This document shows, piece after piece, positions 1 through 64,000 of a stretch of 64,000 bases of DNA. Within the stretch, counting starts at the first letter, position 1, and every line of letters begins with the position of its first letter. The notes below the pieces were generated by a model, which ran no database searches, was not told the DNA's origin, and saw nothing but the letters and a program-made list of their open reading frames with translations. The DNA comes from Candidatus Marithrix sp. Canyon 246 (GTDB lineage Bacteria > Pseudomonadota > Gammaproteobacteria > Beggiatoales > Beggiatoaceae). Location of the stretch: the NCBI RefSeq assembly GCF_001723685.1, contig NZ_MCBX01000006.1, forward strand, positions 1-64,000. The letters are read 5' to 3'. The position numbers were made by a program, and so were the translations under genes.

Positions 1-284
1 CCTCTGAGCTAGAAATCAGTTTAGGCAAAGCCAATTATTGTTTAAAAGCTTTGATTGATAAAGGTTATTTAAAAATTAAAAAATTTAATAGTAGTAAACG
101 TAAGGCATTATATATTTATCATTTAACACCTAAAGGTATTCAAGCTAAAGCTAATCTTACTGTACAATTTTTAAAATCTAAAATGGTAGAATATGATCAA
201 ATTAAAAAGGATATTAAAGAATTAGATCAAGAAGTTCAGCGGTTGCAAGAATTGGGACAGTTAAGTACAACTAATGTTAAATAA
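1..284 (+). CDS. MarR-family EPS-associated transcriptional regulator (C-terminal part)
   Basis: The reading frame is open from base 3 with no start, so the N-terminus lies off the left edge. The visible part contains the recognition helix and wing of a winged-helix fold ([20 protein letters not shown], then [13 protein letters not shown]) and ends in a helical, charged segment suited to dimerisation. This pattern matches the MarR-type regulators known to sit at the head of exopolysaccharide loci. It directly precedes the nonulosonic-acid genes and probably controls them; that role is inferred from position and family. A TTG at 51 could be mistaken for the start, but the conserved helix upstream of it shows the gene is longer. 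Confidence 0.75.
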
Positions 285-289
285 CAACA

Positions 290-377
290 TGTCATTCCGA
301 CGTAAGCAGGAACTGTCATTCCGACGTAAGGAGGAATCTTAATAGTATCCAAGATTCCTCCTTACGTCGGAATGACA
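290..377. repeat. Hairpin repeat, GTCATTCCGACG family
   Basis: A perfect 27-base inverted repeat (314-340 and 351-377) separated by 10 bases, preceded by a partial copy of the left arm at 290-311. It is a REP/MITE-like element between the regulator and pseB. Related but diverged elements lie at 3318-3383 and 3613-3717. It could also act as a transcription terminator for the regulator. Confidence 0.8.
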
Positions 378-444
378 AAATAAAAAAAGTCCAAGGCATG
401 AACAAATATTGTGATACAATACCAACATTAAGTACAATAAATAC

Positions 445-470
445 TCAGGAGTTCAAAGCGAAGCTTTGTT
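445..470. repeat. Short dispersed motif with hairpin upstream of pseB
   Basis: CAAAGC-GAA-GCTTTG forms a small hairpin at 456-470. The 17 bases at 445-461 recur as a perfect reverse complement at 23350-23366, just beyond the last gene of the glycan locus. It may belong to a dispersed repeat family; a role as a boundary element is speculative. Confidence 0.4.
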
Positions 471-484
471 ATTAATCAAAATAA

Positions 485-2597
<2,113 letters not shown>

Positions 2598-2601
<4 letters not shown>

Positions 2602-3296
2602 AATTAGCAATTATTCCAGCACGAGGTGGTAGTAAACGCATTCCACATAAAAATATTCGTCCATTTGCTGGCAAACCTATTATTGCTTATTCAATACAAG
2701 CGGCTTTAGAATGCAAGTTATTTGATAAAGTCATTGTTTCCACCGATGATGAAAAGATTGCCAATGTTGCCCGTCAGTTTGGTGCAGAAACGCCTTTTTT
2801 ACGTCCAACTAATTTGGCTGATGATTATACAGGTACAAATGCCGTTGTTAAACATGCTATTTCTTGGTTTATAGAACAAGGCGAAGAAGTGCAGTATGCT
2901 TGCTGCATTTATGCAACCGCACCATTTTTACAAACGCGCTATTTACAGCAAGGTTTTGAAAAATTAAACCACTCAGATAAAGCCTTTGCTTTTTCGGTAA
3001 CAACATTTGCTTTTCCGATACAACGCGCAATTAAAATTAAAACAGATGGCACTGTTGAAGCATTTTTTCCAGAAAATACTGAAAAGCGTTCTCAAGACTT
3101 GGAAGAAGGCTATCATGATGCTGGACAATTTTATTGGGGAAAAGCAGAGTCTTTTTTGCAAGACATTGAAATGTTTTCTGAATCATCATTACCAGTGGTA
3201 TTACCACGCTATTTGGTACAAGATATAGATACTTTAGAAGATTGGACACGGGCAGAGTTAATGTATCAGGCTTATTTAAATGATGTTAGGTACTAG
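2598..3296 (+). CDS. pseF: Pseudaminic acid cytidylyltransferase
   Basis: Activates the finished nonulosonic acid with CTP to give the CMP-sugar used by transferases. The 232-residue protein begins with the nucleotide-binding signature IIPARGGSKRIPHKN of the NeuA/KdsB-like family. It starts at a GTG that overlaps the pseC stop (GTGA). It is followed by a hairpin repeat and the relic of a methyltransferase-like gene, so the original operon has been interrupted here. Confidence 0.93.
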
Positions 3297-3317
3297 AACT
3301 TCAATAAATATCGTCAT

Positions 3318-3383
3318 TTGTCATTTCGACGATAGGAGAAATCTTTAGCATGAATAAGATTTCTCCTGTCGTCGGGATGACAA
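3318..3383. repeat. Hairpin repeat, GTCATTCCGACG family
   Basis: Imperfect inverted repeat with arms 3318-3345 and 3356-3383, related in sequence to the element at 290-377. It lies between pseF and the broken gene at 3400-3600, whose 5' part is missing up to about this point, so insertion or recombination at the repeat may have caused the truncation. Confidence 0.75.
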
Positions 3384-3399
3384 ACAAAAAGGAAAATTA

Positions 3400-3600
3400 A
3401 ATCTTGCCGAATATTACAATCCTACTCCGGTAAGCATTCCTTATCGTGGGCATCAAGACAGGTTGTTTAAACGTGACTTTGCCGGTGAAATAATTGAGAA
3501 ATATCCAGATTTACAGCTAGTAGATTATGGCTTTGTTTATCATGGTGATGCAAATTTTCCTCAAGATGATACTACATGGTTTTTGCTGGAAAAACGCTAA
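3400..3600 (+). pseudogene. C-terminal remnant of a SAM-methyltransferase-like gene
   Basis: An open 66-codon stretch without a start codon ends at TAA 3598-3600. Its product includes PTPVSIPYRGHQDRLFKRDF, then LVDYGFVYHGD and a final TWFLLEKR. I recognise this as the tail of a methyltransferase-like protein that often accompanies nonulosonic-acid cytidylyltransferase genes; this identification is from memory of the family. The missing 5' end coincides with the hairpin element at 3318-3383. Confidence 0.6.
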
Positions 3601-3825
3601 TTACTTACTATTTTGTCATTTCGATCCCGACAATAGGAGGGAACTTGAGAAATCTTGATGCTACTAAGATTAAGATTTCTCGCGTTGTTCGGAATGACAA
3701 GTTGTTCGGAATGACAATAACACTAGTAACCCAACATTTATGATAGACTATGTCAGCTATAGAATTTGAAACAGTGTAAACAGCTGCAATTCTTTAACCA
3801 ATTACCCTAAAATAATGGTGAAAAA
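3601..3825. repeat. Hairpin repeat and antitoxin-like debris
   Basis: Arms at about 3613-3656 and 3672-3700 form a third, more diverged member of the GTCATT hairpin family, with the last 17 bases of the right arm duplicated in tandem (3701-3717). Further on, an ATG near 3750 opens the short string MSAIEFETV before a stop. It resembles the start of small antitoxins but is too short to call. No other gene is seen. Confidence 0.5.
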
Positions 3826-4110
3826 ATGACAACTGTAGTATTACCTAATATAGAGGTAGATCATTCAATATTATTGAGTTTAAAGGAAACAAAAGAAGCT
3901 TTTACTAAGGATATGAAGTTTTATACATCTGTGATGTTGTATAAAAAGAATAAACTATCTCTTGGGAAGGCAGCCAACTTAGCTGATATGGATAAACTTG
4001 ATTTTATAAATAGGTTAAAAGAGGAAAAAATCGCAATCTTTGATTATAATGATGAACAGTTGCAAGATATTTTTAATGGAGCTGACAGGATATTAAAAAT
4101 AATAAAATGA
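3826..4110 (+). CDS. UPF0175-like antitoxin
   Basis: A 94-residue protein with the UPF0175 pattern: a helical N-terminal part, then KNKLSLGKAANLADMDKLDF, which reads as a helix-turn-helix, and a short tail (IAIFDYNDEQLQDIF). Proteins of this family are typically encoded immediately before a PIN-like DUF3368 toxin, as here, where the stop overlaps the next ATG by four bases. It probably binds and neutralises that toxin and may repress the pair. The function is inferred from family and gene order. Confidence 0.7.
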   Translation: MTTVVLPNIEVDHSILLSLKETKEAFTKDMKFYTSVMLYKKNKLSLGKAANLADMDKLDFINRLKEEKIAIFDYNDEQLQDIFNGADRILKIIK

Positions 4111-4586
4111 TTGTTGTATCAAACACAACCCCTATAATATCTTTATCTTCAATTAATCAAATTGAATTGTTGAAAAAATTATTTGGGAACGTGTATATTC
4201 CCCAAGCAGTATATGATGAAATAAAAAGTAAAACTTCATTTGGTTATAATGAAATTGATCAAGATTTTTTTAAAGTAGAGAAAATAAAAGATAGGTTAGC
4301 TGTAAATATTTTGCTTAATGATTTAGATTTAGGTGAGGCTGAAACCATTGTATTATCTAAAGAATTAGAAGCATCTATTATTTTAATTGATGAAAATATT
4401 GGATATGAGATTGCTAAATCTCAAAATTTAAATGTAGAAAGAACTTTATCATTACTTATTGCTGCTAAACAAAAAGGTTATATTTTGCAGGTAAAACCAT
4501 TACTTGATGAAATGATTAATAAAAACAGATGGATTAGTAAAAAAATATACCGCAAAGTGCTAATGTTTTGTGATGAATTAGATTAA
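4107..4586 (+). CDS. DUF3368 PIN-like toxin
   Basis: 159 residues with the start VVSNTTPIISLSSI typical of DUF3368 proteins, a mid-protein DLGEAETIVLS and LIDENIGYEIA matching the conserved acidic positions of PIN-like nucleases. Members are regarded as putative RNases of toxin-antitoxin pairs. It is coupled to the UPF0175 gene upstream (ATGA overlap) and sits five bases before pseG. The pair therefore occupies the inside of the sugar operon and was probably inserted there. Confidence 0.7.
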   Translation: MIVVSNTTPIISLSSINQIELLKKLFGNVYIPQAVYDEIKSKTSFGYNEIDQDFFKVEKIKDRLAVNILLNDLDLGEAETIVLSKELEASIILIDENIGYEIAKSQNLNVERTLSLLIAAKQKGYILQVKPLLDEMINKNRWISKKIYRKVLMFCDELD

Positions 4587-4591
4587 AAAAC

Positions 4592-6088
4592 ATGGAAATT
4601 CTAATCCGAACCGACGCATCCGAACAAATAGGCAGTGGTCATGTCATGCGTTGCCTAAGCCTAGCCAATGAATTAAGGCAAAAAGCGCGTGTATCTTTTA
4701 TTTGCCAAGAGTTACCGGGCAATATGTGCGATTATATAGAACAACAAGGCTATCCAGTTCATAGCAATGCCATTTTAGCCGCTGAGAATAAATTGATAGA
4801 TTGGCTTATTGTTGATCATTATTCCATAGACGCGCAGTGGGAAACAACTATGCGTCCCTATGTTAGAAAAATCATGGTAATTGATGATATGGCTAATCGA
4901 AAACATGATTGTGATTTGCTACTTGATCAAAATCTTTATGTGGATATGGAAAGCCGCTATCATGATTTAGTGCCACAGCATTGTAAACAATTGCTCGGTC
5001 CAAAATACGCATTATTGAGACCTGAATTTTTATCAGCACGTCAAACATTAAGAAAACGAGATGGCAGTATCAAGCGGATATTGATATTTCTGGGTGGCAG
5101 TGATCCAACAAATGAAACCACGAAAGCATTAGACGCGATAAAATTATTAAATTACCCTGATATTGCAGTGGATGTTGTTGTTGGTGCAAGTAATCCTCAT
5201 AAGGAACAGATTAAACAGTTATGTGCCTCTTTGCCTAATAGCAGTTATTATTGTCAAGTCTCTAATATGGCAGAATTAATGGTTAAAGCAGATTTAGCGA
5301 TTGGGGCTGGAGGAAGTACCAATTGGGAACGCTGTTGTTTGGGTTTACCAAGTTTAGTGATAACAATTGCAGAAAATCAAGAAGAATTAACTCAGACATT
5401 ACATGAACAAACTTATCTTTGTTGGCTAGGAACAAAGGAAAAGGTTTCTGCTGAAACTATTTGGCAAAATTTATCTGATATTTTGAATGAACCAGAACGA
5501 GTATTATCCTTTATTGAAAGGGGAAAACAATTGGTTGATGGAAATGGAACGAAAAGAGTCAGTTCAATAATTGAAGAAACTCATATTTCTGAAGAATATA
5601 GATTGCGTAAGGCAACAGCTGAAGACTTATTAACTTATTATCATTGGGCAAATGATGAAGCAGTACGAAAAAATTCGTTTTCTCCAGAACCTATTGATTT
5701 AGAAACCCACAAATGTTGGTTTCAACAAAAGCTAAATAATCCTGATACATTGTTATATATTTTAGAAAAAAATGAAAATCCAGTTGGACAAATTCGTTTT
5801 GATGTAGAAGAAAAAATTGCACATATTGATTATTCAATTGATTCAAAATTTCGCCGTTTGGGACTTGGTAAACAGATATTACAACTTGGGATTAAAAAAA
5901 AATTATTGGATGAGTCAAGAGAAGTTTATTTTCAAGCTGTAGTAAAAACTGAAAATTTTGTTTCTAATCAAATATTTCAAAAAATAGGTTTTAATAAAGT
6001 GGCGGCAAAACAAACAAACAAACAAAGCAAGAACCCAGCCACAACCACTTATCAATTGAAATTATCTCCGATAAACAAAGCTGGATAA
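4592..6088 (+). CDS. pseG: PseG sugar-nucleotide hydrolase fused to a PseH-like GNAT acetyltransferase
   Basis: Residues 1 to about 325 are PseG, which removes UDP from UDP-2,4-diacetamido-trideoxy-altropyranose. The N-terminal GSGHVMRCLSLA (His17) and the later GAGGSTNWERCC match this MurG-like fold. Residues from about 332 to 498 form a separate GNAT domain with the acetyl-CoA loop RRLGLGK, most likely the PseH N-acetyltransferase that precedes PseG in the pathway. At 498 residues the protein is about 200 longer than stand-alone PseG. Fusion would place two consecutive steps in one polypeptide. pseH is otherwise not seen, which supports this reading. Confidence 0.9.
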   Translation: MEILIRTDASEQIGSGHVMRCLSLANELRQKARVSFICQELPGNMCDYIEQQGYPVHSNAILAAENKLIDWLIVDHYSIDAQWETTMRPYVRKIMVIDDMANRKHDCDLLLDQNLYVDMESRYHDLVPQHCKQLLGPKYALLRPEFLSARQTLRKRDGSIKRILIFLGGSDPTNETTKALDAIKLLNYPDIAVDVVVGASNPHKEQIKQLCASLPNSSYYCQVSNMAELMVKADLAIGAGGSTNWERCCLGLPSLVITIAENQEELTQTLHEQTYLCWLGTKEKVSAETIWQNLSDILNEPERVLSFIERGKQLVDGNGTKRVSSIIEETHISEEYRLRKATAEDLLTYYHWANDEAVRKNSFSPEPIDLETHKCWFQQKLNNPDTLLYILEKNENPVGQIRFDVEEKIAHIDYSIDSKFRRLGLGKQILQLGIKKKLLDESREVYFQAVVKTENFVSNQIFQKIGFNKVAAKQTNKQSKNPATTTYQLKLSPINKAG

Positions 6089-6690
6089 ACAATTATTTAC
6101 CCTCAATGATCGCGCAATTAGTAGAACTGGGGCATAAAGTGGCATGGAAGCATGAAGTCAAAGAAATAGATTCTGGAGACTTGGCATTTTTTCTTAGTTG
6201 TGGACAAATAGCCACTCCGAAAATTTTAAAAAAACACCACCACAATCTGGTAGTACATGAAAGCAATTTACCAGAAGGAAAAGGTTGGTCTCCATTAACA
6301 TGGCAGATATTAGAAGGAAAAAATGAAATACCAATCTGCTTATTTGAAGCACAAGAAACAGTTGATAGTGGAAAAATTTATATTAAAGACACTTTAAAAT
6401 TTAAAGGAGCTGAATTGGTAGATGAATTACGTCATGTACAAGCCATGATGACTATTGAAATGTGTCTCAAGTTTGTTAGGGAATATCCCGAAATCGTATT
6501 AAAAGGACAAAAACAAGAAGGTAAATCAAGCTATTATAAAAGAAGAAAGCCGCAAGATAGTCAACTTGATATGGATAAAACTATACGTGAGCAATTTAAT
6601 TTATTAAGGGTGGTGGATAATGAAAAGTATCCGGCTTTTTTTGAGGTTGATGGTGAAAGGTTTATTTTTAAAATAGAAAAAAAAGCATAA
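6055..6690 (+). CDS. Formyltransferase-family protein (start uncertain)
   Basis: Related to the N-terminal domain of methionyl-tRNA formyltransferase and to sugar N-formyltransferases. Key pieces are HESNLPEGKGWSPL, corresponding to the HxSxLPxxxG motif with the catalytic His, and ETVDSGKIY, holding the catalytic Asp. The first ATG in frame is at 6106 (194 residues), but translation continues sensibly upstream (IISDKQSWINNYLPS) into the end of pseG with no ATG, GTG or TTG. The conserved N-terminus therefore either starts at a rare ATT near 6055-6061 or has lost its start codon. It probably formylates an amino group of the nonulosonic acid precursor; this is inference from context. Confidence 0.7.
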   Translation: MEIISDKQSWINNYLPSMIAQLVELGHKVAWKHEVKEIDSGDLAFFLSCGQIATPKILKKHHHNLVVHESNLPEGKGWSPLTWQILEGKNEIPICLFEAQETVDSGKIYIKDTLKFKGAELVDELRHVQAMMTIEMCLKFVREYPEIVLKGQKQEGKSSYYKRRKPQDSQLDMDKTIREQFNLLRVVDNEKYPAFFEVDGERFIFKIEKKA

Positions 6691-6713
6691 TTATTTGTGG
6701 AGATATTAATTTA

Positions 6714-6971
6714 ATGAAACTACGTAAAATTATTACTGACTTATTCATGGAAAGCCTAGAAGCAAGAAATCAAAACTTAAAGAAAGAATTAACGGATGAA
6801 ACCGTACTTTTAGAAAGTGGTCTTGATTCTTTAGGTTTTGCCATATTAGTGGCGCAATTGGAAGACAAATTAAACTATGACCCTTTTACTTTAATGGAAG
6901 AACCTGTATATCCTCGCACATTTGGGGACTTTGTCGCTGTTTATGAAAAATATAAAGATCATGCACGTTAA
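6714..6971 (+). CDS. Acyl carrier protein
   Basis: An 85-residue acidic, helical protein with the phosphopantetheine attachment site at Ser39 in ESGLDSLGFA. Dedicated carrier proteins of this kind hold an acyl group as a thioester for tailoring enzymes. It lies directly before an AMP-forming ligase and a short-chain reductase, and the three are spaced by only a few bases. It is therefore likely a pathway-specific carrier and not the fatty-acid AcpP. A GTGGAG about 15 bases upstream is a plausible ribosome-binding site. Confidence 0.88.
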   Translation: MKLRKIITDLFMESLEARNQNLKKELTDETVLLESGLDSLGFAILVAQLEDKLNYDPFTLMEEPVYPRTFGDFVAVYEKYKDHAR

Positions 6972-6976
6972 AAAAT

Positions 6977-8368
6977 ATGTTAGCCAATACTATTTACTCA
7001 CTTGAACCACAACACAAATTATGGCATATTTCTGCTTCACGTATTATTTGTGCTGGTGAACTGACAAACTTTTTATTTGATTCATATAGTTACATCATAA
7101 AGTATCAGTCACAAAAAATTGCATTGTCAGTAAAAGACATGAAAACCCTTGCTTTGTTACTTGTTATGTTTGATGGTGTCTGTGAACAAATACTTTTATT
7201 ACCACAAGGATTGTCAGAAGATCAAATTAAAAGTTTCTTTAAATTATCAGGAACAAAAATTTTCTTTAGTGATCAAGAAATTACTTTTGATACAAATGAT
7301 GTAGGCAGTGTGATTTTTAATCCAGATATTTTTGGTAGTAAAAAAGAATCTAAAAAAGATTCTTCTGTTTCTCCTTATATAAACTTTACTGCCCATGATA
7401 CTAATTGGATTATTCCAACTTCAGGAACTACTGGCACTCCTAAATTGGTTTCTCATAATTTAAACTCATTAACTAAAACCATTAATAGGGATATTAATAA
7501 AGGCAAACTCTATAACTGGGGATTACTATATGACTTGACTCGTTTTGCTGGATTACAGGTATTTTTGCAAAGTTTAATGGGAGGCTCTTTATTAATATTT
7601 ACAGAGCCACTTGAAACCCTAGAAAAACGAATTTCCGTACTAGTGAAAGCTAAATGTTCTGCTTTATCCGCAACACCAACAATGTGGCGTAAAATCTTAA
7701 TGTCTGAAAATGCAAAACAACTTGCTCTTAAACAAATTACACTTGGTGGTGAAATTGCAGACAATCAAATTTTATTAGCCTTAAAAGCAACATATCCCAA
7801 AGCGCGTCTCATTCATATTTACGCTTCAACAGAAGCTGGTGTTGGTTTTGTAGTCAATGACGGATTTGAAGGTTTTCCAGTTTCTTATCTTAATAATCCA
7901 CCCAAAGGTATTGAACTAGTTGTGAACCAGCAAGGTTTTTTATTACTTCGTTCTAAACAAACCACACAACAATATCTTGATAAAGATCAAATTTTAAAAG
8001 AGAACGATGGATTTATAAATACTGGAGATTTAGTTAAAAAAGTAGGAGAGCGTTTTATTTTCTTAGGACGTGCTAATGGTGCCATTAATGTGGGTGGTAA
8101 TAAAGTACAGCCTGAAGAAGTTGAAGAAGTGATACGATCTTATGAAGGTGTTAAGTTCGTATCTATTGGTGCTCGCAAAAATCCCATCACTGGTTCATTA
8201 GTTGAAGCCAAAATTGTAATTGATAAGAATATTAAAGATTCAACTGACTTTAAAAAATCTCTTAGGGAACACTGCCGACAATATCTTGAGCCTTATAAAA
8301 TTCCCGGTATTATTAAGATCGTTGATGATATAGAAATTAATGCTATGGGTAAATTGCAAAGAAAATAA
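6977..8368 (+). CDS. AMP-forming acyl ligase (ANL superfamily)
   Basis: 463 residues. The phosphate-binding loop TSGTTGTPKLVSHN (residues about 145-158), IYASTEAGVG (adenine motif) and NTGDLV (the ATP-ribose Asp) are in the usual order, followed by a compact C-terminal domain ending in INAMGKLQRK with the catalytic lysine position. It should activate a carboxylic acid as the adenylate and load it on the neighbouring carrier protein. The substrate cannot be read from the sequence. The short N-terminal region before the loop is diverged from ordinary acyl-CoA synthetases. Confidence 0.85.
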   Translation: MLANTIYSLEPQHKLWHISASRIICAGELTNFLFDSYSYIIKYQSQKIALSVKDMKTLALLLVMFDGVCEQILLLPQGLSEDQIKSFFKLSGTKIFFSDQEITFDTNDVGSVIFNPDIFGSKKESKKDSSVSPYINFTAHDTNWIIPTSGTTGTPKLVSHNLNSLTKTINRDINKGKLYNWGLLYDLTRFAGLQVFLQSLMGGSLLIFTEPLETLEKRISVLVKAKCSALSATPTMWRKILMSENAKQLALKQITLGGEIADNQILLALKATYPKARLIHIYASTEAGVGFVVNDGFEGFPVSYLNNPPKGIELVVNQQGFLLLRSKQTTQQYLDKDQILKENDGFINTGDLVKKVGERFIFLGRANGAINVGGNKVQPEEVEEVIRSYEGVKFVSIGARKNPITGSLVEAKIVIDKNIKDSTDFKKSLREHCRQYLEPYKIPGIIKIVDDIEINAMGKLQRK

Positions 8369-8370
8369 TT

Positions 8371-9108
8371 ATGATGAATAAAAATGTACTAGTAACAGGG
8401 GCTACTCGTGGTTTGGGTTTAGCTATTACTCGTCGTTTACAAATTGAGGGGTATCATGTCATTGCAACGGGAAGGAAACAAACCTCAGAATTAAAAGAAT
8501 TAATTTTAAATAATGACAATGTTTCTGGAAAGGTAATATTTCATCCATTTGATTTGTCTAAGCTAAATGAAATTCATGAGTTCGTGAAATTTATAACAAA
8601 AGAGAACGGAGGGTTTTATGGCTTAATCAACAATGCGGCTTTAGGTTATGATGGTGTTTTAGCAACTATGCATGACTCACAAATTGCTGAAATTGTTAAT
8701 GTTAATACTTTATCAGTTATTTTATTGACTAAATATCTGTGTCGTTCAATGTTGATTAATGGAAAAGGACGCATTATCAATATATCCTCTATTATAGGCT
8801 CAACAGGCTTTAATGGTTTATCTGTTTATGGCGCAACTAAATCAGCATTATTAGGTTTTACTAAATCATTATCTAGGGAACTCGGTAAAGCGAATATAAC
8901 AGTTAACTCAATTGCGCCGGGTTATATGGAAACTGACATGACAAATTTACTTCAGGGTGACAAGTTGCTTGCGATTAAACGCCGAAGTCCAATGGGTAAA
9001 TTAGTTGGTGTGGATGATGTGGCTGGCAGTGTTGTTTTTTTATTAGGTAAGGATGCTGCTATGATTACAGGAACAACGATTACCGTTGATGGTGGTAGTA
9101 CCGCTTAG
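8371..9108 (+). CDS. Short-chain dehydrogenase/reductase, FabG-like
   Basis: 245 residues with the classical SDR features: cofactor loop TGATRGLG near residue 10, NNAALGYDG, catalytic Ser in INISSIIGS, and Tyr/Lys in YGATKSALLG, ending in the usual ITGTTITVDGG. It is FabG-like in length and motifs. Next to the carrier protein and ligase, a reasonable hypothesis is reduction of a 3-oxoacyl group on the carrier. It could equally act on the sugar, as PtmA-type SDRs do in legionaminic acid loci. Confidence 0.85.
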   Translation: MMNKNVLVTGATRGLGLAITRRLQIEGYHVIATGRKQTSELKELILNNDNVSGKVIFHPFDLSKLNEIHEFVKFITKENGGFYGLINNAALGYDGVLATMHDSQIAEIVNVNTLSVILLTKYLCRSMLINGKGRIINISSIIGSTGFNGLSVYGATKSALLGFTKSLSRELGKANITVNSIAPGYMETDMTNLLQGDKLLAIKRRSPMGKLVGVDDVAGSVVFLLGKDAAMITGTTITVDGGSTA

Positions 9109-9139
9109 ATACGATTTGTGTATAACTATGATAGAATCT

Positions 9140-10186
9140 ATGAAAAATATAAAAATTGCGGACAAATTAATTGGTGTAGATCATAAGCCTTTTATAATAG
9201 CTGAAATGTCAGCAAATCATAATCAATCTTTGGAACGGGCACTAAAAATAGTTGATGAGGCTGCAAAATGTGGTGTTGATGCTGTAAAAATACAAACAGC
9301 TACTCCTGACGGTTTAACGCTTAATATTAATGAAGGAGAATTTGTTGTCAATGACGGAGGATTATGGAATAAAAATTCTTTGTATGAACTATACACTAAA
9401 GCTCACACGCCTTGGGAATGGCATGAACCCATTTTTAAAAGATGTCAAGAACATGGGATTATAGGTTTCAGTTCACCATTTGAATTGGAAGCTGTTGACT
9501 TTTTAGAAAGCTTAGATGTACCTTTGTACAAAATCGCTTCCTTTGAAATGGTGGATTTTCATCTTATTCGTAAAGTGGCAGCTACTGGGAAGCCAATGAT
9601 TATTTCCACCGGCATGGCAACGGCTGCAGAGATTGATGAGACTGTTCATATAGCTCATGATGCCGGATGCAAAAATATTATTCTCCTAAAGTGTACAAGT
9701 ACTTATCCAGCCACACCTAAAGACAGTAATGTTATTACGATTTCTCATATGAGAGAAATGACCCAATGTCAAGTTGGTTTATCAGATCATACTATGGGAA
9801 TAGGGGCGGCGGTTGCAGCGGTTGCCTTTGGAGCAACTGTGATTGAAAAACATTTTACCTTAAAACGTGCTGATGGTGGTGTTGATTCGGCGTTTTCTTT
9901 AGAACCTAATGAATTAAAATCACTTGTCATTGAAACTGAAAGGGCATTTCATGCACTTGGAAAAGTAACCTATGGTAGTGTTAAATCAGAACAAAAATCT
10001 AAGTTATTTCGACGTTCTTTATATATTGTTCAAGATATGAAGGTAGGAGATGTGCTAACAAAAGAAAATTTGCGAATTATTCGTCCCGGTTTTGGATTAT
10101 ATCCCAAATATTATGATGTTTTATTAGGTAAAAAAGTATCAAAAAATATAAAATGTGGAACTCCGACCAATTGGGATATGATATAA
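9140..10186 (+). CDS. pseI: Pseudaminic acid synthase, divergent copy 1
   Basis: NeuB-family aldolase that condenses the 6-deoxy-diacetamido sugar with phosphoenolpyruvate. A TIM-barrel part with PFIIAEMSANHNQSLERAL, KPMIISTGMAT and EKHFTL is followed by a C-terminal SAF (antifreeze-like) domain with RRSLYI and KKVSKN. ATGs occur at 9128 and 9140; 9140 is preferred because it aligns with the start of the second copy (348 versus 347 residues). Compared with copy 2, the loop after KIQT reads ATPDGLTLN in place of YTADTMTLD, so its substrate preference may differ. Confidence 0.88.
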   Translation: MKNIKIADKLIGVDHKPFIIAEMSANHNQSLERALKIVDEAAKCGVDAVKIQTATPDGLTLNINEGEFVVNDGGLWNKNSLYELYTKAHTPWEWHEPIFKRCQEHGIIGFSSPFELEAVDFLESLDVPLYKIASFEMVDFHLIRKVAATGKPMIISTGMATAAEIDETVHIAHDAGCKNIILLKCTSTYPATPKDSNVITISHMREMTQCQVGLSDHTMGIGAAVAAVAFGATVIEKHFTLKRADGGVDSAFSLEPNELKSLVIETERAFHALGKVTYGSVKSEQKSKLFRRSLYIVQDMKVGDVLTKENLRIIRPGFGLYPKYYDVLLGKKVSKNIKCGTPTNWDMI

Positions 10187-10208
10187 CTTTCAGAGAAATT
10201 AAACAATA

Positions 10209-11039
10209 ATGATTTCAACCAAAATAGCCCAACCAGAAGACGCACAAAACATAGTTTCCCTCTTTACAGAAGAAAATAATGATTATCAATGGAATATAAA
10301 AAAATGGGAACACTATTATAAGTCTTATACAGAAGGAACACCCATTTCAATAGTGGCAGAAAAAAATAACCAAATTATTGGTCATTATGGCATACTGCCT
10401 ATACAAATAGCCGATTATAAAGCTATGTTAGGATTACATGCCTATGTATCTAAGGAATATAGAGGGTTTGAAGTTATTTCAAAATTAATGTCTTTCACTT
10501 ATGACTATTGTCAACAAGATAATATTGATATTGTTTGTGCATTTGCAAATGAAAACATGACATTGATTCAGTCTAAATTATTTAAGTGGAATCATATCGG
10601 CAACTTAATATTTTCAGACACTGACACTTTTGATAACAGAATATTAAAAAACAGACCTTTTCAATTTAATTATTCTAATGAATGGTACAAATGGCGTTTT
10701 GGTGTTGATACTGATGTTTATTTAAGTGAATATTCCAGCTTTGATAATCCGATTATTCAACTACTCAAATCAAATCAGGATTATTTTCAAGCTAAAGATT
10801 TTGATTTATCAAAATTTCAATTTTGGGATCCAAATCAATACTCAAGCGGAGCAGAAACGAAATTATATCAACCATTTTCAATAAAAATTTTGAATTCTAA
10901 AGTATCCAATTCCATTTTAGATATTAATCATTGGAAAATAGATATGGGTGATTCTGACACTTTTGTTTATTCTCCCTATCAAACAAAAACTAGGTATAAT
11001 AAGATGAACCCCAAGCAAGCAGCAAAAGACGCGCCATAA
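10209..11039 (+). CDS. GNAT-type N-acetyltransferase, possibly once fused to the next gene
   Basis: 276 residues. The first 150 fit the GNAT fold: an N-terminal ISTKIAQPEDAQNIVSLF, a central HYGILPIQIADYKAMLGLHA and the acetyl-CoA region KEYRGFEVISKLM. The remainder is less conserved. It probably acylates an amino-sugar in this locus. The reading frame continues to 11039 with an 11-residue tail starting at an ATG (11004). Adding one A to the AAAA run at 11024-11027 would join it in frame to the downstream formyltransferase, so the true C-terminus is uncertain. Confidence 0.7.
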   Translation: MISTKIAQPEDAQNIVSLFTEENNDYQWNIKKWEHYYKSYTEGTPISIVAEKNNQIIGHYGILPIQIADYKAMLGLHAYVSKEYRGFEVISKLMSFTYDYCQQDNIDIVCAFANENMTLIQSKLFKWNHIGNLIFSDTDTFDNRILKNRPFQFNYSNEWYKWRFGVDTDVYLSEYSSFDNPIIQLLKSNQDYFQAKDFDLSKFQFWDPNQYSSGAETKLYQPFSIKILNSKVSNSILDINHWKIDMGDSDTFVYSPYQTKTRYNKMNPKQAAKDAP

Positions 11040-11701
11040 TCGCCTCTAGTCGCAACTGGCACCCAAAATTACAAAAACAAGTAGCAAATCGTATTAAAAG
11101 TGATATAATCTTTATTGGAGATAAACAAGATTTAACTGTGGAAAATTTAGAAACAATCGGAGCAAAGACGATTTTTTTTCCACATTGGTCATACATTATC
11201 CCAGCAGAAATCTATGAAAACTATGAATGTGTTATATTTCACATGACAGACTTGCCATTTGGACGCGGAGGTAGCCCCTTACAAAATTTGATTGAACGCG
11301 GTATTTATGAAACTAAAATTTCGGCTTTACGTTGTGTCAAAGAACTGGATGCTGGACCTATTTATATGAAAAGACCATTATCTCTATATGGCACTGCTCA
11401 AGAAATTTACATGCGTGCCAATCAAATTATTGAAGATATGATAGTATCTATAATACTAGAACAACCGCAACCACAAGCTCAACAAGGTGAAGCAGTTATA
11501 TTTAAGCGGCGTAAACAAAGTGAAAGTAATATAAAATCATTAAAAACATTAGGAAAAGTACATGACTATATTCGTATGTTAGACGCTGAAGGCTATCCAA
11601 AAGCCTTTATAGAAACAGAACATTTAAAATTTGAATTTAGCCGCGTGTCTCGAAAATTAGATCATTTATTGGCAGACGTGGTGATTAAAACATTAAATTA
11701 A
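11004..11701 (+). CDS. Formyltransferase-family protein, 5' end out of frame
   Basis: Second formyltransferase-like gene of the locus, with FHMTDLPFGRGGSPLQNLI carrying the HxxxLPxxxG-type motif and KELDAGPIYMK the catalytic Asp. The longest stretch with a usual start is GTG 11138 to 11701 (187 residues), but clearly conserved sequence (AIIASSRNWHPKL) precedes it in the same frame without any start codon. The ATG at 11004 would supply the start if the A run at 11024-11027 had five instead of four bases. It is either a frameshifted gene, a slippery phase-variable tract, or a sequencing error. Confidence 0.65.
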
Positions 11702-11714
11702 CTGGTGATAAATC

Positions 11715-11918
11715 ATGAATGCTCAATTAATTTTAGAAGATAAATTAATAAATCAAGCCATGCGTATAACTGGTAAAAATACCCCTCAAGAAGTAGTAAC
11801 TTTTGCCTTGAAAAAATTACTATTTCAAAAAGATAGTTTAAGTCAAGCTTTTGGTAAATATCCTTGGGAAGGTGATCTTGACGCTATGAGAAGTGATATA
11901 AAACATGTTAGTAGTTGA
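11715..11918 (+). CDS. VapB-type antitoxin
   Basis: A 67-residue protein with the start of a ribbon-helix-helix/VapB-like DNA-binding part (LILEDKLINQAMRITGKNTPQEVVTFAL) and a short acidic/aromatic toxin-binding tail (PWEGDLDAMRSD). The sequence resembles the DUF2191 group that partners PIN toxins. Its end overlaps the next gene by 14 bases, the usual arrangement of these pairs. It likely represses its own operon together with the toxin. Confidence 0.75.
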   Translation: MNAQLILEDKLINQAMRITGKNTPQEVVTFALKKLLFQKDSLSQAFGKYPWEGDLDAMRSDIKHVSS

Positions 11919-12300
11919 TAGTTCAGTATGGATAGATTATTTTAATGGTAAAGAAACGCCTCAAACATTATTTTTACGGGATGACGCGCCACGAGATCAG
12001 ATATTAGTTGGTGATCTAATCTTATGCGAAGTATTACAAGGATTTAAACATCAAAAACATTTTGAAAATGCGAAAAAATTACTTTTCAGTTTTGCTTATC
12101 AAGATATGGCGGGTAGTAAAATTGCCTTAAAATCGGCTGAAAATTATCGGCAATTACGTTCTCGTGGTGTTACCATACGTAAAACCATTGATGTTATCAT
12201 TGCAACTTTTTGCATTCAAAATGAACATCAATTACTCCATTCAGATCGTGATTTTGATGCCATAGAAACCAATCTTCCATTACAAGTTTACCATCCTTGA
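11905..12300 (+). CDS. VapC-type PIN-domain toxin
   Basis: 131 residues with the full set of PIN acidic residues: Asp5 in VVDSSVWIDYF, Glu42 in LILCEVLQG, Asp96 in RKTIDVIIATF and Asp114/Asp116 in HSDRDFD. Such proteins are Mg-dependent RNases that cut tRNA or rRNA when not held by the antitoxin. With the gene upstream it forms the second toxin-antitoxin pair inside the glycan operon. All catalytic positions look intact, so it is probably active. Confidence 0.85.
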   Translation: MLVVDSSVWIDYFNGKETPQTLFLRDDAPRDQILVGDLILCEVLQGFKHQKHFENAKKLLFSFAYQDMAGSKIALKSAENYRQLRSRGVTIRKTIDVIIATFCIQNEHQLLHSDRDFDAIETNLPLQVYHP

Positions 12301-12304
12301 ATGA

Positions 12305-12994
12305 ATGAAAAATAAAATAGCAATAATAGCCGCCCACCCCGATGACGAAATCCTCGGCTGCGGAGCCACAATGGCAAAACATATTCAGGCTGGAGACGAA
12401 GTTTCTGTCTTAATCATGGCAGAAGGCATTACCAGCCGTGATCAGCAACGTAATCGTAACGCTCGTTCAGAAGAACTGTCAGAACTAGCTGAAACAGCAA
12501 TAGCGGCAAATAAAATTTTAGGCGTAACATCAGTAACATTAAAAAATTTTCCTGATAATCGCATGGACTCTATTGACAGATTAGATATTATAAAAACTAT
12601 AGAAAACTTTATTGAAAAACAACAACCAGATATAATTTATACCCATTATAATAACGATTTAAATATAGATCATAGGCGTATTAATGAGGCAGTTGTTACC
12701 GCATGTCGTCCACAACCCGGTTCAACTGTTAAAAGCTTATTATTTTTTGAAGTAGCATCAAGTACTGAATGGCAAATACCCAATACTTTTTCACCCAATT
12801 GGTTTGTTGATGTATCAGAAACTTTAAACTTAAAACTAAAAGCCTTAGAAGCTTACCAATCTGAAATGCGCCCATACCCTCATGCGCGTTCTATTCAAGC
12901 TGTTGAACATTTGGCACGCTGGCGTGGTGCAAGTGTTGGCGTTGAAGCGGCAGAGGGATTTGTGTTGGGAAGGACATTAATTAACAAAATATGA
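12305..12994 (+). CDS. PIG-L family deacetylase
   Basis: 229 residues beginning with the zinc-binding AAHPDDEILGCG (AHPDDE motif) and later THYNNDLNIDHR with the third ligand His. The family removes N-acetyl groups from sugars such as GlcNAc-PI or related glycans. Homologues are common in nonulosonic-acid loci, where they may prepare a free amine for another acyl group. This would fit the formyl- and acyl-transfer genes here, though the substrate is inferred. Its ATGA overlaps the second pseI. Confidence 0.85.
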   Translation: MKNKIAIIAAHPDDEILGCGATMAKHIQAGDEVSVLIMAEGITSRDQQRNRNARSEELSELAETAIAANKILGVTSVTLKNFPDNRMDSIDRLDIIKTIENFIEKQQPDIIYTHYNNDLNIDHRRINEAVVTACRPQPGSTVKSLLFFEVASSTEWQIPNTFSPNWFVDVSETLNLKLKALEAYQSEMRPYPHARSIQAVEHLARWRGASVGVEAAEGFVLGRTLINKI

Positions 12995-14034
12995 AAAATA
13001 CAACACTAAAAATAGGCAAACAGCACCCACCTTTCATAATAGCGGAAATGTCAGGCAATCATAATCAATCCTTAGAACGCGCTCTAAATATTGTAGAAGC
13101 AGCGGCTAAAGCGGGTGCCCATGCCTTAAAACTTCAAACATATACCGCAGATACCATGACATTAGACTTAGATGAAGGCGAATTTTTCATCTCAGATTCT
13201 GACAGTCTATGGCAAGGGCAATCACTGTATAAATTATATCAAGAAGCCTATACGCCTTGGGAATGGCATGAGCCAATTTTCAAACGTTGCCAAGAATTAG
13301 GTATGATTGGTTTTAGTAGCCCCTTTGATGAAACCGCAGTGGATTTTCTAGAAACATTAAATGTACCCTGTTACAAAATAGCCTCATTTGAAAACACAGA
13401 TTTACCGCTAATACGTAAAGTTGCCGCTACTGGAAAACCCATGATTATTTCAACGGGTATGGCAACAGTGGCAGAATTAGATGAAACAGTACGTGAAGCA
13501 AAAAAAGCCGGATGTAAAGACTTAATTCTGTTAAAATGCACCAGCACATATCCAGCCACCCCTGAAAATACTAATATTTTAACCATACCGCATATGCGAG
13601 AACTATTTAAATGTGAAGTAGGCTTATCAGATCATACAATGGGTATTGGTGTAGGCGTTGCCAGTGTAGCATTAGGAGCAACTGTCATTGAAAAACATTT
13701 CACCTTAAGCCGTGCAGATGGCGGAGTAGATTCTGCATTCTCAATGGAACCAGAAGAAATGCAAGCACTTGTGGTAGAAACACAACGCGCATGGCAAGCT
13801 TTGGGAGAAATAAAATATGGAACTACAGAAGTAGAAACCAAATCAAAGGTATTTAGACGCTCACTTTATATTGGTGAAGATATGAAGGCAGGAGATGTGT
13901 TGACGGAAAAAAATCTTAGGATAATTCGTCCGGGGATGGGGTTGTCGCCTAAATATTATGATATTTTATTGGGGAAAAAGGTTAATCGGCATGTTAAGAA
14001 AGGTGTGCCAGTTTCTTGGGGATTGTTAGGGTAA
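12991..14034 (+). CDS. pseI: Pseudaminic acid synthase, copy 2
   Basis: 347 residues, closely similar along its whole length to the gene at 9140 but with the more usual active-site loop KLQTYTADTMTLD. Other motifs are PFIIAEMSGNHNQSLERAL, SDHTMGIG and the C-terminal SAF domain. It is coupled by four bases to the PIG-L gene, and the flippase begins directly after its stop. Of the two copies this is the likelier standard PseI. Confidence 0.92.
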   Translation: MKNTTLKIGKQHPPFIIAEMSGNHNQSLERALNIVEAAAKAGAHALKLQTYTADTMTLDLDEGEFFISDSDSLWQGQSLYKLYQEAYTPWEWHEPIFKRCQELGMIGFSSPFDETAVDFLETLNVPCYKIASFENTDLPLIRKVAATGKPMIISTGMATVAELDETVREAKKAGCKDLILLKCTSTYPATPENTNILTIPHMRELFKCEVGLSDHTMGIGVGVASVALGATVIEKHFTLSRADGGVDSAFSMEPEEMQALVVETQRAWQALGEIKYGTTEVETKSKVFRRSLYIGEDMKAGDVLTEKNLRIIRPGMGLSPKYYDILLGKKVNRHVKKGVPVSWGLLG

Positions 14035-15297
14035 ATGTCTCAATCATCAAAACAAGTTCAACCAAAATACAACATAGGTGGTGTCTTTCTACGTTTAATC
14101 AGCATTGGTGGTAAGTTTTTACTGGTAATGTTCATTGCCAAGTACATGACACTTGAAGAACTGGGTATATATGGACTGTTTGTCGTTACCAGCAATCTTG
14201 TCATGTATGTGTTGGGATTTGAATTTTATGGATATGCGACTCGTGAACTAATTAAACATGACGCTTCGTCACGCTCTCAAATTGTATGGAATCAAGGGCT
14301 TTTTCATAGTGTTGCCTATCTCATTATCATGCCGCTTATTATCAGTGTCTTTTGGTTAAATGTGCTACCTTGGACTTTAGTTGTATGGTTTTATCTAGTA
14401 TTAGTTGGTACGCACATTAGTCAAGAATTGACACGAATTTTAATAGCAGTGTCTCGCCCACTTGCAGCTTATGTTGTTGCAGCAGGAACACATGGTTTTT
14501 GGGTATTTCCAGTGGTTTTGTTAATGGTGATTGAACCCAATTTTAGAACATTGAATTTTATTTTAGGTACTTGGGCAATAGCTGGGTTATTGTCTTCAGT
14601 GGCAGGGATTTTTTATCTTAAAAAGATTGGATTGTTAGAATTTAAAGCGGTTAGTACAGATTGGTCGTGGGTTATTAAAGGATTGAAAATTTGTTGGATT
14701 TTTTTTATAATTTCTTTGTGTTATCAGGTTATTGCACTATCAGATAGATATTTCATTCAATTTTTTTTAGGGGAAGCCTCTGTAGGTGTTTATACTTTTT
14801 TTGTCAGTATTGCCCGTGTGCTACAAGATATTATTTCTACGGGTATTACAGCGGTACTTTTTCCATTGCTTGTTGCTAGTTATCACAACGCAGATGTTGA
14901 AAGTTGGCGTTTGCATATTAAGCAAATGACTCGTGATGTCACGATAGCAACGGTTTTATTATTTCCACTTTTTATTATTGGTATTTATATATTATTACCT
15001 CTATTAGGGAAAGAACAGTTTTATCAGGAATTAACAAGTTACATAATATTATTAGTTTCTTCTGCCATTTTAAACTTGGCATTAATTCCTCATTATATTC
15101 TTTATGCCAGAAGGGCAGATTTACCGCTTTTGTATGCAACATTAAGTGGTGCTATTTTAAATGTGATACTAAACTGTATATTAGTACCATTCTACGGTAT
15201 CATGGGTGCTGCGATTGCTACTAGCATTTCGTTTGCTTTTATGGCAATGTTAAAATTAATTTATTCATTTAAATATAATCTTTATGAACTCAAGTAA
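14035..15297 (+). CDS. Polysaccharide flippase (Wzx/MATE-like)
   Basis: A 420-residue membrane protein with about twelve hydrophobic segments and the polysaccharide-transporter look of the MOP superfamily: FLRLISIGGKFLLVMFIAKY near the N-terminus and a later GEASVGVYTFFVSIARVLQD. Its likely task is to flip the undecaprenyl-linked repeat unit containing the nonulosonic acid to the periplasm. The ATG follows the pseI stop with no gap, and its own end overlaps the next gene by 14 bases. Confidence 0.85.
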   Translation: MSQSSKQVQPKYNIGGVFLRLISIGGKFLLVMFIAKYMTLEELGIYGLFVVTSNLVMYVLGFEFYGYATRELIKHDASSRSQIVWNQGLFHSVAYLIIMPLIISVFWLNVLPWTLVVWFYLVLVGTHISQELTRILIAVSRPLAAYVVAAGTHGFWVFPVVLLMVIEPNFRTLNFILGTWAIAGLLSSVAGIFYLKKIGLLEFKAVSTDWSWVIKGLKICWIFFIISLCYQVIALSDRYFIQFFLGEASVGVYTFFVSIARVLQDIISTGITAVLFPLLVASYHNADVESWRLHIKQMTRDVTIATVLLFPLFIIGIYILLPLLGKEQFYQELTSYIILLVSSAILNLALIPHYILYARRADLPLLYATLSGAILNVILNCILVPFYGIMGAAIATSISFAFMAMLKLIYSFKYNLYELK

Positions 15298-16678
15298 TTC
15301 ATCAACATCTATCTTGTTTATTTTGCCTGATTGCCCCGGATTTTTTGTTGAATTAGCGTATAAAATAGCTAAACAGTTAAAACAAGAAGAAATAGAGTGT
15401 ATATTTGCTGTAACAAGCCCTTATTACAAAAAGTTTAAAAAGGTTCCATTAGAACAAGTGGGTACAGTTCATTATTTTTCTGAGTTTTTGCAATCCTCTT
15501 TCAGTTCTGATGATTTAAAAAATGTAGAATTAGATTACTGGCTTGTTTATCCAACATTTGTTCGTCAACGCTATTTTTTGGGAAAACATGCTAATCAATG
15601 GGATACTTATCGTAAAACTGTGTTGTTTTATCGTTATTTATTTGAAAAGTATCGAACATTGAAATTAGTATGGAGTGAACCCCCATCTTGTGCTTTTATA
15701 TGTGTTGGTTATTCCGAATCTAAAAAACGTCAATTGCCATTTTTGGGATATCAAGTTGCACGTGTTCCCGGATTTTTTAATATTGGAATTAATTTACAAA
15801 TCACAAAAATGTTAAAAAATCCAACACCGCCAAGCTACATAGTAAAAGCTGAGGATACACCTGATTATCAAAAAGTTCCTCAAAGTTCGTTAGCCAAAAC
15901 CTCTGCTTGGTATTTTTTTAAAGGAAGTGGGAAAAAACTATGGCAGGCTATTCAAAGTGATTTGTTTCAAACTTCTTTGGAAACAGGTACAAGTATTGCG
16001 AAATGGCAAATTAAAAGTTATTGGAAAATCTTTTCAAGAAAATTTTATTATGACTATCTGACTATATTTACCTCAGTTTTTAATCACCTTCACACACCAT
16101 TATCTGAGGATATTAATTTCTTATTTCCACTTCATTATCGCCCTGAAGCTTCAACTTCTGTTCTAGCTCCTTTTTATGAAGATGATTTAGAAACTATTAA
16201 GAATATTGCTTTTTCTTTACCTCATGGAGCTTATCTTTATGTGAAGGAACATTCAGGGGCAGTTGGCAATAGAAGTCTTTCGTTTTATAAAGAAATTTTA
16301 ACTTATCCTAATGTGCGATTAATGGATATTGATTTTCCAGTTAAAGAAAATTGGCATCTTTTGAATGGCATAGTTACATTAACGAGTACGATGGGATTTG
16401 AGGCAAGTCAGCAAGGTGTTCCAGTTTTACTATTAGGTAGAGTTTTTTATGAAAATTATCCCGGAGTAAGACGAATACAAAGTTGGGAACAACTCCGTCA
16501 AGAATTAGCATCAGTTGCTAAATTAGAACGCGGAAAACCAACAAATGAGCCTATGGAACGTTATTTAGAAGTTTGTTTTCAAGGGAGTTTTAATTATATG
16601 GCTGATGAGGTACTTGAGGTTGATAATATTGAAAAGCTTATTCTGCCGATTAAAGCTCAATTAAATCATCAAAATTAA
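15284..16678 (+). CDS. Capsule-synthesis-type transferase (KpsS/KpsC-like)
   Basis: 464 residues without membrane segments. The C-terminal third has the features of the capsule polysaccharide biosynthesis family (PF05159-like): FPLHYRPEAST, LYVKEHSGAVGNRS, and GIVTLTSTMGFEASQQGVPVLLLG, the sugar-nucleotide-binding part seen in Kdo transferases. Since those enzymes use CMP-Kdo, a nine-carbon relative of the sugar made here, this is a good candidate for the CMP-pseudaminic acid transferase. That assignment is inference; the middle of the protein is not recognised. Confidence 0.6.
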   Translation: MNSSNSSTSILFILPDCPGFFVELAYKIAKQLKQEEIECIFAVTSPYYKKFKKVPLEQVGTVHYFSEFLQSSFSSDDLKNVELDYWLVYPTFVRQRYFLGKHANQWDTYRKTVLFYRYLFEKYRTLKLVWSEPPSCAFICVGYSESKKRQLPFLGYQVARVPGFFNIGINLQITKMLKNPTPPSYIVKAEDTPDYQKVPQSSLAKTSAWYFFKGSGKKLWQAIQSDLFQTSLETGTSIAKWQIKSYWKIFSRKFYYDYLTIFTSVFNHLHTPLSEDINFLFPLHYRPEASTSVLAPFYEDDLETIKNIAFSLPHGAYLYVKEHSGAVGNRSLSFYKEILTYPNVRLMDIDFPVKENWHLLNGIVTLTSTMGFEASQQGVPVLLLGRVFYENYPGVRRIQSWEQLRQELASVAKLERGKPTNEPMERYLEVCFQGSFNYMADEVLEVDNIEKLILPIKAQLNHQN

Positions 16679-16684
16679 GTCATT

Positions 16685-17959
16685 ATGTTAAGTATTTCAA
16701 AAGAAAAACTTGCCGAAATTTTACTTTTTATATTACTACTTCTGGTGTTTATTGATGTAGAACCTTTTCATATCTATAAATACTCAATGATGGAAAGTAG
16801 TGAAGGTAATATTAAAAGGCAAATTGCATATTTGTTAGTTTGTTTACCATCCATATTAATTGCTTTTATATATTCCAATCGTTTTAGATTGCAATTTAAA
16901 AAAGAACTAATCATTTTATTTTTATTATTATGGTGTTTTCTTAGTATAGCATGGTCTGATGCTCCATCTATTTCTTTTAGAAGATTAGTTGCAACAATAT
17001 TAATTGTTTACGCAATAATGTCGTTATTGGCTATGGTAACAAACCAAGAAAATTTATTGAAAATACTTTTATTGACATCTGGAATAACTATTTTTATAAA
17101 CTGCATTGGAATTATTTTTTTACCGAAGTTGTCTATTATTCAAAGCGGTTCCCAAAGTGGATTATGGAAAGGTCTTCATGAGGGAAAAAATATAGCAGGA
17201 AATGTTAGTGCAATATTTACGATTATGTGGTTTTGGGCTGGCTTAATTTTCCCTAAATGGAAAAAATATTTTTGGCTTATTAGCTTATTATGTGTTGTAT
17301 TTTTATTTAATACTGCATCAAAAACACCTATTATCGTTTTATTTTTATCATTCATTATTACTTATTCTTTGTGGAAGGGAGTAAGAAATATAATCAATTT
17401 TTCTTTTTTATTGTGGTTTGTCGCAACAATTTCGATTATTGGTATAGCTATCCTTTCTTTTGTATCATTTGATGAAATTATTTTATTTGTTTTTAACGAT
17501 CCAAGATATGTAGGATTTACTGGTAGAACAGATGTATGGGCATACTTGATAGAGAATATTATACAACATCCACTCTTGGGAGTAGGTTATGAAGCATTTT
17601 GGACAGTTGGAGAAAATTCACGTTCTCTCGGAATTAGTGTTGCTTGGGCACAAGAAACAATTCATGGTCATCAAGGTTATTTAGATATATTAACAACAAT
17701 AGGCATACCCGGATTTATTTTACTTATTTTATTTATGTTTTCAGCATTTAATAAAATTTTTGTTTTTAGAAAAGCAAAAATTTTACCCGTATTTATGTTT
17801 TATAATATCTTGATTTTCGGCTTAATATATAATTTAACCGAAAGTACCCTATTACATAAATACCATTTTATGTGGGTACTCATGTTAATAAGTATTTTTC
17901 AACTACGTATAAATTACATACAAAGAAAAACACCCTATGAACACCCCAACCCAAGCTAA
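16685..17959 (+). CDS. O-antigen polymerase/ligase-like membrane protein (Wzy/WaaL)
   Basis: 424 residues with roughly ten to twelve membrane helices and one large periplasmic loop containing YVGFTGRTDVWAYLIENI, HPLLGVGYEAFW and HGHQGYLDILTTIGIPG, the pattern of the O-antigen ligase/polymerase family. It would join repeat units or attach the chain to a lipid carrier. From sequence alone Wzy and WaaL cannot be separated. The 3' end overlaps the next gene by 23 bases. Confidence 0.8.
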   Translation: MLSISKEKLAEILLFILLLLVFIDVEPFHIYKYSMMESSEGNIKRQIAYLLVCLPSILIAFIYSNRFRLQFKKELIILFLLLWCFLSIAWSDAPSISFRRLVATILIVYAIMSLLAMVTNQENLLKILLLTSGITIFINCIGIIFLPKLSIIQSGSQSGLWKGLHEGKNIAGNVSAIFTIMWFWAGLIFPKWKKYFWLISLLCVVFLFNTASKTPIIVLFLSFIITYSLWKGVRNIINFSFLLWFVATISIIGIAILSFVSFDEIILFVFNDPRYVGFTGRTDVWAYLIENIIQHPLLGVGYEAFWTVGENSRSLGISVAWAQETIHGHQGYLDILTTIGIPGFILLILFMFSAFNKIFVFRKAKILPVFMFYNILIFGLIYNLTESTLLHKYHFMWVLMLISIFQLRINYIQRKTPYEHPNPS

Positions 17960-18716
17960 CCTAGATTATTACAACAACTTATATGGCCATCGCAACCCCT
18001 TACTACACTGGTTTCATGGTCGTATTTCTTTTGATCAACAATCTAAAACCAAGCTGAATCGTATGCTATTAATACCAATTATAAAAAAACTGATAAAAAA
18101 TCAAGATAGTGTTCGAGTACTGGATTATGGCTGTGGTTGGGGTACATTTCTTTTAAGTTTACCACGTAAAAATATTCAGGCTTACGGTTTTGATATAGTT
18201 GAAAACACAATTAAGACGCTTGAAAAAACAATGCGAATGCGTGGGCGAAAATTACATCGTATTGAATTAAATAAAGGTAATGAAATTAATCCTCAAGGAT
18301 TTGATGTAATTTTGTGTTCTCATGTATTGGAACATGTGGAATCTGATTTAGCATTATTACAATCTTTTAAAGCGGCATTGCGTTCTGGAGGTTATTTACT
18401 GATTAATGTACCGATTAATGAAGTTTGGGACGATCCAAAACATGTAAGACATTATGATGCAAAAATATTAGCTGAAAAAATGAATCAAATTGGAATGAAT
18501 GTAATAACAAGTACAGAAGAAGATCGTTGGACAGGTTTTCTGTTGCAACATGAAACAACTGGCAATTTAGGACGTTTAACTGCGATTAGTTTGAGAGCTT
18601 TTCGTGCCTTACTTGCCGTTATGCCTTTATTTTTAGTTCGGTGGAGTGAAAAGCTGTTGTTAAAGTCAACTCCGACTCAACAATTATTGATGTTGGCAAG
18701 TAAAGCAGATGATTAA
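17937..18716 (+). CDS. Class I SAM-dependent methyltransferase
   Basis: 259 residues with motif I VLDYGCGWGTFLLSL around residue 60, an acidic end of strand 2 (YGFDIVENTI) and the post-I region FDVILCSHVLEHVESD. This is a Methyltransf_11-type domain. Placed between polymerase and glycosyltransferase genes, it probably methylates a sugar hydroxyl of the repeat unit or chain end. It overlaps both neighbours, so it is part of the operon. Confidence 0.8.
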   Translation: MNTPTQANLDYYNNLYGHRNPLLHWFHGRISFDQQSKTKLNRMLLIPIIKKLIKNQDSVRVLDYGCGWGTFLLSLPRKNIQAYGFDIVENTIKTLEKTMRMRGRKLHRIELNKGNEINPQGFDVILCSHVLEHVESDLALLQSFKAALRSGGYLLINVPINEVWDDPKHVRHYDAKILAEKMNQIGMNVITSTEEDRWTGFLLQHETTGNLGRLTAISLRAFRALLAVMPLFLVRWSEKLLLKSTPTQQLLMLASKADD

Positions 18717-19809
18717 AGTTTTAGTCGTTGGACAAACACCACCACCCGTTCATGGTCAAGCAGTAATGATTCAAAAATTGCTTGAAGGACAATTCAAATA
18801 TATCAAGCTATATCATGTTAACATGGCTTTTTCTGCTGATATAGATGAAGTTGGACGTTTTAGTTTTGGTAAAATATTTCACTTGTTATCTGTGATTATC
18901 CGTATTATTTGGATGCGGTTTCGTCATGGCATTGATGTGCTTTATTATCCGCCTGCTGGGCCAAATAAAGTGCCTATGTATCGGGATTTTGCTATTTTAA
19001 TTTTAACCCGCTGGCTTTTTTCGCGTACAGTTTTTCACTTTCATGCGGGTGGATTATCGGAGTTAGTTGCAACATTATCGTTGCCAGAACGCTGGTTAGC
19101 GCGTTTAGCTTATTATCATGCCGATTGTGCAATTCGTCTAGCTACCTTAAATCCAGAAGATGGCAAACAATTGCAAGCTAAGCAAGATATTGTTATTCCT
19201 TATGGTTTAGAGGATAATTATATTACGGGTCATCATAAACAAAACCAAATACCAAAAATTCTTTTTGTTGCAGTACTTTCCCCGTCAAAAGGGGTCAATA
19301 TTTTATTGGATGCTTGTAAACTATTAAAAGATGATGGTTTCCAGTTTACATTAGAATTAATGGGGCGGTTTCATTCAGTAGAATTTGAGAAATCTGTGAA
19401 GAAAAAAGTTGTATCATTTGGGTTATCTTCATACGTCACATTCTTGGGCGTTAAAACTGGGAATGATAAGTGGCAAGCTTTTAGTAAAACAGATATATTC
19501 TGTTTTCCGTCATTTTATGAAGCAGAAACATTTGGTTTAGTGGTACTTGAAGCTATGCAATTTGAATTACCAGTAGTGACAACGTGCTGGAGAGGCATTC
19601 CATCCTTAGTACATGATGGTGAAACGGGCTATTTAGTTGCTATTAAAGACGCTGAAGCCGTTGCTGCTAAATTACGCTTATTACTGGAAAATGAAAATAA
19701 AAGAAAGATGATGGGTAAACGAGGACGGGAAATTTATTTACAAGAATTCACCCTTGAAGAATGGTATAAACGAATGGAACAAGCATTTTTAGATGTGACA
19801 AAAAAATGA
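18709..19809 (+). CDS. Glycosyltransferase family 4
   Basis: 366 residues in the GT-B layout. The N-terminal VLVVGQTPPPVHGQAVM and AGPNKVPMYRD form the acceptor side, and the C-terminal part has LFVAVLSPSKGVNILLDAC and the EX7E motif in EAETFGLVVLEAMQFELPVV. It transfers a nucleotide sugar, perhaps fucose from gmd-fcl or a hexose, onto the lipid-linked unit. Neither donor nor acceptor can be read from the sequence. Confidence 0.88.
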   Translation: MIKVLVVGQTPPPVHGQAVMIQKLLEGQFKYIKLYHVNMAFSADIDEVGRFSFGKIFHLLSVIIRIIWMRFRHGIDVLYYPPAGPNKVPMYRDFAILILTRWLFSRTVFHFHAGGLSELVATLSLPERWLARLAYYHADCAIRLATLNPEDGKQLQAKQDIVIPYGLEDNYITGHHKQNQIPKILFVAVLSPSKGVNILLDACKLLKDDGFQFTLELMGRFHSVEFEKSVKKKVVSFGLSSYVTFLGVKTGNDKWQAFSKTDIFCFPSFYEAETFGLVVLEAMQFELPVVTTCWRGIPSLVHDGETGYLVAIKDAEAVAAKLRLLLENENKRKMMGKRGREIYLQEFTLEEWYKRMEQAFLDVTKK

Positions 19810-20510
19810 AAAAAAACCTAGCCCAACGAATACACAACTACGACAACCCCCGCTCTATCGGCTCAAGATTTAGAGCTAAACGCATCGCGCCACTCCGAGA
19901 AATGATTAACAAAGCCTATCAACAACATGGCAAAGTTTCAATCATTGACGTTGGCGGCACAAAAACCTATTGGAATTTGATTGGCGATAAAATTTTATCT
20001 GAAAAAAATGTCACAATCACTGTAATAAATTTAGCTGGCACACTTTATGAAGGGGGGGGTGAAAACAATGATAAATCATTTACTTATATTGAAGCAGATG
20101 GTTGTGACTTATCTCAGTTTGAAGATAAAAGTTTTCATATAGTCCATTCAAATTCAGTAATAGAACATGTTGGTTCTTGGGAACGAATGGTGACATTTGC
20201 TGAAGAAATTCGCCGAGTTGGACAAAATTATTTTGTACAAGCCCCTTATTTTTGGTTTCCGATTGAGCCACATTTTATGGTGCCGTTTATTCATTGGTTT
20301 TCTGAACAAATACGAGTTAGTTTAGTGATGAAATACTCAATGGGTGAATACAAAAAAACTGAGAATTTAGATGAAGCGGTGAATTTAGTGAAACATATTC
20401 ATTTGCCAGATAAAAAAATGTTTAGTCGCCTTTTCTCTGATGCAGAAATAAAACAGGAAAAAGTCTTTTTGTTTACTAAATCGTTGATTGCAATAAAAGA
20501 TAGGCTGTAA
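19806..20510 (+). CDS. SAM-dependent methyltransferase, second copy in locus
   Basis: 234 residues, diverged class I methyltransferase. Motif I is SIIDVGGTKTYWNLIG, followed by TVINLAG and the signature FHIVHSNSVIEHVGSW. It is unrelated in detail to the methyltransferase at 17937. It overlaps the glycosyltransferase stop by four bases (ATGA). A sugar-modifying role is inferred from the location. Confidence 0.75.
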   Translation: MKKNLAQRIHNYDNPRSIGSRFRAKRIAPLREMINKAYQQHGKVSIIDVGGTKTYWNLIGDKILSEKNVTITVINLAGTLYEGGGENNDKSFTYIEADGCDLSQFEDKSFHIVHSNSVIEHVGSWERMVTFAEEIRRVGQNYFVQAPYFWFPIEPHFMVPFIHWFSEQIRVSLVMKYSMGEYKKTENLDEAVNLVKHIHLPDKKMFSRLFSDAEIKQEKVFLFTKSLIAIKDRL

Positions 20511-20542
20511 ATGTCATATCTAAATTAAATTTATAAATAAAT

Positions 20543-21292
20543 ATGTATATTCTTGGAATGCGCGTTGATGCAACCAATTACAACAAAGCAACTAATCAAG
20601 TTATCCAATGGATTAAAAACAATGAAAGTCGTTATGTATGTATAGCCAATGTGCATATGACGATGGAAGCCTATGATAAGCCTGAATTTCAAAAAATAGT
20701 TAATAGTGCAGATCTGGTCACACCAGATGGTATGCCATTAGTTTGGACTTTGCGACGTTTAGGTATAAAAATTGATGATCGTGTTTATGGTCCAACTCTA
20801 ATGCTACATGTCTGTGAAGCTGCGGAAAAACATGGAATACCTATAGGTTTATATGGAGGAAGTTCTGAGACACTTGAAGCTCTAAAAAAAAATCTAAAAA
20901 ATAAATATACTAAAATTAAAATAGTCTATTCATATTCTCCTCCTTTCAGATCACTTACTCCAGAAGAAGATGAGCAAGTTGTAACTAATATAAATGCCTT
21001 GGGTGTTAAGATTCTTTTGGTTGGTTTAGGTTGTCCCAAGCAAGAAATTTGGATGAATAACCATAAAGATCGCCTTAAAGTTGTTATGTTAGGTGTTGGA
21101 GCAGCTTTTGACTTTCATGCTGGTAAAATTAAACAAGCACCAAGATGGATGCAAAATATTGGTATTGAATGGCTATTTCGATTAATAATGGAACCAAAGC
21201 GATTATGGAAACGTTATTTAAAACATAATCCTCGATTTGTTGTCCTCATAATATTACAATTAATTAAAACATGGAAAAGAAAAAAGCATTAA
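20543..21292 (+). CDS. WecG/TagA/CpsF family glycosyltransferase
   Basis: 249 residues with the family marks [28 protein letters not shown] split over strands, [26 protein letters not shown] and the [16 protein letters not shown] block before IGIEWLFRL. Members transfer N-acetylmannosaminuronic acid, ManNAc or similar residues to lipid-linked GlcNAc. A 32-base gap separates it from the previous gene, and it overlaps gmd by 22 bases. Confidence 0.88.
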
Positions 21293-22362
21293 TAACCGGC
21301 ATAACAGGACAAGACGGTGCCTACCTAGCCGAATTTTTACTAGAAAAAAACTACGAAGTACACGGCATCAAACGCCGTGCCTCTTCATTCAATACCAATC
21401 GAATTGATCATCTTTATCAAGATCCTCATGAAAAAAACCGCAATTTTATCTTGCACTATGGTGATTTAACCGATTCCAGTAATTTAATTCGTATTATTCA
21501 GCAAGTACAGCCCGATGAAATTTATAATCTAGCGGCACAAAGTCATGTCGCGGTTTCTTTTGAATCACCAGAATATACCGCTAACTCAGATGCTTTAGGT
21601 ACATTACGAATTTTAGAAGCTATTCGCATTCTTGGTTTAGAAAAGAAAACCCGTTTTTATCAAGCCTCAACCTCTGAACTATTTGGTGAAGTGCAAGAAA
21701 CTCCGCAAACAGAAACCACACCTTTTTATCCGCGCTCACCTTATGCAGTGGCTAAAATGTATGCCTATTGGATAACGGTGAATTATCGGGAAGCTTATGG
21801 TTTATTTTCATGCAATGGCATTTTATTTAACCATGAAAGTAAACTCAGAGGAGAAACTTTTGTTACTCGAAAAATAACCCGCGCTTTAGCCAGAATTAAA
21901 TTAGGATTGCAGGAACAGCTTTATCTAGGTAATCTTAATGCAAAACGAGATTGGGGACATGCGCGTGACTATGTAGAAATGCAATGGTTGATGCTACAAC
22001 AAGACCAACCAGATGACTTTGTGATTGCAACCGGAGAACAACATTCAGTACGTGAATTTGTCAGCATAGCGGCACAACAACTAGATATAACCATACGTTG
22101 GCAAGGAGAAGGGCTGGAAGAAAAGGGTTATGATGCAAAATCAGATAAATTATTAGTGGCAGTTGACCCACGATATTTCCGTCCAACCGAAGTAGAAACC
22201 TTATTAGGTGATCCAACTAAAGCCAAACAACAATTGGGCTGGACACCAAAAATATCATTTATGGAACTGGTAAAAGAAATGGTAGCGGCAGACATGCAAG
22301 ATGCTGAACGCGATGCTTTGATTAAAAAAGAAGGGTTTAAAACTTTTAATTATCATGAATAA
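21271..22362 (+). CDS. gmd: GDP-mannose 4,6-dehydratase
   Basis: Converts GDP-mannose to GDP-4-keto-6-deoxymannose. The 363-residue protein has the NADP-binding [19 protein letters not shown] at the N-terminus, the [11 protein letters not shown] loop, [16 protein letters not shown] and the active-site [10 protein letters not shown]. Length and motifs fit the enzyme very well. It is followed by fcl with an 8-base overlap, the usual order for GDP-L-fucose formation. Confidence 0.95.
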
Positions 22363-23293
22363 AAATGCTGTTATTTATATAGCTGGACATCAAGGTTTAG
22401 TAGGTTCAGCGATTCTAACAAAATTAAAATTAGCAGGCTATCAAAATTTATTATTACGAACCCATAGTGAATTAGATTTGACTAATCAAGCCGCAGTTGC
22501 GGCTTTTTTTCGTTCTGAAAAACCCGATTATGTGATATTAGCAGCGGCAAAAGTAGGTGGAATTTATGCAAATAATACCTATCCTGCTGATTTTATTTAT
22601 AGCAACTTAATCATAGAATGTAACATAATCCATGCTGCTTATGAACAACAAGTATCAGGATTATTATTTCTAGGAAGTTCATGTATATATCCAAAATTTG
22701 CTGAACAACCCATGCGAGAAGAGGCATTGCTAACTGGAGAATTAGAATCGACTAATGAACCTTATGCCATAGCCAAAATTGCCGGAATCAAACTATGCGA
22801 ATCATATAATAGACAACATGGCATGGACTTTCGCTCCGTAATGCCAACCAACCTATATGGACCAAATGACAACTTTCACCCTAAAAATAGTCATGTGATT
22901 CCAGCATTATTACGTCGTTTTCACGAAGCTAAACTAAATGGTGAAGATAGTGTAACAATATGGGGAACTGGCAATGCTAAACGAGAGTTTCTACATGTAG
23001 ATGACTTAGCAGACGCTTGCCTCTTTATCATGCAATTAGCCCAACCGATATTATCTCATATAAATATAGGCACCGGCACCGAAGTTACCATTCGAGAATT
23101 AGCCGAAACCATTAAACAAGTGACAGGATTTCAAGGACAATTGCGATTTGATAGCAATCAGCCGGATGGTACTCCGCGTAAATTGTTGGACGTATCGAAA
23201 CTAAATGCACTGGGGTGGCAGGCTAAAATTGGATTGTTGGAAGGATTGCGTGAGACTTATCAGTGGTTTATCAACTCTAAATCCCGATTCTAA
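22355..23293 (+). CDS. fcl: GDP-L-fucose synthase
   Basis: Epimerase/reductase that turns the Gmd product into GDP-L-fucose. It is 312 residues with the cofactor loop [24 protein letters not shown] and the active-site [15 protein letters not shown]. It is the last gene of the glycan locus. The last codons (for KSRF and the stop) lie inside a dispersed repeat that begins at 23277, so the C-terminus has been slightly rewritten by the repeat; the core is intact. Confidence 0.94.
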
Positions 23294-23345
23294 CCAGACC
23301 TGACAGGTTTTAAAAACCTGTCAGGTCTAAATCCCTGTAGTTATT
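23277..23345. repeat. AGACCTGACAGG hairpin element, copy 1
   Basis: A 33-base near-perfect palindrome (23296-23328) built from AGACCTGACAGG and its complement around TTTTAAAAA, embedded in a longer unit of about 68 bases starting at CTAAATCCCG (23277). The same longer unit occurs in direct orientation at 24201-24268. The palindrome could also terminate transcription of the glycan operon. Confidence 0.8.
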
Positions 23346-23443
23346 AGTATCGCTTTGAACTCCTGATATTAGCAACTACATGTAGTTATAAACGATATTC
23401 TTCCAATTGATCGTATGGTTTAGTCCATTCAGGTTCAGTATCG

Positions 23444-23926
23444 TTATCTTCTAGCATTGATTTTTGCTGGTTGTTCACCAGCACGTTTTTTACGGGCATA
23501 TTCAATTGCTGAATCAACCATATTTAATTGTTTTTGTAGTTTTTGTGTTTTAGATTGTTTTTTAGCTATAAATTCAAGCCAACGATTCAATAAATGACCA
23601 CTATCATTCCAAAAATATTGCAATTCTTTAATGCGACTTTCAATTACAATTGTTTCCAATTCTTGATTGACTATCACATAATCCGTAAACACTGAGTGAG
23701 CCAATACCACAAACACAGTATAACTCCGAGTGGCTTTTTCCGAAACGTACACCATCTTATTTTGGCTATCAAACCAAACATTATCAAAATAAACACGGAT
23801 TCCCGTTGTAGCACCAGCTACCACATCACCCACATGATAATATCCTAAGCGATTATCAAATAATTTGGTTTGTAATTCAATTTTAGTTTCATCAATCTCA
23901 ATCATTAATGAGTCAAACATTCCCAT
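23444..23926 (-). CDS. Conserved-looking hypothetical protein
   Basis: 160 residues, not recognised. It starts MGMFDSLMIEIDETKIELQT and contains YHVGDVVAGATTGIRVYFD, which reads like a soluble beta-rich domain, and ends with a basic helical stretch (KKQSKTQKLQKQLN, then RKKRAGEQP). There is no signal peptide or membrane segment. It is the only gene between two direct copies of a 68-base repeat, on the strand opposite to its neighbours, and may have arrived as a cassette. Reliable start: AGGACAAAT lies a few bases before the ATG. Confidence 0.6.
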   Translation of the reverse strand: MGMFDSLMIEIDETKIELQTKLFDNRLGYYHVGDVVAGATTGIRVYFDNVWFDSQNKMVYVSEKATRSYTVFVVLAHSVFTDYVIVNQELETIVIESRIKELQYFWNDSGHLLNRWLEFIAKKQSKTQKLQKQLNMVDSAIEYARKKRAGEQPAKINARR

Positions 23927-24315
23927 TGTATTTGTCCTATATCGTTTCTTTTCTAAAATGTTACTTTAAAAATTATTCTAAGTCAAGCTATGTAAATGAA
24001 GCTGACCATAATCAAGCCAATTGAATCTGATAAAAAATATAGAGAATTATTTTAGATGAATATTTTAGTTGATAAAGAAGCACTGCTAACCGTACAAGAA
24101 AGCAACTAGCTTATCGAACCAAAATATCTTTTGGAAAACCTCAAATATGAATCCTTTATCTTGGACCTTCCAAACTAAAGTTTGGATTCCTACATCAAGT
24201 CTAAATCCCGATTCTAGCTAGACCTGACAGGTTTTAAAAACCTGTCAGGTCTAATTCTCTGTAGTATTTGAAATCGTGTTATAATTTACCTTTATAAAAT
24301 TAGAAGGTTAATATA
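23927..24315. repeat. Gene-free stretch with AGACCTGACAGG hairpin element, copy 2
   Basis: The 33-base palindrome lies at 24220-24252 within the 68-base unit 24201-24268, matching copy 1 at 23277. Between 23940 and 24200 only short open frames are present (for example an 18-codon one near 24057), none recognisable. The end of the stretch should hold the promoter and ribosome-binding site (AGAAGG near 24301) for the next gene. Confidence 0.7.
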
Positions 24316-24924
24316 ATGGCTTATGGGAATTTTAATAATTACGAAGATGTTGCAGAAAAATTTGATATTTCTTTTGTAGAAACTTCTTTTTTACAAGAAA
24401 AATCAATTTCTATTCATCCTGAAATAATAAAGATGATTACAGATAATTTGGCAACACGCAGAAATTATGTTAGTGAAAGCAGTATTTGTGAAACCATCAT
24501 CTCTCCGATATTAACCACTGTTGCAAAGCAACATCAGTTACCAGTTTGGTCTCATATTCGTTTTGATGTCTCTGAATCTGAAGGTTTATGTGGTATTCCT
24601 GATTATTTAATTGCCCCTTCTTCTAGTATTGGCACACGCTTTACTCAGCCTATTATTTGTATTGCTGAAGCTAAAAAGGAAAATTTTAATGAAGGTTGGG
24701 CGCAGGTTTTAACTGAGATGATTGCGGCACAACGCTTTAATCAGGATGAACAATTACAAATTGATGGTATTGTGACTACAGGTAATTTTTGGCAATTTGC
24801 CAAATTAAAAGGTAAAATATTCACCATGGAAACGGTCGATTATTCTGCATTAGAAAATATTAATAAATTATTGAATATTTTAAATTGGATTTTTTTTAAC
24901 GCTAAAAATAGAATTTCATTGTAA
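24316..24924 (+). CDS. Putative PD-(D/E)XK nuclease-like protein
   Basis: 202 residues with no clear named family. It carries the spacing typical of restriction-type nuclease folds: IPDYLIAP (Asp96) followed by CIAEAKKENFNEGWAQ (Glu118, Lys120), then an amphipathic helix with a Gln. This D-(22)-ExK arrangement supports a PD-(D/E)XK core. It is nine bases ahead of an AAA ATPase gene that itself ends in such a domain, so the two probably work together. Whether it cuts DNA is untested. Confidence 0.5.
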   Translation: MAYGNFNNYEDVAEKFDISFVETSFLQEKSISIHPEIIKMITDNLATRRNYVSESSICETIISPILTTVAKQHQLPVWSHIRFDVSESEGLCGIPDYLIAPSSSIGTRFTQPIICIAEAKKENFNEGWAQVLTEMIAAQRFNQDEQLQIDGIVTTGNFWQFAKLKGKIFTMETVDYSALENINKLLNILNWIFFNAKNRISL

Positions 24925-24933
24925 ACAGAAAAT

Positions 24934-26508
24934 ATGCGCAATTTTTCATCCTACGGTTCACCAGATAAAAACACCGATTACTACGTACCCAGAGAAGCAT
25001 TAATCAGCAATGCGATCAAACAATTAAATAGTGGACATTATATAACGGTATGGGCACCACGTCAAACGGGCAAAACTTGGATAATGCAAGAGGCTATATC
25101 AAGAATTGAGCAAGAGGGTCAATTTGATGTGGTTTTGCTAAGTTTGCAATTTCTTTATGAAGAAAAGGATGCTGATATAGTGGCTCAACTCTTGGCTCAG
25201 GAATTGATCAAGCAGTTAAACTTGGATAAATTATCCATAAATTCGTTAAAGGATTTACATCATTTATTCAAACAAGGCATTCTCACTAAGCCTTTGATCT
25301 TGGTTTTGGATGAATTTGATGCTCTTGATCCAGAGGTAATTGCTAAATTAGTGGCTGTTTTTCGTCATATTTATATGACTCGTCGCAATAAAACCACAGC
25401 CGAAAAAGATTATTTATTACATGGTCTAGCCTTAATAGGAGTGCGTGCAGCATTAGGAGTAGAAAATGTCAAAGGTTCGCCATTCAATGTACAACGTAGC
25501 CTACATATTCCTAATTTAACTCATGATGAAGTAATTGATTTATTTGATAGTTATCAACAAGAACGGCAACAAGTAATTGAACCAGAAGTTGTCGAACGAA
25601 TCTGGTATGAATTCAAAGGGCAACCGGGCTTAACTTGCTGGTTTGGGGAATTGTTGACGGAAACTTATAATCAAGCCACTGATCAAGCGATTAAAATGAC
25701 ATTGTTTGAGGGAGTTTATGCGGATGCTTTAAATTTGTTGCCTAATAACAATATTCTAAACATCATCAGTAAAGCTAAAATTGAGCCTTATAAATCCTTA
25801 GTATTGGAATTATTCCAAACCCAAGATAAGATAAAATTTACTTACCGTGATCCTCTGATCAATTTTCTCTATATGAATGGAGTAGTGACGGTTGATCAAG
25901 TAAGCTTAGGAGTGACGTATGTTAAATTTCCTTGCCCATACATACAAAAGCAATTGTTCGACTATTTTGCGAGAGAATTGTATCAGGGAATGAACAGATT
26001 ATATGATCCATTTGAAGATTTATCAGATACAATTTCTACCAATGGTATAGATATACGTCGTTTATTACAACGATATGAGCAATATTTACAAGCCAATCGA
26101 GAAATGGTACTAAAAGATGCGCCACGTCGTAGTAAAGATTTACGTGTCTTTGAGGCAGTATTTCAATTTCATCTTTATCTCTATTTGGTTAGTTTTTTTA
26201 ATGGTTATGAAGTACAAGTGGTACCAGAATTTCCAACGGGTAATGGTGCGATTGATTTATTGATGCGTTATGCGGGGCAATTATTTGGCTTGGAATTGAA
26301 AAGCTTTGCTAATCAACCGGGCTATCGTAATGCCCTCAAACAAGCGGCTAAATATGCTAAAAACTTAGATGTAACTGAGATTTGGTTGGTATTATTTGTA
26401 GAGGTGGTGGATGATCAGAATCGGCAACGGTTTGAAATGGATTATACAGATCAGCATGGAGTGGTTGTACATCCGGTGTTTGTGCAGACGGGGAGTTTGG
26501 TTGAATAG
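24934..26508 (+). CDS. AAA ATPase with C-terminal PD-(D/E)XK domain
   Basis: 524 residues. The N-terminal ATPase has Walker A APRQTGKT (residues 41-48) and Walker B LILVLDEFD (121-129), in the style of the AAA-like family (PF14516/AAA_35) abundant in filamentous sulfur bacteria and cyanobacteria. A winged-helix-like middle region follows, and near residue 445 the stretch GAIDLLMRYAGQLFGLELKS matches the PD-(D/E)XK nuclease-like domain often fused to these ATPases. Probable function: defence or mobile-element-related; this is inferred. It begins with an ATG in frame with PDKNTDYYVPRE, the usual start. Confidence 0.7.
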   Translation: MRNFSSYGSPDKNTDYYVPREALISNAIKQLNSGHYITVWAPRQTGKTWIMQEAISRIEQEGQFDVVLLSLQFLYEEKDADIVAQLLAQELIKQLNLDKLSINSLKDLHHLFKQGILTKPLILVLDEFDALDPEVIAKLVAVFRHIYMTRRNKTTAEKDYLLHGLALIGVRAALGVENVKGSPFNVQRSLHIPNLTHDEVIDLFDSYQQERQQVIEPEVVERIWYEFKGQPGLTCWFGELLTETYNQATDQAIKMTLFEGVYADALNLLPNNNILNIISKAKIEPYKSLVLELFQTQDKIKFTYRDPLINFLYMNGVVTVDQVSLGVTYVKFPCPYIQKQLFDYFARELYQGMNRLYDPFEDLSDTISTNGIDIRRLLQRYEQYLQANREMVLKDAPRRSKDLRVFEAVFQFHLYLYLVSFFNGYEVQVVPEFPTGNGAIDLLMRYAGQLFGLELKSFANQPGYRNALKQAAKYAKNLDVTEIWLVLFVEVVDDQNRQRFEMDYTDQHGVVVHPVFVQTGSLVE

Positions 26509-26721
26509 GGGCAAATCCCTTGTGGTTGCCCTTGCATCATATTTTCGAGATAAACAGTATTTATATTTCTTATTATCCTAAGATTTAGCTCTTAATTTTC
26601 TTAATGTTATTCGTAAAGCTATACCATAAAACAAACCATAATCGAGAATATTGACTACCTTCTTTCAACAAAAATAATAATAAAGCAGTGCTTAAAAATA
26701 ACATGATATATTTTTTTATAA
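26509..26721. other. Intergenic region with a small hairpin and possible minus-strand micro-ORF
   Basis: GGGCAA and TTGCCC (about 26510-26532) form a short hairpin after the AAA gene that may serve as a terminator. On the minus strand, 26704 down to 26585 reads as a 39-residue hydrophobic-then-basic peptide starting MLFLSTALLLFLLKEG. It is downstream of the M48 gene and could be a gene remnant. Its coding status is weak. Confidence 0.3.
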
Positions 26722-28365
26722 TTATTTCAAAACACGCCAAACTTCTTGCACTTTACCATCAAAGCTTAATGCTGCCCAGTCGTTGCAAGACCATAAAATA
26801 CCATTTATTAAGCGTCTGTGCTGTAATGTTTGTTTGCAATATCTTGGCAGTTTGTGACTTTTAGGTAAATTTTTGCCTTTTAATACTTGCATTTGTATAA
26901 AATCGTCTAGCTCTAATATTTCTAGTTTTCCATCTGGGCGTTTGTAAATTTTACCTTTTAATTTGGCTTTTTGCCAATTAAAATATGTTGGTCTGCCCCA
27001 ACTGTATAATTTTTTTACTAATTTTCTTTGTTGTGAGATTCGTTGCCAGTTCAATGCTATTGAGGATTGCCACTTTAATGATTGTTTGGTTTTAGTTTTT
27101 AACTGCATATCAATAAGATGGTTCCAATAATATTCAGCTTGTGCTGGACGTGGGCGTATTTGTAGCAAACGCGCTAAGTTATAAGTTATCATTGCAGGTG
27201 CATTGGGTTTTGTTATTAGTCTTTCTAACTTACTCACCGCTAATGACCATAAATTCATACCTATTTCACTTTGTTCATACATGGTTAATGCTAATAATCC
27301 TTGAATTTCTAAGTTGTTGGGAGCTAAGCGGCGTAATTCTTCAATGATGCCACGTGCTTTATATGGTTTGCCAAGGTATAAATATGTTATTACTAGATTA
27401 ATACGCGCTGGAATATAATTTTTATCTGAAGCGGCAGCTTTTTTAAGATAAATTATTGCTTCTTCTAAATATGGCTTGCTTCTTTTTCCAACATAGTCTT
27501 TTAAATATCTTTTACTTCCTGCCCGCACTATTGATGTAGCTAGACTTTGTATATCCAACATTGCTGGCATCCAATAAAAATAGGCATGTTCTCGCTTCAT
27601 TTTTTGACGCGCTTGTTGTAAATAACAAAAACCCAGATTATTTAATACTTCTCGTGCAGGAAATATGCGTTGAAATTCTCGAAAAAAATATTCAGCGTCA
27701 TCACAACGCTCAAAGTGACTTAAACGTACTCCATATTCAAACAACCTATATTTGTGTTTAATTTTATCTAAGTATGTTTCTAAAATAGCTAAACGTTTCT
27801 TAATAGATGGATAAGCAGAGTTTTTTGGAGGTTTAACTTTTTGTAACCAATTAGTGAAAAAGGATTTTTTTAATAGATGTACTTTATAGCCAGCCAGTGC
27901 TGCATAGGCATAACCTTCTGCATCTGCCGCTAATTCTTTTTTCATACGCGCTTGTGTAAATAAGCGATTTCTGCGAAAAAATTTATAATCAAGTTTAAGA
28001 TGCCAATAATCATCATTGGCTAAATGCCCTAATTCATGCCCAAGTATAAAAGCTAAACGGGCTTCAAATTCATCTTTTGAGCTGCTATAACTAGCATCAA
28101 TAGCAGAACGCCATAGAACGATATTGCCATCACGTAAAGCGCGTGCCCAAGGATTTCTGCCCCTATTATTAAGAACCCTTAACTTAGGGTTTAAAAATTT
28201 ATGGTTTTTATTAGCGACTTGTTTTAAACGTTGAAAAACTTTATGCGCGGTAGCAGCTTTATAATCTATGCCATACCAATTGACATAATAGTCAATATAA
28301 TCACGTGGGCTGGCGGCAAAGCAAGTGGTGTTTATGAGTAGTAAGCTTATTATATATTTTGACAT
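26722..28365 (-). CDS. Secreted M48-family metalloprotease with TPR-like repeats
   Basis: 547 residues from the ATG at 28365. A frame extending up to 28452 lacks sense, whereas MSKYIISLLLINTTCFAAS is a good signal peptide. The zinc site HELGH (residues 110-114) and ELAAD (144-148) mark the M48/BepA-like peptidase domain. The remainder, from about 230 on, is helical with TPR-like pairs such as LNNLGFCYLQQARQKM and ARINLVITYLYLGKP. By family it should act in the periplasm on envelope proteins. It is on the opposite strand to both neighbours. Confidence 0.82.
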   Translation of the reverse strand: MSKYIISLLLINTTCFAASPRDYIDYYVNWYGIDYKAATAHKVFQRLKQVANKNHKFLNPKLRVLNNRGRNPWARALRDGNIVLWRSAIDASYSSSKDEFEARLAFILGHELGHLANDDYWHLKLDYKFFRRNRLFTQARMKKELAADAEGYAYAALAGYKVHLLKKSFFTNWLQKVKPPKNSAYPSIKKRLAILETYLDKIKHKYRLFEYGVRLSHFERCDDAEYFFREFQRIFPAREVLNNLGFCYLQQARQKMKREHAYFYWMPAMLDIQSLATSIVRAGSKRYLKDYVGKRSKPYLEEAIIYLKKAAASDKNYIPARINLVITYLYLGKPYKARGIIEELRRLAPNNLEIQGLLALTMYEQSEIGMNLWSLAVSKLERLITKPNAPAMITYNLARLLQIRPRPAQAEYYWNHLIDMQLKTKTKQSLKWQSSIALNWQRISQQRKLVKKLYSWGRPTYFNWQKAKLKGKIYKRPDGKLEILELDDFIQMQVLKGKNLPKSHKLPRYCKQTLQHRRLINGILWSCNDWAALSFDGKVQEVWRVLK

Positions 28366-28420
28366 AAAATAAATTATATCATAATATGCTATATTTTTAG
28401 TTTTTAAGGGGTGAATTTCA

Positions 28421-28576
28421 ATGAACTTTTCGGTTAATAAAATTATATACAATGATGGCAGTTTTTCAATTGCTTGGGGGCAATGGAAAGATCAAACTAT
28501 GAGTGTTCTTGAGTTAAAGCCATCTCATTCTGAAGAAAATGACTTCAAATTATGCTATAATATATACATACAATAA
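28421..28576 (+). CDS. Small hypothetical ORF
   Basis: A 51-codon frame starting at ATG 28421 behind AAGGGG, a good ribosome-binding site about 8 bases upstream, and ending at TAA 28574-28576. The product (start MNFSVNKIIYNDGSFSIAWG) is not recognised. It lies between the divergent M48 gene and the PurD-like gene and may be a real small protein or the N-terminal remnant of a longer one. Confidence 0.35.
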   Translation: MNFSVNKIIYNDGSFSIAWGQWKDQTMSVLELKPSHSEENDFKLCYNIYIQ

Positions 28577-28591
28577 TTAGTAAATTATATC

Positions 28592-29914
28592 ATGATTATG
28601 AAACGATTTTTAATAGTTGGTTCTGGCGGCAGGGAAAGTGCCTTTGCTATTAAATTAATAGAAGACTGCATATTATTTTCGGTTATATCTAATAAAAATC
28701 CAACAATAATAGACTGTATAAAGCAATCTGGTGGCAAGTATTTAATTGGTGATGTTAGCAATCCTCAACTTGTAACTAAGTTTGCTATCGAAAATAATAT
28801 TGATTATGTATTTGTAAGTGCCGATGATCCATTAGCAAATGGTGTAATCGATGAATTATTGAAAAATAATATTAAAGCTATTGGTGGAACCAAAGAAGCT
28901 ACTCGGATTGAATGGGATAAAATTTATTCCATTAAATTAATGCAAGAGATTTGCCCCGAATTTACACCTTTTTTTAAGGTTGTATCCAAACCAGAAGAAT
29001 TAGCAAATTATATTGAAGAATTTAAACATAAAAAAATTGAGGTAGTAGTAAAACCTCAAGGTTTAACCGGCGGTAAGGGCGTAAAAGTAATGCCTGAGCA
29101 TCTTAAAACATATCAAGATTGTATTGAATATGCTACGCAATTATTCTATGATAGACCTAATGAAAAAGTGCTTTTAGTTGAAAAACTCAATGGTATTGAA
29201 TTTACTATTATGGGTTTAACCGATGGCAAGAATCTGGTTTTATCACCAGCAAGTTATGATTATCCATTTAGATATGAAAATGATTTGGGAGCTGGAACTG
29301 GTGGCATGGGGTGTTTTACTAATTTTGAAAAGAAACTTCCCTTTATGACTGATAAAGATTTAAGTGATTGTCAGCATATTATGCAAAAAGTTATTGATAA
29401 AATGACAGATGATGGATTATTTTTTAATGGAGTGCTTAACGGAGGATTTTTTAAAACTTCTAAAGGCATAATGTTTATGGAATTTAACGGTCGTTTTGGT
29501 GATCCAGAAGGTTTAAATGTTTTAACTATTTTAGAAAGCTCTTTTTCTCAATTATTACAAGATATTTGGCATAAAAAATTAAGCGAAAATAGTGTTAAAT
29601 TTATCAAAAAAGCTAGTGTGATAAAATATTTGGTTGCTAAGGAATACCCAGAACCAAGTAATGAGGAAATCCCTTTTACACTAGACACTGAACAAATTAA
29701 ATCAATGGGTATAAATATATTTTTTGCAGCAGCAGAAAGTACAGGAGACAATCAATATAAAACCCTTAAAAAATCCAGAGTGTTGGCTTTTGGTGCGGTT
29801 GCAGACAAAATAGAAAAAGCATCAACTTTAGTAAACCAAGCGATTGATAATCATTTTCAAGGAAAACTTGAATATAGACGAGACATTGGGCAAAATCTGG
29901 ATAAATTGATTTAA
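28592..29914 (+). CDS. PurD-like phosphoribosylamine-glycine ligase (ATP-grasp)
   Basis: 440 residues in the GARS fold: N-terminal [14 protein letters not shown], then [15 protein letters not shown] (ATP-grasp loop), GTGGMGCF and [11 protein letters not shown] (metal-binding). These fit PurD, third step of purine synthesis, but with differences from the usual proteobacterial protein: GRESA for GREHA, and the LTGGKG form of the loop, which I associate with archaeal or candidate-phyla PurD. It may be a transferred purD or a paralogue with another substrate. There are no purine genes next to it. ATGs at 28592 and 28598 are both possible. Confidence 0.7.
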
Positions 29915-29931
29915 TTCTTCATGGTATAATT
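29905..29931 (+). promoter_or_regulatory. Likely promoter for sucB-lpdA (extended -10)
   Basis: The sequence ATGGTATAAT just after the PurD-like stop contains a perfect -10 hexamer with the TGn extension. Only a weak -35 is visible. It lies about 30 bases before the sucB ATG, which has AAGGAT as ribosome-binding site. Confidence 0.45.
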
Positions 29932-29961
29932 CCTTATTATTTATCAATAAGGATTTATATC

Positions 29962-31104
29962 ATGTCTATTGAAGAAGTTAAAGTACCCGAATTAGCAGAA
30001 TCTGTATCTGAAGCCACTATATTAAAATGGCATAAACAGCAGGGTGATGTTGTAAATGAAGATGAGAAGTTAGTTGATATTGAAACTGATAAAATCATTT
30101 TAGAAGTTACTGCCCCTAAAGCTGGTACTTTAATCAAAATTATAAAAAATGCTGATGAGTATGTAGAAAGTTCTGAAGATATTGCTTTAATAGAAACTAA
30201 TCCTGCATATTTAAATGATCATGCTAAAACTAGCCCTGCTGTTAGAAAAATTGCCGCTGAGCAGGGGGTTGATCCTGATGCGGTGCCACATGAAGGTGAT
30301 CGCGTTACTAAAAGCGATTTAGTCAAACCAGCGTCTAAAGCAGTTAGACGTTCTGCCAAAACATTAGTAGCTACTAATAATTCCCCATCAACTATTACAA
30401 ATAGCCGCTCAGAAAAACGGGTGCCAATGAATAGTTTCAGAAAGCGAGTTGCTGAACGTTTGGTAGCTGTTCAACATGAAAGTGCTATCCTTACTACTTT
30501 TAATGAAATTAATATGAAGGCGGTTAAGGATTTACGTGGTAAATATAAGGCTAATTTTGAAGCAAAATATGATGTAAAATTAGGTTTTATGTCTTTTTTT
30601 ACTAAGGCTGTAGTTTCAGCTTTACAGCAATTCCCTATTGTTAATGCCTCAATAGATGGTGAAGAAATTGTGTATCATAATTATAATGATATTGGTATTG
30701 CAGTTAGTTCGCCGCGCGGTTTAGTAGTGCCAATTTTACGCGATGTTGAAAAAATGTCTTTTGCTGAGATTGAGCAAAATATTAGTCAAGTGGCTAAACG
30801 CGCTAATAATGGTGAATTAACAATGGATGAGTTAAGCGGCGGAACTTTTAGTATTACTAATGGTGGAATTTTTGGTTCAATGTTATCAACACCAATTTTA
30901 AATCCACCACAAAGTGCTATTTTAGGTATGCACAATATTGTTGAACGCCCTGTCGCGGAAAATGGCGAAGTAGTAATTCGTCCAATTATGTATGTCGCAT
31001 TATCTTATGATCATCGTCTCATTGATGGGCGTGATGCGGTACAATTTTTAGTTGCTATAAAAAATGCAATAGAAGATCCTAGTCGGTTATTATTAGATAT
31101 TTAA
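29962..31104 (+). CDS. sucB: Dihydrolipoyllysine-residue succinyltransferase (2-oxoglutarate dehydrogenase E2)
   Basis: 380 residues. The N-terminal lipoyl domain carries the lipoylation lysine at Lys44 ([12 protein letters not shown]), a peripheral subunit-binding domain is at about 75-110 ([18 protein letters not shown]), and the catalytic domain ends with [13 protein letters not shown], including the active-site His and Asp. E2 of the TCA-cycle 2-oxoglutarate dehydrogenase is the best fit. The gene encoding E1 (sucA), normally directly upstream, is replaced here by the PurD-like gene. Confidence 0.92.
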
Positions 31105-31108
31105 CTAA

Positions 31109-32491
<1,383 letters not shown>

Positions 32492-32510
32492 CAGAAATGA
32501 CATTATAATG

Positions 32511-32552
32511 TCAGGTTTTAAACCTGACAGGTTTGAAAAACCTGTCAGGTTT
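32511..32552. repeat. AGACCTGACAGG-type hairpin, variant
   Basis: Two overlapping palindromes, TCAGGTTTTAAACCTGA at 32511-32527 and CCTGACAGG...CCTGTCAGG at 32523-32549, related to the elements at 23296, 24220 and 59760. It sits right after lpdA and could stop transcription. Confidence 0.75.
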
Positions 32553-32616
32553 TGACTCTTTGTATGGAATATAAATTGCCCAAGGATATTAATCCTTCAA
32601 TTAATAAATAATCATC

Positions 32617-33393
32617 ATGACATATAAAACAACAATTATATTAATCATAATGGCGTGGGCAAATATTGTTAGCGCAGAATGCTGTCTCAACTCTCACCCC
32701 GGAGCTAAACCCAACATAGTTAAACCTATAACACAAGCAAATCAATCAACTGTTATTTCTAATCAAGCTTTAATTGAGAAATTCAAAAACACTAATAATG
32801 TACGTATTCTGGTTAAATTAAATATTGCTGTTCAGTTTGAATCTAAAGGTGATAAACCAAAAAATAAGAAAACTGCTGTGACTTTTTTACAAGAAGCCAT
32901 ATTAGAAAGAATGCGAGATACAAAGACTGGGTTAGTAATACAATATGAAAATAATCCATATTTAGTATTAGATGTAGATTCAGATGCTTTATCTATTCTA
33001 GCTAGATTACCAGTAATTAGCGCGATCACAGAATATGTTCCAACAGCAGTATCACTTTCATCAAGTTTAGATTTAAAATTACAATATCTTGATATTGGTG
33101 GTAATAAATTTAATGGGTATTTAAAATATTATCAATATCCTGCTGATACGAAAGGTCTTTATTGGAAATTAGAAAATTATTGCGCAACTACACAAGCACC
33201 AAATTGTTTAACTGATCTTAATAACACTCCACCGAAAATTTCTGTAGCCATTATATTAACTAATACTGATATAAAATTACAAGGAGTAGAAGTGTCAGGC
33301 AAATCTTATTTTGCCTATTTGAAACTCTTTAGAAATCCTTTAGATCCTGAAGGCATGTATTGGAAAGCTGATAGTTATCGTGTTTTGAAATAG
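32617..33393 (+). CDS. Secreted protein with two C-terminal repeats
   Basis: 258 residues. A signal peptide (about 1-20, TTIILIIMAWANIVSAE) is followed by a domain containing VRILVKLNIAVQFE and SDALSILARLPVISAITEYV, which resembles the inhibitor/propeptide part of subtilisin-like proteases (I9-like). There is no protease domain. The C-terminus holds two related units: LDLKLQYLDIGGNKFNGYL with YYQYPADTKGLYWKLENY, and IKLQGVEVSGKSYFAYL with LFRNPLDPEGMYWKADSY. It may be a secreted protease inhibitor, but no function is established. A strong terminator follows. Confidence 0.65.
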   Translation: MTYKTTIILIIMAWANIVSAECCLNSHPGAKPNIVKPITQANQSTVISNQALIEKFKNTNNVRILVKLNIAVQFESKGDKPKNKKTAVTFLQEAILERMRDTKTGLVIQYENNPYLVLDVDSDALSILARLPVISAITEYVPTAVSLSSSLDLKLQYLDIGGNKFNGYLKYYQYPADTKGLYWKLENYCATTQAPNCLTDLNNTPPKISVAIILTNTDIKLQGVEVSGKSYFAYLKLFRNPLDPEGMYWKADSYRVLK

Positions 33394-33395
33394 TA

Positions 33396-33421
33396 ATGAA
33401 CCCCCTCGGGGGGGGGTTTTA
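33396..33421. terminator. Bidirectional rho-independent terminator
   Basis: AACCCCC-TCG-GGGGG...TTTT at about 33398-33420 gives a strong GC stem followed by a T run on the plus strand and preceded by an A-rich flank. It lies between two converging genes (ends at 33393 and 33423) and can serve both. Confidence 0.75.
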
Positions 33422-33422
33422 T

Positions 33423-34154
33423 TCAAGCAATAAACCCATCTTGATTCTTTGGTTTGTCTTCTCCCTTTAATTCATAATACAATAACAATAAAACCGCATA
33501 GAAAAATGGACTAACGAATTTATCAACGGTTAATGATGCAAATTGCATCAATTGCATAAGTTCTTCTGGGCTTAAACTGCTACTAAAGACAATTTGAATA
33601 ATCCCGCTGGCTAACATACTAGCTGACATCACAATGAAGAGCGATATGCTTAAAATACTAGCAACAGCCCACCAACTTTTCCAAATCATTTGATGGCTTC
33701 TTTTTAATGCCTCAAATGCACTAGCATTTTCCACTATAATTAGCGGCGTAAATAATGCCAATGAAACCAGCAAAATTACACCGGGAATTATCACCATAAA
33801 TCCAATAAATATTAGAATAAAATATATAACAGTAGCTAATATTATAGCGAATAGTTTTTTTAATCCCTCTTGTAAAGCTGTCAAAGTATTTATATCAGAC
33901 TTATTATGGATTGCACTAATCCGATAAAAAATCGTGCTATATAATATGAACGTTATCAGCATATATAACATAAAAGATACTGCATTCTCATTTATTATAT
34001 TTAATAAATCTTCTGGTGTTGCTGCATGTAAAGGAATAAATATATTAATTAAAATTGCTAATATTGCATCCATTAATACTAATGGCAATATATAAGCAAA
34101 ACTACGCTTATATAATTGAAATCCATTGTCTAAAATTTTTGTTATTGATGTCAT
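33423..34154 (-). CDS. YciC-like integral membrane protein
   Basis: 243 residues with about six hydrophobic helices, starting [19 protein letters not shown] and with the block [20 protein letters not shown] typical of the UPF0259/YciC and glycerophosphoryl-diester-phosphodiesterase membrane-domain families. The ATG at 34154 forms an ATGA overlap with the end of cysS, which is why it is preferred over an ATG four codons upstream. It is probably a membrane-homeostasis protein; the function is not established. Confidence 0.75.
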
Positions 34155-35503
34155 ATTTTCCGCCAAATTGTTCCTTGCGCTCCATCTTCGAGCGAAATTC
34201 CTTGTTCCTCTAATTGATCACGAATACGATCAGCCGTTGCCCAATCACGATTATCTCGTGCCGCATTACGTTCGGCAATTTGCTTTTCAATTGCTGCCGC
34301 TTCTATTGTATTACCATGTAAATAGTCTTCAGGTACCGCTTGTAATAAACCTAAAATACTCGCCAATTGACCTAATTGCCCTGCTAATTCTGCGGATTGG
34401 GTTTTATTAACTTCTTTAGCTAAATCAAATAATACCGCTATAGCTTCTGGAGTATTGAAATCATCTTTCATAGCAGCATGAAAACGTTGATTGTATTCAT
34501 TATCCAATTCACTACTGCTAACATTGAAACCACGCAATGCAGTATAAAGGCGCGTTAAAGCCTGTTTAGCAGCATCTAACTCTTGATCAGAATAATTTAA
34601 TGGGCTGCGATAATGACTAGTCAACATAAAATAACGCACTACTTCAGGCTGATAGCGTTCTAATATTTCTCGTACAGTAAAAAAATTGCCTAAAGATTTT
34701 GACATTTTTTCATCATTAATACGAACAAAACCATTGTGCATCCAAACATTAACAAACTGTTCACCAGTAGCGGCTTCAGATTGAGCGATTTCATTTTCAT
34801 GATGTGGAAATTGTAAATCCATACCACCACCATGTATATCAAAATGATTGCCTAAACAATGAGTTGACATAGCAGAACACTCAATATGCCAACCCGGGCG
34901 ACCATTTCCCCAAGGTGATTCCCAACTAGGTTCTTCTGGTTTAGCCTGTTTCCATAATACAAAATCTAAAGGGTCTCTTTTCGATTGATCTACTTTGACT
35001 CGTTCACCAGCGCGTAAATCTTCTAACCGCTTACCAGAAAGTTTACCGTAATCTGTAAACTCTTTAATTGCATAACAAATATCACCACTATCGGCAATAT
35101 AAGCATGATCTTTATCTAATAAACTTTGAACCATTGCAATAATATCAGCAATAGACTCACTAGCACGTGGCTCTTGATCTGGTGCTAATACACCTAAAGC
35201 TTCACTATCTTCGTGCATAGCCTGAATAAACCTAGCAGTTAATTCATGAAAATCTTCACCATTCTCATTAGCGCGTTGAATTATTTTATCATCAATATCA
35301 GTGATATTACGTACATAAGTCACTGAAAAACCTACCGAACGTAAATAACGTACTACCATATCAAATACAACCATAACCCTTGCATGACCAAGGTGACAAT
35401 AGTCATATACAGTCATACCGCAGACATATAAACCAATTTTGCCCGGCTCAATTGGAGTAAAAACTTCTTTTTGTTTAGTTAGAGAATTATATATTGTAAT
35501 CAT
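34151..35503 (-). CDS. cysS: Cysteinyl-tRNA synthetase
   Basis: 450 residues (E. coli 461). The start at 35503 gives [15 protein letters not shown]; an upstream ATG in the same frame lies inside rng and is unlikely. Motifs: [14 protein letters not shown] (zinc Cys and HIGH-type box), [10 protein letters not shown] and [10 protein letters not shown] (zinc ligands), and KMSKSLGNF (KMSKS loop). It charges tRNA-Cys. It overlaps the end of rng by 17 bases and the downstream membrane-protein gene by four, suggesting one minus-strand operon rng-cysS-yciC-like. Confidence 0.95.
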
Positions 35504-36563
35504 TGTTTTTCCTAATTGATCCATTGCCTCCACAAGTTGGGCATGTTTCACATAATACATCTTTCAAACTTTCCCTAGTACGTTTACGTGTCATTTGCAC
35601 TAAGCCTAATGAAGAAATATCACTGATATAAGTTTTAACAGAATCACCTGCTAAACCTTGTTTCAGTATTTTTAAGACTTGAGAATCTATTAAATCAATA
35701 AAATCTATTATAATAATACCAGCTAAATTTCTTAGCCTTAATTGTCGAGGAATTGCCTCTGCTGCCTCTAAATTTGTCTGTTCTAAATTTAAAGCACTTC
35801 CAGTATTAACATCAATTGTAGTCATAGCTTCAGTTTGATCAATAACTAAATAACCACCTGATTTTAACTCAACTTTTCGTTCTAAGGCTTTATTGATTTC
35901 ATTCTCAATACTATCATTGTCATTATCATATTTTATAGAACTACCAGCAAAATCGCGCAAAATACGCTCTTCTAAAGATAAATCTTTATAAATTAAAGAA
36001 TAAACTGGTGCAGAATTATATTCAATTTGATCCCATAGCTGACATAAAAAATCTATATCAGCACATAAAACATCACTTGAAATTCCCTCAGCAGCAGTAC
36101 GAACAATAAAACTACTATGTTGATTATTCAGCATAGTAGCTAATTTTTCAGAAACGATTTGCTTTAAACGCTGACGCTCTGCTTGCGATTTGATACGATT
36201 AGAAATTCCAATATGATTAGGATAATTTACTAAATATATGATATAAGGTGCAGCAATTGACAATTGCGTACTAACACGCGCACCCTTACTAGCAAAAGGG
36301 TCTTTAATAACTTGTACCAATAAAACTTGCCCCTGATACAAATCTATATCAGCAGTATCTAAAAACGCAGTACGCTTCAATCCAATTTCCACAAAAGCAG
36401 CTTGCATTTTCGGCAACACACGACACACTTGCCCCTTATAAATATTACCAACTAAACTAGTTTTGGTGTTAGGTTCAATTATAATATCCTGCACCACACC
36501 ATTTTCTAAGATAGCAACGCGAGTATCATCTGATCTGATCTTAATTAAAACTTCTTTATTCAT
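35487..36563 (-). CDS. rng: Ribonuclease G, shortened form
   Basis: RNase E/G-family endonuclease for rRNA maturation and mRNA decay. It has the S1-like start ([25 protein letters not shown]), the core [20 protein letters not shown] with catalytic Asp and NTG, the second catalytic Asp in [17 protein letters not shown] and the zinc-link-like CPTCGGNG. At 358 residues it is about 130 shorter than E. coli RNase G: sequence is missing between about residues 210 and 225, after DVNTG, and the whole tail after the Cys motif. The catalytic residues are kept, so it may be a compact active form. Confidence 0.85.
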
Positions 36564-36604
36564 TTAATTATTAATTAGGAATAATCATTGCATTATCAAC
36601 AATC

Positions 36605-36634
36605 ATAACTAAAATTAACAACAATAGGTATAAT
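36605..36634 (+). promoter_or_regulatory. Putative promoter of the export gene set
   Basis: A perfect TATAAT at 36629-36634 lies in the gap between the divergent rng and Wza-like genes. It ends one base before the GTG at 36636, so a transcript from it would start inside the annotated frame. This argues either for a later start (ATG 36693) or for another promoter. No clear -35 is seen. Confidence 0.35.
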
Positions 36635-36635
36635 C

Positions 36636-37700
36636 GTGTTTGGTTGGTATTCAAATTCAAATTCAAATTTAAAATTAAAATTATATATATTAATGAGCTT
36701 ACTAATGACCAGTTGCGCTCAAGTTGAGGATGTTCCAATAGATCCAATACTACAAGCCCCCGCTCCACGAGAGGAAGTTGCTAAAACTCCTCCAGAGTAT
36801 TTAAATTATTTTCATAATACAGTAACTAATAATTCTCAAAATTATCGTCTTGGTAATGGAGATAAAGTATCAGTTGATGTTTGGGGTTATCCCAAATTAA
36901 GTGGTCAACATATCGTAGGACCTGATGGCAAAATCAGTTTACCATTAGCAGGAGATATTACATTAACAGGTTTAACTAGGCAACAAGCCGTGCAAACTAT
37001 TAGTAATAGATTAGCTAATTTTTATGAAAAATTATCCATTGCCTTAAAAGTAGATCAATATACAGCTAATAAAGTCTTTATATTAGGTAGAGTTAAACAA
37101 GCTGGTGAAATAGATTTCGGAATGAATACGCCTACCTTATTAGGTGTATTAGCCAAATCTGGTGGTTTTACAGGTAAAAATAGCTTACCTTTTACTCGTT
37201 GCACTATTTTTAGAGGGCGTAATCAATTAGTTAATGTTGATTTAGAGCCATTATTAACAGGTAAAAATTTATCTCTAAATGTTAATTTGGAACGTAATGA
37301 TGTAATATATATTCCTGATCTTGAAGAAAAATTAGTATATGTATTAGGTGAAGTAAAACAACCGGGCGCATATAATTTAGGTACAAGAACTTCATTTATA
37401 GAAATACTTTCTAAAGCTGGTGGTTTTACAATCAATAGTAATAGCGAACAAGTTAATTTAATTCGTCCAAGCGAAGGATTAAATCAACCATTAGCATTAA
37501 AAAAATTATTAGATGTTAATCAAAATATGAATATCGCGCTTGCAGAAGGTGATATTATTTATGTTCCTAAAAGTACTATTGCTAAGATTGAATATAATTT
37601 ACGTTTTCTATCACCGATTACTAGTTTGTTAGGTGTTTATAGTAGTATAGATGCTATTCGTGTTAATGCAGAGTTACGTAAACAAGTAGGAAATCAATAG
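36636..37700 (+). CDS. Polysaccharide export lipoprotein (Wza-like)
   Basis: 354 residues with a hydrophobic stretch ending in the lipobox LLMTSC, so it is probably acylated at that Cys and sits in the outer membrane. The poly-export domain follows: YRLGNGDKVSVDVWGYPKLS, VGPDGKISLPLAGDI and SLBB repeats such as VYVLGEVKQPGAYNLG. GTG 36636 gives a signal with lysines before the hydrophobic core; ATG 36693 would leave only MSLLMTSC. It likely exports the polymer made with the two genes that follow. Confidence 0.85.
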   Translation: MFGWYSNSNSNLKLKLYILMSLLMTSCAQVEDVPIDPILQAPAPREEVAKTPPEYLNYFHNTVTNNSQNYRLGNGDKVSVDVWGYPKLSGQHIVGPDGKISLPLAGDITLTGLTRQQAVQTISNRLANFYEKLSIALKVDQYTANKVFILGRVKQAGEIDFGMNTPTLLGVLAKSGGFTGKNSLPFTRCTIFRGRNQLVNVDLEPLLTGKNLSLNVNLERNDVIYIPDLEEKLVYVLGEVKQPGAYNLGTRTSFIEILSKAGGFTINSNSEQVNLIRPSEGLNQPLALKKLLDVNQNMNIALAEGDIIYVPKSTIAKIEYNLRFLSPITSLLGVYSSIDAIRVNAELRKQVGNQ

Positions 37701-39745
37701 TGTCAGAAGAACAAGTTATTCCTACTGGGCGATTTAAACCCCTAGTAAGTTTATTAAACCATAAGTTTTTACTTGTATTTATCATAAGTACTATGATAAC
37801 TCTAGGCGTATTACTTTCAAAAAAAGTTAAACCTAGTTACACAACTACAGCTACTGTATTAGTATCACCCAGTTTTGTTCCAAATTTAAACTCAGAGAAA
37901 AATCTGGATTTCACACAATATCAGTTGTATATTGCACAGCAAACTAAATTGATTACTCGCGATGATGTTTTACGTTCAGCAATGCAAACTGTAGAGTTTA
38001 AAAAATATTGGTTAGATTCAGATTTAAACAATTTAAAAGAAGCACTTAGTACCGATAATGAAGAAGGTAGTCCATTTATTTCTGTTACTATCACTTCAAA
38101 CAAACCTGACGGACTTGATATTGTATTAAATATCATTATAAAAGCTTATTTAAAACAATCACAAGCAGAAAATATTTATAATAGTAGTGGACGTATTGAA
38201 GTATTAAAAGTGCGTCAACAAGAATTAGAAAATTCTATTAATAAGTTACAAGGTAAGCGCGGTGATATTTCCGAACAATTAGGAGTTACAACTTTTCAGC
38301 AAGACAGTTTAAATCCTTATGATCAAGTTTTAATTGAGAGTCTCAAAACTTATAACTCTGCTCATAGCAAAAGTCTTGAGCTTGAAACTTATTTCATAGC
38401 TTTGACTGGAAAAGTTAAGCAAGGAAAAAATTTATTATCACTGCTTGCAACTGAAAAATTAAATGAAGATAACTCATTAAAAGCAATTAAAAGGCAACTT
38501 ATACAACAACGTATTAACTTATTAACTAAAATAATCGGCTTAACATCTAGACATCCTACTAGACTTAAAGCAGAACGAAAAATAGCCAATATTGATCAAA
38601 TTATTAAGCAAGCAGAAACTAAAAAATTAAATGAAATTCGTTTACATTTATTAGAAAAAAGTCGCGCTGAAATATTCAAAGCTCAACAATTGGAAGATAG
38701 CTTCGCACAACAATTAAAAGCACAACGTGCCACTGCTAGTAATTATTCAATTCTCTACAATGAAGCTTTAATAGTTAATAAAGAAATAGCCCGTAATTAT
38801 GAGCAATTAAATACTATTAGTGATCGCATTGACTTTTTAACTATTGAATCAACTGCGCCCGGTTTTGTGCGTATTGATTCACTGGCTAGCCCCTCGCTAT
38901 TGCCAGTTAATAATAGCACAAAAGTTTTATTGATATTTATAATTGCCGGTATTGGCTTAGGCACTATAGTGCCAATTGGTATTGACTTATTGGATAAACG
39001 CATACGTACACCGGGTGAAGTACAGAAAATTTTGGGCTTTTCACCACTAGCATGGATTTTAGAACGTAATAATATTTATGCTGAACAAGTTGCAACCGAT
39101 TCACTACGTCGCATGGCATTAGCACTAAATCGTGATTGGCGTAGTCATGATACAACTGGCTTTGTCTTAACCTCAGTTAAACCCCGTGGTGGTACTACCA
39201 GTGTTACCTTAGAATTAGCGCGTCTTTTAACAGGTTTAGGAATTCGTACTGTAGCGGTAGAATTGAATGCATTTCAACCCGATGATCGTTATACTAACAG
39301 TATTGGTTTTTCTGATGGATTAACTAGTTTATTTACACCTGAAGATGTTGAGACTATATCTCCAGAATTATTGATAATTCCCGGTAATAATGAGCTGCCA
39401 GATCGTTTGCCAGTAGGCGAAACTTCAACAAGTCATCTAATCACACATGGTAAATTACCTCAGATATTAGAGAAACTAAATGATCATTATGACTTAGTAC
39501 TTTTAGATACACCACCAATTTTATTATCATCTGATGCCGAATTATTAGGTGAAATTGCGAGTGGCGTTTTATTAGTAATTGAAGCAGGTAATACAACTCC
39601 CGGCGAACTAAAACGCGCTGCTAAATTATTAGAACGCTTAAATCCACCAGTATTGGGTGCAGTATTAAATCGAGTTAAAGTATTTCGAGGTGGCGGTTAT
39701 TTTGCAGAGATATTAAAAGAATATAAAAATATCTCAAAAAAATAA
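37700..39745 (+). CDS. Chain-length determinant / BY-kinase-like protein with degenerate Walker A
   Basis: 681 residues. Wzz domain with membrane helices at about 22-40 (FLLVFIISTMITLGVLLS) and 405-425, a long coiled-coil middle, and a C-terminal cytoplasmic ATPase-like domain. Where Wzc-type kinases have a P-loop GEGKT/S, this one reads VKPRGGTTSVT (about 493-503), lacking the lysine; the Walker B strand YDLVLLDTPP (about 597) is kept. Few C-terminal tyrosines remain. It probably regulates chain length without normal kinase activity. It starts at a GTG overlapping the previous stop by one base. Confidence 0.8.
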   Translation: MSEEQVIPTGRFKPLVSLLNHKFLLVFIISTMITLGVLLSKKVKPSYTTTATVLVSPSFVPNLNSEKNLDFTQYQLYIAQQTKLITRDDVLRSAMQTVEFKKYWLDSDLNNLKEALSTDNEEGSPFISVTITSNKPDGLDIVLNIIIKAYLKQSQAENIYNSSGRIEVLKVRQQELENSINKLQGKRGDISEQLGVTTFQQDSLNPYDQVLIESLKTYNSAHSKSLELETYFIALTGKVKQGKNLLSLLATEKLNEDNSLKAIKRQLIQQRINLLTKIIGLTSRHPTRLKAERKIANIDQIIKQAETKKLNEIRLHLLEKSRAEIFKAQQLEDSFAQQLKAQRATASNYSILYNEALIVNKEIARNYEQLNTISDRIDFLTIESTAPGFVRIDSLASPSLLPVNNSTKVLLIFIIAGIGLGTIVPIGIDLLDKRIRTPGEVQKILGFSPLAWILERNNIYAEQVATDSLRRMALALNRDWRSHDTTGFVLTSVKPRGGTTSVTLELARLLTGLGIRTVAVELNAFQPDDRYTNSIGFSDGLTSLFTPEDVETISPELLIIPGNNELPDRLPVGETSTSHLITHGKLPQILEKLNDHYDLVLLDTPPILLSSDAELLGEIASGVLLVIEAGNTTPGELKRAAKLLERLNPPVLGAVLNRVKVFRGGGYFAEILKEYKNISKK

Positions 39746-40713
39746 TGAATATTCCACAATTATCGGTAGTAATAATAGGGCGCAATGAAGGGGAACGTTT
39801 AGAGCATTGTATTCGTTCTGTACAAGCTATAGATTATCCACAGTCTAACATAGAAACTATTTATGTAGATTCCAATTCTACTGATGGCAGTACAGAACGT
39901 GCAAAAGCATTAGGCGTACAACAAGTATTATCTGTAAAACCAGAACGCCCAACAGCAGCAATTGGGCGTAATGCTGGATGGCGTGCCGCTAGTGCGCCGC
40001 TAATTTTATTCTTAGATGGCGACACTATTTTAGATCCTGACTTTGTAAAAGTTGCTGTAGAAAGTTTTAATGACTCAAAAATTGCTATTGTTTCTGGGCA
40101 TGTACGTGAACGTTATCCACAAGCCTCAATCTATCAACAAGTCTTAAATTTAGATTGGATTGCTCAGGCAGGTATTTCAGAAACTTGTGGCGGTATTGCT
40201 TTAATGCGTCGTGATATATTAGAACAAGTGAATGGCTTTAATTCTGAATTAATTGCAGGAGAAGAACCTGAAATGTGTCAACGTATTCGTGCCAAAGGAT
40301 CTAAGATTCTTCATATCGATCAAGACATGGTATTGCATGATTTAGCAATGACACATTGGTCACAATATTGGCGACGTTCAGTGCGTACAGGGCACGCTTA
40401 TGCTGAAGTATCTAATTTACTAAAATCAAATTCAATTAATTTTTGGCAACGAGAATCACGTCAAAATTTTGTACGAGTTAGTTTTTTTATTAGTATTTTT
40501 ATACTTGGTTTTATTATGAACATATTATGGTTTAGCGGATTAGTTTTTCTAGCTCTGAGTCTGCGTAGTGGTTGGAAATCGCGTTGGAAATCAACTCGAT
40601 TAATGACTTTATTCTGGTATGGATTACACTCACAATTTCAACAAATACCGATTATGATAGGACAATTATCATACTATTATGGTAAAAAACAACAATTAAT
40701 AGAATATAAGTAG
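39745..40713 (+). CDS. Glycosyltransferase family 2
   Basis: 322 residues. The GT-A domain has LSVVIIGRNEGERLEHCIRS, the DSNSTDGSTERA region, FLDGDTILDPDF (the DxD motif) and later GEEPEMCQRIRAKG; one or two hydrophobic segments near the C-terminus (SFFISIFILGFIMNILWFSG) tether it to the membrane. It begins at TAATG overlapping the previous stop. With the Wza- and Wzz-like genes it forms an export/assembly set distinct from the locus at 488-23293. Confidence 0.85.
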   Translation: MNIPQLSVVIIGRNEGERLEHCIRSVQAIDYPQSNIETIYVDSNSTDGSTERAKALGVQQVLSVKPERPTAAIGRNAGWRAASAPLILFLDGDTILDPDFVKVAVESFNDSKIAIVSGHVRERYPQASIYQQVLNLDWIAQAGISETCGGIALMRRDILEQVNGFNSELIAGEEPEMCQRIRAKGSKILHIDQDMVLHDLAMTHWSQYWRRSVRTGHAYAEVSNLLKSNSINFWQRESRQNFVRVSFFISIFILGFIMNILWFSGLVFLALSLRSGWKSRWKSTRLMTLFWYGLHSQFQQIPIMIGQLSYYYGKKQQLIEYK

Positions 40714-40788
40714 GGTTGTTATTTTTCTCATTTTTTGTTAAAAGAAAGGGTTTAATTACATTTTTTTATCTAAAAAGAGCGAAACATA
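40714..40788 (+). promoter_or_regulatory. Upstream region of rpmB
   Basis: An AT-rich gap with TTGTTA near 40735 and a TACATT about 16-17 bases on, a plausible weak sigma-70 pair, followed by AAAGAGCG before the ATG. No other feature is visible. Confidence 0.3.
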
Positions 40789-41025
40789 ATGTCTAAAGTT
40801 TGTCAAATAACTGGTAAACGCCCTATGAGTGGTAATAACGTATCTCATGCCCATAATAAAACTAAGCGTCGCTTTTTACCTAATCTACATATACATCGTA
40901 TTTGGGTAGCAAGTGAAAATCGTTGGATTAAATTGCGTATCAGCCATAAAGGTTTACGTATTATTGATAAGCTCGGTATTGATAAAGTACTAGCTGATAT
41001 GCGTCAACGAGGCGTTAAAATATAA
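40789..41025 (+). CDS. rpmB: 50S ribosomal protein L28
   Basis: 78 residues starting [24 protein letters not shown] split at the usual zinc-free N-terminus, with [14 protein letters not shown] and the lysine-rich end. This is a full-length L28 (E. coli also 78). In most gammaproteobacteria rpmG (L33) follows directly; here a hairpin and then pcnB follow, so L33 is encoded elsewhere. Confidence 0.97.
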
Positions 41026-41033
41026 TCAAGGAA

Positions 41034-41056
41034 GTGAAAAGTGTATAACTTTTCAC
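41034..41056 (+). terminator. Hairpin after rpmB
   Basis: GTGAAAAGT (41034-41042) and ACTTTTCAC (41048-41056) form a perfect nine-base stem with a five-base loop. There is no long T run after it, so termination would be weak. It ends ten bases before the pcnB start and could also affect pcnB translation. Confidence 0.5.
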
Positions 41057-41065
41057 TATTCATTT

Positions 41066-42319
41066 GTGACTTTTATTAAGAACTTATTATCTTACCTTAG
41101 CTTGCCAGTACAACAATCTATAAATAACAAACCTGTTTATATTCCACGTGATAAACATATGTTATCACGTAAAAATATTAGTCCAGAGGCTTTACAAGTT
41201 CTTTATAAACTACATAAATCTGGCTATAAAGCACTTTTAGTAGGCGGGGGTGTACGTGATAGTTTATTAAAACGTACTCCTAAAGATTTTGATATTGTAA
41301 CTAATGCCCATCCTGAACAAGTAACAAGCTTGTTTCGTCGTTGTCGTTTAATTGGACGACGTTTTGTATTAGCCCATGTATATATAAGTAAAGAAATTAT
41401 TGAGGTAGCAACTTTTCGCGCATCTCATAAAAACAATAATGCTGGCATTATACAAGATGGACGTATTATTCGTGATAATGTATATGGAAAAACCGTAGAT
41501 GAAGATGCTGTGCGTCGAGATTTTACCATAAATGCTATTTATTATGATATAAGTAATCTTTCATTATTCGATTATGCTAATGGTATGGAAGATTTAAACA
41601 ATGGTGTAATACGTTTAATTGGTGATCCAATCCAACGCTATAAAGAAGATCCAGTACGAATGTTACGAGCAATACGATTTGTAGCAAAACTAGATTTTAC
41701 TATGGCACCAGAAACAGCGGCTCCAATAACAGATTTAGCGAATTTATTAAAAAATATTCCAGCGGCACGTTTATTTGAAGAAGTACAAAAGCTATTTCTA
41801 AGTGGACATGCAGTAAAATCCTTGCAACAAATGCGAGAATATAATTTATTTGCACAACTATTTCCATTAACCGAATCTTGCTTAAATGACCCAATAGCCG
41901 CTAGATTAATTCAAGAAGTATTAGAAAATACAGACGCAAGACAACAGAATAACCAAACTATAACAGCAGGTTTTTTATTTGCTGCTTTATTATGGCCGCC
42001 TTTATCAAATTTATTACCTAAAGAACAAGCTAAAGGTGTGAATCAACAAGAAGTATTATTTGAAGCAATTGAATATCTGTTAAAACAACAACAAAAACAT
42101 GTTGCTATACCAAGACGGATAGCCATATTAATGCAAGAAATTTGGTTATTGCAATTGCGCTTAACTCGACCACGTCGAGGTAAAAAGAAGAACTTTAAGC
42201 TTTTACAACATCCTCGCTTTCGAGCAGGTTATGACTTCTTAGTATTACGTGTTAAAGCCGGAGAGCAAGAAGTCGCCTCAGAAGCTGCTTGGTGGACGAA
42301 ATTTCAGCAGCGTAAATGA
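41066..42319 (+). CDS. pcnB: Poly(A) polymerase I
   Basis: Adds 3' A tails that promote RNA decay. It is 417 residues with the nucleotidyltransferase core LLVGGGVRDSLLKRTPKDFDIVT split over GGGVRD and the catalytic DFD, then RRDFTINAIYY and YKEDPVRMLRAIRF; the C-terminal basic part (PRRGKKKNFKLLQHPRFRAGYDFLV) is typical of PcnB and not of CCA-adding enzymes. The GTG at 41066 is chosen for agreement in length. The order pcnB-folK-panB is usual in gammaproteobacteria. Confidence 0.95.
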   Translation: MTFIKNLLSYLSLPVQQSINNKPVYIPRDKHMLSRKNISPEALQVLYKLHKSGYKALLVGGGVRDSLLKRTPKDFDIVTNAHPEQVTSLFRRCRLIGRRFVLAHVYISKEIIEVATFRASHKNNNAGIIQDGRIIRDNVYGKTVDEDAVRRDFTINAIYYDISNLSLFDYANGMEDLNNGVIRLIGDPIQRYKEDPVRMLRAIRFVAKLDFTMAPETAAPITDLANLLKNIPAARLFEEVQKLFLSGHAVKSLQQMREYNLFAQLFPLTESCLNDPIAARLIQEVLENTDARQQNNQTITAGFLFAALLWPPLSNLLPKEQAKGVNQQEVLFEAIEYLLKQQQKHVAIPRRIAILMQEIWLLQLRLTRPRRGKKKNFKLLQHPRFRAGYDFLVLRVKAGEQEVASEAAWWTKFQQRK

Positions 42320-42792
42320 ATAATAACCATAGTGCATATATAGGAATAGGTTCTAATCTGAATGAACCGATTCAACAAGTTGAACTAGCATTCATAGAAT
42401 TGCAAAATTTAACTAATAGTAGTTTAGTTAAACGGTCAACATTATATCGTAGCTTCCCATTAGGATCAGCTAATCAACCCAATTACATTAATGCAGTTGC
42501 ACGATTAAGCACCGATTTATCAGCAATAGAATTACTAGATAAATTACAAGCCATTGAAAATAAACAAGGTCGTGTGCGTACTGAAAAATGGGGAGCTAGA
42601 ACTTTAGATTTAGACATCTTATTATATGATAATCAACAAATAGAAACAGCAAGACTATCTATACCACATTCCGGTATATATGAACGAGCGTTTGTCTTGT
42701 ATCCACTCTATGAATGCGTACCTGATTTAGTATTACCAAATGGACAAAAGATTTATGAATTGCTTAAACAATTTACGTCAACTAAAAGCTAA
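42316..42792 (+). CDS. folK: 2-amino-4-hydroxy-6-hydroxymethyldihydropteridine pyrophosphokinase
   Basis: Folate synthesis enzyme transferring pyrophosphate to hydroxymethyl-dihydropterin. The 158-residue protein has the start AYIGIGSNLNEP, NYINAVARL, and the signature KWGARTLDLDILLYD followed by IPHSGIYERAFVL. The ATGA overlap with pcnB and the overlap with panB show a compact operon. Confidence 0.95.
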   Translation: MNNNHSAYIGIGSNLNEPIQQVELAFIELQNLTNSSLVKRSTLYRSFPLGSANQPNYINAVARLSTDLSAIELLDKLQAIENKQGRVRTEKWGARTLDLDILLYDNQQIETARLSIPHSGIYERAFVLYPLYECVPDLVLPNGQKIYELLKQFTSTKS

Positions 42793-43546
42793 AGGCGAAA
42801 AAATAACTTGTTTAACTGCTTATGATGCCAGTTTTGCTCAACTACTAGATAATGCTGGTATTGACATAATATTAGTTGGTGACTCATTAGGCATGGTAAT
42901 TCAGGGTAATGAAACTACTTTGCCAGTTACTGTGGATGATATGATTTATCATTCTCAACAAGTTCATCGTGGTTTAAAACGCGCATTATTAATGGTTGAT
43001 ATGCCATTTATGAGTTATACTAACCCAAAAATGGCTCTTGAAACAGCAGCTCGCTTAATGCGTGAAGCTAATGCTCAAGTAGTTAAACTTGAAGGCGGAG
43101 TTTGGTTGGTAGATACCATAAAACAATTAGCAACTTATGGTATTCCAGTATGCGCCCATTTAGGTTTGACTCCACAATTTATACATAAATTAAGTGGTTA
43201 TAGAATACAAGGTCGTAGTGAGATAGAAGCAGAACGTATATATGAAGACGCTTTAGCATTACAAGCGGCTGGAGCCGAATTACTATTACTAGAATGTGTT
43301 CCAAGTAAATTAGCAGAAAAGATAACTGCAAACTTAGAAATACCAGTAATAGGCATAGGAGCTGGCTCCACATGTGATGCACAAGTGTTAGTATTATATG
43401 ATATTTTAGGAATTACACCGGGAAAAGCACCATCATTTTCTAAAAATTTTTTAGCAGAAAATGGATCCATATCTGCCGCTATTACAGCATTTATTGAAGC
43501 AGTAAAAAATGGTACATTTCCCGGAACTGAACATAGTTTTAAATAA
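42755..43546 (+). CDS. panB: 3-methyl-2-oxobutanoate hydroxymethyltransferase
   Basis: Ketopantoate-forming enzyme of pantothenate synthesis. From ATG 42755 it has 263 residues (E. coli 264); the ATG at 42740 would add five. Motifs: CLTAYDASFAQLLDNAGI, LVGDSLGMVIQGNETTLPVT, VKLEGGVWL, PVCAHLGLTPQ and IPVIGIGAG. It starts within folK. panC, the usual partner, does not follow; the P1-peptidase gene does. Confidence 0.95.
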   Translation: MNCLNNLRQLKAKGEKITCLTAYDASFAQLLDNAGIDIILVGDSLGMVIQGNETTLPVTVDDMIYHSQQVHRGLKRALLMVDMPFMSYTNPKMALETAARLMREANAQVVKLEGGVWLVDTIKQLATYGIPVCAHLGLTPQFIHKLSGYRIQGRSEIEAERIYEDALALQAAGAELLLLECVPSKLAEKITANLEIPVIGIGAGSTCDAQVLVLYDILGITPGKAPSFSKNFLAENGSISAAITAFIEAVKNGTFPGTEHSFK

Positions 43547-43552
43547 TCATAA

Positions 43553-44509
43553 ATGAGCAATGCCACAATAACAGATATACCCGGAATTCGCGTTGGTCAT
43601 TTTACTCAACATGAATATGCAACAGGTTGTACTGTAATTCTCTGTGATAATGCAGCAAGTTGTGCTGTCGATATCCAAGGAGACGCACCGGGTACAAGAG
43701 AAACAGATTTACTTACACCTAATAGTTTAGTAGATAAAGTTAATGCAATATTATTAACAGGCGGTAGCGCATTTGGTTTAGCTGCCGCTGATGGTGTAAT
43801 GAAATACTGTCAAGAAAAAGGCTATGGATTTACAATGGGTCATAAAAAAATACCCATTGTACCATCAGCAGTAATCTATGATTTTAACCTTGGTTCACAA
43901 CATTATGCACCAACAGCACAAGATGGTTATCAAGCCTGCTTAAATGCGACAACTGAAGAAATTGAAACAGGTAATGTTGGAGCAGGCACTGGTGCTTTAG
44001 TTGGAAAAGTATGTGGAATTGAACAATCCATGCGTGGTGGATTAGGAGTAGCAGGAATTAAATTTCCGAGTGGATTAATTATCAGTGTTCTAGTTGTTGT
44101 CAATACATTTGGAGACGTGAGAAATTCTCAAAACGGCATTATAGCTGGTGCTAGAAAGATGGATAATAGCTTTATAGACGCTACCAAATACCTGATGGAT
44201 GAAAAGAACACCGCCATCAACAATGGTTCCAATACACTAATTGGTGTTGTAGCAACCAATGCAAAACTAAATAACCATGATCTCCAAAAAATGGCAAAAC
44301 GGGCACAAATTGGTGTAACACAAATTATAACACCAGCTCACACCAAATATGATGGCGACACCTTTTTTGCTTTAGCAACTGGTGAAATTGAAACAGATAT
44401 GACTTTAGTAAGTGTTACCGTAACAGAATTAGTAAAAAAAGCTTGTTTTGAAGCCATATTAAAATCAGTTGGTAGAGAAGGAATACCAGCTTATTCAGAA
44501 TTAATATGA
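43553..44509 (+). CDS. P1-family (DmpA/NylC-like) Ntn-type aminopeptidase
   Basis: 318 residues of the family of self-cleaving peptidases that includes DmpA, beta-aminopeptidases and NylC. Motifs: ITDIPGIRVGHFTQ at the start, LLTGGSAFGLAAADGVMKY, GNVGAGTGALVGK, and GVVATNAKL, where cleavage before the Ser/Thr is expected to create the nucleophile. The substrate class is small N-terminal or beta-linked peptides. It overlaps the ATP-grasp gene by four bases, so the two proteins are made together. Confidence 0.85.
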   Translation: MSNATITDIPGIRVGHFTQHEYATGCTVILCDNAASCAVDIQGDAPGTRETDLLTPNSLVDKVNAILLTGGSAFGLAAADGVMKYCQEKGYGFTMGHKKIPIVPSAVIYDFNLGSQHYAPTAQDGYQACLNATTEEIETGNVGAGTGALVGKVCGIEQSMRGGLGVAGIKFPSGLIISVLVVVNTFGDVRNSQNGIIAGARKMDNSFIDATKYLMDEKNTAINNGSNTLIGVVATNAKLNNHDLQKMAKRAQIGVTQIITPAHTKYDGDTFFALATGEIETDMTLVSVTVTELVKKACFEAILKSVGREGIPAYSELI

Positions 44510-45621
44510 CCAATCTGTTTATACACACAATTCATCTAAAAACTGGAAATCACTTAAAACTTCAGCAATACCCAGAACGAGCATTACTGCTCGCTGAAGA
44601 ACAAGATATTATAATTCTCAACAATTACCCCGATACCGATTATCTTAATTACTTACTAAGCATTGGTATTGGAACCAGCAACATACTTATACCTAATGTC
44701 AAAGGCAATCAGTCATTATCAGAAAAAATACTTAAAGATCAACAACTATTAAAGTATTTGAACAAGCAAAAGCCACTAATATTACAACCTTATATTAGCA
44801 CTGCCGCAGAAGCCAAAATAGCCAAACTGATAAACGCCACTTTGAATGCTGCCCCTCCAGATTTAACAGAACAAATCAACAACAAACACTATTTACTATC
44901 CATATCACCAACACTGAAATATAAAACAGCTAATTCAGCCACAGTGATAGCAATTGCCAAACAACAAATAAAAAAACACCAACAAATAGTAATTAGCGGC
45001 GTTCAAAGCTATGGAGGAATAGAAATATCGCCAATAAACAATACAAATGACCTGATAAAATTTGAAAACAGAAACGAACAATACCTAATAACAAAAAAAT
45101 ATAAAACCTCAAACTCACCAAACATTCAATACCAGATTAACCCAAACCAGATACAAGAACTAGGCATAACAGATCAAATACTAGACGACAAACTAAAATA
45201 CCAAGGCAACATATATCCCTCAAAAAGCCAACAACTAAAAAAAATCAGACAAGACTCATATAATCTCTGCCAAAAATTACAAGCGGCAGGATATAGAGGA
45301 ATACTAGGAATAGACTTTATAGAAACAATAGACAATGAACTATTCATAGTTGACATAAATGCACGAACCAACACTTCATCTTTTGGCTTATATGTACTAA
45401 AAAAACTATTCCCTAACTCATATCAACACAAATATCTAAAAATAATACCTAATATTAATATTGGTAAAGCAATGACATTTAAAGAATTAACAGGAACAAT
45501 TGGACCACTTTTTAATAAAGAAACTGGGCGAGGTATGATTCCGTATAATGTGGGAGGATTGAAATGGGGAGAATATAGTGGTATTTTGATTACGGATTTT
45601 GAACATGATTTAAAGGATTAA
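44506..45621 (+). CDS. ATP-grasp ligase-like protein
   Basis: 371 residues. The C-terminal half has the ATP-grasp end GYRGILGIDFIETIDNELFI, then FIVDINARTNTSSF with the metal-binding Asp/Asn, and the middle has a lysine-rich loop region. The N-terminal part is diverged, so the exact subfamily is not recognised. Such enzymes join a carboxylate to an amine with ATP. Overlap with a P1-family peptidase suggests that both act on the same small peptide or amide. Codon use becomes more A-rich in the middle third than in neighbouring genes. Confidence 0.6.
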   Translation: MTNLFIHTIHLKTGNHLKLQQYPERALLLAEEQDIIILNNYPDTDYLNYLLSIGIGTSNILIPNVKGNQSLSEKILKDQQLLKYLNKQKPLILQPYISTAAEAKIAKLINATLNAAPPDLTEQINNKHYLLSISPTLKYKTANSATVIAIAKQQIKKHQQIVISGVQSYGGIEISPINNTNDLIKFENRNEQYLITKKYKTSNSPNIQYQINPNQIQELGITDQILDDKLKYQGNIYPSKSQQLKKIRQDSYNLCQKLQAAGYRGILGIDFIETIDNELFIVDINARTNTSSFGLYVLKKLFPNSYQHKYLKIIPNINIGKAMTFKELTGTIGPLFNKETGRGMIPYNVGGLKWGEYSGILITDFEHDLKD

Positions 45622-45667
45622 AGGATTAACATGATTGTAAATTAGCTTTTTCTAATTTATGTTTATA

Positions 45668-45759
45668 TGTTAGTACAACTAATTATGAAATAAACGAATT
45701 GATAAGCTGGTCAAACTATATGTTTTAATTAGTTTAATTCTCAATTAGTTGTACTAACA
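45668..45759. mobile_element. MITE-like element with 17-base terminal inverted repeats
   Basis: The ends TGTTAGTACAACTAATT and AATTAGTTGTACTAACA are perfect inverted repeats and the 58-base interior is AT-rich and non-coding. A diverged copy seems to lie at about 49470-49556, sharing AAATAAACGAA near one end and GTTGTACTAACAA at the other. Confidence 0.55.
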
Positions 45760-45821
45760 AAAAAGGATAGTGCCACAAATTTTATATGATTAGACAATTT
45801 ATTCGCAACTAATAACTACCC

Positions 45822-45960
45822 TTACTTCTTCACCAACTCAATTATCTCCTGAAGATAAGCAATTTCCTTATCCTTTTGCTCAATAATGAAATTAGCTTTT
45901 TCTAATTCGTGTTGGCATCTTGTTTGATCAATAGTATTATGGAAAGATTGTTCATTATGA
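45822..45960 (-). pseudogene. C-terminal relic of an XRE-family regulator
   Basis: The minus strand reads continuously into a TAA at the left end, with the coiled-coil tail HELEKANFIIEQKDKEIAYL and EIIELVKK, clearly the same as the C-terminus of the regulator at 48816-49223 (HELEKANLIIEQ..., IIELLKKQG). The DNA-binding part is gone. Confidence 0.7.
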
Positions 45961-46104
45961 AATGATGAAGTAAAATTAATACTAGCAGTGGCTGTTTTCT
46001 TTATGAATTATCGTTTATATTATGCGGTAATGCAAATTTATATATGTAATTAAATTTTATACTGTAATAATTATTAACAATTTTATATATTTGAGGAAAT
46101 AACC

Positions 46105-48314
46105 ATGAAATTTTTTCTTCGCCCAAAAGAAAGAAACGTCTAGTTTCTTGGGTAAAATATTCAATTAGTGCTATTGCACTTATTATTATTTCAAACAATA
46201 TCCATGCTCAAGCTGATGTGGCTTCTATTGACTTTACAACTAAAACAGCATATCTACCTGCTGTTAAGGTGCAAACACTTGGAACCTTCAATCTCAAACT
46301 TGATTTATTGAACGAAGCTCCAATAGAATTTGTTATTAAGGAAGTGACTCCAGCACCAAACGCCACTAATCCTTTAGCTACATTCAATTTTCGCACTGGC
46401 ATTCTGCATATTCCTTTTGTAAAAGTAATTGTTGACAAGAATACTGGTGCAGAAGATTATTAGGAGTCAGAAGCAGACATGAATGTTGTTGTTGATTCTC
46501 AAACATTTCCACCTATCGACTCTGAAGTAGGACATATCTTAGAAGTTTCCTTTAGTCAAGACAGTAAATTTCTGAACCTTGGATTACAATATGGTATTGT
46601 TTTGCCTTGGAAAATTGCCGCCTATACTGATGGAAATACCATCAAAGTGATTGCTGGTGTTCCACAAGCTTTGCTACGTAGTTATTTTAAAGATGATAAA
46701 AATATCAAACAACTACTCAGTCTAGCTAGTCAGTATCAAAGCAAAATTGAAAAAGTAGTGGCATCAGCCTTACAATCTTTAAACTTCAAAACTAATATTA
46801 ATAGCATTATAAAAAACACCCAACTGGGTGAAAGTGAAATTACAGCAATTGAAACTGCGCATGGAAATAAACTAACACACGATTTTGCCACTCCTTCAAT
46901 TACGATAACAGATAATTCTATTGATGCAAAAACTGTTATTAATGCTATAACAAAAGCATTTTTAGCTGATCAAAATGGAGATCATGCCATATTGCCGAAT
47001 GCTGTCAATAATTATCTTACAGGATCAATGAGTTTTGAAGATTTTTTTAAACTTATTGAACAGGGAAAAGATATTTGGGCTAAAGGTGACGCATTTCAGA
47101 ATTGGAACTTATTGAGAACAATGGAATTTTATGATGAAAAAGGCAGCACCTATCAGAGAATCGAAGTTTCTCAACAATTCTATGCGAGTATGGGATTGGG
47201 TTTTGGACTGCATCACATGCCAGCACTGCCTTGTTCTATTGGCGTGTGGAAAGATTCAACAGGTGTACACATAAACCTAACTAATCCGCGTTTTTTATTA
47301 GATAAAGTATATGCTATTACCCGGGGTTCTAATTGGATTGATGTTTATGATGTTCGCTTGACAAAATATTTGTATAATATTCCTCTTCAGCATGGTCCAC
47401 GTTCAGCCGAAGCCTACAATACTGCTTTGGGGCTTATATTGGTCACTGGTTCAGATAAAGCAATGGCTAGTCTGATTGATCCAAAAACAGATACTGTGGT
47501 AGCAGTTGCTGGTAACGACACTAAAACTAATCCAAAGGATTATGGCGGCTCGCTTTCTTCTGGTCATCCTTTCTGGTTGACTGAACGCCTGTTTGTCATC
47601 ATTGACAGAGCCAACAGAAAAATTCAGATGTACCGCCTCAATGGGCAGATGGGCAACTGGCAAACTGAACTAGTGAATGAAGTAACCACACCAACATCAG
47701 TTCACTACATTATTCCTCGTGATAATAATACTTCTAACACATACTACGCTATTGCAGAAGGCAGTGTAGAACAGCCACCCTTGCTGCTGGAACTCCAACT
47801 AAACAATGAAAAACTATTGTTGAATCAGCAAGTAGCAATCAAGACAATGGGAATTACCGGAAAAGGCTCTCATCATGGAGACTTTCATCCTGATGGAAAA
47901 CACATCTACATTGGTACTGATGAAGGACATTGTTTTGTGGTTAATCGGGACAACATGAAAGTGGTGACAGTGATAGAAACTGGCAAAGGACATGGTCATA
48001 CCACTTTTGTGCCTAAAAGAAATATTGCCATTAGCATAAACCATAAAGATACTTATATAAGTATCATAGACACAACAAAGCATAGTAAAATCACTGACAT
48101 TACAGTAAGCGGCAAGCAACAGAATAATCAAAAGTTGCAATCGCACACCTACTACCTAAGTCCAGATAATAGATACTATTATGCTTTTGCAAGTGATAAC
48201 GGCATTTTTTATGAATTAGATCTTGAAAAACTAAAAATAACACAAACTATTAAAACAGGAGGCACACCAATACAAGGAGTGTTTATTGATCGCTCTGAAT
48301 GGATGGGTCACTAA
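46105..48314 (+). pseudogene. Secreted DUF302-like/beta-propeller protein, broken by a frameshift and an amber codon
   Basis: Three pieces belong together. ATG 46105 starts a signal peptide that goes out of frame at the T6 or A runs near 46109-46138; in the restored frame it reads RLVSWVKYSISAIALIIIS...NIHAQA. The next part (46218-46463) has two units ending TAYLPAVKV and GILHIPFVKV. A TAG at 46461 then separates it, in the same frame, from a 611-residue frame (46479-48314). That frame has a DUF302-like start (LNLGLQYGIVLPWKIAAYTD) and a beta-propeller with SHHGDFHPDGKHIYIG and GKGHGHTTFVP. AGGAG just after the TAG could allow reinitiation at ATG 46479, so the large part may still be made, but without a signal peptide. 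Confidence 0.6.
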
Positions 48315-48337
48315 CTTTATCTTTTAGGAAAAAACTT

Positions 48338-48775
48338 ATGAAAAAACTACTTATCAACATTTTGTTAATGTTCTCTATTGCCTCTTTAAGCCCTATGGTT
48401 TTAGCAGGACCTTTGGATGGTAAAAAACTGGTTATGATTATCAAATCAGCTGACTCTAGTGAAGCAGGTATGGGTTTATCTCTAGCATATAGCGCGGTTA
48501 AAAAGGGCGCACAAGTCACAGTAGTTCTGGGAGCTAATGCTGCTTTATATCCAGCTAAAAAGGGAGCGCAGCGAATTTTTGCAGCCAAAAATAAAATTCC
48601 ACGTGACATGCTCAAAGACATTATTACCAAAGGAGGCACTGTTTACCTTTGTGGATTGTGCGCCAAATGGCAAAAATTACAACAAAGTGACTTGATTGAT
48701 GGAGTTGAAATAGTGACATCCATCAAAATATGGAACAAACTTTATGAAGATGGTGCTAAAAGCTTGACATTCTAA
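48338..48775 (+). CDS. Periplasmic DsrE-family protein
   Basis: 145 residues from ATG 48338, which has TAGGAAAA as ribosome-binding site and begins a clear signal peptide (MKKLLINILLMFSIASLSP, cleavage after LAG). An upstream start at 48299 lies inside the previous gene and would bury the signal. The mature part has the DsrE/F fold (KLVMIIKSADSSEAGMGLSL, KGAQVTVVLGANAALY) and LCGLCAKW with a CxxC pair near the conserved Cys position. DsrE proteins carry sulfur; an exported one linked to a propeller is unusual. It follows the broken gene by 23 bases. Confidence 0.75.
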   Translation: MKKLLINILLMFSIASLSPMVLAGPLDGKKLVMIIKSADSSEAGMGLSLAYSAVKKGAQVTVVLGANAALYPAKKGAQRIFAAKNKIPRDMLKDIITKGGTVYLCGLCAKWQKLQQSDLIDGVEIVTSIKIWNKLYEDGAKSLTF

Positions 48776-48776
48776 C

Positions 48777-48808
48777 GTAGGTTGGGCTGACGAAAGGAAG
48801 CCCAACAT
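48777..48808. terminator. GTTGGGCT hairpin
   Basis: GTTGGGCT (48781-48788) and AGCCCAAC (48799-48806) form an eight-base stem after the DsrE gene and before the converging regulator gene. This form (TAGGTTGGGCTGACG) is also known as a dispersed repeat in many bacteria. It can stop transcription from both sides, though T runs are short. Confidence 0.55.
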
Positions 48809-48815
48809 TTGGGTG

Positions 48816-49223
48816 CTATCCTTGCTTCTTTAGCAACTCAATTATATCCTTAAGATAAGCATTTTCCTTATCTTTTTGTTCAATCATTAACTTATTTTGT
48901 TCAATAATTAAATTAGCTTTTTCTAATTCATGTTGGCATTTTCTTTGGTCAATTGCATTATAGTGAGATTGCTGATAAAAAATAGAATCAGGCTGAAAAT
49001 TTTCTATAAAATTAAACACATTTTTATCATTTAAGCCCACCAATTTTTCCAACTCCACACCAAAAATTTCTGAAATTTTCTTTAATCGAGAAAGATTAAT
49101 ATCCACCTTACCCTGCTCAATCTTAGCATAGCCATTAAGACTCATCTCTAATTTTTCCGCCATTTGTTCTTGAGAAAAACTTTTGAATTGACGAATAAAT
49201 TTAATATTTTCATGCACCTCCAT
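48816..49223 (-). CDS. XRE-family transcriptional regulator with coiled-coil tail
   Basis: 135 residues from the ATG at 49223, which has GAGGATAT upstream; the frame extends further but without conserved sequence. Residues 3-60 form the Cro/CI helix-turn-helix (KFIRQFKSFSQEQMAEKLEM, then LNGYAKIEQGKVDINLSRLK), and the last 40 residues are a coiled coil (HELEKANLIIEQNKLMIEQK). The region upstream on the same strand encodes a HicB-like C-terminal scrap, so it may once have been part of a toxin-antitoxin operon. Confidence 0.8.
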   Translation of the reverse strand: MEVHENIKFIRQFKSFSQEQMAEKLEMSLNGYAKIEQGKVDINLSRLKKISEIFGVELEKLVGLNDKNVFNFIENFQPDSIFYQQSHYNAIDQRKCQHELEKANLIIEQNKLMIEQKDKENAYLKDIIELLKKQG

Positions 49224-49248
49224 AAATATATCCTCACAGTTGGTAAAA

Positions 49249-49410
49249 TTAATATTTATTAAATCTATCTGGTGGAATGATGATTGGTATTTGCTGTTTA
49301 TTATACTTTCGATAAATATAAAAGTCATTCTCCAAAGCCTTTGAAATAATCTTATCTTTTCCATCTTCACGTAACCCTTCTAAATGAAATTCAATAACTT
49401 CAGCTATTAA
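49249..49410 (-). pseudogene. HicB-like antitoxin, C-terminal scrap
   Basis: The minus strand reads IAEVIEFHLEGLREDGKD and on to PIIIPPDRFNKY before a stop, with a stop also just upstream and no start codon. The first part matches the end of HicB-family antitoxins (EAIEFHLEGLREDGE). It lies directly before the XRE regulator. Confidence 0.5.
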
Positions 49411-49423
49411 TTACTTGATTGAT

Positions 49424-50059
49424 TGACTGCGCAATATAATGAAAAGAAAGAAATTGTTTCAAATAATAATTAAGAAATAAACGAAACAAAGTAACGATAC
49501 GAAGTCAGCGAAGCTAAGTAATTAGTTGATTTCTGAATTCGTTGTACTAACAAAAGTATTATTTATTAAGGGACAAGTCTAATATATAACAAATATTTTA
49601 TGTATATTTCAAACAAAAAAATATACACGGTTAAAAAAATGCAAGCGTTTTTATAATTTGCATTAAAAGCTTACATTAATAATTTGGATAATTTTCAATT
49701 ACATATACTTTTAACCAAAGAAGATGATGTAATTGTAGCAAGATGTCTGGATTTTTCTGTATCCAGCCACGGTGATAATGAGAAAGAAGCTCTTGATTCT
49801 CTCACAGATAGTATCAAATAGAATTTCATTCTAATACAGGTGGAAAACATAGTGGTAAATTTATAAGAGATAATCAATCATTTCCAGTCAAAACTCATGG
49901 TAAGAAAACCATGATTTTGCCTTAGATTCATCCCAAATTCCAACTATTTTTGATTTATCAGTATATTTATTGATATTTTCTACATCTGTGTTACCTGAGA
50001 AAAATATATGGATTATATTTTTGTCTTTAAATTAATTTAAATATCTAAGGAATATTTTT
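49424..50059. other. Gap with toxin-antitoxin debris and a repeat element
   Basis: Holds a diverged copy (about 49470-49556) of the inverted-repeat element at 45668. On the plus strand, 49681-49821 reads as a HicB-like N-terminal half (LLTKEDDVIVARCLDFSVSS, EALDSLTDSIK) up to a stop. After a frame change, 49827-49925 reads GGKHSGKFIRDNQSFPVKTH, like the end of a HicA-type toxin. On the minus strand about 49926-50030 encodes an unrecognised fragment (FFSGNTDVENINKYTDKSKI). None is intact. Confidence 0.5.
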
Positions 50060-50293
50060 ATGAAAAAATATTTATTTTCCATATTAGTATTATTACTAAC
50101 TGATGTTACGCAGAGACGACAACTGATGAAAGGAAATGGGGCTTTAGCCCCGTTCATTACTGGTGAATTGCAGCTTCCACTTCCTAAAAAAGCACAACAG
50201 CGGCAACATTACGGGTTGCAAATAAAGTTGTTAAATTGTAGGGGTAAACCTTTATGGTTGCCCTTTTTGTGTAAGTATTTGTTGCTTTTTTAA
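50060..50293 (+). pseudogene. Signal-peptide start joined to repeat sequence
   Basis: ATG 50060 has CTAAGGAA upstream and begins MKKYLFSILVLLLT, a convincing signal peptide, but the rest of the 77-residue frame runs through non-coding repeat sequence, including the GGGGCTTTAGCCCC palindrome (50139-50152). It is probably the first few codons of a secreted protein whose remainder was lost. Confidence 0.4.
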
Positions 50294-50557
50294 AAGTGAT
50301 GAAATAAAAGAAAGATTATGGAATAATACTATTTCAGTAGGCGCAAACGCTGATAGTAAACGCGCTGTCGAATAAGTTTAGCAGTTACTTTGGTTTTAAA
50401 AACAACCTAGGCAACCTAACACAAATCACCTATATTGTAGGTGATTTATGATGAGTAATACTCTAACATACCCATAGTATAAGAACTATAAATATAGTTG
50501 ATTTCATTTTTAATTACAAAACCAATAATTTTATTATGTATTTAATGTAATTAAAAA
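50283..50557. repeat. Duplicated block A, left copy
   Basis: Nearly identical to 52201-52485 in the same orientation. The differences are mainly a different loop in the AATCACCT/AGGTGATT hairpin and single bases. It is non-coding and AT-rich, and it precedes the relic of the winged-helix gene just as the right copy precedes the intact gene. Confidence 0.85.
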
Positions 50558-50840
50558 AAACCTTGAATACAACAATAGTTTATCACTTGAGCAAAAAACT
50601 GAAATATTTAACAAATATCGCAGACAAAAAATTAATGATTGCCCTTATTGCGATACTACTGAAAAAATTGAGCGTTTACCTAGAAGAGCTGTAAAAATTT
50701 TAACTGCTAAACCGGGTTATGAGCAACCGGGTACCCAAGGTTTAACTCATATCAGTGAATTGAATGTTATAAATTCACTTCGAGAGAAGTTTTCTGAAAA
50801 GTTCGGTGATGAGCAATGTGATTTTGAGACTCCATTTTAA
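50556..50840 (+). pseudogene. C-terminal relic of the winged-helix initiator-like gene (left copy)
   Basis: Almost identical to the 3' part of the gene at 52676-53794 (from residue about 260), with an in-frame 57-base deletion that removes half of the Cys cluster. The N-terminal two thirds are absent: block A is joined directly to this fragment. The similarity continues past the stop through the gltB leader to 50939. Confidence 0.85.
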
Positions 50841-50939
50841 TTTAAACACCCATGACACAACCACACAACTAGAATATAATAAAAGACTTTTTCACCCACT
50901 TTTTTTGGAGGTTAGATGATGAGTCACAGTGCTTTGCCA
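50841..50939 (+). repeat. Duplicate of the gltB leader and first codons
   Basis: The sequence through the TTTGGAGG ribosome-binding site, ATGATG and the codons for SHSALP equals 53795-53893 before gltB. After GCTTTGCCA the similarity to gltB stops. It shows that the original duplication extended at least into gltB. Confidence 0.85.
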
Positions 50940-50969
50940 TTCCAGCAGCTTTGAAAGCTAATAATTGAT

Positions 50970-52002
50970 TTTATTAGTTTTTAGATAATTATCTATATAT
51001 TCAGTTACTTTTCTTTCTGTTAATTGATGACTTACATCGTCATGTATAATATCGTGTCTTCTTCTTAGAATTTCATTCAATTTGTTTTTATCATGTATTA
51101 AATTTAAATTTTTTGTTTATCTTTGCCTCATCTACACAAATCTGATAAAACTTATGAAGTTCAGATTTTACTTGTTGCATAATCTGTTGATTATATTTTT
51201 GTGGATGTTCTAACTTATTAGGCAATATATCTGAGTTATTTAAAAGGTATTTAAGTGAAGATAAACGTAAATGTAAAGATAAATTTTGGTAATTTTTATT
51301 AGAGATTTGAATTTTATATAGAAATTATTCTAAACTAACCACGCTTAAATTCAAAAACAAATCATGGTGTTGAATTTTACCTTCATTATTTTCTGTTCTT
51401 GCAAAGTCGATTAATATATTGACATCGTCAATAGTTTTAAAAAAATTATCAGTTGCATCAAGAAAATAAGACATTATTGATTTAATCGCTTTACCATATT
51501 AGAAATAATATTAGGATTGCTATTACGTCTAATTAAAACAATGTGCATTACACTTAAATTTATTAAACGTTTAGCTTGTGGTGGTAAGTCTTGAAATCGC
51601 ATTGATTCAAATTCTGTGATAATTTCAAGATTAGTTAGTTCATATTTATTTTTATAAAAGTTAAAAATCGCTAATATTCTTTGAATACCATCAACTACTA
51701 ACCATTTACCATCTTGTTGTTCTTTTAAATACAATAGCGGTATTGGAAAATTCATTAGAATAGATTTAATTAGTTTTGAAGCTTTTTCTGTTGTCCATAA
51801 TTTATTTGGAATTTCTAAGATAATCTGCTTTTCTTCAGTTAAACTTAGAATATACTCGATATTATAATCATAAGAACAAGTTTTTAAATTAAATTGTGGT
51901 TTTGATATGTGTTGAGTTTCTGTTGCAATTGCTTTTAAAATATCATTGTTTTGAGGTATATTATAGTTAGTTTGCGATTATTTTGTTGATAAATTCACTC
52001 AT
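50970..52002 (-). pseudogene. Broken DUF262 (GmrSD-type) gene
   Basis: The minus strand starts at ATG 52002 (MSEFINKIIAN), shifts frame near 51970, then reads NYNIPQNNDILKAIATET and LWTTEKASKLIKSILMNFPI. The DUF262 core follows (YLKEQQDGKWLVVDGIQRIL; FQDLPPQAKRLI), to a stop at 51474, with further similar-looking sequence in changed frames to about 50985. DUF262 proteins include ParB-like nucleases of GmrSD-type modification-dependent restriction. The frameshifts and stops mean it is no longer functional. Confidence 0.65.
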
Positions 52003-52010
52003 GAGTACAA

Positions 52011-52200
52011 AATTGAATTTTTTACCTATAAGGTCGATTTTAAAAAATTATTTCACAAACCATAATAAAATCAATGCTGGCTCCATTAAATTATGTCCTT
52101 TATCCGATAAAAAGCATTAATTTTAACATAAATGAATTAACAAGCAGTTGATGTATTTGTTGCTACAAAATGATATAAAAAAAGCAGTGATCTGGATTGG
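52011..52200. other. Gap without recognisable gene
   Basis: AT-rich sequence between the DUF262 relic and duplicated block A. It holds no ORF of note and no strong hairpin. The promoter of the relic may lie at its left end. Confidence 0.4.
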
Positions 52201-52485
52201 TGCTTTTTTAAAAGTGATGAAATAAAAGAAGGATTATGAAATAATACTATTTCAGTAGGCGCAAACGCTGATAGTAAACGCGCTGTCGAATAAGTTTAGC
52301 AGTTACTTTGGTTTTAAAAACAACCAAGGCAACCTAACACAAATCACCTAAAAAGTTTTCAAGACCAGGTGATTTATGATGAGTAATACTCTAACATACC
52401 CATAGTATAAGAACTATAAATATAGTTGATTTCATTTTTAATTACAAAACCAATAATTTGATTATGTATTTAATGTAATTAAAAA
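52201..52485. repeat. Duplicated block A, right copy
   Basis: Matches 50283-50557. It contains an AATCACCT...AGGTGATT hairpin near 52343-52376 and lies upstream of the intact initiator-like gene. Perhaps it is a control or replication region of the ancestral element. Confidence 0.85.
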
Positions 52486-52509
52486 TACTCACAATTGTTT
52501 TAGGCAATA

Positions 52510-52541
52510 AAAAACCCGCTTTATAACAGCGGGCTTTTTTA
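52510..52541. terminator. Rho-independent terminator
   Basis: AAAAACCCGCT-TTATAAC-AGCGGGCTTTTTT: a six-base GC stem (52515-52520 with 52528-52533) flanked by A and T runs, so it can act in both directions. No intact gene ends just before it; it may insulate the following gene. Confidence 0.75.
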
Positions 52542-52596
52542 AATCCTTTTACAATTTTTTTTAAACCTACGAGGCATCCATGTGAAAAATCACTTT

Positions 52597-52668
52597 ATTT
52601 CAATTAATTCAAATTGAATTATATCAAAAAGTGGTCAACATGTCTATGCCTCATTTCAATTAATTCAA
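52597..52668. repeat. Two 16-base direct repeats before the initiator-like gene
   Basis: ATTTCAATTAATTCAA occurs perfectly at 52597-52612 and 52653-52668, 56 bases apart, ending just before the ATG at 52676. The position and AT-richness would suit operator or initiator-binding sites. Absent from the left duplicate. Confidence 0.6.
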
Positions 52669-52675
52669 TTTTGAT

Positions 52676-53794
52676 ATGAGTATTAAGACCAACCAAAAAA
52701 AATTTTGGGCATATAATGATATTTTTGATGTTTTTGGTAGTGAGCTGAAGGCTTATAACCTTATAGTTTACCTATGTTTAATCCGACACGCTGACAGTAA
52801 AGGGCAATGTTACCCTTCATACAATTTGATTGCAAAAAAATGTGGAGTATCTCGCAGAACAGTTATAAATGCAATTAATAAGTTAATTGAATTAGATTTC
52901 ATTAGTTTATCAAAACGCAAGGTTAATAATGGTAGTTACACCTCCAATCTCTATACCATTAAAGAATTACCACATCATACTAATACAACTAAAGATGCTG
53001 TATCAGCACTTCAAGATCAGCATAACCCTAGTGCAGCAGATACACCACCCCTAGTGCAGGAGATGCACCACCCTAGTGCAGCAGATGCACCACCCCTAGT
53101 GCAGGAAATGCACCACCCTAGTGCAGGAGATGCACCCGAAGGACGGAAAACAGAAGGACAACTAAATTATAAGGACGACGAAACGAAGGACGGGCAAGCC
53201 CTAAATAACAAGGTTGATTTATCTGAATTAAAATCCCCAATATTTTTAAGTGAACAAACTCTAAAAGCTCTACATAAATTACCTGATAATAATAAAAAGC
53301 AAGAAGTACTTGATGTATTAGCCGCTTCTATGAAAAAAGGCACGATAAGAAAACCAGAAGCATATTTGCAAACACTTATACAACGCTCTTTAGATGGTGA
53401 CTTAACACCCCTTAATAATTCCATTCCTGAAAAAATTGATAGTAACTTTATTAAAAACCTTGAATACAACAATAGTTTATCACTTGAGCAAAAAACTGAA
53501 ATATTTAACAAATATCGCAGACAAAAAATTAATGATTGCCCTTATTGCGATACTACTGGTTATATAAGGTTTTTAGAGGAAAATGGTGATATGCATGGTA
53601 AAGTCTGTACCCATGAAAAAATTGAGCGTTTACCTAGAAGAGTTGTAAAAATTTTAACTGCTAAACCGGGTTATGAGCAACCGGGTACCCAAGGTTTAAC
53701 TCATATCAGTGAATTGAATGTTATAAATTCACTTCGAGAGAAGTTTTCTGAAAAGTTCGGTGATGAGCAATGTGATTTTGAGGCTCCATTTTAA
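52676..53794 (+). CDS. Winged-helix replication-initiator-like protein with internal iteron array
   Basis: 372 residues. The N-terminus is a HTH_36-type winged helix (CYPSYNLIAKKCGVSRRTVI, then NAINKLIELDFISLSK) as found in plasmid and phage replication proteins. Residues about 115-155 are a low-complexity stretch of a 15-residue repeat (HHPSAADAPPLVQEM). The middle is helical, and near residue 285 a CPYCDTTG...CTH cluster looks zinc-binding. It may be a primosome-loading or initiator protein of a former mobile element; I do not recognise the precise family. The left duplicate lost the DNA-binding half. Confidence 0.55.
   Translation: MSIKTNQKKFWAYNDIFDVFGSELKAYNLIVYLCLIRHADSKGQCYPSYNLIAKKCGVSRRTVINAINKLIELDFISLSKRKVNNGSYTSNLYTIKELPHHTNTTKDAVSALQDQHNPSAADTPPLVQEMHHPSAADAPPLVQEMHHPSAGDAPEGRKTEGQLNYKDDETKDGQALNNKVDLSELKSPIFLSEQTLKALHKLPDNNKKQEVLDVLAASMKKGTIRKPEAYLQTLIQRSLDGDLTPLNNSIPEKIDSNFIKNLEYNNSLSLEQKTEIFNKYRRQKINDCPYCDTTGYIRFLEENGDMHGKVCTHEKIERLPRRVVKILTAKPGYEQPGTQGLTHISELNVINSLREKFSEKFGDEQCDFEAPF
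53026..53138 (+). repeat. Five iteron-like repeats inside the coding sequence
   Basis: CCTAGTGCAG occurs at 53027, 53050, 53072, 53095 and 53117, i.e. at steps of 23, 22, 23 and 22 bases, each followed by a CAG/GAGATGCACCAC-like half. The alternating step means the same DNA unit is read in two frames (PSAAD... and LVQEM...), giving a 45-base, 15-residue super-repeat. Even spacing of about two helical turns is usual for initiator-binding iterons. Confidence 0.7.
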
Positions 53795-53869
53795 TTTAAA
53801 CACCCATGACACAACCACACAACTAGAATATAATAAAAGACTTTTTCACCCACTTTTTTTGGAGGTTAG

Positions 53870-56800
53870 ATGATGAGTCACAGTGCTTTGCCACCTAAGC
53901 AGGGTCTCTATGATCCTTGTTATGAACATGATGCTTGTGGTGTTGGCTTTATTGCTCATATCAAAGGTCATAAAAATCATAATATTATAATTCAGGGTTT
54001 GGAAATTCTTAAAAACATTACTCATCGTGGGGCTGTGGGGGCTGATCCTCTTGCTGGTGATGGTGCTGGTATCCTTATTCAAACGCCTGATGCCTTTTTA
54101 CGTGCTAATCTTGATATTAGTCTGCCGTCAGTAGGTGATTATGCGGTTGGTATGATCTTTTTGCCTCGTGATGAGCAAAAACGTGCCGCTTGTGAGGCTT
54201 TAATTGCTGATGTCATAGCCGCTGAAGGTCAAAAATTATTGGTTTGGCGTGATGTTCCTACTAATAATGATGTTATTGGTGAAAGTGTTAAAGTGATTGA
54301 GCCTGTTATTAAGCAGGTTTTTATCGCTAACGCTTGTGCTGATCAAGATGCTTTTGAACGCAAATTGTTTGTGATTCGTAAGGTCATTGAACATAAAGTA
54401 CGTAATGAGTTAGAATTGGATTATAGTCATTTTTATATTCCGTCTTTTTCTTCACGTACTTTATTGTATAAAGGAATGTTATTGGCTGATCAAGTTGGAG
54501 CTTATTTTCCTGACTTGTTAGATGAGCGCATGGTAACTTCCCTAGCATTAGTACATCAACGTTTTTCTACTAATACCTTTCCAACTTGGGATTTAGCTCA
54601 GCCTTTCCGCATGATTGCCCATAATGGTGAAATTAACACTGTACGCGGTAATATTAATTGGATGGCAGCTCGTCGTCATTCTATGGCTTCCGAGTTATTG
54701 GGAGATGACTTAGATAAATTATGGCCTTTAATTGCAGAAGGTCAATCAGATTCTGCCTGTTTTGATAATGCCTTAGAATTATTGCTTGCCGGTGGCTATT
54801 CTCTAGGGCAGGCAATGATGATATTGATTCCTGAAGCATGGGCTGGTAATCCTTTAATGGATGAAAAACGCCGCGCTTTTTATGAATATCATGCCGCTTT
54901 AATGGAACCGTGGGATGGTCCAGCCGCTGTTGCATTTACCGATGGTCGTCAAATTGGGGCTACTTTAGATCGAAATGGCTTACGTCCAGCGCGTTATTTA
55001 ATAACCAGTGATGATATTGTGGTTATGGCATCAGAAATGGGCGTTTTAGACATTCCTGAAGATAAAATCATTAAAAAATGGCGTTTGCAGCCCGGTAAAA
55101 TGTTCTTAATCGACACTGAAGAAGGGCGTATTATTGATGATGCAGAATTAAAAGGACAATTGTCAAATAGTCTGCCTTATCAACAGTGGTTAGATGAAAC
55201 TCAGATTATTTTAGAAAATCTACCATCTGAAGTTGCCGCAATGCCACCTAATAAGCAAACCTTATTAGATCGTCAACAAGCCTTTGGTTATACTCAAGAA
55301 GATTTAAAATGCTTTTTAATTCCAATGGTTGTAAGTGGGATAGATCCTTTAGGCTCTATGGGAATAGATTCGCCGATAGCGGTTTTATCAGATCGCCCAC
55401 GTTTATTGTTTGATTATTTTAAACAAAGTTTTGCCCAAGTTACTAATCCACCAATTGATCCAATTAGAGAAGAATTGGTGATGTCATTAGTATCTTTAAT
55501 TGGTCCACGTCCAAATTTATTGGGTTTAAATAAAGGTGACTTTTTACAAAAGCGGCTAGAAGTTGCTCAGCCGATATTAACTAATGTTGATTTGGAAAAA
55601 GTACGAGGTATTGAAACACGTACTAGCGGCGCATTTCGTACTAAAACTTTAAGCATGTGTTATGGTTCTGACAACATGGAATCAGCAGTTAACACCTTGT
55701 GCCAACAAGCTGAACGGGCTGTATTAGCTGGTAATAATATCTTAATATTGTCTGATCGTGGAGTAAATCGCGATTATATTCCAATACCTTCATTATTGGC
55801 TACTTCAGCGGTTCATCTTCACTTAATCAAACAAGGTTTGCGCACCGAATCTGGTTTAGTAGTTGAAACTGGTGAAACTCGTGAAGTTCAGCATTTTTGC
55901 CTATTAGCGGCTTATGGTGCAGAAGCGATTAATCCTTATTTAGCATTTGACAGCTTATTAGCAATTAGAAAGACTCTGCAATTAACTGAAGCTGAAATTC
56001 AACAACGCTACATTAAAGCAGTTAATAAAGGCATGTTAAAAGTCATGTCAAAAATGGGTATTTCTACTTATCAATCATATTGTGGTGCCCAAATATTTGA
56101 TGCAGTTGGACTTTCTGATGAATTCTTAGATCAATATTTCACTGGTACTAATTGTAAAACTTCAGGGATAGGCTTAGCAGAAGTCGCTGAAGAAACTGTA
56201 CGTAAACATAGTTTAGCTTTTGGTGATAATCCTATATATCGCAATGCCTTAGATGTTGGTGGTGAATATGCCTATCGTCTGCGTGGTGAAGAACATGTTT
56301 GGACACCTGAAACTATTGCTAAATTGCAACATGCAACTCGTAGCAATGATAGAAAACTATATGATGAATTTGCTAAAGAGATCAATGATAAAGCCTTAAA
56401 TTTACGCAGCTTCTTTGATTTTAAATTCGCTGAAGCAGTGCCATTAAACGAAGTAGAACCAGCCTCAGAAATTGTAAAACGCTTTGCAACTGGTGCCATG
56501 TCATTTGGTTCGATTTCTGAAGAAGCGCATACTACTTTAGCAATTGCTATGAATCGCCTTGGTGGTAAATCCAATACTGGTGAAGGTGGTGAAGAAGTTG
56601 AACGCTTTACCCCATTAGAAAATGGAGATTCAAAACGTTCTGCGATTAAACAAGTAGCATCTGGGCGTTTTGGTGTCACCGCTGAATATCTAGTAAATGC
56701 TGATGATATTCAAATTAAAATATCTCAAGGCGCAAAACCGGGCGAAGGTGGACAATTACCCGGACATAAAGTCAATGAAATCATTGCCAAAGTACGTCAT

Positions 56801-58339
56801 TCAACTCCCGGCGTAGGATTGATTTCACCACCACCACATCATGATATTTATTCAATTGAAGACTTAGCGCAATTGATTCATGACTTAAAAAATGTTAATC
56901 CAAAAGCTAGAATTAGTGTCAAACTAGTATCAGAATTAGGAGTAGGTACAGTAGCGGCAGGCGTAGCCAAAGCTCATGCTGATCATATTACCATTTCTGG
57001 TTATGATGGTGGTACAGGTGCTAGCCCAGTTACTTCAATTAAACATGCTGGTTCACCTTGGGAAATTGGCTTATCAGAAACCCATCAAACCTTAATATTA
57101 AATAAATTACGTGGACGTACCGCAGTACAAACCGATGGTGGAATACGTACTGGACGCGACGTTATAATCGCAGCATTATTAGGTGCAGATGAAATTGGTT
57201 TTGCAACCATAGCCTTAATTGTCGAAGGTTGCTTGATGATGCGTAAATGTCATCTTAATACTTGCCCCGTTGGTATTGCGACTCAAAGAGCAGAATTACG
57301 CAAACTATTTACTGGTAAACCAGAACATATAGTCAACTACTTCATGTTTGTAGCTGAAGATGTACGCGAATTAATGGCAAAACTAGGTTTCCGCACCTTC
57401 AATGAAATGATTGGACGTTCTGATAAACTAAATATGAATCGCGCTATTTCACATTGGAAAGCGAAAGGGCTTGATTTATCACGTATTTTATATCGTCCAA
57501 AAGTTGATGATGATGTAGCTGTATATAATACTGAAACTCAAGATCATGGCTTAGAAAAAGCTAAAGATCAAGAATTAATCAAACAAGCACAAGCGGCACT
57601 AGAAAATCGTACTCCAGTAAAAATTGAAACCGATATTCACAATTATAATCGTAGCTTTGGAGCTATGTTATCTGGTGAAGTAGCCAAACGTTATGGACAT
57701 GCTGGCTTAGCAGAAGATAGCATTTATATTAAAGCAACAGGTTGTTCTGGACAAAGTTTTGGAGCATTTGTAGCGCATGGTGTCACCATAGAATTGATTG
57801 GTGAAGGTAATGACTATGTTGGTAAAGGATTAAGTGGCGGACGTTTAGTTATTTATCCTCCTAAAGAATCTCCCATTATTCCAGAAGAAAATATCATAGT
57901 TGGTAACACTGTACTATATGGCGCGATTAGCGGCGAATGTTATTTCAGAGGAATTGCTGGTGAACGTTTTGCAGTAAGAAACTCTGGAGCAACTGCTGTT
58001 GTTGAAGGCGTAGGCGATCATGGTTGTGAATATATGACCGGTGGACGTGTAGTAGTACTTGGTTCAACTGGACGTAACTTTGCTGCTGGCATGAGTGGTG
58101 GTATAGCTTATGTACTTGATGAAGCTGGTGATTTTGATAAACGTTGTAATATGTCAATGGTCGAATTAGAAGCAGTTGATGAAGCAGAATTCCTAAAAGG
58201 TTTGATTCAAAAACACTTAGATTATACCAATAGTAGTCGCGCCCAAGCGATATTAGATAATTGGAACGACTATTTGCCACGTTTTATAAAAGTCATGCCT
58301 ACAGATTATAAACGAGCCTTATTACAACAAAAGGGGTAA
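53870..58339 (+). CDS. gltB: Glutamate synthase (NADPH) large subunit
   Basis: Makes glutamate from glutamine and 2-oxoglutarate. It has 1489 residues, full length for the family. The amidotransferase nucleophile is the Cys in [16 protein letters not shown]; its position at residue 23-25 implies processing of the first residues. The central and FMN domains follow ([22 protein letters not shown]), the 3Fe-4S cluster [19 protein letters not shown], and the C-terminal GxxG helix repeats ([17 protein letters not shown]). The GGAGG before ATGATG is strong. It is coupled to gltD with a three-base gap. Confidence 0.97.
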
Positions 58340-58342
58340 AAT

Positions 58343-59755
58343 ATGGGAAATACAACCGGCTTTTTAGATATTTCACGCCAAGAGAGAACTTATAAACCAG
58401 TTGCGGATCGCGTCAAGCATTATGATGAATTTGTAATAGCATTAACCGATGAAGAAGTGAGCCAACAAGGTGCCCGTTGCATGGATTGTGGCATTCCATA
58501 TTGTCATAATGGATGCCCAATAAACAACATCATTCCAGATTGGAATGATCTTGTATATCAACAAGATTTTCGTGCAGCCTTGGAAGTATTACATAGTACC
58601 AATAACTTCCCAGAATTTACAGGACGTATATGTCCAGCACCTTGCGAAGCCGCTTGTACATTGAATCTGAATGAAGAACCAGTGACAATTAAAAGCATAG
58701 AATGTGCAATAGTTGACAAAGGCTGGGAACAAGGTTGGATAGAACCAGAAGTAGCAATTCATCGTACTGGCAAACGAGTAGCAATAGTAGGATCTGGACC
58801 AGCAGGATTAGCTTGCGCCCAACAACTAGCTCGTGCTGGACATGAAGTAATAGTATATGAAAAACATGACCGTATAGGTGGTTTACTATGCTACGGCATT
58901 CCCAACTTCAAATTTGACAAAAGCCTAATAACTCGCCGTCAAGCCCAAATGCAAGCAGAAGGAGTAGTATTTCGTCCAAATAGTCATATAGGGGTTGATA
59001 TTCCAGCTCAACAACTATTAGACAAGTATGACGCAGTAGTACTAACAGGAGGATCAGAAAAACCTCGTGACCTACCTGTACCCGGACGCGAATCTAAAGG
59101 TGTACACTTTGCAATGGACTTCCTAACTCAACAAACCAAGCGAGTTTTAGGAGACATTGTAGATGGTATTAGTGCTACAGACAAACACGTGGTAGTAATA
59201 GGAGGTGGAGATACTGGCTCAGATTGTATAGGAACATCAAAACGTCAAGGGGCGGCATCTATAACCCAATTAGAAATAATGCCCAAGCCACCAGAAAAAG
59301 AAGACAAAGGCATGACATGGCCAAATTGGCCCCTAAAACTACGTACTTCATCATCCCAAGAAGAAGGCTGCGAACGTGACTGGAGCGTCTCAACTAAATC
59401 AATAGAAGCAGATGAAAATGGCAACATCAAAAAAATAAATTTAGTGCGACTAGACGCAAAAATGCAAGAAATTGCCGGAAGCGAATTTGAACTAAAAGCA
59501 GACCTAATGCTACTAGCAATGGGCTTTGTGCATCCAGTACAAGAAGGCATGTTAAATGAACTTGGACTAGATTTAGACCCAAGATCCAACGTAAAAGCAG
59601 ATACTAATAACTACCAAACATCAATAGAAAAAGTATTTGCAGCAGGCGACATGCGACGCGGACAATCCCTAGTAGTATGGGCGATAAGAGAAGGCAGACA
59701 AGCAGCGCGGGCTGTGGATGAATACTTGATGGGACATTCAGAATTGCCTAGATAA
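58343..59755 (+). CDS. gltD: Glutamate synthase (NADPH) small subunit
   Basis: Electron-transfer subunit supplying GltB. 470 residues. The N-terminal part has the Cys groups for the two 4Fe-4S clusters ([15 protein letters not shown] and [13 protein letters not shown]), followed by FAD- and NADPH-binding loops ([34 protein letters not shown]) and the FAD end [16 protein letters not shown]. Intact, although partial copies of it are found at 61350 and 63200. Confidence 0.97.
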
Positions 59756-59759
59756 TTTT

Positions 59760-59792
59760 AGACCTGACAGGTTTTCAAAACCTGTCAGGTCT
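59760..59792. repeat. AGACCTGACAGG hairpin after gltD
   Basis: A 33-base near-perfect palindrome around TTTTCAAAA, the same family as 23296-23328 and 24220-24252. It lies four bases after the gltD stop and could end the gltBD transcript. Confidence 0.8.
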
Positions 59793-59835
59793 TGATTACA
59801 GTTTTATAAATTACTTATATAAATTTAAAAACATT

Positions 59836-60876
59836 ATGAAAATAATTTCTATTTTTAATAATAAAGGTGGCGTGGGCAAAACTACACTCACCTATCACTT
59901 AGCACATATACTCGCTGAAATGGGTAAAAAAGTCCTAATTTTAGATATGGATTCACAATGTAATATGAGTCTATATGGTATGCAAGAACAAGAATTGGAA
60001 AAAATTTGGCGAGATGAAAACTCTGTGATTGATAATGGATTTGATTCAGCTAAAAAACAAATGGATGGTAAGGATTTTGAAAATCTTTTTAAAACCACTC
60101 GAACAATGCATTTCCTTTTAAAATCGGTAGAAGAAGGTGTATCAGATTTTGACGAGTTGCCTCCGCCTATTAAGCTGACTAATAATTTAGATTTAATCCC
60201 AAGCCGACTAACGCTTTTTAAATATGAAAATAAAATTGCTGATCGTTGGAGCGGTATGTTCTTGGGTGAACCATTATCGATAAGAACCGTTACACGGATA
60301 AGAAAACTTGCCGAATTATATTCGGAAAAAAATCATTACGATTTTGTAATTATTGATACTTCCCCTAGCCTAGGTATGTTGAACAAGATTATTATTTCTA
60401 CCGTAGATGGTTTGATGATTCCTTGTCTTCCAGATATGTTTTCTTTATATGGCATAAAAAATATTGGTGAGGCATTAAAACAATGGCAAAGAGAATTTAA
60501 TACTTGTTTTCAAATTATTTCAGGGGAAAATCGCAAACGGTTTCCAAAAAATCCGGTTCAATTTTTAGGATATACTATTTACAATGCTAAAAAATACGAA
60601 TCGAAGAATCGTTGGAATTTAGCACAGGCACATTTAAATTATGCCGAAAAAATTCCTGAAACTATCAAAATACATATTGATAAAGAAGTGAGAAAACATC
60701 TTTCAGAAGAAATGGTGGAAACACCTATATGGAAAGTACCTACTTTTAATGGTTTAGAACCAAAAGATAAAAGTACTATAAGTGGTAATAGTGCTAGCTA
60801 TAAAGCGACACAAAAGAAGTACAAACAATTTGCCGATGACTTTCTAACAAGAGTTGCGACTTTAGATGATGAGTGA
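59836..60876 (+). CDS. ParA/MinD-like ATPase
   Basis: 346 residues starting with a deviant Walker A, IFNNKGGVGKTTLTYHLA, then DMDSQCNMSLYG and YDFVIIDTSPSLGML, the standard ParA switch regions. Beyond residue 230 the sequence is longer than in plasmid ParA and not recognised. No parB or centromere-like repeats follow, so partitioning is not the obvious role. ParA-like ATPases of this longer form are found in defence islands paired with a second gene, and a broken reading frame follows here. Function uncertain. Confidence 0.75.
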   Translation: MKIISIFNNKGGVGKTTLTYHLAHILAEMGKKVLILDMDSQCNMSLYGMQEQELEKIWRDENSVIDNGFDSAKKQMDGKDFENLFKTTRTMHFLLKSVEEGVSDFDELPPPIKLTNNLDLIPSRLTLFKYENKIADRWSGMFLGEPLSIRTVTRIRKLAELYSEKNHYDFVIIDTSPSLGMLNKIIISTVDGLMIPCLPDMFSLYGIKNIGEALKQWQREFNTCFQIISGENRKRFPKNPVQFLGYTIYNAKKYESKNRWNLAQAHLNYAEKIPETIKIHIDKEVRKHLSEEMVETPIWKVPTFNGLEPKDKSTISGNSASYKATQKKYKQFADDFLTRVATLDDE

Positions 60877-61200
60877 GACAATTTGAGAATACCATTACGA
60901 AAGCATTAAGTTATTTTAAACAAAGATTAGAACAACAACGCTCCTTTCAAGTTCAAAATAATTGGCTATTGTAATTCCAAAAAAATAAAGGACTTATCTT
61001 TAGAGTATGAAAACTTTCATCAGAAATTAAGTGAAAGTGGTAGGAGTTATGAAAAATTTTTATCTGATTGCTTCTATGCCATCTATCTTTTTTTTCCAAA
61101 GTATTTAGGTGATAAAATAACAGTTAGCACCCAAGATTTATTTATAGGTGGAGATATAGAGCTATGCAAAAAGAATATAATAGAAATTTACCCATAATAA
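60873..61200 (+). pseudogene. Frameshifted gene downstream of the ParA-like ATPase
   Basis: A GTG overlapping the ParA stop opens MRQFENTITKALSYFKQRLE...WLL before a stop at about 60974. In another frame from about 60980 the text continues KKIKDLSLEYENFHQKLSES and FYAIYLFFPKYLGDKITV to a stop near 61199. The helical character and position suggest a partner of the ATPase, perhaps a HEPN-type protein; the family is not identified. Frame breaks show it is decayed. Confidence 0.45.
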
Positions 61201-61430
61201 TAGTATTGTCAATAGAGTTTATATAGAACAAATTAAAAAATTTCTAAAAAACGAACCAAAAGATAGCAGATGCTATTATCAGTGATAGCAACAGATTAAA
61301 AACACACCATGAAAATATGTAAACTTTCATCAGTATGATGATAATACACAAAGTATTTGCAGCCTGTAGATAAATATTTTATAGTGCATTCATAATTGCC
61401 TAGATAATTTATAATATTTACCACGCTAGG
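61200..61430 (+). pseudogene. Gap with a gltD 3'-end relic
   Basis: At 61350-61363 AAAGTATTTGCAGC and at 61387-61410 the sequence through ATTGCCTAGATAATTT match gltD at about 59629-59642 and 59735-59758, with heavy change and deletions between. It is thus the worn end of a second gltD. The remainder is unassigned; CCACGC-TAGG-CGTGG at 61420-61434 is a small hairpin. Confidence 0.6.
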
Positions 61431-61533
61431 CGTGGTACTTAACTGTGAATCTATATTAAATCAATATAGTGCTACACATATTTTATATATAAATGATCTA
61501 ATTAGGAGTACAAAACATAGTTTTGTACTTAAA

Positions 61534-62442
61534 ATGAATTACATAAAAAAAGTAAAAATAGACAAATTATTTGATGAGTTGGATATTAACTGGAATCTTG
61601 ATCCCAAAGTTAATATTTTAATTGGCAAAAATGGAAGTGGTAAAAGTACATTATTAAGTTTAATAAAAAATTTTTTTAGATCTGAAGCTCAATCACTTGC
61701 ACATTTAGATGTAAATTCAATAGATATTGAGATCGAAAATGATGATGTTGAACAGATTAATCTGTGCTACATCAACACATTTGAAATGTATCTTGAAAAT
61801 TTACAGCAGCTATCAGAAAATTCTCAAGCTAAAAATGATTTAAAGACTGAACTTGATGTTATTTTAGAACATTTAATAAACGATTGGAAAAATTACTTAC
61901 TAAAACGGAAAAATCTAGCTGAAACAGTAACAATTGCTTTTGATCAAAAAATTAGAGAAATCTCATCTAAGGAAACAGGCAATGAACATGATTTTCAAGA
62001 ATTAAAAAAATTATTAAATGAAAAAACTAAGCAGATAAATGATATTTATTATTATAGGGATAATTTTATAGAACAAATAAATCATTTATTTTCTGATTCA
62101 AACAAACGGATAGATTTTGATGAAAATAACGCGATTATTTTTAAAAATAACAATAACAAATCACTTTCCGTCTATGAACTTTCATCCGGTGAAAAACAAA
62201 TACTAATTATCCTGTTAAATGTACTAATTCAAGAAAATAAACCTACTGTAATTTTGATGGATGAACCAGAAGTTTCCTTGCATTTAGCTTGGCAATTAGA
62301 CTTGATAGATATGATTCAAAATCTTAATCAAAACTGTCAAATCATCATAGTTACACATTCAGCAGGTGTATTTAATAAAGGATGGAAAGATAAAATTACT
62401 AAAATCGAAAATATTACTAGCCAATCAGAATCACATGACTGA
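61534..62442 (+). CDS. AAA/ABC-type ATPase, PARIS AriA-like
   Basis: 303 residues from ATG 61534, where MNYIKKVKIDKLFDELDINW begins the usual fold; an upstream GTG at 61432 adds unconserved sequence. Walker A is LIGKNGSGKSTLL (30-42), the ABC signature is YELSSGEKQILIIL, Walker B is ILMDEPEVSLHLAWQ, and the H-loop VTHSAG follows, with a coiled-coil insert between. This SMC-like small ATPase overlaps by eight bases a DUF4435 gene. The AAA_15 plus DUF4435 pair is the hallmark of the PARIS anti-phage system, though this ATPase is shorter than the AriA described there. Confidence 0.65.
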   Translation: MNYIKKVKIDKLFDELDINWNLDPKVNILIGKNGSGKSTLLSLIKNFFRSEAQSLAHLDVNSIDIEIENDDVEQINLCYINTFEMYLENLQQLSENSQAKNDLKTELDVILEHLINDWKNYLLKRKNLAETVTIAFDQKIREISSKETGNEHDFQELKKLLNEKTKQINDIYYYRDNFIEQINHLFSDSNKRIDFDENNAIIFKNNNNKSLSVYELSSGEKQILIILLNVLIQENKPTVILMDEPEVSLHLAWQLDLIDMIQNLNQNCQIIIVTHSAGVFNKGWKDKITKIENITSQSESHD

Positions 62443-62787
62443 TATTGATATTGAAAATTTTTTCATACATATACTTATTCAATTGAAAATCACAAGATTT
62501 CACCAGAAGCTTTAGCGCGTATTGTAGAAAAATCATCATATCCAGATGCAACTATATCCACTTTTTCTTTCATTAAATTCATTAAAGAGTATTCAAAAGC
62601 TAGTTATCCACTATTACCTTATATTTTGTATTTTGAAAAGAAAAAGTTTGAACGAATGGTTTCTGAGCCACTTATTTCAAAAAAGAATTTAAAATCAGTA
62701 TTTTGTATTGAACCAAATGAAATTTATCTCAATGATAATGCTAATAATGTGATTATTAGATTAAAAAATCGTGTCTTTGATAGATAA
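62435..62787 (+). pseudogene. DUF4435 (AriB-like) gene, truncated and frameshifted
   Basis: ATG 62435 overlaps the ATPase stop and gives MTDIDIENFF. At the T6 run (about 62457-62462) the frame shifts and continues HTYTYSIENHKISPEALARI, then IKEYSKASYPLLPYILYFEK, to TAA near 62787. The YTYSIEN block and what follows are typical of DUF4435, the TOPRIM-nuclease-like half of PARIS. The N-terminal TOPRIM part seems missing as well. Unless the frameshift is an error or programmed slip, the pair is inactive. Confidence 0.6.
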
Positions 62788-63060
62788 AATCAAACAAAAA
62801 CAAAAATAATATAATAATCATATCAGAAAGATTGATTGGAAAACACTTATGTATGATGGACATATATATTGTTTAAGCTCTTTAAATAAATGCCCTTCAA
62901 TTCAAAAGATAAAGCAGGATATCAACAATACATATCACAACAAAAATACATGAAAATTCTCCTTTATAAAAGGAAAGTTAGAGAAGGGAATTTGATTATT
63001 TATCAGCATTAATCGTAACTGATGAGCATCACATCAGCAGATGCTGGTATCAAAGTTTCA
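62788..63060. other. Gap without recognisable gene
   Basis: AT-rich sequence after the DUF4435 relic. Short frames with stops only; a hairpin-like GCATCACATCAGCAGATGCT lies near 63025-63044. Probably decayed accessory DNA. Confidence 0.4.
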
Positions 63061-63350
63061 TATTTACTGGAAGAGCAGAACATGTAGTCAACTACCTCAT
63101 ATTTGTAACTTGGCTGCGAATATATGAGTGGTGGTATAGCTTATGTACTTGATGAAGCAGAATTCCTAAAAGATTTGATTCAAAAACACTTAGATTATAC
63201 ATGAAGTAGTAGTATATGAAAAAAATGACCGTATAGGTGGTTTACTATGCTACGGGATTCCCAACTTCAAATTTGACAAAAGCCTAATAACTCGCCGTCA
63301 AGCCCAAATGCAAGCAGAAGGAGTAGTATTTCGTCCAAATACTCATATAG
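63061..63350 (+). pseudogene. Mosaic relic of gltB and gltD
   Basis: 63061-63108 matches gltB near 57313-57358. 63111-63199 matches gltB 58019-58236 with two deletions whose ends fall at the short repeats ATGA and GATGAAGC. 63200-63350 matches gltD 58847-58990 very closely ([14 protein letters not shown] kept). The jumps from piece to piece look like successive deletions at microhomologies in a second gltBD copy. Confidence 0.85.
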
Positions 63351-64000
63351 TTATTAAAAATCATTTTGATGATTGGAAGGAACAAAAACACCATCTTAAA
63401 GTAGCAATAAGTAATGCTTTTGAGGAGTGGATTACTGCTATACTTAAAAATTTGCAAGCGCAAGAATATGAAGATAGCGAATTACAGCAATTTTTCGCTA
63501 ATTATAAGCAAGATATAGAAATTTTTCTTAAAGATTCTGATGTTGTTAATGAATTACTTAAACCATTTTCTGCTACCACCACTGAATATAAAATTGATCA
63601 TAAGTTATTAATGCAGCGCTGGGCTGCTTTAAAATTGCGTGAGTTGCCAGAAGAATTTGATGCTGCCAGTGTCAGTCGTGCTTATTTGCGTCGTGTTAAA
63701 AAGGCTGGCATTGTAACTTCTGAGTTACGAGAATTATTCTTAGCACAATTGGCTCAAGAGCAGACTGATCATCTTAAATCTATTCGCGGTGTTTGGCCGG
63801 ATTTTGATTTGGATAATTATGCTAAACGTGTCAAAACTCGTTATAAAGTCTTAGATTTATCTGCGCTTACGCCGCCGTCACGGGATGATGTCGATGATGG
63901 CAGCATTTTATTGAAGGATGTTTTTGTTCCTCAGATGGTGCGAGCAAGTCGTCCGCCGCGTGAGTTGCCCAAGGATATTGTTAAGAAGTTGCATGAGAAA
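63308..64000 (+). CDS. N-terminal part of a large NACHT-type protein, 5' end from a gltD fragment
   Basis: An open frame of 231 codons running off the right edge. The first ATG in frame (63308) is inside the gltD relic, so the first 14 residues ([14 protein letters not shown]) are gltD-derived. From about 63350 the sequence is different: an alpha-helical region ([20 protein letters not shown]), then [13 protein letters not shown] and [20 protein letters not shown], the linker that in filamentous sulfur bacteria and cyanobacteria precedes a NACHT NTPase domain. The NTPase itself would lie beyond 64000. Such proteins are linked to phage defence. The call rests on remembered family resemblance. 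Confidence 0.5.

Follow-up and report, generated by a model that had tools for sequence, protein, structure and literature searches.

A stretch of 64,000 nucleotides from Candidatus Marithrix sp. Canyon 246 (contig NZ_MCBX01000006.1, positions 1 to 64,000; hereafter the window) contained a gene whose reading frame carries five closely spaced copies of one short sequence, raising the question of whether this repeat is kept for the peptide that it encodes or for the DNA itself, as a replication origin lying inside the gene of its own initiator. Comparison with relatives from phages, plasmids and whole genomes pointed to the DNA: the gene very probably encodes a replication initiator of the phage lambda O type, and the array would be the iteron half of its own origin, placed within the coding sequence.

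The gene (52676..53794, + strand) was an intact ORF of 372 codons. Its product matched the Pfam family HTH_36 at residues 23–76 (E 8e-18; codons at 52742..52903, + strand) and, in PHROG, several replication initiation families (best E 3e-19) as well as “replication initiation O-like” (best 2e-17). These profile matches place it among phage “replication initiation O-like” proteins with a winged helix (HTH_36), and the view of the initial annotation, made from the letters alone, that the element was not tied to a known family had to be amended. The same annotation had called the protein a winged-helix one, as was borne out by the HTH_36 match and by an AlphaFold model with a confident winged helix over residues 20–100 (blocks at pLDDT 93–96). 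In this model pLDDT was below 50 for residues 122–191, comprising the array-encoded segment and the stretch just after it. Because the model (mean pLDDT 58) was good for the winged helix only, fold matches outside that domain were left unused. Structural neighbours among viral proteins included “Bacteriophage lambda, GpO, N-terminal” and “replication protein O”, and a sequence search of PDB gave weak, generic winged-helix matches only, one of them to a chromosome replication initiation protein. In the recognition helix, SRRTVINAI, the third residue of SRRT (helix position +2) was Arg. Beyond the winged helix, a helical middle domain (about residues 190–245; 53243..53410, + strand), common to the paralogues, is a candidate helicase-loader contact, and the C-terminal part (53516..53791, + strand), in which no Pfam match was found, contained a CPYC...CTH pattern, a possible metal site. 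Residues 82–244, including the middle domain, weakly matched the STY4528-family pathogenicity-island replication protein (NF040582); the score was 34 bits and the cut-off 130, so that by this model the protein is not a member of that family.

The array (53026..53136, + strand) consisted of five exact CCCTAGTGCAG sites starting at 53026, 53049, 53071, 53094 and 53116, so that the start-to-start distances were 23/22/23/22 bp, just as first reported. Its onset was codon 117 of the gene. This 11-mer occurred five times in the 3.24-Mb genome, always within the array, and a reversed-pattern control occurred 0 times; the array scored 17, against a maximum of 2 among 20 codon-order shuffles of its own gene. 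TRF described it as a repeat with a unit of 45 bp in 2.5 copies (score 203, 95% match). The iterons, with the core GTGCAGGAGATGCAC, were inverted repeats of the form TAGTGCA-N5-TGCACCA (p 0.003 by column permutation), and 15-bp dyad cores (GTG-N9-CAC) lay at 53031–53045, 53054–53068, 53076–53090, 53099–53113 and 53121–53135 (+ strand). Owing to the alternating spacing, the unit is read in two frames, as PSAADA and as PLVQEM, in agreement with the frame alternation proposed in the initial annotation. A classical iteron plasmid of the Rep_3 (RepE) type was also considered and rejected: no Rep_3 match was found, and the iterons were dyad-symmetric and located in the gene.

Upstream of the gene, a 19-bp direct repeat pair of ATTTCAATTAATTCAA was found at 52597..52615 and 52653..52671 (+ strand), identical over 16 bp (52597–52612 and 52653–52668), which confirmed the 16-base pair noticed initially, and agreeing at 18/19 positions over 19 bp. 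None of 500 dinucleotide shuffles gave more than 15/19, and the exact 16-mer had no further occurrence in the genome. The pair stops 5–8 bp upstream of the ATG at 52676 and is a candidate operator or a second AT-rich element; as an operator, it may act on the initiator gene. A promoter-like sequence on the minus strand (TAGACA-17-TATAAT) was overlapped by the same pair (52597–52671). An intrinsic-terminator-like hairpin upstream of the gene (52515..52533, + strand) would shield the initiator gene from upstream transcription. Downstream of the array the AT content was 57% over the first 80 bp and 75% over the next 80 bp, the flank near the array being weakly AT-rich, and an AT-rich stretch (75%) at 53221..53300 (+ strand) is a candidate unwinding region.

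Origins within initiator genes are well established, as phage lambda, Stx phages and SPP1 oriL show. The O dimers of lambda bind to iterons that are almost perfect inverted repeats, and strand opening takes place in an A+T-rich region of 40 bp beside them (PMC5043065). Two extra iterons in Stx phages lengthen O by 13 residues and are required for replication of a derived plasmid (PMC7466680). The oriL of SPP1 lies inside initiator gene 38, with an AT-rich element present (PMC6316719). The locus in the window resembled ori-lambda in having a winged-helix-type O-like initiator, inverted-repeat iterons within the gene and on the same coding strand, an array onset at codon 117 (the annotated lambda iterons extend from codon 117 to about 144, with spacing 20/24/23) and a spacing of 20–24 bp. 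It differed from lambda in its iteron letters, which are unrelated (ATCCCTCAAAACGAG in lambda), in a weaker AT tract beside the iterons where that of lambda is strong, and in having no P gene after the initiator. SPP1 gp38 likewise has origin sites within the initiator gene together with an AT-rich element, but its sites are direct repeats by description (PMC6316719).

Three relatives resembled the window in the sites themselves or in their order. The orf39 replication protein of phage SfV and the O protein of PseuP_222 had cores (GTGCAGGAGATTCAC and GTGCAGCAGATTCAC, respectively) near-identical to that of the window, arrays just 3′ of the winged helix and a recognition helix of the type S-[KR]-R-[ST], although the protein identity was about 27% over the matched part; the SfV array was spaced 24/21/21/24, in a single frame, with a SAGDS-type peptide throughout. 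An HTH protein of Bacillus smithii plasmid pDSM4216 (WP_048624568), 40% identical to the window protein in its N-terminal half, had five CCCTAGTG-type iterons in the same order, 23/22/23/22, occupying codons 112–142. It was unlike the window protein in its half-site (GTGAA, not GTGCA), in a shorter C-terminal part and in being encoded on a stand-alone 12.5-kb plasmid. An in-gene array of CCCTAGTG sites on B. smithii plasmid NZ_CP012025.1 (L069, 3199–4071), spaced like that of the window, was unannotated and is probably the origin of that plasmid.

For a wider survey, ORFs matching the winged-helix profile were drawn from phage, plasmid, viral-contig and whole-genome collections and were reduced to 80 non-redundant relatives. 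Most of these were selected by the winged helix or a PHROG profile alone, and for a minority (e.g. that on the B. smithii plasmid) the query was the full-length protein with its array peptide; a single-protein search of the viral-contig collection gave no relatives. A significant array was located just 3′ of the winged-helix codons in 46 of the 80, with a median onset 9.5 codons past the winged helix, and the detector used found none in 34, including two paralogues of the same family (L016 and L020). Nine of 160 control ORFs passed the array test, eight of them from O-like gene loci, mostly as antisense or overlapping frames, so that at most one (L139) was unexplained. The pitch averaged 22.16 bp (141 spacings, sd 1.46). 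Dyad symmetry at p<0.05 was found in 32 of the 41 arrays with at least three sites, the window array among them, as measured over the longer of two test intervals, the shorter having missed the symmetry of the window array itself. Sites of the form GTG-N9-CAC were present in 15 of the 41, including those of the enterobacterial phage SfV, the B. smithii plasmid and a Synergistaceae genome.

Site type went with the sequence of the recognition helix. Arg stood at helix position +2 in all 14 initiators with GTG-N9-CAC sites, as against 8 of 24 others (Fisher 3e-5, a value that ignores kinship among initiators, the 80 relatives not being phylogenetically independent). This correlation, drawn from sequence comparison, is the nearest support here for a protein that would read the array in its own gene. 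A Thermaerobacter protein had SKDS in its recognition helix and GCCGC sites. Across the family the DNA 3′ of the arrays showed an AT excess, of +10.6 points over the first 30 bp and, for the best 40-bp segment within 150 bp, of 0.162 vs 0.109 ± 0.009. Relatives were also found on stand-alone plasmids, one of them adjoining a ParB gene. Two more O-like genes, L010 (G018:C181) and L013 (G032:C259), were seen in large genomes of the same family as the window, with near-perfect palindromic arrays (GTGACGAATCGTCAC and GTGACGAAAAGTCAC) in 22/23 alternation. A search of the openly accessible literature for a paper surveying in-gene iterons throughout the O-like family found none, though one may exist.

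Could selection act on the peptide, the 45-bp unit being a 15-residue linker repeat grown by slippage and the DNA identity a by-product? The best tandem unit of the window array is 45 bp, or 15 codons, the B. smithii peptide is similar and in the same register, and of 95 two-step spacings 69 were divisible by three, where 35% would be expected were successive spacings independent. Against this, the core is read in differing frames within the array, more than half of all spacings (79 of 141, not multiples of 3) shift the frame, the sites have a dyad symmetry that a peptide does not need, and the array-encoded segment is predicted to be disordered; the use of two frames would also be left by a stop codon in the third. 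DNA rather than peptide appears to be kept, because SfV reads a near-identical core (GTGCAGGAGATTCAC, against GTGCAGGAGATGCAC in the window) as another peptide, as do mEp phages, and because B. smithii shares the array spacing. Selection on the peptide is therefore judged highly improbable. Loss of the DNA sites with retention of the peptide repeat, the outcome that the initial annotation had named as contrary to its proposal, was the opposite of what was seen: in relatives the site core, pitch and symmetry were kept while frame and peptide changed. By the frame shifts, constant pitch, dyads, recurring GTG-N9-CAC and helix correlation in this comparison, the DNA sites and not the peptide are conserved.

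Granted that the DNA is what matters, the array might still be no origin but an operator through which the protein represses transcription across its gene. A winged-helix protein on in-gene sites would block transcription too, another pair of repeats is located at the promoter, and the Foldseek matches include many repressors; but the neighbours in PHROG and among viral structures are proteins of replication, lambda and Stx phages, which were studied experimentally, use such a layout as an origin (PMC5043065, PMC7466680), the family-wide AT excess 3′ of the arrays fits unwinding, and stand-alone plasmids bear the gene with no other initiator recognised among the features examined. We consider autoregulation in place of an origin to have very little probability. 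Action at the RNA level, with GTGCA-N5-TGCAC forming mRNA hairpins as in a regulator-binding array, is the least probable of all: a 5-bp stem is possible at each site, but the array RNA folded no better than shuffles (z -1.5), no Rfam family reached the gathering score in the array region, the centre letters of the sites vary freely between relatives, and the recognition helix correlates with site type.

The reading of the gene as an O-type initiator with its own iterons suggests the following course of events. Protein dimers would bind each 15-bp inverted repeat, TAGTGCA-N5-TGCACCA, via the N-terminal winged helix, and five such dimers, about 22.5 bp apart, would form a nucleoprotein wrap able to unwind the AT-rich DNA 3′ of the array; the C-terminal half of the protein may then recruit the helicase, and the segment encoded by the array would serve as a flexible linker in which the peptide sequence is of little consequence. 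The lambda-like layout put forward in the initial annotation was strongly supported by comparison (codon position, pitch, dyads, shared core, DNA over peptide), by which gene family, site position, pitch, symmetry and conservation of DNA over peptide were established; binding, unwinding, helicase recruitment and origin activity are inferred.

A DNA pitch of 22–23 bp combined with two usable frames would give the 23/22 alternation. The unit in the window contains CCCTAG, which one frame reads as CCC TAG, a stop; two frames are therefore open, in keeping with the alternation. A pitch of about 22.5 bp can be attained by 23/22 in two frames or, as in SfV, by a mix of 21 and 24 in one, and the pitch was equal in single-frame (22.12 bp) and multi-frame (22.19 bp) arrays (p 0.68). 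All six spacings were 21 or 24 in an array with two closed frames (L092), and in a Thermaerobacter plasmid the sole site in the closed frame bore CGG instead of TAG. The stop codon accounts for the alternation only in part, since a preference for two frames was seen also where no frame is closed (8 of 14 such arrays); a further contribution probably comes from the duplication of 45-bp double units.

Origins of this kind were known before; of greater interest are the regularities shared across phyla. The lambda design, with the origin inside the reading frame of the initiator, recurs across O-like initiators of phages, plasmids and chromosomes, and since constant pitch and site symmetry outlast changes of the peptide, unannotated origins could be found simply from sequence. 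With a recognition helix and its candidate binding site in one gene, these loci form a set for learning protein-DNA specificity, and the 23/22 alternation shows plainly how a DNA-binding array can come to terms with the genetic code.

Directly downstream of the window initiator the next gene was gltB and not a P-type loader gene as in a lambdoid O–P replication module; the missing loader lowers the reading as a lambdoid prophage module and leaves that as an O-type initiator with its origin intact. No loader, DnaB, DnaC, helicase or integrase gene was recognised among the neighbours examined. A truncated second copy (50279..50939, + strand), without winged helix and array, was found 2 kb upstream of the gene. 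It comprised the upstream region of the gene joined to the last third of the gene, the pre-gltB spacer and the first gltB bases, and was 94–100% identical to 52197–53893 with two internal deletions, one of which ended at the short repeat ATTAAAAA, suggesting recent duplication and decay. With no adjoining loader and a truncated second copy, the locus is probably a stranded relic, in which initiator and candidate origin are intact in sequence. The proposal that these are the remains of a self-replicating element is thus plausible from the truncated duplicate and from the lack of a neighbouring loader or recognised integrase, but does not fit the gene itself, which is intact. Standing before gltB without replication partners, the chromosomal copy is probably silent, or active only under some conditions.

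In the sister genome, the only other of the genus searched, the DNA preceding gltB was split over two contigs: the pre-gltB sequence at one contig end (L085, G001:C8) ended in an apparent O-like C-terminus, and the start of another contig (L086, G001:C1) contained pre-gltB spacer, gltB 5′ fragments and initiator-upstream-like sequence. Taken with the duplicate in the window, these contig ends indicate that the pre-gltB slot was used more than once, and the DNA ahead of gltB may be a hot spot for elements of the O-like kind. Because this slot seems to be filled by the end of an O-like gene in the sister species too, the locus might be no dead relic but either a replicator that resides in the chromosome and is active under some conditions or an element able to excise; that this holds, together with a cross-phylum rule of fixed 22-bp pitch, stop-limited frames and half-sites readable from the recognition helix, seems unlikely.

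Two minor features were seen nearby. Between the two copies of the initiator gene, 51474–51755 (− strand) encoded a fragment of a GmrSD-type restriction protein (PF03235, 31 bits, just below the cut-off), which is a degraded defence gene. Farther upstream, two stretches of ~80 bp were repeated with 85% identity (48816–48971 and 45816–45950) around a gene for an HTH_19 regulator (48816–49370, − strand).
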